From NCBI GenBank assembly GCA_030710605.1, contig CP092877.1:38716970-38780969 (forward strand): a stretch of 64,000 nt of DNA, given 5' to 3'. A program made the translations under genes and the position numbers. The notes under the pieces are model-generated. The model searched no databases. It saw only the letters and a list, made by a program, of their open reading frames with translations, and was not told where the DNA came from. Below are positions 1 to 64,000 of the stretch, one piece after another (position 1 is the first letter of the stretch; every line of letters begins with the position of its first letter). Source of the DNA: Cordylochernes scorpioides. Lineage: Eukaryota > Arthropoda > Arachnida > Pseudoscorpiones > Chernetidae.

Positions 1-705
1 AAACAATATATCAATCAGTATAATTGTAATAAGTTCATTTATTATTGATAAAATTAAAATAATAAATGATATAAAAATAATTATTACAATTATCCTAATG
101 GATATAGCGACATGGCTAAAATTAGTTTTCAAATACTAAAATGATAGTGTATCATTTAACACTTTAAAGGTATATTAATTTCGATAAAAGATATTAAATT
201 TAAAAAAGTTAAAATCAATGGGAGGGCATTTTTGATTGTAATGAGGGCAGTAGAAATTGGTTAATTTTTAAAAGAATCATACGCGTCTATAATAGTTTAG
301 AATTTTCATAACAGATGGCGCACTAATGTATCATAATATACTAAGTGTTAAAAGTAAGTTACCTTATATGGGTTATAAGAGTATTCACATCATATTATCC
401 ACTGGACTGATTTTAAAATTATTTGTAAAATTAAAAGAAAATGGCCAAATTAAAACTTTCATAGGAGTATTTTCATTTTAATTTACAATGTTATAATGAA
501 ATTGCTTTGAATGTAAGTTTAAACTATCGTATTTGTATATTTATATTTTCATATATATATATCGTATATATTTTAAACTGTATAATAATGGCACCTTTAG
601 TATATTTAACATATCTTCCAATTAGTTAAAGCCGATACCTTATAATATCCTACCCTTCTATTAAAACGACACTTTCTATTTACTACCATCCCATGTTTTT
701 GTATA
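1..705. other. AT-rich stretch without recognised feature
   Basis: Strongly AT-rich with no long open frame, RNA gene or repeat that I could match elsewhere in the window. Confidence 0.6.
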
Positions 706-1162
706 TAAACTATTGATAATACCTGTAAACCCCTATTTGTATGTAACACTAAAAATGTTGACGTCAAAATAAAAATCCATAGAGCGGTCAGCTGGGGACA
801 GCTGGGGAGAGAGTAGGAAAATGCCAAAGCCCATGTGGGGCCCCCAGTGACTCTTTATAGACGACCCCTTAAAACAGGACAGATTTTGGCAGGGGGTCAG
901 CAGCAGATGGTTCTAGGGTGTGGCCATCGACATACGGTTTCTGTCTCACACAGACTCTCCCTCCATGTCTCGGGGATAAGCATCCAAGTTTGTGTCATGG
1001 CCTCTACCTCTGTCCCGTGGGCTGTTCCCGATCACTCTCGGTGTTAACATCTAGCCCTGCCTCTGCTTCTTGTTGTCCGCGTGTGGGAAGAACCTCAACA
1101 CTCGCCTCACGTACACGACTGCCAGCTTATCCATTCGTCGGCACATTTGCAACAATATTACA
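706..1162 (-). repeat. 457-bp interspersed repeat, copy 1 (inverted relative to copy 2)
   Basis: The reverse complement of this block matches 2503-2958 along its whole length, with moderate divergence. Read on the minus strand it starts TGTAATATTGTTGCAA and ends near the sequence GGTATTATCAATA. It is more GC-rich than its surroundings. No target duplication was found and homology runs past the one TG...CA boundary I could propose, so I do not call it an LTR. The small open frames inside it are not convincing proteins. Confidence 0.75.
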
Positions 1163-1199
1163 TATCGTTTTGAAAATAGAGCAATCCATATTTAATTCA

Positions 1200-1279
1200 T
1201 TAGATAATAAAAAGGCATATATTGGATTTGATAAAATAAATATTTTATCAAATCCAATATATGCCTTTTTATTATCTAA
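1200..1279. repeat. Near-perfect 80-nt palindrome of the GGCATATATTGG family (family A)
   Basis: The two 40-nt halves are reverse complements except for one central base. Each arm contains AAAAAGGCATATATTGG, the terminal motif of the family A fold-back elements at 16262, 23671 and 43740. Here the hammerhead-like middle is missing, leaving only the arms. Confidence 0.85.
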
Positions 1280-1296
1280 TATTACATATATATATA

Positions 1297-1401
1297 AATT
1301 AAGAAAAAGGCATCTCCTTATCGTGCAACTGAAAGTTGCTGATGGCTTGTGCCATCTATCGGAATAAATATAAACTATTCTCGTTGATTTTTAATATAAT
1401 C
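1297..1401 (+). repeat. Short GGCATCTCC-family repeat (family B), fragment
   Basis: It carries the family B order of blocks: AAGGCATCTCCT, the hairpin GCAACTGAAAGTTGC, GCCATCT, then a CGTTGATTTTTAAT tail. Matching blocks occur at 17563, 18045, 20531, 21093, 38911 and 41032. Confidence 0.7.
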
Positions 1402-1509
1402 AGTATATATATATATCTACTTATATAATTGCCTTATTCTGTCTGTGTGAAGTTCACTGTGTGAAGTTCACGGATTGATTTTGGTCAGAATGGATAAAAT
1501 AAAAAAAGT

Positions 1510-1582
1510 GTCAAGGGATGGGAATCGAACCCACGACCTTCCGCTTTCCGGGCAGATGCCATGACCACTAGGCTACCCTGGA
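1510..1582 (-). tRNA. tRNA-like sequence (class I cloverleaf, anticodon loop reads GGA; probably not functional)
   Basis: The minus strand folds as a cloverleaf: acceptor stem with 6 of 7 pairs, 3-bp D stem GCC/GGC, 5-bp anticodon stem TCTGC/GCGGA, and T arm GTGGG-TTCGATT-CCCAT. A run of T follows, as expected for pol III termination. The anticodon loop CCGGAAA has C rather than U before the anticodon. GGA would mean serine, yet the long serine variable arm is absent. I read it as a tRNA-derived copy carried by the surrounding Helitron-like element. Confidence 0.55.
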
Positions 1583-1945
1583 CATATTTTTCCGTTCATA
1601 AATATAATATAAATATTTATATAATAACTGCTCTAATTTGAAATATTTGGTAGGTTTTATTTATTTATATATTTTCATTTTTATATATAACTGATCTAAT
1701 TCGCCGTTTAAAATAACTGTTCTTGAAATATTTGGTATGTTTTATTTATTTATATATTTTCATTTTTTGATATAACTGATCTAATTTGCCGTTTAAAATA
1801 ACTGCTCTAATTCGAATTTTATTTGTGTTCACTCTATTTCTATTTATTTGAAGTATTATAATTTCCATGTTTCAAAAACCTATTTCTAAAAGTTCGTTAG
1901 AAATATGTAATGCCTGAAATAGCTTTGCATGCGAATATTTATGAT

Positions 1946-2018
1946 GCCAAGCGTAGCTTAATGGTTAGGTGTGCGGCATCGTATTTCCACAACCTTGGTT
2001 CGAAACTTAGCCTGGGTG
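1946..2018 (+). pseudogene. tRNA-like pseudogene inside Helitron-like element 1
   Basis: An A-box-like stretch (TAGCTTAATGGTTAGG) and a B box (GGTTCGAAACT) are correctly spaced and followed by a T run, but the stems pair imperfectly. A close copy lies at 34847-34919 in the second Helitron-like element. Confidence 0.6.
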
Positions 2019-2469
2019 TTTTTTTTTATATTATTGAAGCAAAGTTTTTATTTACAGTACCAAGATTTCCATACATAGGTAAAAAAAGTACGAGGAAAAC
2101 GATAGGCTATTTTAAATTATATATAAATTAAATATTAAAAATATATATTCAAATTATTCTACTTAGCTCACGAACAGCGCTCTCTATCAAGGTTATAAAT
2201 ACGTTTAAAATCGATATCTTCTCAAATTTTATTAATAATAGTGTTCGCTAAATAATTAGAATACTTGATCTAAATCGAGATATTTATAGACGCTCGCTCG
2301 ATTTGAAGATTTACACATGTGTATATCGTAACTAATCTGACTGTAAAGTTTGGAGCGGGACGTTTCACAAGAGTGACATCCACGGCGCCAAATTTATAAT
2401 TGTAACGAATAGTGTTTGAATAAAACATTTAATCGGGTAAACCCGGGCGTTGCCCGGGTCATTCGTCTA

Positions 2470-2502
<33 letters not shown>

Positions 2503-2506
<4 letters not shown>

Positions 2507-2958
2507 ATATTGTTGCAATGTGCCTACGTATGGATGAACTGGCAGTCGTGTACGTGAGGCGAGTGTTGATGATCTTCCCACACGCGGACAACAAGAAGCA
2601 GAGGCAGGGCTAGATGTTAGCACAAAGAGGGATAGGGGACAGCCCACGGGACAGAGGTAGAGGCCATGACACCAACTTTGATGTTTATCACCGAGGCATG
2701 GAGGGAGAGTGTGTGAGACAGCCAGGCTGAAGCGAACTGCCGACCAACACCTCTAGAACATCTGCTGACCCCCTGTCAAAACTTGTCTTGTTTTCAGGGG
2801 TCGTCTATAAAGAGTCCCTGGGGGCCGGCCCCACATGGGCGTTGGCATTTTCCTTCTCTCTCCTAGGCTGTCCCCAGCTGACCACTCTTTGGATCTTTAT
2901 TTGGACGTCAACATTTTTAGTTTTTCATACAAATAGGGGTTTACAGGTATTATTAATA
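2503..2958 (+). repeat. 457-bp interspersed repeat, copy 2
   Basis: Inverted partner of 706-1162. It starts immediately after the TA run that follows Helitron-like element 1. See copy 1 for the termini. Confidence 0.75.
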
Positions 2959-3061
2959 AGGATATAGCATATATACCAAATATGGGGGTGGTATCAAATA
3001 GAAACGGTGTACATTTTAATACAGTTTAAAATATACTATATATATACTGATTAAATTTATT

Positions 3062-3150
3062 TAATTAAAAAGGCATATATTGGATCAAAATATCATGATC
3101 TTTAATTAAAGATTTATTAATGGATTGCTCTAGTTTTAAATATTGATTAA
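3062..3150 (+). repeat. Family A fragment
   Basis: It contains AAAAAGGCATATATTGGATC followed by the family's distal tail TGGATTGCTCTA. The central hammerhead-like portion is deleted. Confidence 0.7.
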
Positions 3151-4312
3151 ATGTAATACATTTAGTGTACCATATATTTTACACCTTTATTTTTTAAATA
3201 TTTGGCACTAAATATATTGCATTTGCATATCAACAACACACGATAGTTTAAAGCGTGAAAAAAGGGAATAGTGTTTCTATTATATATCGTGAAGATAAAG
3301 CTTGCCTGGCTGGCATTCATAATTACAAAATAATGACACTTCAGCCAGATAAACTTTTATTTTTTCTCAACGTTTCAACATAATATATTATATAGGAAAG
3401 TGTTTTAAATAAATCATTGAAAAGGTTTTGATATTTATTTTTATATTAATAGTATAAAATATTAAAAATTATAAATAAAATACAAAACTAACCCTCGATA
3501 ACCGTTTTATTTATTATTTTCATTTATCGAAGAGGATTTTATTCTTTTATGAATATATATATCTGTGAAAGATAGAGAAGAAATACTAGATATATAACTG
3601 ATATAAATAAAATATAAATGTATATATAATTAATTTTATCCTTCAAAAATACTCTATTATATAAATTAATTAAATAATATATTAGATTCATATTTTGATA
3701 TATTAATATTCTGGATCAAAATAATTTATTAGAAATTTAAAATATATATTAATAAATTATTTAAAAAAAACAAAAGATAAGTTTACATTTAAATATTAAA
3801 GCCGGTATGAATGGCGTTCATTTTCAAACATGAAATATATATATCTTTTGGTACACTTATATATAAGAATGAAGGAAAGGCTGACATCTCCTTGTGTTGA
3901 GATAATGGAATAAGAACAGAAGATATGGATGTAGCTAAGTCACTAAGACGTGTGGTAAAATCTATTAGGGAAATCTTAGCTAATCAAATTACAAGAAAGG
4001 ATTCAGGCGTATTAGGCTTAGTAGAAGAGGATTATTTGAACATCTAGTACTATTTTCTGACTCTATACATGGTCTTTTGATGATATCATTGCCTTTTTAC
4101 TTCCTTTTGATTGGTTTCTTTGATGTTGATTGTTATTTTGATCTGTTATATATCTTTAAAAATATTATTAATTATAAATTTAATATATAAATAAATAATA
4201 GCGATTATATGTGCGTTAAATATTAGATTCTAACGTTGTAATATTTACATATGTATATTATTATATACCTGAAATAATATATATAAATATATACGAATAA
4301 ATGATTACCTGA
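3151..4312. other. AT-rich stretch with one truncated ribozyme-family tail
   Basis: Mostly plain AT-rich DNA. Around 3300-3395 the minus strand reads TTGAAACGTTGAG and then a stretch similar to the body after the hammerhead at 15876. This is the 3' half of that family without the catalytic CTGACGA half. Confidence 0.45.
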
Positions 4313-4380
4313 GGAGCTTCTTTTTCGATTTATTGCGAGCTTTCGAACCTTTCGGTTCTTCTACAGGCATGGATAGCATG
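4313..4380 (-). repeat. Penelope-like terminal repeat with degenerate hammerhead motif
   Basis: The minus strand reads TGC, CTGTAGA, AG, the stem-loop AACC-GAAA-GGTT, then CGAAAGCTC and GCA. The order is that of a hammerhead: helix I TGC/GCA, helix II AACC/GGTT, and a self-complementary AGCT for helix III. The core has T where the conserved A of CUGA should be, so cleavage is unlikely. It lies downstream of the PLE endonuclease fragment on the same strand. Confidence 0.5.
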
Positions 4381-4731
4381 AATATACTAACAGGATTTAT
4401 ACGCGCTTGAGCCATTATATACACACATACACATTTACATACGAAGCAATATTTCAAATATAATAAAAATAAAAATAAGAATTATGACTATAAAATTATA
4501 AAACTATGCAAATAAAATTTAAACATTTTTAAAATTTGATAAAATTCGGGAACTACATTTATATACGCTAAAAACCGGAAATGAACGGTAAGCAGGGGTC
4601 CCTCCAACCAGGTTACACTATGAGGGTTATCTAGGGCCACACGGAAAATAATTATTGTATTAAAATATGGTAGGCTTCAGGAAGATCTATTTTTCTGTTG
4701 ATACTGTTAGTTTGAGTGGAGATGATTGATT

Positions 4732-5187
4732 CTAGATATAATCTAACCTGCTTGCTGCGTATATGCTGATAAAGGATTTTAGGGTGGTCCAGATTAAATT
4801 TATGGCCTGTGTGTAATATATGTTAATATATATGAGTGTTTTAGGATCCCTATTATTTATGTTCCGTTTATGTTCTGTTAATCTGATGTGCGCGGTTCTA
4901 CCAGTCTCGCCCACATAGGAGGCTGGGCAATCATGGCAAGAAACAGCGTACACATCACCAGTGGAATGGATGGGGTTGTTAGGTTTATCTGCTTTGGTGA
5001 TGGGATTCCTGAGAAGGGTTGCAATATTAGGAGGACTGTTGTAAAAGACCTGAATACCGTAAGGACGAAGAATTCTGGAGATAGCAATGGAGACCGGGGG
5101 AAAAGGAAGGAGACAAGTGGCTCTATATACAGTGGTTGACCTTGGAATAATACAAACAGTATTCCACAAAAAGAACATATATACCAC
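4732..5187 (-). pseudogene. Penelope-like retroelement C-terminal fragment with GIY-YIG endonuclease motif
   Basis: The translated minus strand contains DVYAVSCHDCPASYVGETGR followed by an arginine/histidine segment. This is the start of the GIY-YIG nuclease that EN-positive Penelope-like elements carry after the reverse transcriptase, including the typical Cys-X2-Cys just before YVGETGR. The preceding residues (RILRPYGIQV and on) fit the RT-to-nuclease linker. The reverse transcriptase itself is missing and the C-terminal part of the nuclease is short, so this is a truncated relic. The first ~20 residues of the open frame are probably unrelated to the original protein. Hammerhead-like motifs at 4313-4380 and 5414-5450 flank it. 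Confidence 0.75.
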
Positions 5188-5413
5188 CTCTATATACCCA
5201 TTTCTTCTCCAATAGTCCCATAGCCTATAAAATCAATACAGTCAGGACCTTAACTAAAATAATATGCACACATTGCTCTTTACCCATATTCAAAACCATA
5301 GAAAAATCCAGAATCATTTCCCTTTTGACCACTGCAGGATATCTCTCTCCCATATATTTCATAGAAAAAAATTCTTTTGATCCTATTGCTCCAAAATATT
5401 TTAATTTTTTTCG

Positions 5414-5450
5414 CTAACGAGATAAAAATATTTTTGTCGAAACGTCGAGA
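5414..5450 (+). ncRNA. Hammerhead-ribozyme-like motif with one core substitution
   Basis: Order of blocks: CTAACGA, G, an A/T-rich stem-loop ending TTTTTGTC, GAAAC, GTC, GAG. It matches the complete core at 15876-15914 except that G of CUGANGA is A (CTAACGA). That guanine is invariant in active hammerheads, so I expect a dead copy. Helix III would be the self-complementary ACGT. Confidence 0.5.
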
Positions 5451-6784
5451 TAATAAAAATATTTACTGAGCGAAGTATATTTCAATTTAAGAATTAAAAA
5501 TATTAAATATCATTAATGAATCACAATTTTTTTATTGTCTTTATTATAAAGTTTCCGTGAAACGCTGTGGCACCTTTCAAGGAAAATCTTTCTTATATAT
5601 AATTTCATATATTTACATTAATTATAATTCCAAAATGGACAAATGGATTTTTGATCTATATAAAATGTTAGAATTATTATAGGTTTGAAAATAAATATTA
5701 TATAATGTTTAATAGATCATTCACCTAGACAAAAGCACAATGCCTAGTCCACTAAACAATATATAGGTTTTTAACTTTTAATTAGACAATTTTAATTTAT
5801 ATTTAGACATTTTTAATTTTAATTTAGTCACTTTCATCTTTATTTAGACATTTTCAATTTTAAAATAGACATTTTTCATTTCAATTTAGATATTTTTTAT
5901 TTTAATATAAAATTTTTCATTTTAATTTAGACACATATTATGTATTGAAAACATAATTTTTACAAATATAATATTATTTTTACGTAGTTGATTTATATTT
6001 ATTAAGTTCTAAATATATATTTCTAAATGTGATTTATATTTCAATTGATAAAACACTCTAAATATTTTATATGAAACCTTTTATATTATTTGATACTTTA
6101 TAATTCATTATTTTCCCACATTTTAAAATTTATTTGGTGAAATGTTCCAATTTCATACATTTTAGACTTATTTTATAATCAAACAAAATTAAAATATTTA
6201 ATTATAAAACTTATTATTAAAAGGTTAAGGGAAAGTATTTTAAAAATGTGTCCAAAATATAACCTTTGAAAATATTTTTAAATCCTTTAATATTTTTCTG
6301 AACGTTATTTTTAAAATGTTAGAGATTTAAAAATAAATATTTTAAGGCTCATTTTGGGTTGAAATTTATTATTCTCTTTATCTAACTGGTATTAATTTTG
6401 CTTAAAAGTAAAGGTATAAGAGGTATGATAACTCTCTATGAAAGTTTCACACAAATACACTTTAACATAATAAAATATTATGTAAAAATGTATTAATAAT
6501 TATGTGAAATGTGTCAACAACTGAGGCGTTTTCAATAAAAATTTAATTAAAAATATATTTATCAGAGATATTGCATATAATTTGATAAACTATATTTGAT
6601 AGTTTGAAAAGTGTGTCTATAATTTTGGAAACATTATTTAAATTTGCGCCAACTATTTTTGTACCAAAAGACTATATGTAGAAAAAGCCTATGATAATAT
6701 AAAATTTAAAAATATTTTATTTTTTTATTTTTATGCATATATAGGTATAGATATTAAAACGCTTAATAATTAATAATATTTAAA
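5451..6784. other. AT-rich stretch up to the first assembly gap
   Basis: No gene or recognisable mobile element, apart from a degenerate tandem array listed separately. Confidence 0.5.
5770..5935. repeat. Degenerate short tandem array (TTTAGACATTTT-type units)
   Basis: About six imperfect units of roughly 27-30 bp, each containing a variant of TTTAGACATTTTTAATTTTAA. Units differ by substitutions and small indels. Confidence 0.6.
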
Positions 6785-6884
6785 NNNNNNNNNNNNNNNN
6801 NNNNNNNNNNNNNNNNNNNNNNNNNNNNNNNNNNNNNNNNNNNNNNNNNNNNNNNNNNNNNNNNNNNNNNNNNNNNNNNNNNNN
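6785..6884. other. Assembly gap of 100 N
   Basis: Exactly 100 N, a scaffold-gap placeholder. Open frames across it are artefacts. Confidence 0.99.
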
Positions 6885-7324
6885 CCACCAAGAATGCACG
6901 GTAGAGTTGACATCGAGGTTCGTCTAGCATCAGGTAACCCTGGTCCCAGAGGTCCCAAGATATCACATATATTAGATATTTCAAAATTTTAAAAAATAAT
7001 AATTTGGGCTATAACTGCCACATTTCATCAATGACATTTTTGCCTCAGCTATTTAACTTATTCATTTGAAAATACTGATAATCATTAAAAATCCTAATAT
7101 AAATGTTCATTTTCAACTTGCTAAACTGACATTTTATATAAGAAATAGTTGTTCGGAAGCTTACAAAACCTCAAATAAAAAGAAACTTTTTTTCTCTAAA
7201 TTCTATTTTTTCTATTCAAATAAACTGATATTCTATAAACAAATCAATTCACAATTATTTTCACAAAATTATATTCTTATGAAATCAATCTTCTTCACCA
7301 TATATATATATATGGTATATATAA
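6885..7324. other. Unannotated AT-rich stretch
   Basis: No supported feature. The 93-codon open frame at 7066-7347 is low-complexity (Lys/Phe/Ile/Tyr) as expected from AT-rich DNA. Confidence 0.5.
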
Positions 7325-7575
7325 AAAATAAAGAAGGCATTTCCTGACCACGAGCACATGTGCTTTTTAGATGGCAGAGCGCCATCTAGTGGAGCAAAAA
7401 TGAACTAAAGTTTATTTAACTTGCTCACTGATATTTGGCCAACCCAATTTCTTGATAAATCAAGTGAAGCCATCCACGAACGCGTTTCGCGCTGTTGACG
7501 CTCGTCAGCGTGTAGTAGGCTGTAGTGGTCAGGATATGCCTTATTTATTTTTAATATCAACACCTGACCTTTTAT
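7325..7575 (-). mobile_element. Fold-back retrozyme-like unit with a complete hammerhead core (unit 1)
   Basis: On the minus strand the order is: AAGGCATATCCTGACCAC, the hammerhead (7475-7512), CTTGATTTATCAAG, TTGGGTTGGCC, TAGATGGCGCTCTGCCATCT, the perfect hairpin GCACATGTGC, and finally GTGGTCAGGAAATGCCTT. The two ends are therefore inverted copies of each other. No ORF is present. It faces a second unit at 7622-7815, with the inverted flank CAGGTGTTGATATTAAAAA between them. Related units lie at 10209, 25070 and 26262. Confidence 0.7.
7475..7512 (-). ncRNA. Hammerhead ribozyme candidate, all core positions present
   Basis: Read on the minus strand: helix I strand CACG, core CTGACGA, helix II GCG with a 7-nt loop closing on CGC, GAAA, the self-complementary helix III CGCGT with the preceding A (ACGCGT), cleavage-site T, and the helix I partner CGTG. 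Every conserved hammerhead element (CUGANGA, GAAA, A15.1-U16.1, H17) is present and both helices pair exactly. Helix III has no loop, so the molecule would need two copies (a dimer or tandem transcript), as known for the minimal hammerheads of Penelope-like elements and animal retrozymes. Confidence 0.75.
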
Positions 7576-7621
7576 ATTGTTTATTATTTTCACATATATA
7601 TGAAAAACAATAGAAAAAAAT

Positions 7622-7815
7622 AGAAAGATCAGGTGTTGATATTAAAAACAAAGAAGGCATATCCTGACCAGGGGCACATGTGCTTTTTCAGAAGACAGAG
7701 CGCCATCTGGTGGAACAGAAATCAACTAAACATTGATTTAGGTTGTTCCCTGATATTTGGCTAACCCAATATCTTGATAAATCAAGAAAGGTCATCCACC
7801 AACGCGTTATGTTAA
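7622..7815 (-). mobile_element. Fold-back retrozyme-like unit 2, hammerhead truncated
   Basis: Same body as unit 1 (GGCATATCCTGACC end, GCACATGTGC hairpin, CGCCATCT, TTGGCTAACCCAAT, CTTGATAAATCAAG). The minus strand begins at AACGCGTTGGTGG, so the downstream half of the ribozyme remains and the CTGACGA half is lost. Confidence 0.7.
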
Positions 7816-8840
7816 CATCATATATGTTATGATAATTTTTTTACTATAGAATTTTATTAGGTTGTTTGAGGATATTATTGTTATGTTGAATTTGAGATTA
7901 AGCATGAAATTATTTTCTTGTTTTGAAGATATTATTGAGAGATAGAATTATTTTTTGCTGCGAATTGATATAGAGAATTGAGTATTAGCTTGAAATTGTT
8001 ATACATGAGTATTTAAATTACAGCCGTGGTAAAATAATAAAACATATTATAATCACAATTAGCTTTGAATATGCTTAATAAATATAAAATACATAATTGA
8101 GAAAGTGTACCTTACTTATGGAGTGAAGAATAAGAAAACAAAAGACTAATTTACATATCTACAAAATATTTGAGCCGGCAAATGGAAAACAACAACAACA
8201 TCCGCCCCAAAATGTGTACGGGTTACACTGACATCGCCCGCTCTAGTCCATCTGGGGACCTTTCCGGGCTCAATGGAAAACAGCAACAATAGGTTTATAT
8301 ATGGAAAGCCGCGACATCTGGCGGTCGATTTATAAACAGAGTAATTTGTTCTAGAAATTATAATTTTAAAATAAAATAAATCTTTATATAACATATATAT
8401 ATATGTATATAAAGAAATAAAACTACTCCCTAATCCTATAAAAGGTAATATTTATTACAATTCCCTTGTGAAGCTCATGAGATCACAACAAAGTAACCAA
8501 TTAGAACCTGTGTGTGGAATTAGATATATTTTTTAGAATTTTTCATATTTCCTTTCTATTTATATCAGGTTTCTTTATTGAATTTTTCATTACTGGATAT
8601 ATCATATTCCCATTAATTACAAATATATCTTAGAATAGTTGGATATTTATCTTACCTATTACATCCCTTCAACATTATAACTTATCTTTATATATATACT
8701 TTTTCCGTGTACTACATATATATATTTTTTTTCGTGTACTACATATATAGGTTTAGTTTAATTATTATTAAATATTAAATGAAATCACGTAGTATTAATT
8801 AAGACTTGATTTAAATCAGATGGAAAGCGCTTTATTAATA
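7816..8840. other. Mostly AT-rich stretch, unclassified
   Basis: A slightly GC-richer block at 8160-8340 gives an 82-codon minus-strand frame without recognisable motifs. Nothing else is supported. Confidence 0.5.
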
Positions 8841-10080
8841 CACTGCGTGACATTGAAAATGGAACACCAAGAAATAGTGGCCAGAAAGTGATGAAACTCG
8901 GCAGACAGAGAGAGACAGGGACGAACAATAAGTCATCTTTATTTCAAAATGATAGTCATAATACAGAGCGAGAACGGCGTCGGCTTAGTAGCAAGTAGGA
9001 CCACCGCGGACGGGGATGCACGCAGCAACACGTCTAGGTAGAGAGTCAATCAGAGTACGGATGTCGTCCTGAGGGATGGCTCTCCATTCCCTCTCAACCA
9101 TTTGCCACAGTTCGTCTTCTGAACGCGGCTGTGGCAAGGCATGCAAACGGCGTCCAATGATGTCCCAGACGTGCTCGATTGGTGAGAGATCAGGAGAGTA
9201 CGGTGGCCAGGGAAGCATCTGTACATCTTGCAGAGCTTGTTGGCTAATGCGAGCAGTGTGCGGTCGGGCGTTATCCTGCTGATAAAGGGCATTGGGTACC
9301 CCCTGAAGGTAGGGGAGTGTCACCGGTCGCAGCACATCATCAACGTATCGTTGGGCCGTCATAGTGCCCTGAATAGGAAGTAAAGGTGACCTGGAATCAT
9401 ACGCGATTGCGCCCCAAACCATGATTCCACGTTGTCGCACGGTGGGGCGTTCCACAATTGCTGCCGGATTGGACCTTTCTCCACGTCGACGCCACACGCG
9501 TACACGGCGACTATCACTGGACAAGCAGAAACGCGACTCATCTGAGAACACGACCCTGTGCCATTCCGTCATCCACGTCGATCTAGCCCGGCACCATTCC
9601 AAACGTTGGCGCCTATTCGGTGGGGTCAATGGCAGTCTTCTTAGCGGACGGCATGAGTGTAAGCCATTAGCAACCAATTGACGGGAAATGGTTCTGGTCG
9701 AGATGGAATGATCTAGGGTGTCTTGCACATGTTGCAGGATGGCGGTACAAGTGGCTTGTGGGGCCGCCACTGCTTGTCGAAGGATACGCCGATCCACACG
9801 TGCTGACGTCACTCTGGTTGCACCGGCATTCCTATAAATTGCCACATTTCTTTGTTCCAACCATCTTCTCTACAGTCGGTGCACCGTGGACGCACCAAGG
9901 TGTGTATCAGCTGCGATTTGACGTATGGACCAACCTGCCCTTTTCAGTCCGATCACCATGCCCCTCGTAAAAGCGTCTGTCTGCTTGAACTGCCTCCGTT
10001 TACGATGACCTGGCATTCTCTGTTATTACACGTGTCTTTTGACACAAGAACAAAATTTCTACAATGATATTATGCAAATT
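8841..10080 (-). mobile_element. Tc1/mariner-type transposon, one end lost
   Basis: The left end is preceded by the expected TA and starts CACTGCGTGACATTG. The transposase occupies most of the rest. No inverted copy of the left end is found on the right, where the sequence passes from the transposase leader into a family A fragment (10085-10175). The element therefore lacks its 5' terminal repeat in transposase orientation and should be immobile. Confidence 0.8.
8985..10016 (-). pseudogene. Tc1-type transposase, full length with one in-frame TAG
   Basis: Starting at the ATG at 10016, the frame runs 343 codons to a TAA, a normal length for a Tc1-type transposase, with a single TAG at codon 49 (9870-9872). 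The N-terminal ~60 residues have the helix-turn-helix pattern GWSIRQIAADTHLGASTVHR. The catalytic domain shows VVFSDESRF (first Asp), YQQDNARPHT (second Asp) and SPDLSPIEHVWD (Glu). Counting codons, 32 residues separate the second Asp from the Glu, against 34 in canonical Tc1. Everything after the stop is open, so the loss is recent. The DNA is clearly GC-richer than its neighbours, fitting horizontal or recent arrival. Confidence 0.9.
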
Positions 10081-10084
10081 ATGG

Positions 10085-10175
10085 CAAAATATATGATATT
10101 TATGAATAAATGATATTTTGATCCAATGTATACCTTTTTATTTAAAGATTTATTTATGGATTGCGCTATTTAAAA
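10085..10175 (+). repeat. Family A tail fragment
   Basis: It contains the variant GATATTTTGATCCAATGTAT followed by ACCTTTTT and the tail TGGATTGCGCTATTT. The 5' half is missing. Confidence 0.6.
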
Positions 10176-10208
10176 TTATATATATATATATATATTTTTA
10201 TATTATTC

Positions 10209-10373
10209 GTGGATGGCTTTTCTTGATTTATCAAGAAATTGGGTTGGCCAAATATCACGGAGCAAGCTAAATAAACGTTTAGTTTATTTTTGCTCCCCTA
10301 GATGGCGCTCTGCCATCTAAAAAGCACATGTGCTCGTGGTCAGGAGATGCCTTCTTTATTTTTAATATATATA
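10209..10373 (+). mobile_element. Fold-back retrozyme-like unit 3, starting at the predicted cleavage site
   Basis: Plus-strand copy of the body of unit 1, beginning CGTGGATGGCTTTTCTTGAT and ending GGTCAGGAGATGCCTTCTTT. The first base is the base that would lie immediately 3' of hammerhead cleavage in unit 1. The unit thus looks like an inserted copy of a self-cleaved RNA. Confidence 0.65.
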
Positions 10374-10449
10374 TATTAAAAATGGCATATCCTGATCTTT
10401 TTATCTTTTATTTTTTTATTTCGATTTTTAATATATATATATATACATA

Positions 10450-11035
10450 GTGTTTGGTCTTAACAAAAGAATCGCTTCCATATTTTGAACCAAATAATAT
10501 GAAAATTTGAAGGTTACCGGTTTCTGCTTATGTGTGCTTATTTCGCATATGTTACCGCAATACCTACCTAATTAGGATCAGATTTTGACGGCATAATAGA
10601 GTTATGTCAAAACAAAAGAATCACTTCCATAGTTTAAACCACGTTATATGTAAATTTGAAGGTTACCAAGTTCTGTGTGTTTATTTCACACATGTTACCA
10701 CAATACTTACCTAATTAGGATCAAATATTGACGGAAAAAATATATAATAGTTGTTGTTGTTGTGTGTAAAATGGAGCCTCAGATGTCTCCATACATCTCT
10801 ATCACAGCAGTTGAAATGTCCTCTTTTTGGGTGTTTAAAGCTGCTGCTCTGGGTCATGTCAATTTTCTGCAAGGCTGCGGTCAACGGAATAATAGTGTTT
10901 GGTCATATATATAATAAAATAATCGTTTCTATAGTTTCAACCTCGGAGTATGCAAATTTGAAGCTCACCGAGCTCTTTGCATATAGTGTTTGTCCCGCAT
11001 ACGTTTTGACAAAAACTTGTCAAAGATGACAATGA
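10450..11035. repeat. Three diverged ~150-bp tandem units, the third displaced
   Basis: Units at about 10450-10598 and 10599-10745 share AAAGAATC-CTTCCATA, AATTTGAAGGTTACC, ATGTTACC and ACCTAATTAGGATCA. A more diverged third unit spans about 10895-11035 (TTTGAAGCTCACCGAG and so on). Between units 2 and 3 lies a ~150-bp GC-richer piece starting with a GTT microsatellite, probably an insertion. Confidence 0.65.
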
Positions 11036-11191
11036 GTTGACACGGGGAGAAGTTACTGTCATATTTTCAAACCGGGAATAAACCCATTAGTGCGATTAAA
11101 GGAAAACGTTGCCTTTTCAGGAGTAGTAATAATAAGCAAAAACGCTTCGGAGGATTAGTTTCTTTCTTTATTATATATAGCTTTTAGATAT

Positions 11192-11239
11192 TACAAACCC
11201 TTTTACAGTATCACATACTCCTGTAAAAGGGTTTGTGAT
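11192..11239. repeat. Hairpin with 16-bp arms
   Basis: ACAAACCCTTTTACAG is followed 16 bases later by its reverse complement CTGTAAAAGGGTTTGT. It could be a recent fold-back insertion; function unknown. Confidence 0.75.
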
Positions 11240-11388
11240 ACCGAAAGCTTGATATGATTACACAATAACCCAGAGAAACACCCTCTCCAAGCTTATATCT
11301 CTTTAATAAAGTGAAATTCATCGCCGTTAGCTTTTCTCTTTTTAGCAATAGTAGAATTAGATAAAATGTAAATCCTATATATATATAT

Positions 11389-12484
11389 ACAACAACAACA
11401 ACAAAAGCCTTTATTGGGCACACGTGCCATAAAGGATTCTCCCGGTAGGACAAAATAAATAAATAACAAATCAGCATCATAGTTATATATACAAATATTG
11501 GGTATTGACCTCGACCAATTATCGAGTTGGATCCGGTGTCTGTGCTAAATATTTTGATTGAGCTGATTTCCAGTATTTATAAAAAGCGAATGCAAAGGGT
11601 TTGGATTTTACGACATTTGCCATTAAAACATAAGGCGAATTGCTATTATAGCCGGTCTCTTGACGAAGAATTTATCTCTCTTCTTCCATTGCCGTACAGT
11701 AGAACATGTAGTGTGGAAAATCGAGACTAAATTCACCGTTGCATAAGGTGCATTTTATGGTCTTAGTTTTCAAAAGTGAAACATGATTAATTCTCTGTAC
11801 TGCAAAAAGGCTTCTTACTTGTGCAATGATTCTCTTTAAGGTTAGGGGGATATTGTCATTTAGATAGCATTCCATTGTAGGTGATGAATGAAAGTATTTA
11901 TAGTGAGAGTAGAGTATTGATTTTCTAATTCTTACATAATCCAGCTGCAAGGACTGATCGGTTGCAGTTCTAATAATTAGGGGGATGTATCTTTGTAGAA
12001 TATTGGAGTCTGTACTTCCAACAAGCCATGAGAAGCCGGTGTTATTAAGTAGCTCTGTTATACTTTTTACCAGTCCGATATTCTGTTTTAAAGAAATTGA
12101 AATGTCCCACAAATGTGCCAAACAAATTGAAGGTAGCCTGCTGCCGTCCATTTTCAGAATTCTAGTCCAGAATTTTAAAGTTAGTTTTTTCACTGTGATA
12201 TCAAGAGAGTTTCTTCCTGTTTCGGCCCTCAAAATATAGCCCGGAGTATAGCTTGGAAGGCACAGAAAACGTCTGAGAAAGGTATCCTGGATTCTATCTA
12301 AGATTAAAACTTGATCATATGCCCAGATTGGAGCCGCATAGAGTAGGACTGTCAAGATCATAGAATCCAACAATCTTATACTTGCATGGAAGGATTTGAG
12401 CTTGGACTTCAGAATAATCTCCCCCACAGCACCCATCGCGGCCATGGTCCTGCGTCTATAATTTGAAGCAACTTGAGTGAAAGA
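11389..12484 (-). mobile_element. Non-LTR retrotransposon (LINE), 5'-truncated
   Basis: The minus strand carries the C-terminal part of a LINE ORF2 and ends with a 3' region containing CCCAATAAAGG followed by a CTTTTGTTGTTGTTGTTG microsatellite tail at 11389-11405. Such simple-repeat tails are typical of several LINE clades. The upstream end falls near a TA run at 12505, where the truncated copy joins an unrelated repeat. Confidence 0.75.
11672..12484 (-). pseudogene. LINE ORF2 C-terminal fragment (RT thumb and zinc knuckle)
   Basis: About 270 residues resemble the region after the RT catalytic domain of LINE proteins: LLDSMILTVLLYAAPIWAYD, then LDRIQDTFLRRFLCLPSYTP, TGRNSLD, and a terminal zinc knuckle CTLCNGEFSLDFPHYMFYC (C-X2-C...H...C). 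RT catalytic motifs are absent because of 5' truncation. The open frame extends a further 67 codons upstream into unrelated AT-rich DNA, which I exclude. Confidence 0.8.
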
Positions 12485-12522
12485 AATCGAAAGGGTGAGC
12501 GGGATATATATATATATATATG

Positions 12523-12830
12523 TTATGATTAATTTGTTTGTTGTTAGATAAAGGGTTGATAAGACAAAGAATCGATAAGATAAAGGGTTGAAGGTGCAGT
12601 CGTGATAAAAAAGATAATTATTTACCATCAAGTAGCTTTTATTTTCAATTACTTGAGGAAAATATAACACATTAGTTATTTTCACAATATATGGAATTTA
12701 TAAAGTTACTCCTATATTAGTGATTAAAAAAGATATTTCAACTACGCATATTTACAACAAAACTGAAAGTTATTCTAAAAACGATGATAACAAAAGTATA
12801 ATTATCAATGAATAAAAATAAGATATATAA
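12523..12830 (+). repeat. ~310-bp interspersed repeat, inverted copy of 32951-33280
   Basis: Shared blocks include GTTGTTAGATAAAGGGTTGA, AAGTAGCTTTTATTTTCAAT, ATTAGTTATTTTCACA and TACAACAAAACTGAAAG. The partner lies on the opposite strand directly beside the gypsy-type element. Class unknown. Confidence 0.75.
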
Positions 12831-12894
12831 TTTTTTAAATATAAATTTTTTTTTTTTCATTTAGTTGTACATAGAGTTTAAATTTCGTTAAAAG

Positions 12895-12895
<1 letters not shown>

Positions 12896-12942
<47 letters not shown>
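12896..12942. repeat. (AT)n microsatellite
   Basis: About 23 AT dinucleotides without interruption. Confidence 0.95.
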
Positions 12943-12946
<4 letters not shown>

Positions 12947-13051
12947 CGGGTAAAGCTGGGTTATTTATGTTAAGTAAGGAATGAAGACAATTGTGTTGGT
13001 TATAAATGTATTTTTGTATGGGTGAGTCAAGGTATATCTGGTTGTTTATAT

Positions 13052-13241
13052 TGTAGCAAAGTTTTTATTATTCTATTAGCATAGTATCATTTTTATGTTC
13101 ATATTTTTCTACTCTATACTACTACCCTGTTCTGCTACTCCCTCATTGCTTATCTTTTATTTATCATTCATAGTTTGTCCTTGCCTTAAATAAATTTCTG
13201 CGTGATCTCGAAATTTGTCTTTCCTCATTTTCCACGTGGGA
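13052..13241 (+). mobile_element. Solo miniature LTR (TRIM family)
   Basis: It starts TGTAGCAAAG and ends CCACGTGGGA, flanked by ATAT on both sides. It is homologous to the terminal repeats of the complete small element at 58549-59225. The polyadenylation-like CTTAAATAAATT sits about 60 bp before the end, as in the other copies. Confidence 0.7.
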
Positions 13242-13597
13242 ATATTGTGGAAAAACTTAAATGCAGTCTCTATGTAATTAGGACTTGATAATAACACAGC
13301 AGAAATTACCACGAGAGTTCACTCTAAACTTGAAATCCATTGGTCTCTTATAAAGGTGAATTTTCATAAATCGTGGTTGCTCATCAGATAGACTGCTCAT
13401 TTGAGGTTTTCTCTTACAGCAGAGTCTCGATTTAACGCAAAGAACATTTCCAGACATTTATTTTTTTGTACACATTTCTCTGTTCTCGTTTTTTCTCTCT
13501 CTCTTTCTCCTTGTTAATATCATATGACTATTCTCTTTAAGGCCTAAAATTATTGTTAATATATATGTATAGACAAATATAAAGGTATACATGTATG

Positions 13598-13655
13598 ATT
13601 GCGCAAGTGTCCCTAGAGGGACTTAGCGTTTTAAATTGAAATAAATAAATAAACA
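13598..13655 (+). repeat. LINE 3'-end fragment with (AAAT)n tail
   Basis: GCGCAAGTGTCCCTAGAGGG followed by ACTTAGCGTTTTAAATTGA and an AAATAAATAAATAA tail. A reverse-strand copy is at 25555 and a more distant one at 45652. Confidence 0.6.
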
Positions 13656-14671
13656 CGCATTTCTCTATCGTATATTCTATTGCGCCTATAAATACGGTAT
13701 TTTCAACATTAAATAGTGAAAGGATTATATCCTTAAGTTTAAAAAAATATTGATTAGAAAAATAGAACAAATCTTCCCTTCTACAAAGTTACGATATTTT
13801 GAAGATGAACATTTTCGACCTTACAAGACACATATGCGCTAAATTTTATACTTTAAAAATGAGATAATTTAATCTTAAACTGAATTGGTGTCTTAAATTT
13901 GATACAACTTATTATTGTTTAGTTCTTCTATATATAAAATATTTGTATTTTCGACTCGAAGAAAGAAAATCTCGTTCTTATATGCGATTTTTTATTAAAT
14001 TCGGCAGGTCTTAAATCGAGATTCAACTATAAAACTCTTTATGTTTAAACCATTTTTATTAGTAATATAATATTGTCACTGAATAATTATTTCGAATACT
14101 CTGTTTTCAGTTTATCATAATAAATATTTCTCTAGTCATTGCCGCTTAACATGCTTGTAGATTATCTCTTATAAAATTAATTTAACACTTTTTTGAATTA
14201 TATAGATTTAATTAATAAATTATTTTTTAATTAAGCTTCTGGAATACTCGTCATAACTACCGAGACAATATTAATATAGATAAAAGTAAAAGAAGCTTTA
14301 TCTAAAATGAATATTCTAAATATAATATTTAAATTAGTTATATTTTTGGTGGTATTTAGTTTTCCCGCCGATTTTGTAAGGAGGCAGACGATTCCAAGTT
14401 TTGGCAGCAGAAGACTGCCAGCTGGCTCCAATATCGGCTGGTTCCTTCGATCAACAGGAAATGAGAAACAATAGCGTGAAGATCCATCTTGGGTGGAATT
14501 GATGCTTATTCCCCCATTGTTATCAACACTAACAATCTATCGGATGGGAAGAAGCTCACTTTTTACTGGTTCTCTCTTTGTGTTGAGATCAAGTAGCTGG
14601 AAATAATAGCTTTATGTCTTCCTCTCAACTAATTAGTTGAGAAAAATTGTGGACGTTATACTTAAGTTTGA
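13656..14671. other. AT-rich stretch, no supported feature
   Basis: I see no gene or repeat with a partner elsewhere in the window. Confidence 0.5.
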
Positions 14672-14920
14672 AGAACGACATTTGAAAATATCCGTATGCG
14701 TTTCTTTTGAACGAAAAATTGAAATTTATTTTAAGGAGAAATAACGATTATTTCTAAACTTAGGGATGAAGTATGAAAGGATGAATTTTGATCCAGTCCA
14801 GGGATGGGAAAATTTTCATACCTCATCCCTAAGGTTAGAAATAATCGTTATTTCTCCTCTAAAATAAATTCGTTCAAAAGAAACACATGCGGTATATTTT
14901 TAAATGTTCTACAATCATAG
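14672..14920. repeat. Fold-back element with ~100-bp inverted arms
   Basis: Arms 14672-14770 and 14820-14920 are inverted copies sharing TTCTTTTGAACGAA, GAGAAATAACGATTATTTCT and AGGGATGA, around a ~50-bp centre. A shorter relative lies at 53010-53170. Confidence 0.8.
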
Positions 14921-15108
14921 GCTACATTATATTGTATAAAAATACTTAAGTTTCCTTTTTTAATAGTTTAGAATTAACACAAAGCAATAACGCGAAATCC
15001 ATATATAAAAATGGAAGGATTTAAGCACCAATGTTTCTTTTATGAACAATAAAAACTTCTGGTTAGTATGTAGACATCAATTTTCAATTACCATAACTAC
15101 GAGTATAT

Positions 15109-15291
15109 TGTAATGAAGTATTTATTATTTTACACTAGTATTAACAGAGTATCATTTTTTATGTTTATATTTTACCACTCTGTAAACTTCCCTCATTCCT
15201 TATCGTTTGTTTATCCTTCATAGTTTGTTCTTATCTTAAATAAATCGCTGTGTTATCTCGAAGATTGTCTTTCCTAATTTTCCATGTTGTA
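15109..15291 (+). mobile_element. Solo miniature LTR (TRIM family), diverged ends
   Basis: Body matches the family (TTAACAGAGTATCATTTTTT, CTCTGTAAACTTCCCTCATT, CTTAAATAAATCGCTG). The ends read TGTAATGAAG and CATGTTGTA in place of TGTAGCAAAG and CACGTGGCA. Confidence 0.65.
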
Positions 15292-15310
15292 ATATTATAG
15301 GATTATAAAC

Positions 15311-15397
15311 TCAAAAGGTATTTACGCTCGTTGAAGAACGAATTTATTGAAAGCTAGCGAAATAAACATGTTAGAAGAAGCTCCTTTTGAGTTTATA
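15311..15397 (+). repeat. Small fold-back with hammerhead-like remnants (AGCT type)
   Basis: Reads CTCGTTGAAGAACG, AATTTAT, TGAAAGCTAGCG, in the same order as the 4313-4380 motif. It begins CTCAAAAGG and closes with CCTTTTGAG, so the ends are inverted. The CUGANGA core is degraded. Confidence 0.45.
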
Positions 15398-15824
15398 AAA
15401 TTATAATATACAAACTTCTACTGTCCTTACTGAGAGCCAAGCCTTCACAATATATTTTTTCATCACAGTAAGGACAGTAGAAGTTTGTATTGTATATAAA
15501 AGAAACATTCGTGCTTAAATTCTTTCATTTTATATATAGTAAGGAATATAGTTTCTTTGGGGCGTCAATTTGATGATGTCTTCTTTGTAGGAGACGTAGA
15601 GATATAACTGAAAAGTGTATTCCTATTTATTAAATATAATTAGTAGAATTTTTTAATTCAGTGTTCATTCATAACAAAACATAATATATTATTTGGCTTA
15701 ATGTTTAATATAAATAAAGCTTTGATATATAAGGTTGTCCCAAAATATCTTGTTTTTCTTAACGTTGTTTTCTTATTACTAGGCGAATAATATTATTACG
15801 ACGAATACATAATAATACATAATG

Positions 15825-15966
15825 CAATCATTTCTTGAAAATAAAGATATTTGGGCCAGTAAATCTTTTTATTACCTCGACGTTTCGACAAAAAAACTTT
15901 GTCCTCGTCAGGAGCAAACAAAAATTAAAAGATTTACTGGCCGAAGTATCTTTATTTTCAAGAAAT
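15825..15966. mobile_element. Fold-back unit carrying a complete hammerhead core (ACGT type)
   Basis: The ends are inverted repeats (GAAAATAAAGATATTTGGGCCAG-type arm against CTGGCCGAAGTATCTTTATTTTC). The hammerhead at 15876-15914 lies in the loop. No coding capacity. Related sequence occurs at 5405-5490 and about 3300-3395. Confidence 0.65.
15876..15914 (-). ncRNA. Hammerhead ribozyme candidate (ACGT helix III)
   Basis: On the minus strand: CTC, CTGACGA, G, GACAAA with a short loop to TTTGTC, GAAA, CGT, C, GAG. The core CUGANGA and GAAA are exact, the cleavage triplet is GTC (the commonest in nature), helix I pairs CTC/GAG, and helix III is the self-complementary ACGT. One extra G next to helix II would be bulged. 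As at 7475, helix III implies dimeric action. Confidence 0.65.
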
Positions 15967-16261
15967 ATGAATGCCGGCCAGGTAGCCTCTATCTTTACAA
16001 TAATACAATTACTTTATACATGACGGCTAATAATATTGGTATTCCATTTTTGCAAAGTGTTTACGAACTTTTGTGACAACCTTGTGATTTATTTTGTGTC
16101 CTTGTTGTCTTGATTTGGTGACGTTTTCTTTGTTGGAGAGGAAGGATAAGTGGAAAGTACCATTTTAAATTTAAAATCAGACGATTATAAAATTCAGTGT
16201 TTCTTTATCATTATCATTTTGTGTAATGTTTAATGATAATATGTTTTGAAAATAGAGAAAT

Positions 16262-16510
16262 TTATCAAATGATCTTTAATTAAAAAGGCATATATTGGGT
16301 CAAAATATCATTTATTTTACCAATATTTCAGTTGGCTGAACACCAACCTTTTTCAAGATACAAAATATTTATGTCAACAAATGTTATGTGACGCTGAGTT
16401 TGGTGTTGACTTAAATATGTTGTAATACTTTGAAAAAAGTTGGCATTCAGCCAACTGATATATTGGTAAAATAAATTATTTTTGTTCCGTATACCTTTTT
16501 GATTAAATAT
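16262..16510. mobile_element. Family A fold-back element
   Basis: It opens with AAAAAGGCATATATTGGGTC and CCAATATTTCAGTTGGCTGA, and closes with the inverted complement (TTGGCATTCAGCCAACTGATATATTGG-type, then TACCTTTTTG). The degenerate hammerhead-like piece is duplicated in opposite orientation. Confidence 0.7.
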
Positions 16511-16860
16511 TTTATTATGTGTGTTCTTTGTGGCGTTGATTCGATAGTATTTTTATTTGGTATAACGGAAAAACGTGATAGTAAGGAAAAAAAAAACACA
16601 TTTTAATTGGTATAATTTGTAGATATTATAATTTCGTGTTTCTTTATCATATTCTATGTAGTATGTATGTGGCCATGGCATTTCAAATTCACAAAATATA
16701 ATTTCCAACTTACAACCTCTAATAAAGAAGTTAATGCTATGTGTGTTTTGTGAGTGTAGAGATAAAATTTCAAATATTCAAATAAAAACAATCAAATACT
16801 TTATCACATTATAATTTCAATATTTTCGGTTAAAAATTGATATGTATAACAGAGTATATA

Positions 16861-17068
16861 CACTCATAGACAAAATTTAAGAAAGTTGTACTTCAACAAT
16901 GTATATCAGGATTCAGGCAGACACTTTAAAAATATTTGATACACAGTGACCTTTTTTGAAGACATACGAGATTACCAAGTGTGAACAAAATTGTCTTTGT
17001 CTCCTTCAAAAAACAGACGACCGGCAACAACCAAGACTTTCCACTTCCTTACCTTTTGTCCATGAGGG
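16861..17068. mobile_element. MITE family 1 copy (TA target, mariner-like ends)
   Basis: Ends CACTCATAGACAAAATTTAA and the inverted TACCTTTTGTCCATGAGGG are flanked by TA. It shares the interior TATTTGATACACAGTGACCT and GTGAACAAAATTG with copies at 20418, 24422, 41399, 60677 and 63621. No ORF. Confidence 0.85.
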
Positions 17069-17562
17069 TAACCTTACTCGTTGCGATAAGAAAGGGTATA
17101 AAATTATAATAAGTACGTATAGTTTGAGAGAATAATATATGTGTTTATAATATAATGAATAATATTTATTGGTTAAATTAATACCTAAATACTTTTATAA
17201 TTATTGCCTTCTTTCGAAATAGGAAACATATTTCAATAAGAAAAGTATTATTTCAAAATATTCCAAACATATATACGTTTCTTGTTTATATATAAGAAGA
17301 GGTATCGTAATTTTAAACAAAATAAATCACTGAAATAGAATACATTTTTATATATTTGACTGTGGATCGATGGTAACGTCCAATCAGCTTTAAGATAAGA
17401 GGTGACAAGAAGGATGGGAGCTCGAGGGGACAGTGATACATCGTCTGGTGTCCTTCTGAGAGATTTTGTCCCTACGTCCTTGTTGTCAGATTGTCATAGG
17501 TCACTCAACCTGATTGGTCGGTATTGAAACGTTCTACTGCAATAAAACAAATTGAAAAGTTA
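17069..17562. other. Unclassified stretch
   Basis: A GC-richer block at 17370-17530 is not open in any frame and has no match in the window. Confidence 0.5.
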
Positions 17563-17736
17563 AAAACAAAAGGCATCTCCTGATCGGGAAACTAGTGAAA
17601 AAGTCAAAGTTTAAGAATTTACACACAGGAAATCTAGAATAATAAAATAAAATCAAAGATTAGTTGATATTTATTCCGACAGATAACGCAAGCCATCAAA
17701 AACGTTTAGTTGCATGATCAGGAGATGCCTTTTTCT
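17563..17736 (-). mobile_element. Family B fold-back element
   Basis: Both ends carry the terminal motif in inverted orientation: AAAAGGCATCTCCTGATC and GATCAGGAGATGCCTTTTT. Between them are TAGTTGATATTTATTCC, GCAAGCCATC and TTTAGTTGCATG. Confidence 0.75.
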
Positions 17737-17967
17737 TAATTTATCTACCTGATCCCCGATTTGATAGCCATATATATCCTCCAGATGAGGAAGTACTGGG
17801 CTTCAGCGAATGCAATAAGGGCGTGAATCACGGAAGAGATGTCATTGTACACTCTTAACGACTTCCTGGCAACCTTCTACATCTTCTAGGCCTCGTTCTT
17901 AAACATTGTTGGATTTTCTTATACACCAATCTCTGCTATTCAGCTCAACTCTTCTTCTATTACAGAG

Positions 17968-17969
<2 letters not shown>

Positions 17970-18008
<39 letters not shown>
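17970..18008. repeat. (AT)n microsatellite
   Basis: About 19 uninterrupted AT dinucleotides. Confidence 0.95.
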
Positions 18009-18011
<3 letters not shown>

Positions 18012-18044
18012 CGGAATATATATTTTGAATAACGTGGTTAGCTT

Positions 18045-18180
18045 CTCTTTATTAATCAAGAAAGGCCAATTCAAGAATAATTAAAAATCAACGATTAGTT
18101 GATATTTATTCTGACAGATGGCGCCAACCATACGAAACTTTTAGTTGCACAATCATGAGATACATTTTCTTAATTATTTT
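18045..18180 (-). repeat. Family B copy
   Basis: Minus-oriented family B body: TTAATCAAGAAAGGCC, AATTAAAAATCAACGA, GATGGCGCCAACCAT, TTTAGTTGCACAATC, then a decayed end ATGAGATACATTTTC. Confidence 0.65.
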
Positions 18181-18814
18181 GCTTTGTTAAATATTTTAAT
18201 GATTATGATAATTAGGAAATATAACTTTCTAAATAATTATATACTTTTAACGACAGCTATATCTGTAGCATTGTTCAATGAAACGTTTTTCATTCTCCAG
18301 TATTAATACAAGAATAATAATAATATTTTACGTATTTAAAAATCGATATTTTTTTGTATTTCTGTAAATTGTTCATTTTGTGTTTATCCAGGTGTTGTAG
18401 AATTATTTGTTTAGTAGCACTCAAGTTTCCATTAAGATTTGCCTCCCGCACGCCAAGTTTTTACACCACTCTGTGAGCTGCACTTTAATCTATTTTGACC
18501 AAAATAGCAGGGGAATTAACGACACGCACAACATGGAAAAATATCAAAAACAAATCTTATTTAAAATAACGAAACTATATAATTCTTTTTTACATTCTAT
18601 ATTTTCCTTTTTTATAATTTCTACAAAATATTAGATGGTACAAGGATATGGTGGGAATGTTTTTAAAACAGAATATACTGTAAGTATACCATATGTCTAC
18701 ACTTATCAATGCAAAGGAATAGCTAAATTACATCACTTTCTTCTTTAAAAGGCTTGATTAGCATGCACAGAAGGAGATAGATAGGTTTAAAATAAGTTTT
18801 CTTAGAAGATTGAA
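18181..18814. other. Unannotated stretch
   Basis: AT-rich; the 75-codon frame at 18407 has no recognisable motif. Confidence 0.5.
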
Positions 18815-19440
18815 AGTTTCGCCCAATAATCAACAATTCGACTTGTGGGATGATGACTGGATAGAAACCGCTACAAGAAAACTTCACTCTAAGAACAAAC
18901 CTTCAATAATTTAGTTACATAACCGTTTAGTAAACTCGGTTAATAAAATTGTCTTTCAACAATTACAAATAAGTTTCGCCCAATAATCAACAATTCGACT
19001 CTAGGAACGATGACTAGATAGAAACCACTACTAGAAAACTTCGCTCTAAGAACAAACCTTTAATAATTTAGTTACATAACCGTTTAGTAAACTCGGTCAA
19101 TAAAATTGTCTTCAACAATTGCAAATAATTTGAGTCAAAAGGCGATCCATTAATTAAGTTTATATAAAAGGGCGTACCTGGATCTGTAAGAAAAAAAAAT
19201 CTCAAAATATTTTGAGAGATTGCTCCCTCTTTATGAATTTATTGCACAGTCCATATTTTACAGATCCAGGTACGCCCTTTTGTATAAATTTCAAATAGGT
19301 TTCGCCCAACAATCAACAAAATACTTGTAGGACGATGACTAGATATAAACCACTAGTAGAAAACTTCACTCCAAGAACAAACCTCTAATAATTTAGTTAC
19401 ATAACTGTTTAATAAACTTAGTTATAATAAAAGTGAATTC
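18815..19440 (+). repeat. Tandem repeat of ~155-bp unit, three copies, interrupted once
   Basis: Units at about 18815-18968 and 18969-19127 are adjacent; the third follows at about 19298-19440. Shared blocks: GTTTCGCCCAATAATCAACA, GATGACT-GATA, TTAGTTACATAACCGTTTAG and AATAAAATTGTC. A fold-back element (19128-19291) separates units 2 and 3. Confidence 0.85.
19128..19291. mobile_element. Family C fold-back element inserted in a tandem repeat
   Basis: The 164-bp insertion is flanked by CAAATA on both sides. The unit 1/unit 2 junction of the tandem repeat shows the uninterrupted sequence. It starts after AATTTGAGTCAAAAGGCGA and contains inverted arms AAGGGCGTACCTGGATCTGT and ACAGATCCAGGTACGCCCTT. 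A second copy with a 12-bp duplication lies at 52113-52313. Confidence 0.85.
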
Positions 19441-20165
19441 AACATCTTTCTATCTACAGAGGGAGTTAAGTACACAAGCAGGGAGACACGGCTCAGTGGT
19501 CGGTATTGGATCTCTAAGAGAAAAAGAAGAAAGCAAACAACAAAGGATGTCCCCGAGAGACCCATCTGGATAAGCCAGGACATCGGGTTCCCCAACTTAA
19601 TAAGAGCGGACTAATTGTGGACTTAATTGCTTCGAGTTCTTCTTCAACTCTGCTAATTAGATTCCGGCACGGATTAGAAGCGGGGAATGCAAATGAGGTA
19701 AATTAATGAACTGGATTTATTGGTTTTATGGGAAACCTACAAAAAATGCACTACGTCTCTGATTACCGTAAGGAATATTTAAAGTTGAGACGTTTGGTTT
19801 GTTACTCAGTGGGATAAATCGACCTTTGTACTGCATACCTCCGTACAAAGGCAACAACACGTTCTGGTGAATGGAGATATACAACAATAAGGCGAAAGTG
19901 TATCCAATACACGTCTCGTGAGAGAATTCCACCGCAGACATTCGCTCTGACAACAAACATTCATCCAGATATCTGTTGTTTATTCATTCCTTATGGTAAT
20001 CTTAACTTAATTTACCTCTTTAATTTGTTCAGTTATTCTCAAGTGCTTTCGCTAGCACGAAAGCCAGAGATGAACGATTTTGAGAAGATACATTTCACTG
20101 GAATCCTGATCTTTTTACTTTAATATTGATATAAGAAATTATTTATGTTATTGAATTATGAACAC
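19441..20165. other. Unclassified stretch, partly GC-richer
   Basis: 19480-19700 is less AT-rich but is interrupted by stops in every frame. Nothing recognised. Confidence 0.5.
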
Positions 20166-20178
20166 AAATGGTATTATT

Positions 20179-20384
20179 TAATACATAGCAATAACGCGCC
20201 ATCTATATAATACAAATGAAAACACCAAAACGCGAATGTTTCTTTTCACAAAAAATCAAACTTCTACTGTCCTTACTGTAATGAGCCAAGCCCTCCAATA
20301 TTTTTACATCGTAGTAAGGACAGTAGAAGTTTGATTTATTTGTGAAAAGAAACATTCGCGTTTTTGGTGTTTTCATTTGTATTA
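20179..20384. mobile_element. Family D fold-back element, 13-bp target duplication
   Basis: Almost the entire 206 bp is one long palindrome (arms with GAAAACACCAAAACGCGAAT, GTTTCTTTTCACA and CTTCTACTGTCCTTACTG and their complements). The sequence AAATGGTATTATT flanks it directly on both sides (20166-20178 and 20385-20397). Long, exact and non-TA duplications fit target-primed insertion rather than a Tc1-type cut-and-paste. Confidence 0.85.
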
Positions 20385-20417
20385 AAATGGTATTATTAAA
20401 AGTTTCTGCATCATTTA

Positions 20418-20700
20418 CACTCATGGAGAAAACTTAAGGAAGTTGTACCTTTTAACATGTAAATCGGGATTCAGACAGTAAAGATATTTATATACACAGT
20501 AACCTATATTGAAGACATAGAGATAACCAATTAAGAAAAAGGCTTCTTCTTATCGAGCAACTGAAAGTTGCTGATGGCTTGCGCCATCTGATATGCGCCT
20601 TGAGATAACCAAGTGTTCACAAAATTACCTGTCATCTTTAAAAAAAAAAAGATGACCAGAGAAATCAAAGACTTTATGCTTTAAGTTTTGTCCATGAGTG
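20418..20700. mobile_element. MITE family 1 copy with a nested insertion
   Basis: Ends CACTCATGGAGAAAACTTAA and TTAAGTTTTGTCCATGAGTG, flanked by TA on both sides. It is longer than its relatives because a family B element (20531-20601) is inserted in it. Confidence 0.85.
20531..20601 (+). mobile_element. 71-bp family B element inserted in a MITE, 11-bp target duplication
   Basis: GAGATAACCAA occurs on both sides (20520-20530 and 20602-20612); other MITE copies have it once. The insert carries AAGAAAAAGGCTTCTTC, the hairpin GCAACTGAAAGTTGC and GGCTTGCGCCATCT. Confidence 0.85.
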
Positions 20701-21092
20701 TATACACATGGTTATTACATAGACCCAATGATTCGATAATGTGCCTATATCTAACTATTTTAGACCTTTTGAATTCAGAAATGTAGTCATCCATTATAAG
20801 CCATAAGTAGTTATTTAAGCGAAATTTCTTATTTTACCCAACTTCTCTTCTAAATGTAAGACTTTCAATCAGCATAGCTGAATTATGATCTCATACCTAC
20901 CATCATTGTGGAATCCAGATAGAGTAATAATAAAGTCTATAGTCGAGTAGTTTAAAATGTTTTTTTCTGTGCCTCTATAGATTTGAACATACCATTTAGC
21001 TGGGTTCATACCCTTTGTTAACTTTTTTTCATTTTCTGAGAATATCAAAAAAGTGAATTTATACTAAGATCAGGCGGATAGATTGAGTAAAA
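20701..21092. other. Unannotated AT-rich stretch
   Basis: No feature supported. Confidence 0.5.
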
Positions 21093-21235
21093 AAAAAAAG
21101 ACATCTCCTGATCTTGCAACTGAAAGTTGCTGATATCTTGAGCCATCTCTCAGAATAAATATCAACTCCTCGTTGATTTTTATTTATTCCAGAATTGGCC
21201 AAATACCCATTCTTTATTAGTCAAGAATAGCTAAC
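21093..21235 (+). repeat. Family B copy, near full length
   Basis: AAAAAAAGACATCTCCTGATC, GCAACTGAAAGTTGC, GAGCCATCT, AATAAATATCAACTC, CGTTGATTTTTATT, ATTGGCCAAATACCCATTC and TAGTCAAGAATAGC appear in the family order, which makes this a good reference copy. Confidence 0.7.
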
Positions 21236-22316
21236 TACATAATTATTTCGGGCTATTGCACTCATCGTCGTGGTGCAAACTGTACCTCAAAGACCAAAAA
21301 GCTGGTCTTTGGGACATCCTGAAAAATCATCAGGTATTGATGCCAGATCGTCAAATTATAAGAAAAAATAGTATAAAAGGGAAGTTTTACTGTACCAGCA
21401 TCCCTTTCAAAACGTTATTTCTAATATAACACTTTTTATTTCATTTATTTTTATTCACAGAAAGCTCTAATTGACATAAAAATTATATAAATACAATAAA
21501 AATCACACCTCTTAAAATAAAACAATTATATTTTCATAATTAAAAATATAAATAATATTTATATTACACAAATATCTATTAAAATTCATTCCAAAAAAAA
21601 GTAATAGAAAATATATCAAACGAACCTAGAAAAACATGTCAAACGAAAAACCCGCCATATAAATTATGCAGACGAACAAGCGGCAATAACTCACAGGTGC
21701 TCCACATCACAAACACCACCGAGTATAGTTCCATTTATCTTGAGCAGACGAACTGTCTAAAAATAACCTGATTTTATAAAACCCTGCAGACGATGGATAA
21801 TAGGAATTCATCGTTTGGGAGATAATACATCTTCCATGTGATCATTTAGAAAGATTGGTCGATATAAGATCAATAACATTTGGTAGCACTGGGAGCAAGT
21901 TTAATTCGTTTTTTTTTTTCACTCTGTGAAATTTGCTCCCATTTTTATATCCATGTCATAAAGAAGAGAAATTGAAAAATGGATTTTAATAAATGTATAT
22001 ATAATGTGTATTTATATTGCTATAAAACATTGATTTTTAGTATTTATATAGAAATGTGTATTCATTTTTATTGCAGGGAATATAACGTTGATCTACAGGT
22101 GAATGAAATCAATAAAAATGATATTGATTTTATTAGCATAATAAAATTTAATTATAAATAGTGTCTATAAGAAAATAGATCATTAATTTTCAGAGAATAA
22201 TTTTATTATAAATTATATTATTCAATTCAATTATTCTTTTTTTTTCAACTAAATGAATTTGAATCTTTATTTAAGACTAAACACCAAAGGACATTGAAAA
22301 TTACAAGCCATAATAT
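21236..22316. other. AT-rich stretch with one hairpin
   Basis: A hairpin pairs TGGGAGCAA near 21890 with its complement near 21934 across a T run. No gene recognised. Confidence 0.45.
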
Positions 22317-22490
22317 TGTAGCAAAGTATTTATTATATTATTAACAGACTATAATTTTTATGTTTATATTTTGCTACTCTGTAAACTTCTCTCATTGCTT
22401 ATCTTTTGTTTACCATTCATAGTTTGTTCTTACCTTAAATAAATTGCTGTCTCATCTTGAAGTTTGTCTTCCCTAGTTTTCCACGTGGCA
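22317..22490 (+). mobile_element. Solo miniature LTR (TRIM family), best-preserved ends
   Basis: 174 bp starting TGTAGCAAAGTATTTATTA and ending TTTTCCACGTGGCA, with the direct repeat ATAT on each side. An internal CTTAAATAAATTGCTG is the likely polyadenylation signal region. Confidence 0.8.
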
Positions 22491-23670
22491 ATATGATGCA
22501 ACCCTTTTTTTTTAATTGGTATTTTTATTATGGTATTTTGAAATAATATCAAAACATTTGAAAAAAAGCTTTATTTGTTGAACATAAATAGAGAAATAAT
22601 AATTTCTAAGATATTATATAGAGCAGCAAAAAAGTATTTTATTAAGACATTTTGGTCCTACATATTGTCGCGGAGATAAATAAAGCAAGGGAAAATTTGG
22701 GAATAATTAATTTATTATAAAGGGTATTTACCTTTTAGTTCTCCAATAAAATTATATACAAGAGGTATTTATAGGGATAGTGATAACAACTTATCCCAGA
22801 TAAAAAATAATAATAATGAGAGTGGTCAGCCACTGAGGCGTCTCGTTTTCCTTATTTTCCGATAAGATTCCGAGAACCCCTCACACTGTGGTCGTCCCCC
22901 CCGGAGTGCAGTGATGATTGACAGGTGTCCCATAGAGCTGTAGCAGCTGAAAAAATGTTGTAGACATAATATAATTATGGCATATATTTTTAATTTCTTT
23001 AATTAAAATTTTAAAAAATTACTCTATGAAATGTAAATAAAAATGAGTAAATGTTTTGAATAGGAATAATACTATATATGTCTAGTTTGCTATAGTTTTG
23101 CATGGCTAAAAAGAACAATTTGCAAGTATATAAATTAATAAATATTTTTTCTAACCAACGGTGAATGTATTTCTGATTTTGAATCCCTGATAACACAACT
23201 ATAACGTATGGCTCACCAGTTGTAAGTATTATCAGAGATTCAGAATCCGAAATTCAGAGCTTTCTGTGGCTGTGGTTGTAGACCTATTTGACAATATTAT
23301 ATCCATCCATATGAACTTAAGAAAGAAAACAAAACAAACAAAGGTAGAAAGTAGGAACGACATAATAACCCCTACCTGTCTTATTTTTATCAGTTATAAC
23401 GTTATTCTCAACTTTTCTTCTGAACTGAAGAACTGGTATTACAAGTATACAAAGCTCTCATCGGAAAGTGAATTAAGGAAAAGGCTGCAAAACCTTGACT
23501 TGTTATGTTGATAAGCATATGGAGCTGAAATATTTTTCTCTGCAGAGAGGAACAATTCAGACTGATATAAGCTATCCTATATTTAGTTTCATCTCAACAT
23601 ATGGCCTACATTTTATTCAACACATTTTCCTACAATAGTCTATGATAGTAAATGATATACACATATATAT
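22491..23670. other. Unclassified stretch; possible solo LTR at about 22666-22966
   Basis: The block 22666-22966 begins TGTCGCGGAGATAAATAAAG and ends TTGTAGACA, has LTR-like TG...CA ends and an AATAAA-like signal, but I could not find a convincing target duplication. The rest is AT-rich without features. Confidence 0.3.
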
Positions 23671-23895
23671 TAGATAATAAAAGGCATATATTGGATTTGA
23701 AAAAATATTTATTTTGCCAATATTTCGGCTGGCTGAACGCCAACGCGGCGCTGAGTTTGTGTTTACAAAAATGTAATGCCTCGATAAAGGTTGGCGTTCA
23801 GCCAGCCGAAATATTGGAAAAATGAATATTTTTTCAAATCCAATATATGCCTTTTATTATCTAATGAATTAAGTATGGATTGCTCTATTTTCAAA
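23671..23895. mobile_element. Family A fold-back element, two opposed hammerhead-like arms
   Basis: Arms of ~75 bp are inverted copies: AGATAATAAAAGGCATATAT, CCAATATTTCGGCTGGCTGA and GAACGCCAAC against their complements. The tail TATGGATTGCTCTATTTTC follows the right arm. ACATATATAT flanks both sides, although this is low-complexity. The right arm reads CTCGATAAAGG, TTGGCGTTCAGCCAG, CCGAAATATTGG, a hammerhead-like order with a degraded core. Confidence 0.8.
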
Positions 23896-23909
23896 ACATA
23901 TATATATAT

Positions 23910-24358
23910 GGTGTGTTGCAAATGTCCCTATCGACTAACTGTCGTGATTCTAATTATCCTGTAGGACTGACTGTGGTGTTGCAAATGATCCTGTCGACTG
24001 AATGTTGTGATGAGTTTATCCTGTCGGATGACTCTAGTGTGGCATGTTGCTTAGATACAGTCGTGATGGCCACAAAGATCAGAGTGGTTAAAGTCGTGAA
24101 TGAGAATGCCAAAAGGACGAGGCATGTTGGATGTCACCATAGAGATAGCAGCCGGGCGCCCGTCGAGGGGGTCTGATCTATTCTAGGGCCAGAGAGAGAC
24201 TGGTGGTAATCCGACTGTTTTTCGAACCGACGGTGTAAACGGAGATCTTTCTCCTGTCTGGGCGCCGGCTGTCACTCAATCTAATTTTATTATTTAGTTT
24301 TGTATTACGTGATGGCCAAACTGGTGAGTTGAATTGTGTCTACAGTTTTGGTTGTTAC
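23910..24358 (+). repeat. GC-richer block, possible solo LTR with an internal ~64-bp duplication
   Basis: It runs from TGTGTTGCAAATG to TTGGTTGTTACA (inverted TGT/ACA ends). Two adjacent diverged ~64-bp units share TGTTGCAAATG, TCGACT and TATCCTGT. No target duplication was found, so the LTR reading is tentative. Confidence 0.3.
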
Positions 24359-24421
24359 ACTATAGCTATATTACATATGGGGATATAAGTATATATTGAA
24401 ATATATTACAACATATATATA

Positions 24422-24633
24422 CCATTTATTGATAAAACTTAGAAAGGTTGTACTTTTCAGCATGTTTTTCGGAAATGCAGACGATAACTCTGTAAGATAT
24501 TTGATACACAGTGACCTTTATTGGAGACACAGGAGATAACCAAGTTTGAACAAAATTGATACTGTCTCCTTCCAAAAACAGACGACTGGCAATATCTTGA
24601 AGATTTTCCACTTCCTTAAATTTTGACCATGAG
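24422..24633. mobile_element. MITE family 1 copy, decayed left end
   Basis: The interior (GATATTTGATACACAGTGAC, GGAGATAACCAAGT, ACAGACGACTGGCAA) and right end (CTTAAATTTTGACCATGAG) match the family. The left end reads CATTTATTGATAAAACTTA. Confidence 0.75.
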
Positions 24634-25069
24634 TATAACTATGAACGATACTACAAGGATTCCTTGTTCACAAAGATCAAGAGTAAATGTAGTCCTATTG
24701 TGATGGTTCCAGAACTCTGCCCACCTCCAGAAGTCCGCGTATTGCCTGCTCTATATTATATAATTATCAAAAGCTGTAATCTATATTAGAGCAACTTGAA
24801 AAAGAAACAAACTATAATCCAAGAGGGTCTGTAATAAATTTCCAATGAAACTATCCAATATACCACGACGTTATATAAGACACCGATGGATCAAAACACA
24901 TCAGTTTTAATTAAAACCATCGACACCTCTTCTTCAATCTCTTCCTTTTATAATTAATCTGTTACCATTAATCTCTTTCCTTCACACTAATATAAAAATA
25001 CACATTATAGTTAATTAATTTCACGCTACTGAGCAAGTTTTTTTTTGGATCATATAATATATATATTAA
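24634..25069. other. Unannotated stretch
   Basis: No feature supported. Confidence 0.5.
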
Positions 25070-25402
25070 AATACAGAAGGCATATCCTGACCCTAGGCAC
25101 AGTGCTTATATAAAATATTTATATTTTTAAAATTATTTTTCCCAAGAAAAGCGTATTTACGCAAACTTGGCCTTAAATCCCCATTTCGTGATTTCTCAGG
25201 AAGACTCTTGGACCAAAATATTTTGGTCGTATAGGTATAGACTTACCACGCTGACGAAGGCCTTGATTTATCAAAAAATGGGTTGGCCAAACATCAGGGA
25301 ACAGGCTAAATCAACGTTTAGTTGATTTCCTTTCCACTAGATGGCACTTTGCCATCTAAATTTCATGTGAACGTGTTCAGGATATGCCTTTTTTGATTTT
25401 AA
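25070..25402 (+). mobile_element. Retrozyme-like fold-back unit 4, ribozyme half deleted
   Basis: Opens AGAAGGCATATCCTGACC and closes GTTCAGGATATGCCTTTTTT. In the middle is CCACGCTGACGAAGG, the 5' half of a hammerhead, directly followed by CCTTGATTTATC. Helix II, GAAA and helix III are therefore deleted. The body (TTGGCCAAAC, TAGATGGCACTTTGCCATCT) matches units 1-3. Confidence 0.7.
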
Positions 25403-25554
25403 TATATATAATAAAGCATAGGGCTCTTAGATCAATTTTCTCCCGAAAAAATTCCATCTATATATTTTTATTTATTTTAAAATTGTTTTCAACACACACA
25501 TATGGTAATTTAAACCAACAATTCCATATTGGTGTAATATAAAAAGATTGTATG

Positions 25555-26200
25555 ATTTATTTATTTATTTCAATTCAAAACGCTATGTCCTCCTAGGGAC
25601 ACTTGCGCTAAATGTACATACAAATATAACAAAGAAAATATTCAACATGGAAAGATACACAGAAAGTAACTTAGAAAGATTCATAAATATTATTTACATA
25701 TATAGAGATATTCTTTGAATTTTATTTACAGTTACATCATTAAATATAAAATATATACATATATACACACACATACACCTATATATTGTTTACAACCATA
25801 TAATATGTCCAATATTTCCTTGAGATCGTTACATCAAAGACCATTTTTCTTAATGAAATCCAAAATATATTTACAAAGGAAATTAAATTTTATATATGTG
25901 TCCTTACTTGAAATTAAATCACTAGGGCCTGAATTTTGTACGTGTTGTACAATAGAAACACCTCTGTTAATAAATATACGCAGGTTATACATGAACCATT
26001 GCATCAAAATATGTAATGTACTCTGTACACGGGACTTTCACAGTGCAACTGTGTCCTTCATTCTTTGTGTGGACAATCCCAAGTCTTCCATTCTGCCTCA
26101 ACAACGACTGTCTGTACTCTGTGAAAACTGTGAAAGGTCTTCCGAAATAAAGAGAGGTATTGAAAAGCTCTCCACACCTGACTTCCCTCTCGGTTACCAC
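25555..26200 (-). mobile_element. LINE 3' end, minus strand
   Basis: On the minus strand it finishes with TTAGCGCAAGTGTCCCTAGG, AGGACATAGCGTTTTGAATTG and an AAATAAATAAAT tail, the same 3' terminus as 13598-13655. Upstream the minus-strand frame (CTVKVPCTEYITYFDAMVHV and so on) may be a decayed LINE C-terminus but shows no clear motif, so the upstream border is uncertain. Confidence 0.45.
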
Positions 26201-26261
26201 ATATATATACATGAAAAAATGAAAGAAAAAATAAAAGACAAAAAGTTCAGGTGTTGAAATC

Positions 26262-26400
26262 AAAAATAAAAATGGCATATCCTGACCAGGAGCACATGTG
26301 CTTTACAGAAGGCAGAGCGCCATCTGGTGGACCAGAAATCAACTAAACATTGATTTAGCCTGTTCCCTGATATTTGGCCAACCCAATTTCTTGATAAATC
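26262..26400 (-). mobile_element. Retrozyme-like fold-back unit 5, ribozyme end missing
   Basis: Family body from GGCATATCCTGACCAGG through GAGCACATGTGC, AGAGCGCCATCTGGTGG, AATCAACTAAACATTGAT and CTTGATAAATC, then straight into a TA run. The segment that would hold the hammerhead is absent. Confidence 0.7.
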
Positions 26401-26468
26401 ATATATATATATATATATATATTATATAATCTAAAAACTCAAATATTTCTATATTTTAAAAATATATA

Positions 26469-27285
26469 TGTGGCAATATCGTTGCGGGGTTTCTTATTGT
26501 TGGATGCGAATGGTGAGATTTGGTTGAAGCGCAGCCGTTTGAGTGGAAGTTGCAGCATACAGTTAGGAATAATCAGGACACGTGATTGAGTTTGAAAATA
26601 AAGGCAACGGGTTGGAGGAAAGAAAGTTTGATAAGAGCTGAGCGATTTGACTTATTAATTAACTGATCACATGGCGGTGATTGTACTTAGCTGTGGGATG
26701 AGCAGAGGGGGAGAGGTCTAGAGCCGATGTCACCTCCTTGGGAGCCAAAGCGTAACTAACTATTCTTGTCTTTCGATTTAACACCACGAGTCAGTTTCTC
26801 TCTGATTGGTTGGGAGATCTCACATGATCTTTTCCTATTGGTTGACCTATTTAAGGTGCTGTCTTTTGATTGGCCCGCGGCTTTCCTTGAAGAAAGCTGT
26901 GATCTGCTTGATAGGAAGTGTCGAGTGTTATTTTTGACTTTATTTACTTCCGTGTTATCAAATACGTCCTATCTTTGCCGGAAGCATTGGATGTCTCTCA
27001 AACTTTTATAACTTTTGGTCACTCGACACGTCCTGTTTGTCAGGAAGTATTGAGTGAATCTTGGCTAAAATAACTTCTGCGGTCACTAGAGACGCCCGGT
27101 CTCTGCCCCTGCAGTATTGACACAGGGGTGCCCAGAATAGTCGTGCCAATCTTAGGTCTACTTCCTATATCTTAATGCTACTTGCTTCCTTCCAGTTACC
27201 TTGTTCTTTATTAAGTCTTTGAAAATCATACATGGTACATACATAGTGGGTCGGGGTTGCATTTAATTATATACAAATTATGACA
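26469..27285 (-). repeat. 3' LTR of the gypsy-type element
   Basis: 817 bp, TG...CA ends. It differs from the other LTR by TTTGTCAGGAAG for TTTGTCATGAAG and by one A in a run of five. Confidence 0.93.
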
Positions 27286-27534
27286 GATGCGCCCCCTACA
27301 TGTGAAGAATTCAAGAAGGGGTTAGCCTGAGAGAATTCTGTAAAATGAAAAATAATTTTGTGGGAAAATTAGTTGTGGGTATTGAGTCTATATACAAGCA
27401 TGGCTGGTGACATAAAAGTAAGATAGAATGGGGTTGATGATATAGGTTGTGTATAAGTAATAGAAATCAAAAATTTTTTTTTAATTGTAAGAAATCAATG
27501 AATGTTATGGTACATAGTGGGTAAAACAAAGAAA

Positions 27535-28284
27535 ATGCGCCTAAACGAATTCTACCCGAGATAAGAAATGATATCGAGGGAGTTCTATTAAGGCTTTTGA
27601 AATCAAATAAAAATAATATAAAAATAGTTGAATGAAATCAAAATTGAATGTGTTTGGTTGAAAAAAGAAAAATATTTTGTTGCATGGTGACAAAGACAAC
27701 TGCTTAGTTACTTTTTTGCTCGAATTCTGAGAAAAAGGAATCGAGGAAATTTCATAAGGTGCTTTGAAATCAAAACAAAATGAAATAAGAAGTTGAATGA
27801 AATCAAAATTGAATGTGTTTGGTTGAATGGTGAGAGAAAAAGAAAAATGCCTAACCATATTCTAGCTCGAAATTGGGAATGAAATCGAAGGAATTCTATT
27901 AGGTCTTTTGAGAAATCAAAAATAAAAATAAACTAAAAGTTTTTTTGAGCGAAATCAAAGTTGAGTGCTTGATTGAATGGTGAAAAAAAAAGGAAAATGC
28001 CTAATTACTTTTTTGCTTGAATTTTGGAAAGGAATTCGAGGCAATTTCATAAGGTCTTTTGAGAAATCAAAGTAAAATAAAAATAAAAAGTTGGAAGAAA
28101 TCAAAGTGAATGCTTGGTGCGTTGTGAGAAAAAAAAAGGAAAATGCCTAACCCTATTCTAGCTCGTAATTGGGAATGGAAAACGAGGGAATTTCATTAGG
28201 GCTTGTGAGAAATCAAAATAAAAATAAAAATAAAAGTTGAACGAAATCAAAGTTGAGTGTTTAAAAAAAATGAAAAATAAAAAG
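27535..28284. repeat. Five ~145-bp tandem units inside the gypsy-type element
   Basis: Approximate units 27539, 27710, 27860, 28007 and 28151. Each runs through an attctAGCTCGAA-like start, GGAATT-ATTAGG-CTTTTGA, GAAATCAAAATAAAA, GAAATCAAAGTTGA and GAAAATGCCTAA. They lie between pol and the 3' LTR, where an env gene would be in some relatives. Confidence 0.8.
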
Positions 28285-29428
28285 GTTTCAACAACAAAGG
28301 GTGATTTAATATTTTTAGTTTAATCGAAAGCCAGTGAGTTTTCGTTGATAATTGGGTTGTGGCAATATAAGTCAAGTGGTAAATAGAATGATAATTGATA
28401 AATAAAAATGATAATATAAACTAATTGAAAAAGGTGATAATTGATGATTTAAAATTGCTAATAAGTTGGATAAATTGATAAATTGATTAAATATTTACAT
28501 TTTTAATTGCGAGAAAATAATGAAAATGATTGATATGAAAAGTAAGATGTATTGGTTGGAACCCTTTGGTATCTACATGCCCTGATCTAAATGTATTGAT
28601 TGTTCCATTTTGCCCTATAAATGTTTTACTTGCTCAATTATGCCCTATAAATTTTTTGTCTCGTCTGTAGCGACACTTAGGTGAAAAACGTGATTCTAGC
28701 CCTTAAGTGCGTTTATGCTGTGTACAGGAGACATGGAATTCTATATAACCTTTATGTGTAATTTTTTGTCTTTGTGTGTGTGTTGTGAAAAAATGTTAGA
28801 AGTCGGTTGTGTAAGAAATGTGTGAGCTAGTTCTATGTTGTCTCGTGGATGTGGAGTTGGGTGGTAAAAATCGATATGTAGACTCGAACTGGAATCAAAA
28901 TCGGTGGTATAGTGAGGTTCCCAGTTGACCTCAATAGGGGATCTTCTCATTGTAATTAGAGATACGGAAGTGGGGTGTGTCGGGCAAAAGAGAGGGAATG
29001 AAATTGGAGATCGGACGAGGCGTTCCGCTTTGTTTACAGAGGCCGAATTCATCGCTGCGGACTACACTTCCGTCGTGGTGTCTCAAATTCTCGTTTCCTG
29101 CCGTCTATTTACTTTTGGTGCGGCTCAGATCTTGTTTTTGGAGCATGACTTCTCTGGCATCGGTTGGTCATCCTTCAATTACTGCTATCTCTTCGGAGTT
29201 TATTTAGATTTTCTGCGAAGATGGTTCCTAACATTATGAGAAGTTTTATAAATACTTGTCCACAATGAAGAATTGCTTGTCCACAATGAAAAACTGCTTG
29301 TCCTAAATTAAAAACTACCTCTTGTAGTTCGAAGATTTTCTGATCGGGCATAGCATAGATAAACAAGTACTTAATGAATAAAATTGGAATACAGTTGTAC
29401 GGTAGAACTAATAAACAAAGGATAAAAA
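28285..29428. other. Gypsy-type element, 3' internal region without recognised gene
   Basis: Open frames on both strands around 28741-29239 (up to 104 codons) overlap each other and show no membrane or catalytic motif. I cannot assign an env or other product. Confidence 0.45.
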
Positions 29429-31573
29429 TCAGATGAAAGATAGGATATTGTCCCATGTTCGTCCACATTTTTGTAACTGGGACTCTGAAATATTTGCTTG
29501 AACCTTATGAATTGTAGAATTTGAATGATTGGTAGGTTCGCAGTTTTCCTGTTTGATATCTTTAGGGAGTGGTGTGATATGATTGGATTGGTTGTCAGGT
29601 TTACAGTTCTCCTGTTTGATCGTCAATGGTTTTATTAGAGATATGTCGGCGGTAATTGGTTTAGGTTGAAATGTGTGATCTTTTCTCTGACGTGGATGTG
29701 GTAATTTTGGCATTGTTTGTGTTATGTGTACGCTGTGTTTTATGTACGAATTTTGTTTTGTTTGGGTACCTGTGTCGGTATTTTTACGTGCAGGTTGTTT
29801 GTATTCATCGATTCTTCTAGCGAATCGGCAGGTGGGGCAGGTTTTTACCTGTTTTGCGATGTCTTGTGTCATGTTCTGCCAATAATATTGTGCTGAGATG
29901 AGTCTCGTCATCTTGGAGATGTTTGGGTGGTGGTGTTGTGTGTGTACGGATTTAAGAAGTCTGGTTGTAAATGAATTTGGGACTATAGTTTTAAGTACTC
30001 CTTTTCGGGAGACGGTGCGCAGTTTATTGGGATCCATAGTCACGCGGGATTTTCCCGGTGGAGAAGATTGTTGGTTCTTTATGAGTGGCGCATCTAGAAA
30101 GCCACAAAATGGGATACGAGTTACAACGCCCGTTTCATATTGTTGTACTCCATTTATGCTACGGACCTCATATTCGTATCTTGACAATCTTAACCTCCAT
30201 CGAAACAATCTGCCTGACGGAGCTTTGATCTCTTTCAACCACTGCAATGCGGGATGGTCAGAAAATATTGTAAACTTTCTGTCCATTAGACAGGTGCGGA
30301 AATTATCCACACTTTCCACAATGGCTAGGCATTGTAGTTCCAAGTCTGAATAATTTCGCTCGTGATTACGCAGAGATCGGCTGAAATGTTGAATGGTGTA
30401 TGTCTTCCCATCAGGGTAGACCTGTTTAAGAACGCCTGTAATGCTGAATGTTGAGGTGTTACAGTACACCTGGCATGGCAGACCTTCCTGGTAAAGGTGT
30501 AATGTGGGGTGTGTGGTAAGGTTTTCTTTCAGATTAGTGAACGCTTTCTGGCATTCGTCATCCCAGACCCACATGATATCCTTTTTTAGAAGGTTGATAA
30601 GTGGCGTCCGCAAGCGGGCGTGGTCTGGAATGAATTCTTTATAGACGTTCACAGTTTTTAGGAAAGATCGTAATGTTTTTCGATTGTGTGGTTGTTTGGT
30701 GGCGTGAATTTTTTCTATGTTTTGTGTAGATGGGATGATTGTATTATCCTTAACGGTTGTGCATGCGCTTGTTTGTTGTTGTTGTCTTTTGGCGTGCGTG
30801 TTGCGTTTATTGTGCGGGTTGTGCGTGTTTGTCGCGTGGTGACGTATGGGTGCGTGTATGTTGTGAGGTACATTTGCGTAATTATAGTGTTGCGAAGTAT
30901 GGTCATGTGTGGATTTTGTGTGGTAAGTGGGTGAGCTGTGTCGGTGTACGGACACTTGTTTGGGCATTATTGGAGTTGTAGATTGAAGTCGTGGTGGCTT
31001 TATATGTGGTGGGCATAAAGTGTTGGCAATTGGGTTGAGTGAAAAGTTGCGTGGTGTGAGATTAGAATGGTGGCATGTAAATATTTGGGGTTTGGGCAAT
31101 GAATGCAGGTAAGGGTTTCCATGTGTGAAAGCTTTGGGTGCTGTGCGAGTCCTTTGGGACAGGTTTTGGCCTAGCCCGTGCTTGCATTCATTTGACACAT
31201 GTTTAAAGTGGTAGATGGTATTAGACAATGGGACGCCAAGTTGGAAAATAGTGCCGCGATTATAATTTAGTTTTAATTTATATTGATAAAGGGTTGTTAA
31301 GGTAAGAACTCCAAATGGCAAGGATGCATTTACCACGTGGAAGTTCTCTCTACGGGTTATTTGGCCTATTGTCAGAGGGAAAGTTAAATGTCCTATTATT
31401 TTCGTAAAACTATTTAGGGGGGATAGATCAAGGGAAGGTTTTTTAATACTTAAATTGGGGAGTTGTGCTTTTAATCTATTGTATAAATGATACGGCAATA
31501 TGTTCGAACCTGCGTCTGGTTCAATGAGAAAGGTACATGGTAGGTCCTGGGTCAGATACAAGTCCAAAGTCAA
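29429..31573 (-). CDS. Chimeric pol ORF: protease, RT thumb, RNase H, integrase zinc finger; RT palm and integrase core missing
   Basis: 714 codons, uninterrupted. An aspartic-protease-like site DAGS is at residues 20-23 with NILP after it. Residues ~165-280 are rich in His/Thr/Asn/Pro and replace the RT fingers and palm, with no YxDD box. Homology resumes at ~285 with the RT thumb/connection (RSFLKTVNVYKEF, WDDECQKAF), then RNase H (~365-470) with SDHPALQW. The first RNase H aspartate position is Asn (CNTS, residue 372). The integrase HHCC zinc finger is at 544-582 (HTQHHHP ... CPTC). The catalytic core is replaced by ~125 polar residues that include a repeated IKQENC segment. It cannot reverse-transcribe or integrate by itself, so mobility would depend on enzymes in trans. 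The ATG used is the first in frame. Confidence 0.85.
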   Translation of the reverse strand: MTLDLYLTQDLPCTFLIEPDAGSNILPYHLYNRLKAQLPNLSIKKPSLDLSPLNSFTKIIGHLTFPLTIGQITRRENFHVVNASLPFGVLTLTTLYQYKLKLNYNRGTIFQLGVPLSNTIYHFKHVSNECKHGLGQNLSQRTRTAPKAFTHGNPYLHSLPKPQIFTCHHSNLTPRNFSLNPIANTLCPPHIKPPRLQSTTPIMPKQVSVHRHSSPTYHTKSTHDHTSQHYNYANVPHNIHAPIRHHATNTHNPHNKRNTHAKRQQQQTSACTTVKDNTIIPSTQNIEKIHATKQPHNRKTLRSFLKTVNVYKEFIPDHARLRTPLINLLKKDIMWVWDDECQKAFTNLKENLTTHPTLHLYQEGLPCQVYCNTSTFSITGVLKQVYPDGKTYTIQHFSRSLRNHERNYSDLELQCLAIVESVDNFRTCLMDRKFTIFSDHPALQWLKEIKAPSGRLFRWRLRLSRYEYEVRSINGVQQYETGVVTRIPFCGFLDAPLIKNQQSSPPGKSRVTMDPNKLRTVSRKGVLKTIVPNSFTTRLLKSVHTQHHHPNISKMTRLISAQYYWQNMTQDIAKQVKTCPTCRFARRIDEYKQPARKNTDTGTQTKQNSYIKHSVHITQTMPKLPHPRQRKDHTFQPKPITADISLIKPLTIKQENCKPDNQSNHITPLPKDIKQENCEPTNHSNSTIHKVQANISESQLQKCGRTWDNILSFI

Positions 31574-31599
31574 ATGGATGGTGTCATTGGGTGGATTGC

Positions 31600-32088
31600 C
31601 TACCTTAGTCTCGAAAAGTCTCCATTGTGGCGTCTTCGGCTTGGTGTGGTTGGCTTGGAATATCTGTTGGACCGGGTCGGGACCTTTTGCACTGTCCCCC
31701 GCGATTGAAAGGGAAATCTAGTCATTTGTACTGCTTCCATTCGAGTGGATCGCGTTGTCGGTACACTGGGTCCGTGTCGCGTGGGTTGCTTCCGGGTGCA
31801 CGGGTACGGCATGGCTGATGGCGATTCCTCGGTGGACGTCAGGTTGTTCGGACACGTACCGGCGGTGCGGGCGGCGGTTGTCCCGAGGGTGGCGCTCCGG
31901 AAGACCGCTTCCAGTTGTGGGGATCTTGCCCCTTGTAGCGCGGCGGTCAGTTCTAAAATTATCGTCGCCAGGGTATGTCTTGTCGCTTCGTTCGTTGTCA
32001 GTCTCTTTCCGCTCGTTGCCAGTTTGTTCTCTCTTGGTTTGTCATTGCCTTTTGTTGTGCTGGCGCCTGGGTTAATTTCCATCTTCAT
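31600..32088 (-). pseudogene. Gag-like frame, short
   Basis: 162 codons between the 5' LTR and pol, in a different frame from pol. It is rich in Thr, Arg, Pro and Ser, as seen in nucleocapsid-side Gag regions, but has no CCHC knuckle and is far shorter than a usual gypsy Gag. Position is the main argument. It probably represents a deleted gag that may keep only packaging sequences. Confidence 0.45.
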
Positions 32089-32132
32089 CCTGATTAAGCT
32101 CTATAATCTTTATCCTGTCGACTTAACCGTTC

Positions 32133-32950
32133 TGTGGCAATATCGTTGCGGGGTTTCTTATTGTTGGATGCGAATGGTGAGATTTGGTTGAAGCGCAGCC
32201 GTTTGAGTGGAAGTTGCAGCATACAGTTAGGAATAATCAGGACACGTGATTGAGTTTGAAAATAAAGGCAACGGGTTGGAGGAAAGAAAGTTTGATAAGA
32301 GCTGAGCGATTTGACTTATTAATTAACTGATCACATGGCGGTGATTGTACTTAGCTGTGGGATGAGCAGAGGGGGAGAGGTCTAGAGCCGATGTCACCTC
32401 CTTGGGAGCCAAAGCGTAACTAACTATTCTTGTCTTTCGATTTAACACCACGAGTCAGTTTCTCTCTGATTGGTTGGGAGATCTCACATGATCTTTTCCT
32501 ATTGGTTGACCTATTTAAGGTGCTGTCTTTTGATTGGCCCGCGGCTTTCCTTGAAGAAAGCTGTGATCTGCTTGATAGGAAGTGTCGAGTGTTATTTTTG
32601 ACTTTATTTACTTCCGTGTTATCAAATACGTCCTATCTTTGCCGGAAGCATTGGATGTCTCTCAAACTTTTATAACTTTTGGTCACTCGACACGTCCTGT
32701 TTGTCATGAAGTATTGAGTGAATCTTGGCTAAAAATAACTTCTGCGGTCACTAGAGACGCCCGGTCTCTGCCCCTGCAGTATTGACACAGGGGTGCCCAG
32801 AATAGTCGTGCCAATCTTAGGTCTACTTCCTATATCTTAATGCTACTTGCTTCCTTCCAGTTACCTTGTTCTTTATTAAGTCTTTGAAAATCATACATGG
32901 TACATACATAGTGGGTCGGGGTTGCATTTAATTATATACAAATTATGACA
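32133..32950 (-). repeat. 5' LTR of the gypsy-type element
   Basis: 818 bp; see the 3' LTR for the two differences. Transcription would start here and run toward lower coordinates. Confidence 0.93.
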
Positions 32951-33280
32951 TATATTTTATTTTATTAATTGATAATTTTACTTTGTTATCATCGTTTTTT
33001 AGAAAGACTTTCAGTTTTGTTGTATAGTTTTGTTGTAAATATGCGTAGTTAACATATCTATCCTTTTAAATCACTAATATAGGACTAACTTTATAAACTC
33101 TATATAATGTGAAAATAACTAATGTGTAATCTTTCCTCAAGTAATTGAAAATAAAAGCTACTTGACGGTAAATAATTATATTTTTCTTATCACGACTGTA
33201 CCAACCCTTTATCTTATCGATCCTTTGTCTTATCAACCCTTTATCTAACAACAACAACAAATTATTCATAACATATATAT
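32951..33280 (-). repeat. ~310-bp interspersed repeat, inverted copy of 12523-12830
   Basis: It begins immediately beyond the gypsy-type LTR and matches the other copy in reverse orientation (AACAACAACAACAAAT end, CCCTTTATCTTATCGAT, AATTGAAAATAAAAGC). Confidence 0.75.
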
Positions 33281-33291
33281 ATTTTGTTTTT

Positions 33292-33460
33292 CACACACAC
33301 ACAAAGCTTTATTAAGACCACCGGTCTTATACAGATTCACTACAGGAAAAAAAGGAATAATAGATGGAGCTCCTGTGTACTCCAGGCAGCCCAGCACCTA
33401 ACAACAGCCTCCAGGTCCGACGCATGTCCAGTGGCCACATGTTTCTTCTTGCATGTATAT
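33292..33460 (-). mobile_element. Non-LTR element 3' end (AATAAAGC-(TG)n family), copy 1
   Basis: On the minus strand: GCGTCGGACCTGGAGGCTGT, TGCCTGGAGTACAC, AGGAGCTCCATC, AATCTGTATAAGACCGG, TGGTCTTAATAAAGC and a TGTGTG tail. Other copies are at 40733, 51237 and 59722, all on the minus strand. Confidence 0.7.
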
Positions 33461-34166
33461 ATATTATTCCTTGTGGAATGTCTAAAAATATAACCGTTCA
33501 CAAAATCCGAATTTTTCTGGCTATAATTTATAATATATATTCTCTCTAATTCTAAAGGAATTTTTACAAAATTGCATTTGAATATAATATTTAAAAAAAG
33601 TGATTGCCCGTTCATTATCTACAGAATTATAAAAAGGTTATTTTAAAATGAATTAACCACTACATATATCTGAACAGAAATATATACAAACCAAAAATAT
33701 ATATATTCGCAATCTTCTGTTAATTTATTTCAAAAGTTTTCAAACAGAAGTATTTCTCTAAATATATTCCCACTACCGAAAAAGAAAAAGGAATAAGAGC
33801 CAATACTTTAATGCTCTAAATAAAGAGAAAAATTCCCATATATAAGTACAATAATGGAAACCTTTCTGGAATGTATCCCTGCGGTATAAAGCAAAAAAAT
33901 ATTAATTTACTCAGAATCGATCTGCCAACTTTGTTTTGCCCCAAATTGCCCCCAACGGCCAATCGAAATATTACACCTACAGCGGCCGGCATTTTCTTGT
34001 TTAAATTTTAACCAGAAGAAAATACGTAACGCGTATTTTTCCTTTCTTTTTTTCAAAATGAATTATGTATTTTATATACGTTAGTGCTTGTCCACCTTAT
34101 ATTATACAATTTGTAAATTTATGTAGATATGTTCAAATAGTAATTTTAAATAATATTGGATATATA
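33461..34166. other. Unannotated AT-rich stretch
   Basis: No feature supported. Confidence 0.5.
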
Positions 34167-35512
34167 TCTATATATATAAATGAATTTTGTGTGTTTGTTT
34201 GTATGTCCTGTATACAAATTCGCAGTAGTTCACTAATTCAAACCAAAATTTCCATACATATGTAAAAAAATAACGGGCAAGACGATTGATATATAAATCA
34301 ATTATTAAAACTATATATTCAAATTATTCTACTTAGCTCACGAACAGCGCCCTCTATCAAGTACTAAAAGGTTATAAATACGTTTAAAATCTGAATCTTC
34401 TCAATATTTTATTAATTATAGTTCGCTTAATAACACATATAATATAAATATTTATATAATAACTGCTCTAATTTGAAATATTTGGTTGGTTTTATTTATT
34501 TATATATTTTCATATTTAGATATAACTGATCTAATTCGCCGTTTAAAATAACTAATAATAGTTCGCTTAATTACACATATAATATAAATATTTATATAAT
34601 AACTGCTCTAATTTGAAATATTTGGTAGGTTTTATTTATTTATATATTTTCATTTTTAGATATAACTGATCTAATTCGCCGTTTAAAATAACTGCTCTAA
34701 TTCGAAATATTGGTATGTTTTATTTGAATTCACTCTATTTCTATTTATTTGAAGTATTATAATTTCCATGTTTCAAAAACCTATTTCAAAAAGGTCGTTA
34801 GAAATATGTAAGGCCTGAAATAGCTTTACATGCGAATATTTATGATGCCAAGCGTAGCTTAATGGTTAGGTGTGCGGCTTCGTATTTCCACAACCTTGGT
34901 TCGAAACTTAGCCTGGGTGTTTTTTTTTTATATTATTGAAGCAAAGTTTTTTTTTACAGTACCAAAATTTCCATACATAGGTAAAAAAATACGAGGAAAA
35001 CGATAGGCTATTTTAAATTATATATAAATTAAATATTAAAACTATATATTCAAATTATTCTGTTCAGCTCACGAACAGCGCCCCCTATCAAGGTTATAAA
35101 TACGTTTAAAATCGAAATCTTCTCAAAATGTTATTAATAATAGTCCGCTTAATAATTAGAATACTTTATCTAAATTAAAATATTTATAGACGCTCGCTCG
35201 ATTTAAAGATTAATATCGTAACTAATCTGACTGAAATTTTAACAGTATATAGAGTAGAATCTGGAAAACTTATAGTGAAATTTTCAGGTCTCTATCCCGA
35301 ATATTCGTCGAGTTTGCCCTTTTCCACGCGAGCAGCGCCTCTAGCGGTGAAGATGGGAGGTAATATCAGATGACCTAATGTACATGTAAAGTTTGGAGCG
35401 GGACGTTTCACAAGAGTGACATCCACGGCGCCAATTTATAATTGTAACGAATAGTGTTTGAATAAAACACTTAATCGGGTAAACCCGGGGGTTGCCCCGG
35501 TCATTCGTCTAG
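34167..35512 (+). mobile_element. Helitron-like non-autonomous element 2
   Basis: It starts TCTATATATATAAATGAATT after A, and ends with an imperfect CCGGGG hairpin, CATTCGT and CTAG followed by T. The interior contains two copies of a ~130-bp unit (CTGCTCTAATTTGAAATATT, TAACTGATCTAATTCGCC), a tRNA-like sequence, and the 3' half shared with element 1. No ORF for Rep/helicase. Confidence 0.75.
34847..34919 (+). pseudogene. tRNA-like pseudogene inside Helitron-like element 2
   Basis: Same sequence type as 1946-2018: A and B box matches, followed by a run of nine T, with imperfect stems. Confidence 0.6.
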
Positions 35513-35648
35513 TATATAATATATATGGGATAAATTTAATATTTAATGAAATATATTACTAGACGTTGAAGTATTTTTGAATGACAATTTTATTTTCAAT
35601 TCTGTGATTCTAATTGCTATAAATTTTATATTTGTGGTTGTTAATATT

Positions 35649-35823
35649 ATAGTAGATTATTTATTATTCTATGAAACTAATTTATATTTTTGATATTTGT
35701 ATTTAAATACACTGTAAAATTTTATCAATGCCTCTCTGCTATTTTATTAATTGTAATTTGGTTTTACGTTAAATAAATTGCCGTGCTATTTTGAAGTTTT
35801 CTTTCCTAATTTCTTACGTTACA
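35649..35823 (+). mobile_element. Decayed solo miniature LTR (TRIM family)
   Basis: Alignable through ATTATTTATTATTCTATGA, GTTAAATAAATTGCCGTG, TTTGAAGTTTTCTTTCC and ACGTTACA. Many substitutions, so an old copy. Confidence 0.5.
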
Positions 35824-38800
35824 ATATGGGACAATTCCTTTAGATATGTATTTATTATTTATTTGATATGTATTTGATTATATTTTAAAGCAAAATTTAA
35901 AATATTCATTAAAGGAAATTACTTTTCGAAATTGGCATTTTAAATATCAATACCATGAACATTAATGAAAAATAAATGAATAAATAAATCGAAAATGACT
36001 AACGTTGTCTTTAATTTCCTAACGTATTTTTAATTTTCTGGTATTTTTCCATGGTAAAAATTTCTGAAAAAGTCTCTCTTTCTATTAGAGAAAATTTTTA
36101 AGTCAAAAATAATTTTTGATTTTGCACTTATAAGAATGACAATACTTTTACATTTTAATAACAACAAGATTTTATTTTTTAACTATAATTATTTTAATAG
36201 CATAACAACATTCACATTTTTAATCAATATTTTTCGAGTTTATTTTTATGAAATATCAATAATTATATTAGAGTTTTAATTATAGTTTGATTTTAATAAA
36301 AATACTTTTATTTCTATTTAAATTTATATTTTAATGTAAAATAGATAAATTCAATTCAAAATAAAGGCATTTTATATATATTTCTATATTATATAATATT
36401 AGATTCATTTTAAACAAGCGATAGAAATAATGCGCACGAGATATACTTTAGAATTCTCTTATGTATAAACACTTTCTAATATGAAGTTTATATTTCTCTA
36501 AAATCCCTCTACAAGCTGTCTTCTAGCTCCTGCTCTTTGTTCAATATAACACTTGTTTTTAAAATAGTTTTTTAGGTTGAATGAAAACATCACATAAGTT
36601 AACACTTTAGTTATGATATCATAAATGTAATTTTCGCATGTCTAACAAGCTACTATTTTTATTCATATATGATCCCCAAAAATTGATCCATTTTTCAGCT
36701 TTGAATTTAAATATTATTTCTTACCCTCTAAACGAATACAAAATACCTGAAAGAAATACTAACTATTGTGTTTTTTAATTGAATCAATAAAACCTATTTA
36801 AAACATATTTATGACATTTTATTGACTAGCTGGGAAGCAGCAGGTAGAAGAAATACAGGAGAAAAAATATCAACGCAATATTAAACATTTATTACCTTTA
36901 CTTGAATAAATCAAAGTACATCATTTCTATTGCTTGATTAAAATAAATCTGAATGAAAGTTTATAACAAACAATTACATTTATAAATTTAATTGCCATCT
37001 ATCGATAAAATTTATAACAATTAATTTCGGCGAATGTGTTATTTTTTATCTCCACCCTCCTTTCTACAATGATAATAAAAATGCATGAAAATGTGAGGAA
37101 GATAAAAAGATAAGGGTGGTATAATTGCAGAATTCAACTTAATATATAATTATATTCAGAATTTTTTAAAAACTTGGATATTGATCTATAATTATTGTTG
37201 TTAGAGGTTCTTTAAATCTGGTTAGTTGATGCTTAGACAGATACAGGATATCAAGGCAAATGTCTCATTAGTTTATATTACTGTTAAATTGAGAAATATT
37301 ACACATAATATATTTCCATCCATAAATTTAAAACCACATATAAATGCTCTTTAAACCCTTGATAAAGAATCCCATCAATATAAATATAAAAATACATTAA
37401 TAAAAGAGTTCATAAATCAAAAGAAATATAACACTCCTTAAGAGTTATCAAACCAAAAGATTTATATCACAGCAGACGACAATAATAAAGTAAAATGCCA
37501 TCAAAACGACAATGTTTTTGTCAGGTCCCAAGCACCATTTCATTACTGGACAACACTAAAAAAAGGTTCCTCTAATGAAAGTAGAAAAGTGTGATAATGG
37601 CTTCCTAACCCATAGAAAGAAAGCAGTTCAACTTTATTGCAATTTATAGCGAGATTATGAGTCATATTTTAAAGCATTTTCACTTCCTTTTTCTACTTTT
37701 TAAATTGCCCAACATTTGCAGTAAATTGCGGCAACAGATGTTTCCAAGATCTGACCTCGTTTAGATGAAAAAAGACCTAGAAATATCTAAATAGTGATTG
37801 TGGGGGGGGATGATTTATCTAAACTTTTCCCCATTTAGGGTTAGGTACGAACGTTAGGGTTAAGTTTGCGCGGGAAATGGGCTGGCAGATAAGATGGCTG
37901 TTTGGAATCCACTTTTAAATGGGATAGTCTCAATTTCTTTCTAACTGTGAGAGCCAGTTTTCTTTTTATCGGTTAATCGTGTTTTTCTGCTTAAATCTCT
38001 TGGGTATAATTCCAGATGAGACTCATCAAGATTTACCAAGTTTAAAATTACGAAATGATCAAATTTGAATCTAAATTCGTTAGTATTATTTTAAGTGCTA
38101 TTCCCCTTCCTATATCATCTCTTCCTATTCAAATTACTTTATAAAATAAAATATATCACCAATATATTATTAAGGTATTTTATTCTCACAGATTCATTTT
38201 TTAAAGTGCATTTCTTTTAGGCTTCGATTTTAAAAAATTACTTCCAATTTTTTTTTTTTTTTTCATTTTCAAAAAGGCCTGTTAAAATTTAATCTATTGT
38301 TTTTGCTTTGTTGATTTTTAAAAAATATTTAACCATGAAATAGTGTATTCATGTATATTCTATATACATTATTTTTGATTGCCTTTCACCTAAAGAACGT
38401 CTTTTCTTGTATAGGGTTATTTATATATAATTATACAAGATATATTTGTCCATAGTCAAATTTTGAAAGGATTTTAATCCTAATACTCGCATTCTCATAA
38501 TACTCGCAATCATATTTAATTTATAGTTGAAAAATATAGAAAGCATAGATTGTTAGAAATATTCAAAATTTTGATTATATATAAATAAATAATTTAATAT
38601 TAATGACTTTGCTTATTTATTCACAATGCTATAAAACTGAATATTTTGCACAACAAATTTATAGATTATGTACTAGAAGCATTAAAAGGGATACAGGATT
38701 CTTATTTATAAAGAACGAAAATGCTTTACCTTTAAATGCATTGTCTTATACGTTTTATTCGACCTAACATTGCGAATATATACGTGTATATACATTTTTT

Positions 38801-38910
38801 TTACTATTTCAAATGATCTAAACTATTTTAAAATTTAACATATCATTTATAATCGAATTATTCTTCTACGAGCTCTTTTTTAGATTTAAAAGTTAAACAA
38901 ATAAATCTTT
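35824..38910. other. 3-kb AT-rich stretch without recognised feature
   Basis: No convincing open frame, RNA gene or repeat shared with the rest of the window. A few homopolymer runs (G8 near 37800, T17 near 38250). Confidence 0.5.
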
Positions 38911-39040
38911 TAAGAAAAAGGCATCTTCAGATCCTGCAATTAAAAGTATCTGAAGGCTTATTCCGAGAGATGGCGCAAGCCATCAGCAACTCTTAGTTGC
39001 ACGATTAGGAGATGTCTTTTTATCGATTTATCCACTTGAT
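38911..39040 (-). mobile_element. Family B fold-back copy
   Basis: Inverted ends AAGAAAAAGGCATCTTCAGATC and GATTAGGAGATGTCTTTTT-type, with GATGGCGCAAGCCATCAGCA and CTCTTAGTTGCACG between. Confidence 0.7.
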
Positions 39041-39518
39041 CCCAGTACAATTTCACCTTTGTACTAATATTTCAAATAAATACATTTTTTGATTTATTTT
39101 CAAAGGTTTTGGTGTGAAATATATAGTTCAAATACGTATACATGACAAGAGAGAACTATAATAATTTATACCCATCTCAGATTATATATATAATATATAA
39201 TGTTTAATGAGAGAAATTATATTTAAATATCACAATATTATTATTGTGATTAAACAAATTTGAAATATGAATATAAAGTAATTACACGACAACTATGTAA
39301 AAGTAATTAAAATATTTTAGCGAAATTTTCTTTCGTAAATCAAACAGTTTTATACTAACCTTACTGCGATGAAGAAATATTGGGAGGGTCTGGCTCATCA
39401 GTGGTGAACCCTCTTCTAGCCAATTCTTTCCATCAGAGTTTTCTACTATTGTATTTGTCTATAGATCTTTGGTCTATTTGTTTCTTTATGTGTTCATTTT
39501 AGGATGAGAATCTTAATA
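39041..39518. other. AT-rich stretch with a family D remnant
   Basis: Around 39355-39415, CCTTACTGCGATGAAGAAAT and GGTCTGGCTCATCAG correspond to the centre of family D without its arms. Confidence 0.45.
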
Positions 39519-39693
39519 CAGTTAAACCTGTCTATAGCGCCACCTCTAAATAGCGCCTCCCTCTCTATAGCGCACGATTTTAAATACGTAGTACGATGCG
39601 ATTTGCACTAAAAGTGACCTGTCTATAGCAGCCTTTCTCTATAGCACCTATTTGGTGAGTCCCAAGAGGGGGCGCTATAGACAGGTTTAACTG
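39519..39693. mobile_element. Pogo/Tigger-type MITE
   Basis: 175 bp with ~28-bp inverted ends CAGTTAAACCTGTCTATAGC and GCTATAGACAGGTTTAACTG. Ends starting CAGT-AAACCT are characteristic of the pogo/Tigger branch of Tc1/mariner. TA precedes the left end; the right flank reads AA, so the duplication is decayed. No ORF. Confidence 0.85.
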
Positions 39694-40732
39694 AATATGG
39701 CCTAATCAAATAATGACCTATTTACATATGGCTTCATTTCAAATGATGATCTCTTTGCTTCTATAAGGATCCAAACCGCCACCACTGGCCGACATAAAAC
39801 CTTGCAGTGGACAATTTAGGTAGTTTTTGAGATTCCAGGATTGGGATTAAGTTGATATTTAACTTGGACTGAACAGACATCCTCTGTCATTTGTTTTATA
39901 TGAAATGAATTCTCTTCATTGCTCTAAAATTCCAGAAGTTACAACTCTATCCACCTAGTTTTCAACAGCATTAGGTTCATTGTTGAAATCGTTTGTTTCC
40001 AGTATTTTGCATATTTCCGTATCGATAGATTTTATCGAGTCGAATATTTGTTATTTGCTCAAAATATTTCCTTAAAGAAGAAAATCTTTGTAATATCTTG
40101 TTCTGCGCTCAATCCTTCTCCCTGGCTATATCATGACCGAGGCCCTAAATATGGCACTCTTCTATTTCAAGAACAATCTAGTATATATTATGATATTTTA
40201 CTTCCATTTATTCGAAAATGTTATTTGATCATATCTCGACCGTTTTTCCAAAGCTTTTATGCTTACAGTATCTGTTTTCCATGTTTTTCTTCAAACAGGG
40301 GTTTCTATTTCTCCCAATGAATTGTCGTTACATTTGTTATCGGTCAGTAAAGATGAAATTATTTGTTTCCTTATTGCTTTTTACCTCAGGAGATTGTCTA
40401 GTTGGCTCTTTATGGCTATATTCCAGTTTGATAACCTCACATATAATTTCACTAAATGATTTCTCTATTTGGTTACTTATGGCTCACTCCAGTTGATGGT
40501 CTTCATATATGAGTTCACTAAAATATTGTCTATTTGTTTCAATATTAATTAATTACAGATTTATATATTCTCTATTCTTAATAACAAATGCCTTAATCTT
40601 CCTGTATGTTTTCTGTTTTATTTCCAATACAAAAAAGTTTATCTCAGTTTTCGTTTCTAACCACTTACTTGCTTATACTTGATACACCTAATTAATTGTA
40701 AATCTCATCTTTTCTTATTTTGACAATCCCAC
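39694..40732. other. Unannotated stretch
   Basis: Open frames up to 92 codons near 40048-40496 overlap in several frames and show no motif; not called as genes. Confidence 0.5.
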
Positions 40733-40931
40733 AAACAAAGCTTTATTAAGACCACCCGTCTTATACAGATTCATCACAGTAAGAGAGGAATCATAGATGG
40801 AGCTCCTATACTCCAGACAGCGCATCATCCAACAACAGCCTCCAGGTCCGACACATGTCCAGTGGCCACACGTTCCTTCTTGCATACGTCAAGGTTAGCT
40901 TATCACTGAACAGGCTAGTATGGAATCAGCC
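40733..40931 (-). mobile_element. Non-LTR element 3' end, copy 2, cut by an assembly gap
   Basis: Same family as 33292-33460, here continuing further upstream (GTCAAGGTTAGCTTATCACT) until the N run. Confidence 0.7.
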
Positions 40932-41031
40932 NNNNNNNNNNNNNNNNNNNNNNNNNNNNNNNNNNNNNNNNNNNNNNNNNNNNNNNNNNNNNNNNNNNNN
41001 NNNNNNNNNNNNNNNNNNNNNNNNNNNNNNN
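40932..41031. other. Assembly gap of 100 N
   Basis: Scaffold-gap placeholder. Confidence 0.99.
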
Positions 41032-41170
41032 TCTTGATTAATCAAGAATGGGTATTTAGCCAATTATGGAATAATTAAAAATCAACGAATAGTTTGTATT
41101 TATTCCGATAGATAGCACAAGCAATCAGCAACTACCAGTTCCACGATAAGGAGATGCCCTTTTTTCTTTT
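41032..41170 (-). repeat. Family B copy
   Basis: TCTTGATTAATCAAGAATGG, TTTAGCCAATTATGGAATA, AAAATCAACGAAT, ATCAGCAACTACCAG and AAGGAGATGCCCTTTTTT in family order. It starts at the edge of the gap. Confidence 0.7.
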
Positions 41171-41398
41171 CTTAATTCTTTAAAATGTTTAATATGTATG
41201 TCAACTTTATAAATATTGATTTGAGCAGCATTTTTGAAGTTCAAAAAAGCTTCTGCTAATTTAGAAATTTATCGCTTTTTTAAAAATTAAATATGATTGC
41301 AACGCCAATCCAGCTCTCGAAAAAGAACAAATTAAAATATTGATCTCAAAGTGCTAATCAAGATAAAACCAGCATTTTAAATTCTCAATCAATATATA

Positions 41399-41605
41399 CC
41401 CTCATAGAAAAAACTTAAGTGGAATGTTTTTTTACGTCACCGATCGTCTGTTTTTTTTAAGGAGACAGAGTCAATTTTGTTCACACTTGGTTTTCTCGCA
41501 ATCTTCAATAAAGGTCACTGTGTATCAAATATATTTCAGAGTTATTGTCAGAATCGCGATATACATGCTAAAAGGGACAACTTCTCCAAGTTTTGTCCAT
41601 GAGTG
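41399..41605. mobile_element. MITE family 1 copy
   Basis: Inverted ends CTCATAGAAAAAACTTAAG and AGTTTTGTCCATGAGTG, interior inverted relative to the 16861 copy (CAATAAAGGTCACTGTGTAT). Confidence 0.8.
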
Positions 41606-43089
41606 TTTATGCTGAAATATATATTCATAATACATAAAAATAATAAAAAAAAATTGCCTTTTTTGTCAATATAAAACGATTTGCATAATTTAGTTATGCT
41701 ACTACATATATGATGAAGAATTTTATTCAGCAAATAATTTGAAATGTTAAAATGTGAAACTGATGTTCAATTAAGAGTTGTTTTTATAATTTACAAATAT
41801 TAAGTATATATATATATATATATCGTACATAAATAAATGGTTAAATGATTTTCACACTTTTCCTATTTGCCGCTATTTAACAAAATTAAGCGTTATTAAT
41901 TCGAGATTTTTAAAAAGATAAGTGTTAACTCAATTTAAATTGCTGCTAATTGAATATCTACATAATTAAGTTAAAATATATTACATAATAACATTATAAA
42001 TTTAAATATTATTCCATATTTACATATATATGAAATCATACACAACATATCCTAAATATATTCAGAAGCTTTTCTATAGATAAATTTAAAATAATAATTC
42101 AAAAGCTCAATGATTGTTTTCAATCTGCGAATATTCTATTTATCAGTGTTGCTAGATTGATTTTGTATTAACAACAAGTCTTTTTTTTTTTTCTAAGCTT
42201 TTTTTTATATAAAACATCGACATTGTCGACACAGGCAGGTTTATCCATCTATCACATGTATATATATGTATAAGGATGCTAAGCCTAAAAGTGAAGCATC
42301 GTCTGCTTAATTAATTTACACCCCCTCCATCCTTTCTAACTAAACTTCAGCTAGCTTTCCTTCATTATTTCAGACAGGTTTAATGTAGCTTAAAAATCTC
42401 GTCGTTGATTAATTAAGAATTAAAATTTACGGTGTTTAAAACAACCTTAAACCACATCTATCTTTCGTTATTTAAAAAAATATATATATATTTATGAAAG
42501 GAAAATTTAAACGCTCGGTTCTACCCATTTTTCATTTATCATAAACCTGCTGCCATCTGGTGTGAAGATTAAAAAGTAAAAAGTGATAGATTATATACTT
42601 TCGAGTCTGCTGCTCTGTTAGTTAAATTATAAATATAGAATTTTTAGGGTAATCTATTACTACCTAGTTAGTTGTTGGTATAAATATTTATTACTGTTTG
42701 GTCGTATTTTTCTTTTTTATTATTAATGCTTTTTGCTGCTGTTGTTGTTCAGTGAGTTGATATTTTACAAGGTTGTGAGATATTATTTTAAAACTATTTT
42801 TTAAAAGGGTTAATATATTTTGTTTATCGTTTGGTTGTAAATTCTACAGATATTCACTCGTATGTTCTAATTATATTTTATGCTAAAAACGTTTATAAAT
42901 TTATATATTGATTTTGAAAATAAACTTTTCTATTACATTCAGGAATTATTAAATATTGACCATAATTATTTTATTGCTTTTTGAAAGAGAAGGTCATATA
43001 AATTATTAATTTTATTTTATTATTATTAATTAATTATTGTTTTTTTTATATCTATGTAGTTATTTATTTTTATTTTGTTTCATATTAAA

Positions 43090-43125
<36 letters not shown>

Positions 43126-43629
43126 GTCTTTTAATTCTACACGTATATACTTGTATATAAAACCATAATGTGTTCTTCAAATACCCTTATAAAAATATTA
43201 ATTTTTGGTTATTAATTTAAAAATATTTGATTATATACATATCTATTTATTTCTGTTTTCAAGCTAATATAAAACGTAAATTTCTATTTTAGAAAAAAAA
43301 ATGACTTTTTTTCAACGTACAAAATCAGTATCAAAATATATATAGTAGTAATAAATTTGAACTATTTTTGACGCATATGATTCTTTTTATATATTTTATA
43401 AATAAATTAATTTTCTACTGCCCTTGCTTCAATGGTAAAATAGATTAACCTTTTCACAAACAAATTACGAATTCAAAGTGAAAGGTTTAACTATTTTATA
43501 AATAGGTAATTTTAAATACTACCAAAGGTAACCTTAAAAAACAACGAATATTAATATAGTATTTTTTGAAGAAAGAAAAAAATCTAATAGCGACGACGAG
43601 ATTATTTATTTAAGCTATTCATGCTTGGC
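41606..43629. other. 2-kb AT-rich stretch with an (AT)n run
   Basis: An uninterrupted AT run lies near 43092-43122. No gene or classified repeat. Confidence 0.5.
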
Positions 43630-43739
43630 AAGCTTTCGGACTATAACGTTCTTTTACAGGCTATTACTCGAATACAAGAAACTAGAGAAGATATGTTATA
43701 TATACATGTAGATATTTACATAAATATAGATGTTTTATA

Positions 43740-44081
43740 ATTAAAAAGACATATATTGGATCAAAATATCATTTGTTTTACCAATATTTCAGTTGGCTGA
43801 ACGCCAACCTTTATCAAGGTATTATAATATGCTATAATACCTTGATCTTCTTTTTTCTTATCTCCATTCAATCATATTAAGGTATCAAACATGTAAAGCC
43901 TGTTGATGGTGTCTGCCGGGGAAGAGTAGAGCACATCAATGGATGAGTCAATACAGTCAATAATGTGTTTAATACCTTGAAATAGGTTGGCATTCAGCCA
44001 ACTGAAATATTGGTAAAATAAATTATTTTGATTCAATATATGACTTTTCAATTGAGGATTCATGGATTGCTCTATTTTAAA
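43740..44081. mobile_element. Family A fold-back element, full length, 14-bp target duplication
   Basis: 342 bp flanked by ATAGATGTTTTATA (43726-43739) and ATAGATATTTTATA (44082-44095), one mismatch. Opposed degenerate hammerhead-like arms: CCAATATTTCAGTTGGCTGA near 43780 and TTGGCATTCAGCCAACTGAA near 43988. The tail GGATTGCTCTATTTT closes the element. The same insertion is present in copy 2 (55263-55604), so it predates the duplication. Confidence 0.85.
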
Positions 44082-44587
44082 ATAGATATTTTATAGAATG
44101 AACGATTATTATTTAAATATCTCATCTCTAGTTTCTTATATTCCCGTAATAGCTGTTGAAGGATGTCATAATCCTAAAGCTTGCCAAGATTATATCTATG
44201 CCATAAAGAATCTTGTCACCGTTGGCTTTTATTCCTTAGAAATAATACCTGACGATTTCTCATATTGTAATAGTATTACCTATCCGAATTCCCCTTTTAA
44301 TACTATATTCTAATAACGTTTTAGACTGCAGACTTCTCAGATATCCTGTAGTATATTTAGGTTTTTTTTCTTATCCCTAGTACACGTGATACAGGCCATG
44401 ATAATCATTATGTGTAGAAGTAGGCGACTGCTTTTACTGAAATTTCACCATATGTCTACACATGTGAAAAGCAGTTCGACTTTGCACTTACAAATGTGCC
44501 AGAGCCCCGTTTGGTTACCTGCACTCGCTGGTGGGGTTGAACTTTTGCAAAAATCGAGGGCCATTGGAGCATTTTTTTATTTAAAAA

Positions 44588-44660
44588 AATGCCCAATGTG
44601 GGAATCGAATCCGGGCTGTAGCGTTCGAAAACTAACGGTTTAGACCATCCTTCCACTGAT
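44588..44660 (-). pseudogene. tRNA-like sequence with B box, decayed
   Basis: The minus strand contains a B-box-like GGATTCGATTCCC and ends in a T run, with an upstream GGATGGTCTAAACC stretch. Stems are poorly paired. The copy at 56115-56190 has the better B box GGGTTCGATTCCC. Confidence 0.4.
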
Positions 44661-44661
44661 C

Positions 44662-45351
44662 CCCTTTACTAATTTAAACTAGTTAAATAAATTAGTATAA
44701 CTGTTACAAATTTTAATAGAGAAAACCAAAGTATATCTTAAACAAACAGAAAAAGATATTAAAAACCAGGAAGAAATGAAGAAATCTTCCGATTGTGATC
44801 AAATTGTTAGAAGATGGCGTTATGGGCAATCTTTTATTTTCCCAAAATGAATAAAAGATACTGTATCAATATTGGGAGCAGAAGATTGTTTCGAGAAGCC
44901 CACAGATTTCTTTTAAATATTTAAGAAGCAAGACCAATATTGTTGAAATATAATTTAGGGGAAATCTCTCTTTTTTTATATTAGAATGGTTTCTTTTTAA
45001 ACTCTCTTCTTTAAATATAGGTAACTTGTTTTTTTAAACTATTACTTTATATGTTCTACTATTTAAACTTTGTATGTTATGTTCTGTTGATATACATTAA
45101 TATAATATATTTATTTATAATGTTTATTCTTTCTCACATTTTATTTATGTATATCTCACTCGGTATTTATACGTATTTGTTTATGTTAATCAAATACAAA
45201 TATGAAAAGTAGTAATAGATATGACTTAAGTCTCCATCTATCTGTTTATTCGTTTGCATATCAAATCGCTTTATAAGATATAATCAAATACCTCATTAGT
45301 GAACGCTAGTTAGTGCAGTTAAAAATAGAGGCCTTTAATTAGGTGATAATT
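44662..45351. other. Unannotated part of the duplicated segment
   Basis: AT-rich, shared with copy 2, no gene recognised. Confidence 0.5.
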
Positions 45352-45363
45352 AATAATGTTTAT

Positions 45364-46221
45364 TTGAAAAAAGGAACAATAAAATTCAGGTAAAGAGCTT
45401 CTTTAATTTTGTTTTTGCAAGCTTTCTAGAAATTAGTCTGTTCTTCAATGGGCAAACACTTCTATGTACAAAAAATCTAAATGATCTTTATACAAAAATA
45501 ATTGAAAAATTCATTAAAGGGAATTTGTGTTATTGGCATGTGCTCTCGTGGTCGTGCATCAGACTGTTTATAGCTAAAATAATAGATATTATACTGTGAC
45601 GAAATATATATATGCACAAACAATTATTAATTTATGTATAATTTGTCATTCTTTATTTCAACACACAAAACGCGATATCCCGGCTAGGGATAATTGCGTT
45701 GATTTACATTTTTTAAAATAAAAACAGGTATAAACATATTATACAAGAAAAATAATCAAAAATAAAAAAAGAAACAATAATATATATTAGGAGCCTGAAC
45801 CTTTCAGGTTAGAAAGATAATCATAAATATATCTACAAAAATAGTTGAATCTATTTACAAATTGATATAGATATACAACGTTTTTAATTCTCTGTTGTCT
45901 AGCGCTAAAAAAGAGTGGGCATTCCAGCAGTAGGTGTCTCGAGTCCTGGAATTCGTTGCCACAATGACAGCTATAATCTTCAATCGCTCCAATTTTTGAT
46001 AAAAATCCCATAAAATTTAAATTTGTCAGGGATAGCACATGCCAATAACACATTTTCAATTATTACTGTACAAAGTTAATTTTGTTATTGTACATAGAAG
46101 TAATTGCCCGTTGAAGAACAGAAACTTTGCTCGAAAACTTGCGAAAACAAAATTGAAGGAAACTCTTTACCTGAATTTTATTGTTCCTTTTTCAAATAAT
46201 TTCTGGATAACTATTGCTCAC
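45364..46221. mobile_element. Composite fold-back element enclosing a LINE 3' end, 12-bp target duplication
   Basis: The perfect repeat AATAATGTTTAT lies on both sides (45352-45363 and 46222-46233). Inside are ~110-bp inverted arms (GGAACAATAAAATTCAGG, AAAGAGC/ACTCTTT, CAAGCTTTC with GTTCTTCAATGGGC, and complements). The space between is a LINE 3' fragment. The arms have the hammerhead-like order TTGAAGAACAG ... GAAAGCTTGC seen in the AGCT-type motifs. Confidence 0.75.
45787..46059 (-). pseudogene. LINE C-terminal fragment with zinc knuckle
   Basis: 90 codons with CHCGNEFQDSRHLLLECPLF, the C-X-C...H...C knuckle at the end of many LINE ORF2 proteins. The 3' region (GCGATATCCCGGCTAGGGAT, AACACACAAAACG) extends to ~45652. 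Copy 2 (57319-57516) has frameshifts and an 18-bp insertion. Confidence 0.7.
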
Positions 46222-46280
46222 AATAATGTTTATAATTGATGATATCATTAATTTATTCAAAAATATAATATACGTATATA

Positions 46281-46583
46281 TGTCATAATATATGCTCTTC
46301 CAGGAATAATAAAGTAAACCTACAGTCAACGAGAGAGAGACGTCGATAGAAGGCAACTAAGTTACGGCCATTTTGAACCACTGGCCACATTCCGGAGGGG
46401 GCTTTGCTTGGAACCCTCAGGACTATTTTTGGACAGTTGGGGGGTGGTGTGCGACAACAAACGGTCGTTCAGCGGTGATATAACCTCTCGCGCTACCTCT
46501 CTCTCGCTGGTTGCCTGGAATTCCTTTTCCAAACTTGTGGTTTCCTTATTTCTCTCTCCCCACATTATTATCATTTTGCCACA
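46281..46583 (+). mobile_element. Solo LTR, gypsy-type, with empty site in copy 2
   Basis: 303 bp starting TGTCATAATATATG and ending TTTTGCCACA, flanked by TATA on both sides. The same place in copy 2 (near 57826) reads straight through. The terminal bases match those of the gypsy-type element at 26469-32950, so it belongs to a related family. AGGAATAATAAAG near its start may be a polyadenylation signal. Confidence 0.88.
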
Positions 46584-48289
46584 TATATAATAACAAGAAC
46601 TGTACTCTCTTTAGAATTATTTTTAAAAGAGAGAGATTGATTGAAGTTTGAAACTGATTCATTAAGCGTTCATATAAGATGAGAGAGAGAATGTGTGTGA
46701 AATTATAGAGACCTATTACAGTGGTCACTGGTCAAAATGAGGCGATGGTCGTTATTAAGGATATTGCTTTGAAGAAAGTGACCTGGTTATTCTTAGAGAA
46801 TGGTCGCTAACCTGATATGGAACGCGGTATTGTGATCAAGCTGTACAGACCGATATGCTGCATGGACAAGACATCATCAACATATTAAATTTAATATTCT
46901 TGATGTATGAACGCCCCTTTCTTTTTTATTTATCCTTATATAAACCTAATTTTTTAATGACGGAATCTGAAATATTTCATTTCTCCTTTTTTCTGCATTT
47001 TTAATGAAAGCTAAAACTATTTTTGTGTCAATTATTTATGATATATATATTATTACACTCATATACAAAACTTATGAAAGTGGAAAGTCTTTGATACGGT
47101 GGTAGACTGTCACAATCTGCCAAAGAGGTGTTTATCTGGCAAAGTGGCTAGGATAAATCTATGGCCGAAATATATATATGAAAATTTAGCCGGGATGAAA
47201 TTGATTTATAAAAACAAAGGTCGCCTCTCCCGTCAAAATAAACGACAAAACTAGACGATATATATTTTGACGGAAAAAGTCAACCTTTTATTATATATGT
47301 ATATTATTGCCACGTGGAAAATTTGGAAAGACAAACTTTATGATGACACGACAAATTATTTGAGACAACAACAAGCTATGAATGATAAACAAAAGATAAA
47401 CAATAAGCGAGATCTACAGAATAGAAAAAAAAATTATAAAAATGATACTCTATTAATGAAATAATAGATACTTTGCTACATAGCTCCTTCCCTGTGGGAA
47501 CTGTGACCCACAGTTTGCAATTATTGAAGTTACTGACATGGATCTGACGTGCTTCTGCCAAGAAGTCCATCAAAATCTTGGAGCTTTGTCCCTAGTACCT
47601 TTGCGTTCTTTTTCTTGCGGCGTGAAGAGCGGCTTTGTCATCGAATCGTCTATAGGAACATCGTCATCTTGGAGGGAAGTCTTGGCTTTGACACGTCGGT
47701 GGAATCCTGGAGCCGGTCTCTGAAAATGTAGATCACAGCACCCATTGCCTCACGGTCTTCTTGGCGATCTTCAGCTTGTCTTCTCTAATTTACCCAGCAT
47801 CTATACCAAAATGCCACGTGGAAAGTTAGGAAAGACAAACTTAAGGATGACACATAATTTTTTTAAGGTAAGAACAAACTATGAATGATAAACAAAAGAT
47901 AAAACATGAGCGAAGTTCACAGAGTAGCAAAATCTATATTAATAAAATGGAAATTTCATAAGTGGTGTTCGCTAAAAAACTTTCGTTACAATGCATCAAT
48001 TTCGACCAAATTTTCAACATTTATGTAAAACGAGATGGAGCAGGTTTTGCTTAACATCAAAATATTTTTCCTAACTTTAACATGCGTAACTTCGCTGTTA
48101 TGGATTAAATACAAAAAAAAAATTAACAGAGTTAATTTTATTTATATATAAATAAAAAAAATTCAACAGAAGTTTTTTTTTTTTTACATACTAGCTAATA
48201 ATCTCAATCTAAAAAAATATTCAAAACAAGCAATTTTAAGATAACACCATATGTAAAACAGTCGGCCAAGAAAACAACAATATAATATA

Positions 48290-49551
48290 AAAAGCCAACA
48301 ATTAAGAATAAATGTAAGATAAAAAGCCAACAATGAAGAGCAAATATAATATAAAAAGCCAACAATGAAGAATGAATGTAAGATAAAAAGCCAACAATGA
48401 AGACTAAATATGATATAAAAAGCCAACAATGAAGAATGAATGTAAGATAAAAAGCCAACAATGAAGAGTAAATGTAATATAAAAAGCCAACAATGAAGAA
48501 TAAATGTAAGATAAAAAGCCAACAATGAAGAGTAAATATAATATAAAAAGCCAACAATGAAGAGTGAATGTAAGATAAAAAGCCAACAATGAAGAGTAAA
48601 TGTAATATAAAAAGCCAACAATGAAGAATGAATGTAAGATAAAAAGCCAACAATGAAGAGTGAGTGTAATATAAAAAGCCAACAATGAAGAATGAATGTA
48701 AGATGAAAAGCCAACAATGAAGAGTGAATGTAAGATAAAAAGCCAACAATGAATAGTAAATGTAATATAAAAAGCCAACAATGAAGAATGAATGTATGAT
48801 AAAAAGCCAACAATGAAGAGTAAATATAATATAAAAAGCCAACAATGAAGAATGAATGTAAGATAAAAAGCCAACAATGAAGAGTAAATATAATATAAAA
48901 AGCCAACAATGAAGAGTGAATGTAAGATAAAAAGCCAACAATGAAGAGTAAATGTAATATAAAAAGCCAACAGAGTGAATGTAAGATAAAAAGCCAACAA
49001 TGAAGAGTGAATGTAATATAAAAAGCCAACAATGAAGAATGAATGTAACATAAAAAGCCAACAATGAAGAGTAAATGTAATATAAAAAGCCAACAATGAA
49101 GAATGAATGTAAGATAAAAAGCCAACAATGAAGAGTGAATGTAATATAAAAAGCCAACAATGAAGAATGAATGTAACATAAAAAGCCAACAATGAAGAGT
49201 AAATGTAATATAAAAAGCCAACAATGAAGAATGAATGTAAGATAAAAAGCCAACAATGAAGAGTGAATGTAATATAAAAAGCCAACAATGAAGAATGACT
49301 GTAACATAAAAAGCCAACAATGAAGAGTAAATGTAATATAAAAAGCCAACAATGAAGAATGAATGTAAGATAAAAAGCCAACAATGAAGAGTGAGTGTAA
49401 TATAAAAAGCCAACAATGAAAAATGAATGTAAGATAAAAAGCCAACAATGAAGAGTGAATGTAAGATAAAAAGCCAACAATGAAGAGTGAATGTAATATA
49501 AAAAGCCAACAATGAAGAATGAATGTAAGTTAAAAAGCCAGCAATGAAGAG

Positions 49552-49553
<2 letters not shown>
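48290..49553. repeat. 32-bp minisatellite, about 40 units
   Basis: Unit: AAAAAGCCAACAATGAAG followed by AGTGAATGTAATAT or AATGAATGTAAGAT. The two variants largely alternate, giving a 64-bp higher-order period. Because 32 is not a multiple of 3 and the unit has no stop on the minus strand, all three minus frames are open for over 1.2 kb. These frames are not genes. Confidence 0.95.

Positions 49554-49597
<44 letters not shown>
49554..49597. repeat. (AT)n microsatellite
   Basis: About 20 AT dinucleotides joining the minisatellite to the tRNA-bearing part of the Helitron. Confidence 0.93.
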
Positions 49598-49599
<2 letters not shown>

Positions 49600-49820
49600 T
49601 CAATTTCTGTCTGTCTGTCTGTCTGTTTCGCGATAAACTCAAAAACTACTGAACCAATTGGTACCAAATTTTGCATGTCGCTTTTTATAAACCTGAGGAA
49701 AATTTTCGGCTGCATTTTGATTAGTATTTTTGGATATTTATTTTTTCATTTGAAGAACTTTTTTTTACGCGGACTAATCCGGAAAGGAATGAATCCCTAA
49801 ATATGGCCATTTTTTTTAAA

Positions 49821-49891
49821 GCATCGGTGGTTCAGTGGTAGAATGCTCGCCTGCCACGCGGGCGGCCCGGGTTCGATTCCCGGCCGATGCA
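49821..49891 (+). tRNA. tRNA-Gly, anticodon GCC
   Basis: Complete cloverleaf: acceptor GCATCGG/CCGATGC all 7 pairs, anticodon arm CTCGC-CTGCCAC-GCGGG with GCC, T arm CCGGG-TTCGATT-CCCGG, discriminator A, and a T run directly after. The A box (TGGTTCAGTGG) and B box (GGTTCGATTCC) are intact. It looks identical in type to standard animal tRNA-Gly(GCC) genes and should be transcribable. It sits inside the Helitron that is missing from copy 2, so its dosage would differ between the two copies. Confidence 0.95.
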
Positions 49892-51236
49892 TTTTTTTTT
49901 ACAATTTTTAAAACTCATTTATATTATCTATATATATATATAATTGAATGTCTGTCTGTCTGTCTGTACTCTATAGATTCAAAACCATACATCCAATCGC
50001 CGTGAAATTTTGGGATATTATTAGGTATATCACCGGGAAGGTTTTTGAAAAATAATTTCATTAATATCTTGAATATCCTCAGAGTTATTTGCAGATTTGT
50101 AGATTTAACTCGCAAGCAGCGCCCCCATTGTGACGATGATAACAAGTTTTCTTATCACTAAGTTTGTTATCTTAAATATTATTTATCAAAAGTAAGATTA
50201 TCTCAGGATGACACGGCAATTTATTTGCGACAAGAATAATGATACAATTCCAAGGCGAAGATACTATTCCTTTAACTTCCAATTACCGAGGGAACCAATT
50301 AATATTGATTTTATTCAACTTATCGAGTATTTTTCAAGGGACCGGGAAAAAATGTTCACTAGATAAAACTATGATTTTCTAATGTAGAAAATTAGGAAAG
50401 ACAAAATTCAGAATGACACGGCACACAGGGGCCGGGAAAAAATGTTCACTTTATCGAGAGATTCAAATTTACGAGTTTCAAATTATCAAAATATATCTTT
50501 TTTTTTTTTAAATAAGTTTTTAGAGAATTGTTTTAACAAATGTTCGCTAGACAAACCTTTACTCGGGTAACACCCCGGGCGAAGCCGAGTACGTTTTATA
50601 AGTTTAAAGAGAATTGTTTTAACAAATGTTCGTTAGACAAACATTCACTCGGTTAAAACCCGGGCGAAGCCGGGCACATCCGCTAGTATAAACATAAAAA
50701 TGATACTCTGTTACTAAAATGATAAATAGTGTGCTACAATATATTCAATATCTAATATATGTATTGCTAGAATATAAGCTTTCGTGCTAAGTATTTCTTA
50801 ATATATGTAAATTTGTGAGTATGTAATTACACAGATTAAACTAGGCAAATCCCGAACGTTCTGTTAATTAGGTTATGTAATCTCCAAGTTTAATTGCAAA
50901 GCTCCCAATTACATATAAACTTTTCAGATGCCCTTTGATTGGTCAGTTGGAATGACGTCAGATTTGAACCCAGCAAACTTAACCCACCTTCGAACATTTC
51001 AATTCAATTACAATTATAAATATATTATATCAGGTAATTATATAGATACGTATGTTATATCTAGTAAAGTTAGATATATTTCAAACTAGTTATAATTATT
51101 CTAACCAGTGAGTTATTATAGTTACACACAATCTCTCTCCTTCAATCGATATTCAAATGAGATTTCCATTGCAACAATCCTGTCGATTTATAATTTGAAT
51201 ATTATATTAGTGTATTCGCGACAATGGACATAAAAA

Positions 51237-51420
51237 CACACACATACAGCTTTATTGAGACCACCAGTCTTATACAGATTCACCTCAGGAAGGAAGCATC
51301 GATGGAACTCCTATACTCCAGGCAGCACAGAACCCAATAACAACCTCCAGGTCCGACGCATGTCTAGTGACCACAGATTCAACCGTGCATACGTCAAGGT
51401 TAGCGTATCACTGAAAAGGC
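51237..51420 (-). mobile_element. Non-LTR element 3' end, copy 3
   Basis: Same AATAAAGC-(TG)n terminus and body as 33292-33460; present also in copy 2 at 59722. Confidence 0.7.
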
Positions 51421-51858
51421 GAGTGTGGAATTAACTGCGTTTTAGTCTTCGCTTTCCTCATCCAAATGGGCGAATCCATTAATCTTCTTCCAACGGTGAC
51501 TGCGAGCTTGTTGAATTTATATACATCAACGAGGAGACCTTGATCAAACGTCATTGTATTCAACCAGTTATATATTTCTTGACAATTCTTGATACAAGGA
51601 TAAGTCTCCCAAGAGGTATACATTTTTTCTCTTTCTCTCTCTTCAAGCTTAAAAAGCAACCAAATTTATATTATATGCATTATTTCACTAGAAACAAACC
51701 AACAATCTTGTGAAAGCTGCAAAGAATAGATTAGAATTTGTGGGACCACTGCATGTGCGCAAGCAACAATGTTAAAAATGAATTAAACTGCGCATGCGCA
51801 CAAATGTTGATGAGGGGTGCCAATGGCAAACACTGATACCATATGCAGCTCTAGGTTT

Positions 51859-52112
51859 ATATGAAGAATATGAATTTAAATTTATAAATTTATTTTTTAG
51901 TATTATTTTGTAATTTGATATGAACGCCACTTCTTTCTGAGCTTGAAGGAGATATTGACAAAGCCTGATCGCCAAAGCAACCACAGAATCTAAAGATGAA
52001 TTGAAAAATTATACATTAACGACAATATCAGATTAAAAGCGTGAAATCACAATTCAGCAGAATAATCTCTTGTTTAAATATTGAGGTGAAATTATCAGGC
52101 TTCCAGGGATAA
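51859..52112. other. Unique sequence right of duplication copy 1
   Basis: No match to the corresponding flank of copy 2; no gene recognised. Confidence 0.5.
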
Positions 52113-52313
52113 TTTAAGTCAAAAGGCGATCCATCAATTAAGATTATATAGAAGTGCGTACCTGGATCTGTAAAGAAAGAAAAACAATTTTTTTCTTAAA
52201 ATATTTGAGTAATATAAAGAGAAAATTTGATAAAGAGGGAGCAATCTCTCGAAATATTTTGAGAAAATAATTGATTTTTTTCTTTACAGATCCAAGTACG
52301 CCCTTCCATATAA
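52113..52313. mobile_element. Family C fold-back element, 12-bp target duplication
   Basis: TTCCAGGGATAA flanks both sides exactly (52101-52112 and 52314-52325). The interior has AAGTCAAAAGGCGATCCAT, then arms GTGCGTACCTGGATCTGT and its complement, with a second inverted pair around CAATCTCTC in the centre. Confidence 0.88.
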
Positions 52314-52665
52314 TTCCAGGGATAAGTTTCTTTCTTCAGGGATAATTTTAATAAAGATTTAAAGCTTTCGAGAATGAAAAGTCTTCTGTAGAAATGCTTC
52401 CATGCTTGAAAACAAGAGATCTATATTAAAATATTCCCTGAAGAAAGAAACGTATTCTTGAAAGCCTAATGATTCTACCTTAATAAAATGGTGAAAATTA
52501 CTATTTGTAGATATCTCGTAAAACGACTTTCGTATTGACTCGATTCTCGTATTGAATATATTATAACTATTGCCTATATTATAAATAAATTGGTTGAAAT
52601 ATCAATACCTATAATTTCAAAAATCATTTCTCAGTATAAATGCATATTCAACAAAATCATTTTGA
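52314..52665. other. AT-rich stretch with AGCT-type hammerhead-like remnant
   Basis: Around 52368-52420 the text AAGCTTTCGAGAATGAAAAG, TCTTCTGTAGAAATGC resembles the complement of the PLE-type motif, degraded. Confidence 0.4.
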
Positions 52666-52669
52666 AGCA

Positions 52670-52998
52670 CACACAAAAGCCTTTTTTAGGGACTTGCCTC
52701 ATACAGATTCTCCCAATTAGTTAAGGTAATAATCATTTTATGTTATTTACATAGAAATTGAACTGGCTTTACTCTTCATCTCAAAGTCATTCACTTGTTG
52801 ACTGGTCCTTACATAATGATGATCTAAAAATGTATAGTAAGCTATTGCCTTAGATATATTTGCTGATATTTTTGAAAGCAATACGTTGGGTGAAGTGTTG
52901 GTACATTTAATTTTTTTATATAGGGCGTACCTCTTTGCATCAAGGACTGTACAATTAATCAGGTAATGGTGGAGTTCTTCAAAATCATTTTGAAGCAT
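52670..52998 (-). pseudogene. LINE 3' end and C-terminal fragment
   Basis: The minus-strand frame at 52747-52998 has HHYLINCTVLDAKRYALYKK, the H...C half of a LINE zinc knuckle and following helix. The 3' region ends in AAAAGGCTTTTGTGTGTGC, similar to the tail of the LINE at 11389. Confidence 0.6.
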
Positions 52999-53009
52999 AA
53001 TATTGTCCG

Positions 53010-53170
53010 AAATTGTAATAAATCAAATGATTGTAAAACGACATTTGAAAATTATTCCGCATATGTTTCTTTTGAACGAAAAATCGAAATTTATTTCAAG
53101 GAGAATTTCGATTTTTCATTCAAAAGAAAAACATACGGAATAATTTTCAAATATTGTTTTACAATCATAA
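53010..53170. repeat. Fold-back element related to 14672-14920
   Basis: Inverted arms ATTGTAAAACGACATTTGAA, ATTATTCCGCATATGTTTC, TTTTGAACGAAAAATCGAA and complements, almost without a loop. Confidence 0.8.
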
Positions 53171-53372
53171 GCCGCATTATATTGTATTATAAATCAGGTG
53201 ATTACATTCAAAAAAGGCATCTCCTTAAACTAGGGTTAAAAAAAAAGATATCATGACACTGGGTAGCTAAACTAATAGTTGATCAGTGTCATGCAAATTT
53301 TCTTAATTTCAGATTAAGAAAAGCTCAGCTTATTTTGTTTGTTTTTTTTTTTACTTATCCTTTTAGTCTAAA

Positions 53373-53579
53373 TTAGACAAGATCTTGGAGGTCGTGCTCG
53401 TAAAGAAGCTCAAGAACTCTTCTTGGTTCTCTGTACAAGGATATTTTGTCCTTTCCAATGCAATTTAGCAAATGTTGGGGAGTGGCCTCTTCGGTTTTGC
53501 ACCTAGTGCACATGGGAAAGCTTTTGGTTCCCTCTTTATAGACTAGAGGGCGCAGGTGACCAGATTTCCATCTGGCCAA
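53373..53579 (-). pseudogene. LINE C-terminal fragment (post-RNase H zinc knuckle)
   Basis: 68 codons: RWKSGHLRPLVYKEGTKSFP, then CTRCKTEEATPQHLLNCIG and LELLYEHDLQDLV. The C-X2-C...H...C knuckle with the SGHLR lead-in is typical of ORF2 C-termini of arthropod non-LTR elements with RNase H. Upstream domains are lost. Confidence 0.75.
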
Positions 53580-53799
53580 CTGTGTCGCTTATTTTGTGTT
53601 TGGTTGCAATAAAATAATTGGCGAGAAGAGAATGTTCATCTCCGTTATTATATTATTTAGCCTCATTTTTAAATGTTATGGTAAGACCCATATATATGCA
53701 AATAATATTTCTATAAGTTTATGTAATATATTAGCTCATTAGTTTAATATTTGTTTTTGTTTAATTGTTTTGTAAAGAGTTTATGATGATAATTGTATA

Positions 53800-53920
53800 T
53801 ATATATTAAATAATAAAAAAGCATATATTGGATTGAATAAAATATTTATTTGCCGATATTTCGGTTGGCTGAATGCCAACCTCTATCGAGAATTTCAGAA
53901 TATATATATATGGTGTTTGT
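53800..53920 (+). repeat. Family A half element
   Basis: AATAATAAAAAAGCATATAT, CCGATATTTCGGTTGGCTGA, ATGCCAACCTCTATCGAG; the second arm is missing. Confidence 0.7.
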
Positions 53921-54450
53921 GTTTATAAATTGACGTTTACTTTAGTTATGGAATTGTGTTAACTATGTTTGTTGTTTGCATTATAAATAAATAATATTTT
54001 CAAGTCTTCTTGCTAAAATATATTGAAGTTAACATCAACTGTGAATGAAATTTAAGATGACAAGTTATATGTAGGATAAAGTTTGATATTAACAGATATA
54101 ATTTGTGGATTATATCTATCCAACCACGTCTAACCGTAGTTTGATTTCCCCACAAGGTAGGATTTGAAGAGGCTGTGGCAGGTAAACATCTCTGGTTGTT
54201 TGATCAAATTAATTGTCGCCGAGCTAATCCCCTCTGGGACAAATTAGATTTATCTGGGTCGGGATTCAATATAGCTAATCTTACCTGGACGACGTACAAC
54301 AATGGCGTCCAATAGAACGACGGCGTTTATTTAACATTTCCTTGGACTTATTTCTCTCTATTCAGTCAATTTCATTAGTGACCAATTCTACAGGTGCTTT
54401 CAAAGACATAGCATTATATTATTATATAAATAATTTTCCGAGCTAAGTTT
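53921..54450. other. Unclassified stretch
   Basis: 54120-54350 is less AT-rich but has no open frame of note and no partner in the window. Confidence 0.5.
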
Positions 54451-54615
54451 CATGTACAACCTTTTATTTTCAAGCTATCGGACTTGTCAGTCCCTTAATA
54501 GGATTTTCACGTTAACAAATTAATAAAAGATACTATTTTTATATACTTTTTTTGTAACGTTATAATCCTGTTGAAGGACTGACAAGTCAGAAATCTTGAA
54601 AATAAAAGGTTGTAG
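54451..54615. mobile_element. Fold-back element with hammerhead-like arms
   Basis: Inverted ends TACAACCTTTTATTTTCAAG and CTTGAAAATAAAAGGTTGTA. The right arm reads CCTGTTGAAG, GACTGACAAGTC, AGAAATCTTG, the order of a hammerhead with a strong helix II but a degraded core and helix III. Confidence 0.7.
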
Positions 54616-55052
54616 AAGAATCTTAGCCCTGGAAGCTTCATTGTATAATATTATAAATATGGGAAGAACTTTTATTTATAGCATATTGTTTCCTTAAGAG
54701 ATTTTATCTCTAAATAGAACCAATACCATACTATGTGGTGAAATACGAGGGGTTTATTTGCTTAGAATTTCTTTGAAAAGATGTAAAACAATGTTTACTA
54801 ACGATTCTTTCGTAAAGAAAGTTCTATACATACAGCATTGACAGCCTAGATTGGCGCTGTTGAAACTCCAATCTGGGGGTCAGATAGAGTAGAAACCCAC
54901 ATGCGAAACTAAATTGAAATCTAGATACTACTGGTCTCTACTGGAGGTTATGATCTCATATTGAAGGTGAGCTTATTTATGTTTAGTCATTTTTGATTTT
55001 TATAAAGATTATCTCATTTTGAAGCTGGTCGCTCATCAATTGGGTCACCCTT
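54616..55052. other. Unannotated stretch before the third gap
   Basis: No feature supported. Confidence 0.5.
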
Positions 55053-55152
55053 NNNNNNNNNNNNNNNNNNNNNNNNNNNNNNNNNNNNNNNNNNNNNNNN
55101 NNNNNNNNNNNNNNNNNNNNNNNNNNNNNNNNNNNNNNNNNNNNNNNNNNNN
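55053..55152. other. Assembly gap of 100 N
   Basis: Scaffold-gap placeholder. The duplicated segment starts at the very next base. Confidence 0.99.
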
Positions 55153-57318
55153 AAGCTTTCGGCTTATAACGTTCTTTTACAGGCTATTACTCGAATACAA
55201 GAAACTAGAGAAGATATGTTATATATACATGTGGATATTTACATAAATATAGATGTTTTATAATTAAAAAGACAATATATTGGATCAAAATATCATTTGT
55301 TTTACCAATATTTCAGTTGGCTGAACACCAACCTTTATCAAGGTATTATAATATGCTATAATACCTTGATCTTCTTTTTTCTTATCTCCATTCAATCATA
55401 TTAAGGTATCAAACATGTAAAGCCTGTTGATGATGTCTGCGGGGAAGAGTAGAGCACATCAATGGATGAGTCAATACAGTCAATAATGTGTTTAATACCT
55501 TGAAATAGGTTGGCATTCAGCCGACTGAAATATTGGTAAAATAAATTATTTTAATTCAAAATATGACTTTTCAATTGAAGATTCATGGATTGCTCTATTT
55601 TAAAATAGATATTTTATAGAATGAACGATTATTATTTAAATATCTCATCTCTAGTTTCTTATATTCGCGTAATAGCTGTTGAAGGATGTCATAATCCGAA
55701 AGCTTGCCAAGATTATATCTATGCCATAGAGAATCTTGTCACCGTTGTCTTTTATTCCTTATAAATAATACCTAACGATTTCTCGTATTGTAATAGTATT
55801 TCCTATCCGAATTCCCCTTTTAATACTATATTCTAATATCGTTTTAGACTGCAGATTTCTCAGATATCCTGTAGTATATTCAGTTTTTTTTCTTATCCCT
55901 AGTACACGTGGTACAGGCCATGATAATCATTATGTGTAGAAGTAGGCGACTGCTTTTACTGAAATTGCACCATATCTCTACACATGTGAAAAGCAGTTCG
56001 ACTTTGCACTTACAAATGTGCCAGAGCCCCGTTTGGTTACCTGCACTCGCTGGTGGGGTTGGACTTTTGCAAGAATCGAGGGCCATTGGAGCATTTTTTT
56101 TTTTTAAATAAAAAAATGCCCAATGTGGGAATCGAACCCGGGCTGTAGCGTTTGAAAACTAACGGTTTAGACCATCCTTCCACTGAACCCCTTTACTAAT
56201 TTAAACTAGTTAAACAAATTAGTATAACTGTTACAAATTTTAATAGAGAAAACCAAAGTATATCTTAAACAAACAGAAAAAGAGATTAAAAACCAGGAAG
56301 AAATGAAGAAATCTTCCGATTGTGATCAAATTGTTAGAAGATGGCGTTATGGGCAATCTTTTATTTTCCCAAAATGAATAAAAGATACTGTATCAATATT
56401 GGGAGCAGAAGATTGTTTCGAGAAGCCCACAGATTTCTTTTAAATATTTAAGAAGCAAGACCAATATTGTTGAAATATAATTTAGGGGAAATCTCTCTTT
56501 TTTATATTAGAATGGTTTCTTTTTAAACTCTCTTCTTTAAATATAGGTAACTTGTTTTTTTTTTTAAACTATTACTTTATATGTTCTACTATTTAAACTT
56601 TGTATGTTATGTTCTGTTGATATAAATTAATATAATTTATTTATTTATAATGTTTATTCTTTCTCACATTTTATTTATGTATATCTCACTCGGTATTTAT
56701 ACGTATTTGTTCATGTTATTCAAATACAAATATGAACAGTAGTAATAGATATGACTTAAGTCTCCATCTATCTGTTTATTCTCGTTTGCATATCAAATCG
56801 CTTTATAAGATATAATCAAATACCTCATTAGTGAACGCTAGTTAGTGCAGTTAAAAATATAGGCCTTTAATTAGGTGATAATTAATAATGTTTATTTGAA
56901 AAAGGAACAATAAAATTCAGGTAAAGAGCTTCTTTAATTTTGTTTTTTTGCAAGCTTTCGAGAAGTTATTCTGTTCTTCAATGGGCAAACACTTCTATGT
57001 ACAATATCTAAATGATCTTTATACAAAAATATTTGAAAAAATTCATTGAAGGGAATTTGTGTTATTGGCATGTGCTCTCGTGGTCGTGCATCAGACTGTT
57101 TACAGTTAAAATAATAGATATTATACTGTGACGAAATATATATATACACAAACAATTATTAATTTATCTATAATTTGTCATTCTTTATTTCAACACACAA
57201 AACGCGATATCCCGGCTAGGGATAATTGCGTTGATTTACATTTTTTTAAACAAAAACAGTTATAAACATATTATACAAGAAAAATAATCAAAAATAAAAA
57301 AAGAAACAATAATATATA

Positions 57319-57516
57319 TTAGGAGCCTGAACCTTTCAGGTTAGAAAGATAATCATAAATATATCTACAAAAATAGTTGAATCTATGAGAATTCTCTCTG
57401 CTATTTACAAATTGATATAGATCTACAACGTTATTTATTCTCTGTTGTCTAGCGCTAAAAAAAAGAGTGGGCATTCCAGCAGTAGGTGTCTCGAGTCCTG
57501 GAATTCGTTGCCACAA
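57319..57516 (-). pseudogene. LINE C-terminal fragment in copy 2, frameshifted
   Basis: Same relic as 45787-46059, but the knuckle and the following part lie in different frames and an insertion adds residues before HRFNYFCRYIYDYL. Confidence 0.65.
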
Positions 57517-58548
57517 TGACAGCTATAGTCTTCAATCGCTCCAATATTTGATAAAAATCCCTTAAAATTTAAATTTGTCAGGGATAGCACATGCCAATAA
57601 CACATTTTTAATTATTACTGTACAAAGTTAATTTTGTTATTGTACATAGAAGTATTTGCCCGTTAAAGAACAGAAATTTTGCTCGAAAACTTGCGAAAAC
57701 AAAATTAAAAGAAACCCTTTACCTGAATTTTATTGTTCCTTTTTCAAATAATTTCTGGATAACTATTGCTCACAATAATGTTTATAATTGATTATATCAT
57801 TAATTTATTCAAAAATATAATATATATATAATAACAAGAACTGTACTCTCTTTAGAATTATTTTTAAAAGAGAGAGATTGATTGAAGTTTGAAACTGATT
57901 CATTGAGCGTTCATATAAGATGAGAGAGAGAATGTCTGTGACATTATAGAGACCTATTACAGTGGTCACTGGTCAAAATGAGGCGATGGTCGTTATTAAG
58001 GATATTGCTTTGAAGAAAGTGACCTGGTTATTCTTAGAGAATGGTCGCTAACCTGATATGGAACGCGGTATTGTGATCAAGGTGTACAGACCGATATGAT
58101 GCATGGACAAGACATCATCACCATATTAAGTTTGAAATTCTTGATGTATGAAGGCCCCTTTCTTTTTTATTTATCCTTATATAAACCTAATTGTTTAATG
58201 ACGGAAGCTGAAATATTTCATTTCTCCTTTTTTACTGCATTTTTAATGAAGCTAAAACTATTTTTGTGTCAATTATTTATGATATATATATTATTACACT
58301 CATATACAAAACTTATGAAAGTGGAAAGTCTTTGATACGGTGGTAGACTGTCACAATCTGCCAAAGAGGTGTTTATCTGGCAAAGTGGCCTAGGACAAAT
58401 CTATGGCCGAAATATATATATGAAAATTTAGCCGGGATGAAATTGATTTATAAAAACAAAGGTCGCCTCTCCCGTCAAAATAAACGACAAAACTAGACGA
58501 TATATATTTTGACGGAAAAGTCAACCTTTTATTATATATGTATATTAT

Positions 58549-59225
58549 TGCCACGTGGAAAATTAGGAAAGACAAACTTTATGATGACACGACAAATTAT
58601 TTGAGACAACAACAAGCTATGAATGATAAACAAAAGATAAACAATAAGCGAGATCTACAGAATAGAAAAAAAAAGTATAAAAATTATACCTTTTAATGAA
58701 ATAATAGATACTTTGCTACATAGCTCCTTCCCTGTGGGAACTGTGACCCACAGTTTGCAATTATTGTAGTTACTGACATGGATCTGACGTGCTTCTGCCA
58801 AGAAGTCCATCAAAGTCTTGGAGCTTTGTCCCTAGTACCTTTGCGTCCTTTTTCTTGCGGCGTGAAGAGCGGCTTTGTCATCGTATCGTCTATAGGAACA
58901 TCGTCATCTTGGAGGGAAGTCTTGGCTTTGACACGTCGGTGGAATCCTGGAGCCGGTCTCTGAAAATGTAGATCACAGCACCCATTGCCTCAAGGTCTTC
59001 TTGGCGATCTTCAGCTTGTCTTCTCTAATTTACCCAGCATCTACACCAAAATGCCACGTGGAAAGTTGAGGAAGACAAACTTCAGGATGACACAGAATTT
59101 CTTTAAGGTAAGAACAAACTATGAATGATAAACAAAAGATAAACCATGAGCGAAGTTCACAGAGTAGCAAAATATAAACATAAAAATGATACTCTGTTAC
59201 TAAAATGATAAATATATGTGCTACA
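58549..59225 (-). mobile_element. Complete TRIM element, 677 bp
   Basis: LTRs 58549-58720 (172 bp) and 59052-59225 (174 bp) are direct repeats around a 331-bp interior. Minus orientation follows from TGGTATAGATGCTGGG-like priming sequence beside the right LTR (here TGGTGTAGATGCTGGG) and AGGGAAGGAG beside the left LTR. LTRs end TGTAGC...GTGGCA. The interior has no ORF over ~60 codons. Target duplications are unclear in the AT-rich flanks. Confidence 0.82.
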
Positions 59226-59721
59226 ATATATTCAATATCTAATATATTTATTGCTAGAATATAAGCCTTCGTGCTAAGTATTTCTTAATATATGTAAATT
59301 TGTGAGTATGTAATTACACAGATTAAACTAGGCAAATCCCGAACGTTCTGTTAATTAGGTTATGTAATCTCCAAGTTTAATTGCAAAGCTCCCAATTACA
59401 TATAAACTTTTCAGATGCCCTTTGATTGGTCAGTTGGAATGACGTCAGATTTGAACCCAGCAAACTTAACCCACCTTCGAACATTCCAATTCAATTACAA
59501 TTATAAATATATTATATCAGGTAATTATATAGATACGTATGTTGTATCTAGTGAAGTTAGATATAGTCCAAACTAGTTATAATTATTCTAACCAGTGAGT
59601 AATTATAGTTACACACAATCTCTCTCCTTCAATCGATATTCAAATGAGATTTCCATTGCAACAATCCTGTCGATTTATAATTTGAATATTATATTATTGT
59701 ATTCGCGACGAAGTACATAAA

Positions 59722-59905
59722 AAACACACACATACAGCTTTATTAAGACCACCAGTCTTATACAGATTCACCTCAGGAAGGAAGCATCGATGGAACTCCT
59801 ATACTCCAGGCAGCACAAAACCCAATAACAACCTCCAGGTCCGGCGCATGTCTAGTGACCACAGATTCAACCGTGCATACGTCAAGGATAGCGTATCACT
59901 GAAAA
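59722..59905 (-). mobile_element. Non-LTR element 3' end, copy 4 (in duplicated segment)
   Basis: Counterpart of 51237-51420. Confidence 0.7.
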
Positions 59906-60350
59906 GGCGAGTGTGGAATCAACTGCGTTTTAGTCTTCGCTTTCCTCATCCAAATGGGCGAATCCATTAATCTTCTTCGAACGGTGACTGCGAGCTTGTT
60001 GAATTTATATACACCACGAGGAGACCTTGATCAAACGTCATTGTATTCGACCAGTTATATATTTCTTGACAATCGGATTGATACAAGGATAAGTCTCCTA
60101 AGAGGTATATATTTTTTTCTCTTTCTCTCTCTTCAAGCTTAAAAAGCAACCAAATTTATATTATATGCATTATTTCACTAAAAACAAGCCAACAATCTTG
60201 TGAAAGCTGCAAAGAATAGATTAGAATTTGTGGGATCACTGCATGTGCGCTAAAGCAACGATGTTAAAAATGAATTAAACTGCGCATGCGCACAAATGTT
60301 GATGAGGGGTGCCAATGGCAAACACTGATACCATATGCAGCTCTAGCTTT

Positions 60351-60676
60351 ATTATATCAATTCTTTTTAATTGACAAACATATGGTGCATGCTGTGATTT
60401 GATTGGAGGATGACATTCTTGAGCTAAAAAAGCGCATATTTCATATGAAAATGTATAGTAATAATGTATGTACTCGCAGCAGCAAAGCTTTGCCGAATAC
60501 ACAGGTTTAGGTATAGCCTAAGGGCGGAATACAGGTATGCTATTATCTGAATTTGTCAAAACTGGTGTTGAGGTCATCCTATAATTATAGCCCATGTGCT
60601 CTGCAATGAGATGATGCATAAAATGCGATGTTTTGATGCACTTCTTATAGATAAAAGCGAGAGGGGCTATTAAGAA
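60351..60676. other. Unique sequence right of duplication copy 2
   Basis: Not shared with the flank of copy 1; no feature recognised. Confidence 0.5.
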
Positions 60677-60898
60677 CACTCATGCACAAAATTTAAGAAG
60701 GTTTTACCTTTTATCATGTATATCGGGATTCATACAATATCTCTGAAAAATATTTGAAACACAGTGACCTTTATAGAAGACGCACGAGATAACCACGTGT
60801 GAACAAAATTGCCTCTGTCTCCTTTAAAAATAAAAGAAAAGCAGATCACCACAACTACATCGATGACTTTACACTACCTTAAGTTTCGTTCATGAGTG
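60677..60898. mobile_element. MITE family 1 copy
   Basis: Ends CACTCATGCACAAAATTTAA and CTTAAGTTTCGTTCATGAGTG, interior ATTTGAAACACAGTGACC and GAGATAACCACGTGTGAAC. TA follows the right end. Confidence 0.85.
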
Positions 60899-61618
60899 TA
60901 TATTGTGTGTATTGCTTGCAAAAAGTACAAATGTAGATTTGAACACGTATTGGGGGTTGAATAAGAGAGAGAGATATCAATAATATTTTCTAAAATATAT
61001 ATTTCATAATATCTCTGCCTAAAGTAAAGTATTAGAATATGAAAGAAAAAATAATATAGAAGATTTAACAATCCAATACATCAGAGTTGTCTAGAAACTG
61101 GGAAAGATTCGTTCTCATTTGAGGCCTTTACAACAAAATATTTTTTCCATTACTGAAATTGAATTCAATTATATTTTAAAATAAGAAAATTCAAAATATA
61201 ATATTAATATTCAAATTTCTTAACTAATTACGACTTTATTATAAATATATTTTTTTACACACACATAATAGAATAGAATATTTTTTCTATCTTATTTTTT
61301 CATTAGTTTTTGTGTCATTTTCTCTCTCACTCTCCATTTCTTGAAACTACCTAAGATGTTTGAATGGGCCTGTAACACCAAATTCGGTATTAGCAGAATC
61401 ATAGAAGGGAAGTATTATCGTGATTCTATTTGGGGTTGGTTAGTTTATCTCGATATTTGATGGGTAACAAATTATAGTATCTTCTAATAATTAAGGTTTT
61501 GATTTTTTAAGAAGTGTGTGTTTCTATAACCAGAGTATACTATATTTATATACCAATGTTATATATAACACAGCAATGTGTCATTTATATGGATACTATC
61601 ATTCCCCTAGATTCAATT
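60899..61618. other. Unannotated AT-rich stretch
   Basis: No feature supported. Confidence 0.5.
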
Positions 61619-61819
61619 ACGTAGCGAAGTATTTATTATTTTACAAGCATTTATTATTTAACACTAGTATTAACAGAGTATCATTTTTTAATGTTTATAT
61701 TTTACTACTCTGTAAACATCCCTCATTCCTTATCTTTTGTTTATCCTTCATAGTTTGTTCTTGCCTTAAATAAATTGCTGTGTTATCCTGAAGTTTGTTT
61801 TCCCTAATTTTCCACGTGC
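61619..61819 (+). mobile_element. Solo miniature LTR (TRIM family) with a small internal duplication
   Basis: Starts at GTAGCGAAGTATTTATTATT and ends CCACGTGCA. The segment TTTATTATTTTACA is partly duplicated near the start, making it longer than other copies. The CTTAAATAAATTGCTG block is present. Confidence 0.7.
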
Positions 61820-61979
61820 AAATATAAATGCTTCCTTTAACATTAGATTCTTTCTCCAACCATCGCTGCGAAAAAAGTAGCATTTTGTTGTGAAATCAAA
61901 CTTTTCCCGGGGCAACTCTGCTCTATATTCTATGTCGAAAACGCCTTTCTATTCTTCTGAATTTTACCATCTTAGAATT

Positions 61980-62990
61980 CTTAGCCACCCTAGACTTCGG
62001 TATCATGGTAAACCTCCATGCTACCGTGGAACTTGTGGACTTCGTGAGGAGATCTCAGCTATCTCAGGTGGACTTCTTGACTTCGATGAGGATCCTTGGA
62101 ATTCGCGGGACTTTTTACACTTCGTGAAGATTTTCGGATATTATTGCACTTTTGATCTTCGTGAGGATTCTCAGCAATAATGGGACTTCTTGGACTTCAT
62201 GAGATTCTCGGATATCGCAGGAACTTTTGACCTTCGTGAGTATTCTTGGATATCATGTATTTTTTTGGACTTTGTCATAATTCTCGGCTATGGTGATATT
62301 TCTTGGCCTACGTATGGATTATCGGTAATAATTGGATTTCTTCTTGAGGATTCTCGGCAATAATGGGATTTTTTTGTAAGGATTCTCGACAATAATGGGA
62401 TTTCTTTGTAAGGATTCTCGGCAATAATGGGATTTCTTCGTAAAGATTCTCGACAATAATAGGATTTCTTCGTAAGGATTCTCGGCAATAATGGAATTTC
62501 TTCGTGAGGATTATCGGCAATAATGGGATTTCTTCGTAAGGATTCTTGGAAATAATGGGATTTCTTTGTAAGGATTCTCGGCAATAATGGGATTTCTTCG
62601 TAAGGATTCTTGGAAATAAAGGGATTTCTTTGTAAGGAATCTCGGCAATAATGGGATTTCTTCGTAAAGATTCTTGGAAATAAAGGAATTTCTTTCTAAG
62701 GATTCTCGGCAATAATGGGATTTCTTTGTGAGGATTCTCGGCAATAATGGGATTTCTTTGTGAGTATTCTCGGCAATAATGGGATTTCTTTGTAAGGATT
62801 CTCGGCAATAATGGGTTTCTTCGTGAGGATTCTCGGCAATAATGGGAATTTTTTGTGAGGATTCTCGGCAATAATTAGTTTTTCCGTGATGATTCTCGGC
62901 AATAATGGTTTTCTTCGTGAGGATTCTCGGTAATAATGTGATTTCTTGGCCTTCATGAAGATACTTGGCTATAATGGAACTTCTCGGTCC
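61980..62990. repeat. Second 32-bp minisatellite (GATTCTCGGCAATAATGGG unit)
   Basis: The regular part, about 62318-62950, consists of ~20 units of GGGATTTCTTCGTAAGGATT followed by CTCGGCAATAAT, with G/A, T/C and small indel variation. The left part (61980-62318) is a decayed, longer-period version (GGACTTCGTGAGGATTCTC). Minus-strand open frames of up to 187 codons only reflect the stop-free unit. Confidence 0.93.
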
Positions 62991-63620
62991 TTCTCTAGCC
63001 GGAGAGTGTCTCCTTTAAAAATAACTAATTAATATATTTATAATTTTGTGTGTTATTCTGTACTATATAGGTAACATAATAAAAGAGTATTTTGTAATAT
63101 TAATGAAAGTGACCTGTATCAGTGAATTTGCAAATTAAAGCTTATCTACTCTTATATCACTTTCATGTTATTATATGAACGTGTTTTATTCGCGTTCTAT
63201 TTGGTTTGTTTGTTATCACATGACCTCAATCAGCCAATAAGCGTTGAGCGTATTAACCAATAGGCTTGAAATGTTTCTTTAGGCCAGAGATTTCGTTGAA
63301 AAGGAAATTCTAAAAATTAAATATGATAACATAAATGTACTTTTAGCAGGTTCTAATTTTCAATTTACAGCTATTTTATTTTGTCCTACTATTTGCTACT
63401 ATTTAAAATAAATGTATTATAAGGTTGTATTTTGATATCATATTAGAATCATTACTTTCTTTTCCTTTAAACGGTATAGCGATTATTTTAATTATTTAGT
63501 AAATTATAGAGACGTAAATATTGCTAGATTTTATAACCTCGTCACAGTTTTAGGTTGTTCTTCAAATTTCTATCGTACCTGGGATAATGCTTTTGTTTTG
63601 AATACCCCTTGATACATATT
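62991..63620. other. Unannotated stretch
   Basis: No feature supported. Confidence 0.5.
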
Positions 63621-63800
63621 CACTCATGGACAAAACACAAGTAAAGGAAAAATCTTTTCTGACGCCGGACGTCTTTTTTTTTTTTTTTTTTTATGGAGAC
63701 GGAGGCAATTTTGTTCACACTTGGGTATTTCGTGTATCTTCAATAAAGGTCATTGTGTATCAAATATCTTTCAGAGTTAAAAACTGAATCACGGAGGATT
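63621..63800. mobile_element. MITE family 1 copy, right end lost
   Basis: Starts CACTCATGGACAAAACACAA, then GTTCACACTTGGGTATTTCG and CAATAAAGGTCATTGTGTAT; it breaks off after TTTCAGAGTTAAAAACTGAA. A T run of about 20 lies inside. Confidence 0.75.
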
Positions 63801-64000
63801 TAATATATATATATCGATCAGAAACCTTTTTCAAAAGAATCAATTCGATTTGCAATATACAAAAAAAACCTCTCACTAATATAAAGAGAAAATAAACAAT
63901 TAATTAGAACCAATATTATCTTTACACGCACAATTTCACTCAATATATAAAAACCCAGAGAGAAAACGTTTTAACTGAATTAAAGAAAGTCTCAAAGGAA
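63801..64000. other. Unannotated end of window
   Basis: No feature supported. Confidence 0.5.

Follow-up and report, generated by a model that had tools for sequence, protein, structure and literature searches.

According to the accessible portions of the literature, a typical Penelope insert carries inverted pLTRs, arranged mostly head-to-head in simple AT-rich targets, with a 31-bp tail optionally present on one of the two (PMC3846280). In work on a purified lizard Penelope-like element (PLE) the tail corresponded to the sequence between two internal reverse transcription (RT) start sites, and both DNA strands were cut and extended (PMC11167929). Metazoan non-LTR retrozymes (Cervera & de la Pena 2020, PMC7229834) are non-coding tandem repeats of 150-450 bp with a GC content below 50%, a type I hammerhead ribozyme and many copies. 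PLEs have been proposed as candidate helpers of these retrozymes on the basis of hammerheads, tandem copies and co-occurrence (PMC7229834, PMC7761336); a 2020 review describes, in the part available, animal retrozyme repeats as being without a conserved motif that would reveal the helper retrotransposon (PMC7761336), and LINEs and PLEs alike still figure as possible helpers in a review from 2024 (PMC11722881). The locus described here, from the pseudoscorpion Cordylochernes scorpioides, shares features with both kinds of element.

The window (the whole stretch of 64,000 nt that was analysed, G000:C15:38716970-38780969 of the assembly; coordinates without a locus name are positions within it) contains a complete type I hammerhead motif on the minus strand at 7468-7521, an assignment that draws on the sequence, on an alignment of copies (A1), on pair counts and on the fit to the genome-wide pattern. 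The core, read from 7512 to 7475 on the minus strand, consists of CACG, CTGACGA, GCG-tcaacag-CGC, GAA, ACGCGT, T and CGTG; past an internal loop (TACTA / GAT), AGCC (7521-7518) pairs with GGCT (7471-7468) as an outer helix I. The invariant core CUGANGA / GAA / UH and the three helices are present in type I order, and the H17 position of the hammerhead fold places the predicted self-cleavage junction (T/C, minus strand) at 7478-7479. An earlier note on this DNA had proposed a hammerhead here: every conserved position that it listed is found at 7475-7512. The note is also right that a non-coding mobile element carries this type I hammerhead, that helix III is palindromic, and that PLEs and animal retrozymes are known to have hammerheads of this kind.

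Chance was assessed with a descriptor (helix I of at least 4 bp, CTGANGA, stem II of at least 3 bp, GAA, helix III closed by U16.1, and H17), for which the 7475-7512 motif is the single match in the 64-kb window. In Markov-1 random sequence the descriptor gave 177 matches over 4,950 equivalents of the window, that is 0.036 expected per window against the one found; when helix III and its loop together span 6 nt, as here, the number is five over the same 4,950 equivalents. Judged from its sequence, the window hammerhead is not due to chance. At the gathering threshold an Rfam search of the whole window called two tRNAs only, with no hammerhead among the calls. A permissive search (best family per clan shown) gave 20.4 bits for Hammerhead_HH9 (E 0.02; cut-off 52), and its best matches were miRNA families over a long hairpin at ~7524-7673, all below their cut-offs. 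A covariance model built from 22 copies, the window motif itself being one of them, scores that motif at 80.7 bits. Elsewhere in the window are a Tc1-type transposase ORF recognized by Pfam (8985-9869, minus; up to 98% identity to many Cordylochernes proteins) and two 32-bp tandem arrays (48279-49565, 40 copies; 62311-62947, 20 copies), both open in several frames.

The earlier note had asked for other genomic copies, and these are abundant: the pattern CTGANGANNGN{3,14}CNNGAAACGCGTTCGTGG (core plus site) has 9,555 + 9,682 = 19,237 exact matches in the 2.62-Gb assembly, and the same pattern reversed, searched as a control in the same genome, has 0 + 0. Exact hammerhead patterns gave no match in a collection of viral contigs and none in a collection of bacterial and archaeal contigs. 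With HH9, at least 18 matches at E <= 1e-3 were obtained in the C. scorpioides genome (58 of 178,716 candidates scored) and none in 14 control genomes. The best among the 58 scored has 41.8 bits (E 2.7e-6) and none of the 18 exceeds 52 bits, so that neither the window motif nor the best scored genomic copy reaches the curated Rfam cut-off.

Covariation was examined in A1, which holds 22 motifs (21 distinct) from young and old copies and 14 base pairs. Standard pairs occupy 94.9% of the 294 pair cells, which are not independent events because the rows are related; sliding controls, with partners shifted, give pairing of only 20-42%. Two-sided changes occur at five of the 14 base pairs, which amounts to compensatory change in the helices: C-G to G-C and G-C to U-A in stem II, and C-G to U-A in helix I. 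Stem II pair 27-38, for example, is CG in 16 copies, GC in four and GU in one. On four of five covariation measures none of 500 shuffles reaches the observed value; on the fifth (further pair types) 85 of 500 do. Helix III is a single A-U pair in 20 of 21 (G-U in one) with the loop CGCG in 19 of the 22 rows, an arrangement shared with an axolotl family, in which one helix III pair is likewise combined with a palindromic tetraloop (PMC7229834). The earlier note would have been refuted by the lack of a significant covariance score: covariation is seen among the copies, although the Rfam model stays below its cut-off both in the window and for the genomic candidates scored.

The young carrier unit, as represented by locus L009, is 350-351 nt long with a GC content of 39%. 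It has no ORF of note (the longest ATG ORF in a tripled unit is 50 aa), in agreement with the earlier note. Non-coding tandem repeats within the 150-450 bp range, low GC, a type I hammerhead and many copies are the features of metazoan non-LTR retrozymes (PMC7229834), and by these marks the carrier is an animal non-LTR retrozyme, a known kind. The RT and GIY-YIG ORF that would make it a PLE is absent: given that it lacks an ORF of note, the carrier is at most a non-autonomous user of PLE machinery.

Hammerheads of the family occur in arrays. Among the first 100 hammerhead places listed (the first 21 Mb of contig C1) 27 pairs of neighbours lie no more than 1.5 kb apart, of which 14 share a strand, 13 are in minus-plus order and none is in plus-minus order. 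The spacing is 349-352 nt in all 14 same-strand pairs, and in two-arm insertions the arms are joined head-to-head. L009 is an example: five minus-strand and seven plus-strand hammerheads lie between outer flanks that share ATAGGTTTATAT, the whole array being inside one 12-bp target duplication, which suggests circular or multimeric templates. Ten complete L009 units are 99.4% alike (45 pairs), with the same value between arms (24 pairs) and 99.3% within an arm (21 pairs); the value for units compared across L009, L023 and L013 is 98.4% (65 pairs). At least for L009, it seems that one template, or very similar ones, gave rise to both arms within a single insertion. Homogeneity within arrays was considered as a general sign of one circular template and set aside: L009 fits (99.4 vs 98.4%), and L023, whose five units are 98.2% alike among themselves, does not. 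At L010, 219 nt lie between the two arms. Around the array L064-L067 (G000:C1:3712449-3725801) L065 and L067 end in the same 200 bases and L066 looks near-identical, which may come from a segmental duplication in inverted orientation or from the assembly.

When arms are mapped on the unit, their outer ends fall at one of two places: site B, at ~150-164 (near 155), or site A, at 204-211 (near 208), so that arms ending at A carry a "tail" of ~52 nt. Both ends are seen in the window copies. The copy that holds the hammerhead, c1, is a short member of the family, with limits set by eye: its right (long) arm (7525-7319, minus) starts just upstream of the hammerhead and runs through the body to end at site B, with no tail, and its short inverted arm (7526-7598, plus; inverted repeat I1) consists of a 3' end with tail only and ends at site A. 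The "inverted ends" of a fold-back element, as the earlier note had it, are the two 3' ends of the c1 arms. We read them as the product of a head-to-head insertion whose inverted arm is short, and not as terminal inverted repeats of a single element. The body motif CCACTAGATGGCGC (7364-7400; similar letters in other copies) resembles the CTCF binding consensus. A second copy, c2 (7599-7808, minus), starts 7-8 nt upstream of the predicted cleavage site, has the tail at its end and adjoins c1 within an (AT)n run. We considered c2-c1 as a 322-nt tandem dimer and rejected this, the true unit being 350-351 nt: they are more readily explained by two insertions that adjoin each other in (AT)n. The fold of the 322-nt segment, considered as evidence for a circle, was likewise rejected, since its strength is mostly that of a hairpin between c1 and c2. 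The remaining copies are c3 (10206-10432, plus), a single arm whose start lies 0-2 nt from the predicted cleavage site and whose end is at site A; an old decayed copy (64%) at 21142-21300 (minus), with a degenerate hammerhead at 21228-21285 (29 bits); c5 (25118-25410, plus), a diverged copy in which only the hammerhead's 5' half (CACGCTGACGA) remains, the 3' half being deleted, head-to-head with the inverted 3'-end fragment c6 (25052-25107, minus); and the 5'-truncated c4 (26209-26401, minus), which ends at site A in (AT)n.

For the isolated c1 motif the predicted monomer energy of the hammerhead is -4.0 kcal/mol with the helix III pair and -10.1 without it, against -19.2 kcal/mol, and a double hammerhead is predicted at -27.5 against -43.6 kcal/mol: in this calculation, which does not extend to tertiary contacts or protein help, other hairpins are favoured over the hammerhead. 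The earlier note's requirement that two molecules pair is too strong: axolotl motifs that combine a single helix III base pair with a palindromic tetraloop show weak cleavage as monomers and more efficient cleavage as dimers (PMC7229834), and a PLE hammerhead is described as protein-assisted (PMC11167929). Minimal dimeric PLE hammerheads (Lunse et al. 2017; Cervera & de la Pena 2014), compared here by their description, share the short or missing helix III, and dimer cleavage has been suggested for them (PMC7761336).

The two end sites are not combined at random. Over two sets taken together, 27 of the 30 two-arm insertions that could be scored combine an A end on one arm with a B end on the other (P 4e-6 under independent, equally likely ends); that is, the arms are head-to-head with a tail on one of the two, which is the mark of Penelope-type insertions. 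The first set comprises L009-L024, which come from the 18 HH9 matches and are thus chosen by hammerhead score, plus the window. A/B ends were found in 16 of its 18 scorable insertions (14 from coordinates, and L023 and c1 from inspection by eye), and the two exceptions, L015 7893-8220 and c6/c5 (by eye), are both old and both B/B. Three two-arm insertions of this set were unscorable (L022 4206-4431; L014 5388-5533; L014 from 9647 onward, cut by the locus end), and the tally leaves aside one-strand or unclear cases (L015 4897, L016, L018 1871, L020 7279, L021, L024, window c2, c3 and c4, and the remaining one-strand fragments). The second set consists of all 13 minus-plus clusters among the 100 places, leaving 57 single places and three one-strand clusters. 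Scored by eye and then by script with the same result, it has A/B ends in 11 of 12: the exception, L066/L067, is B/B with outer flanks that look alike, and cluster 7 (L076/L077) is unscorable, one of its ends being at neither site. Inner arm ends mapped on the unit do not cluster at the predicted cleavage site, a pattern that says little since the loci of the first set were picked for holding a hammerhead.

Flanking sequences were also compared. Shared flanks resembling target duplications are seen, by eye and with no control, at L009, L010, L012, L020, L021 and L024, and with one mismatch at L011, L017 and L018; the single-arm, 5'-truncated insertions L021 and L024 have common flanks of 12-13 nt. 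An automatic test is weak because the targets are AT repeats: in the C1 sample, flanks share at least 10 nt in eight of 11 true pairs, and 46 of 110 mismatched pairs do so as well. Clear target duplications are confined to targets other than plain (AT)n; at AT-repeat targets in the C1 sample, shared flanks are indistinguishable from chance.

The same genome carries a PLE. In the window, a PLE fragment covering the GIY-YIG endonuclease region lies at ~4822-5139 (minus; limits of the searched peptide), with 58-73% identity to three Cordylochernes proteins (UniRef: GIY-YIG domain-containing), 71% identity over 77% of the query to one Cordylochernes protein, and a Pfam GIY-YIG score of 14.9 bits, under the 22.6 cut-off. 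Genome-wide, the PLE protein family occupies at least 150 places (150 scored of 49,268 candidates), with many minus-plus pairs, and its copies end near CTTATTCC or ~32 nt beyond. We examined 17 pairs of minus-plus neighbours, each assumed to be one insertion: in 15 of 16 scorable pairs one arm is tailed and the other tailless (12 of 13 on the strict windows of the scripts; P6, P7 and P10 fall outside those windows and were counted leniently by eye). The exception, L025, is A/A and P5 was unscorable. Eleven of the pairs (P1-P11) are from more than 20 minus-plus pairs among the places listed, and four had one end already scored.

The only similarity that BLAST found between the retrozyme unit and 20 PLE loci covers 78 nt of L031, and this segment is a decayed hammerhead too. 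A CTCTTA/TAAGAG stem-loop seen by eye at the PLE start sites is absent from the predicted minimum-energy fold and was discarded. In the 3' regions of five PLE loci (downstream of the ORF; L025, L029, L030, L034, L037) there is a hammerhead-like remnant, TTGC, CTGTAGA, AGGAC..GTCC, GAA, AGCT, T and GCAG (GCGA as the last part in L029), with the palindrome AGCT at the place of helix III and one core base changed, CTGTAGA occurring in all five. Next to a PLE end lies a second tandem repeat of ~370 bp (L037:2353-3414; window near 39401, minus), which on the other strand reads GGCGAAACCGC..GGGTTCACCACTGATGAGCC, like permuted hammerhead pieces without room for helix I.

The retrozyme insertions have in common with PLEs (PMC3846280, PMC11167929) head-to-head inverted copies, a tail optionally on one of them, the hammerhead, AT-rich targets and target duplications (8-10 bp in rotifer examples), and differ in the absence of an ORF, the 350-nt repeat unit, the internal loop in helix I and the loop on stem II. 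From the metazoan retrozymes described previously (PMC7229834) they differ by being head-to-head with A/B ends. Since both kinds of insertion have this layout, an optional tail and AT-rich targets, mobilization of the retrozymes by PLE machinery is the shortest reading, the A/B anatomy pointing to PLEs as helpers, and we consider it probable that this is a family of animal non-LTR retrozymes using Penelope-type machinery. A multimeric transcript would be cut at the hammerhead into ~350-nt units, which would be ligated into circles. A PLE protein would make cuts staggered by ~10-15 bp in the two strands of an AT-rich target, and each DNA end would then prime reverse transcription of the retrozyme RNA, from site A at one end and from site B at the other. 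Both end sites are visible in the insertions, and the use of one start site per DNA end is what we infer from them. On a circular or multimeric template the cDNA can hold several units, and the two arms, in an order of steps that we suppose, would be joined in the head-to-head layout observed.

How do other explanations fare? A non-autonomous fold-back DNA transposon (MITE), with terminal inverted repeats that happen to enclose a hammerhead-like sequence, would account for the 47-nt inverted arms at 7526-7572 and 7624-7670 (94% complementary) and for an element with no ORF. It is nevertheless highly improbable: the ends are asymmetric (A vs B), inner ends differ from copy to copy, unit numbers vary, single-arm 5'-truncated insertions (L021, L024) have shared 12-13 nt flanks, and plus-minus order is absent among the 100 places. 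Mobilization by a LINE, with head-to-head arrays formed later by recombination or as assembly artefacts, gains something from the naming of LINEs as possible helpers in reviews (PMC11722881), from a LINE-like ORF at 11672-12697 (identified by eye, without a Pfam match) and from the look-alike outer flanks at one locus (L066/L067). Under LINE mobilization all 3' ends should be of a single kind, yet two kinds are found, paired one of each; the same pairing of ends recurs in the PLE of this genome, and the L009 array sits within one target duplication with different outer flanks, which together leave this account quite unlikely.

A further question is whether the hammerhead still acts. It could be a relic that was inherited from PLE pseudo-LTRs and has become inactive, the element spreading as read-through RNA with no self-cleavage: PLE insertion in vitro did not need hammerhead cleavage (PMC11167929), the inner arm ends do not mark the predicted cleavage site, and the isolated motif is predicted to misfold. 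Against such decay stand the pairing kept by compensatory changes in diverged subfamilies and the retention of the whole pattern at 19,237 places, and we regard an inactive hammerhead as unlikely. Returning to PLE-mobilized retrozymes, a more extended version of this reading is one for which we judge the chances to be even: a PLE enzyme, perhaps as a dimer, may integrate circular hammerhead RNA at two ends, with A and B starts, rolling-circle cDNA from both and head-to-head joining of the arms, in which case the A/B rule may be general for PLEs and retrozymes may be pared-down PLE pseudo-LTRs. For the lizard PLE, start sites are reported not to differ between the two strands (PMC11167929), so that the A/B pairing finds no explanation in that work.

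In the accessible parts of the literature searched there is no earlier account of head-to-head A/B retrozyme insertions, and Cervera 2014, Craig 2021 and Lunse 2017 may contain one. The insertion ends in C. scorpioides are evidence that bears on the identity of the helper. With 19,237 matches and many young arrays, this species is suited to testing two-end integration by PLEs and the circular RNA template.
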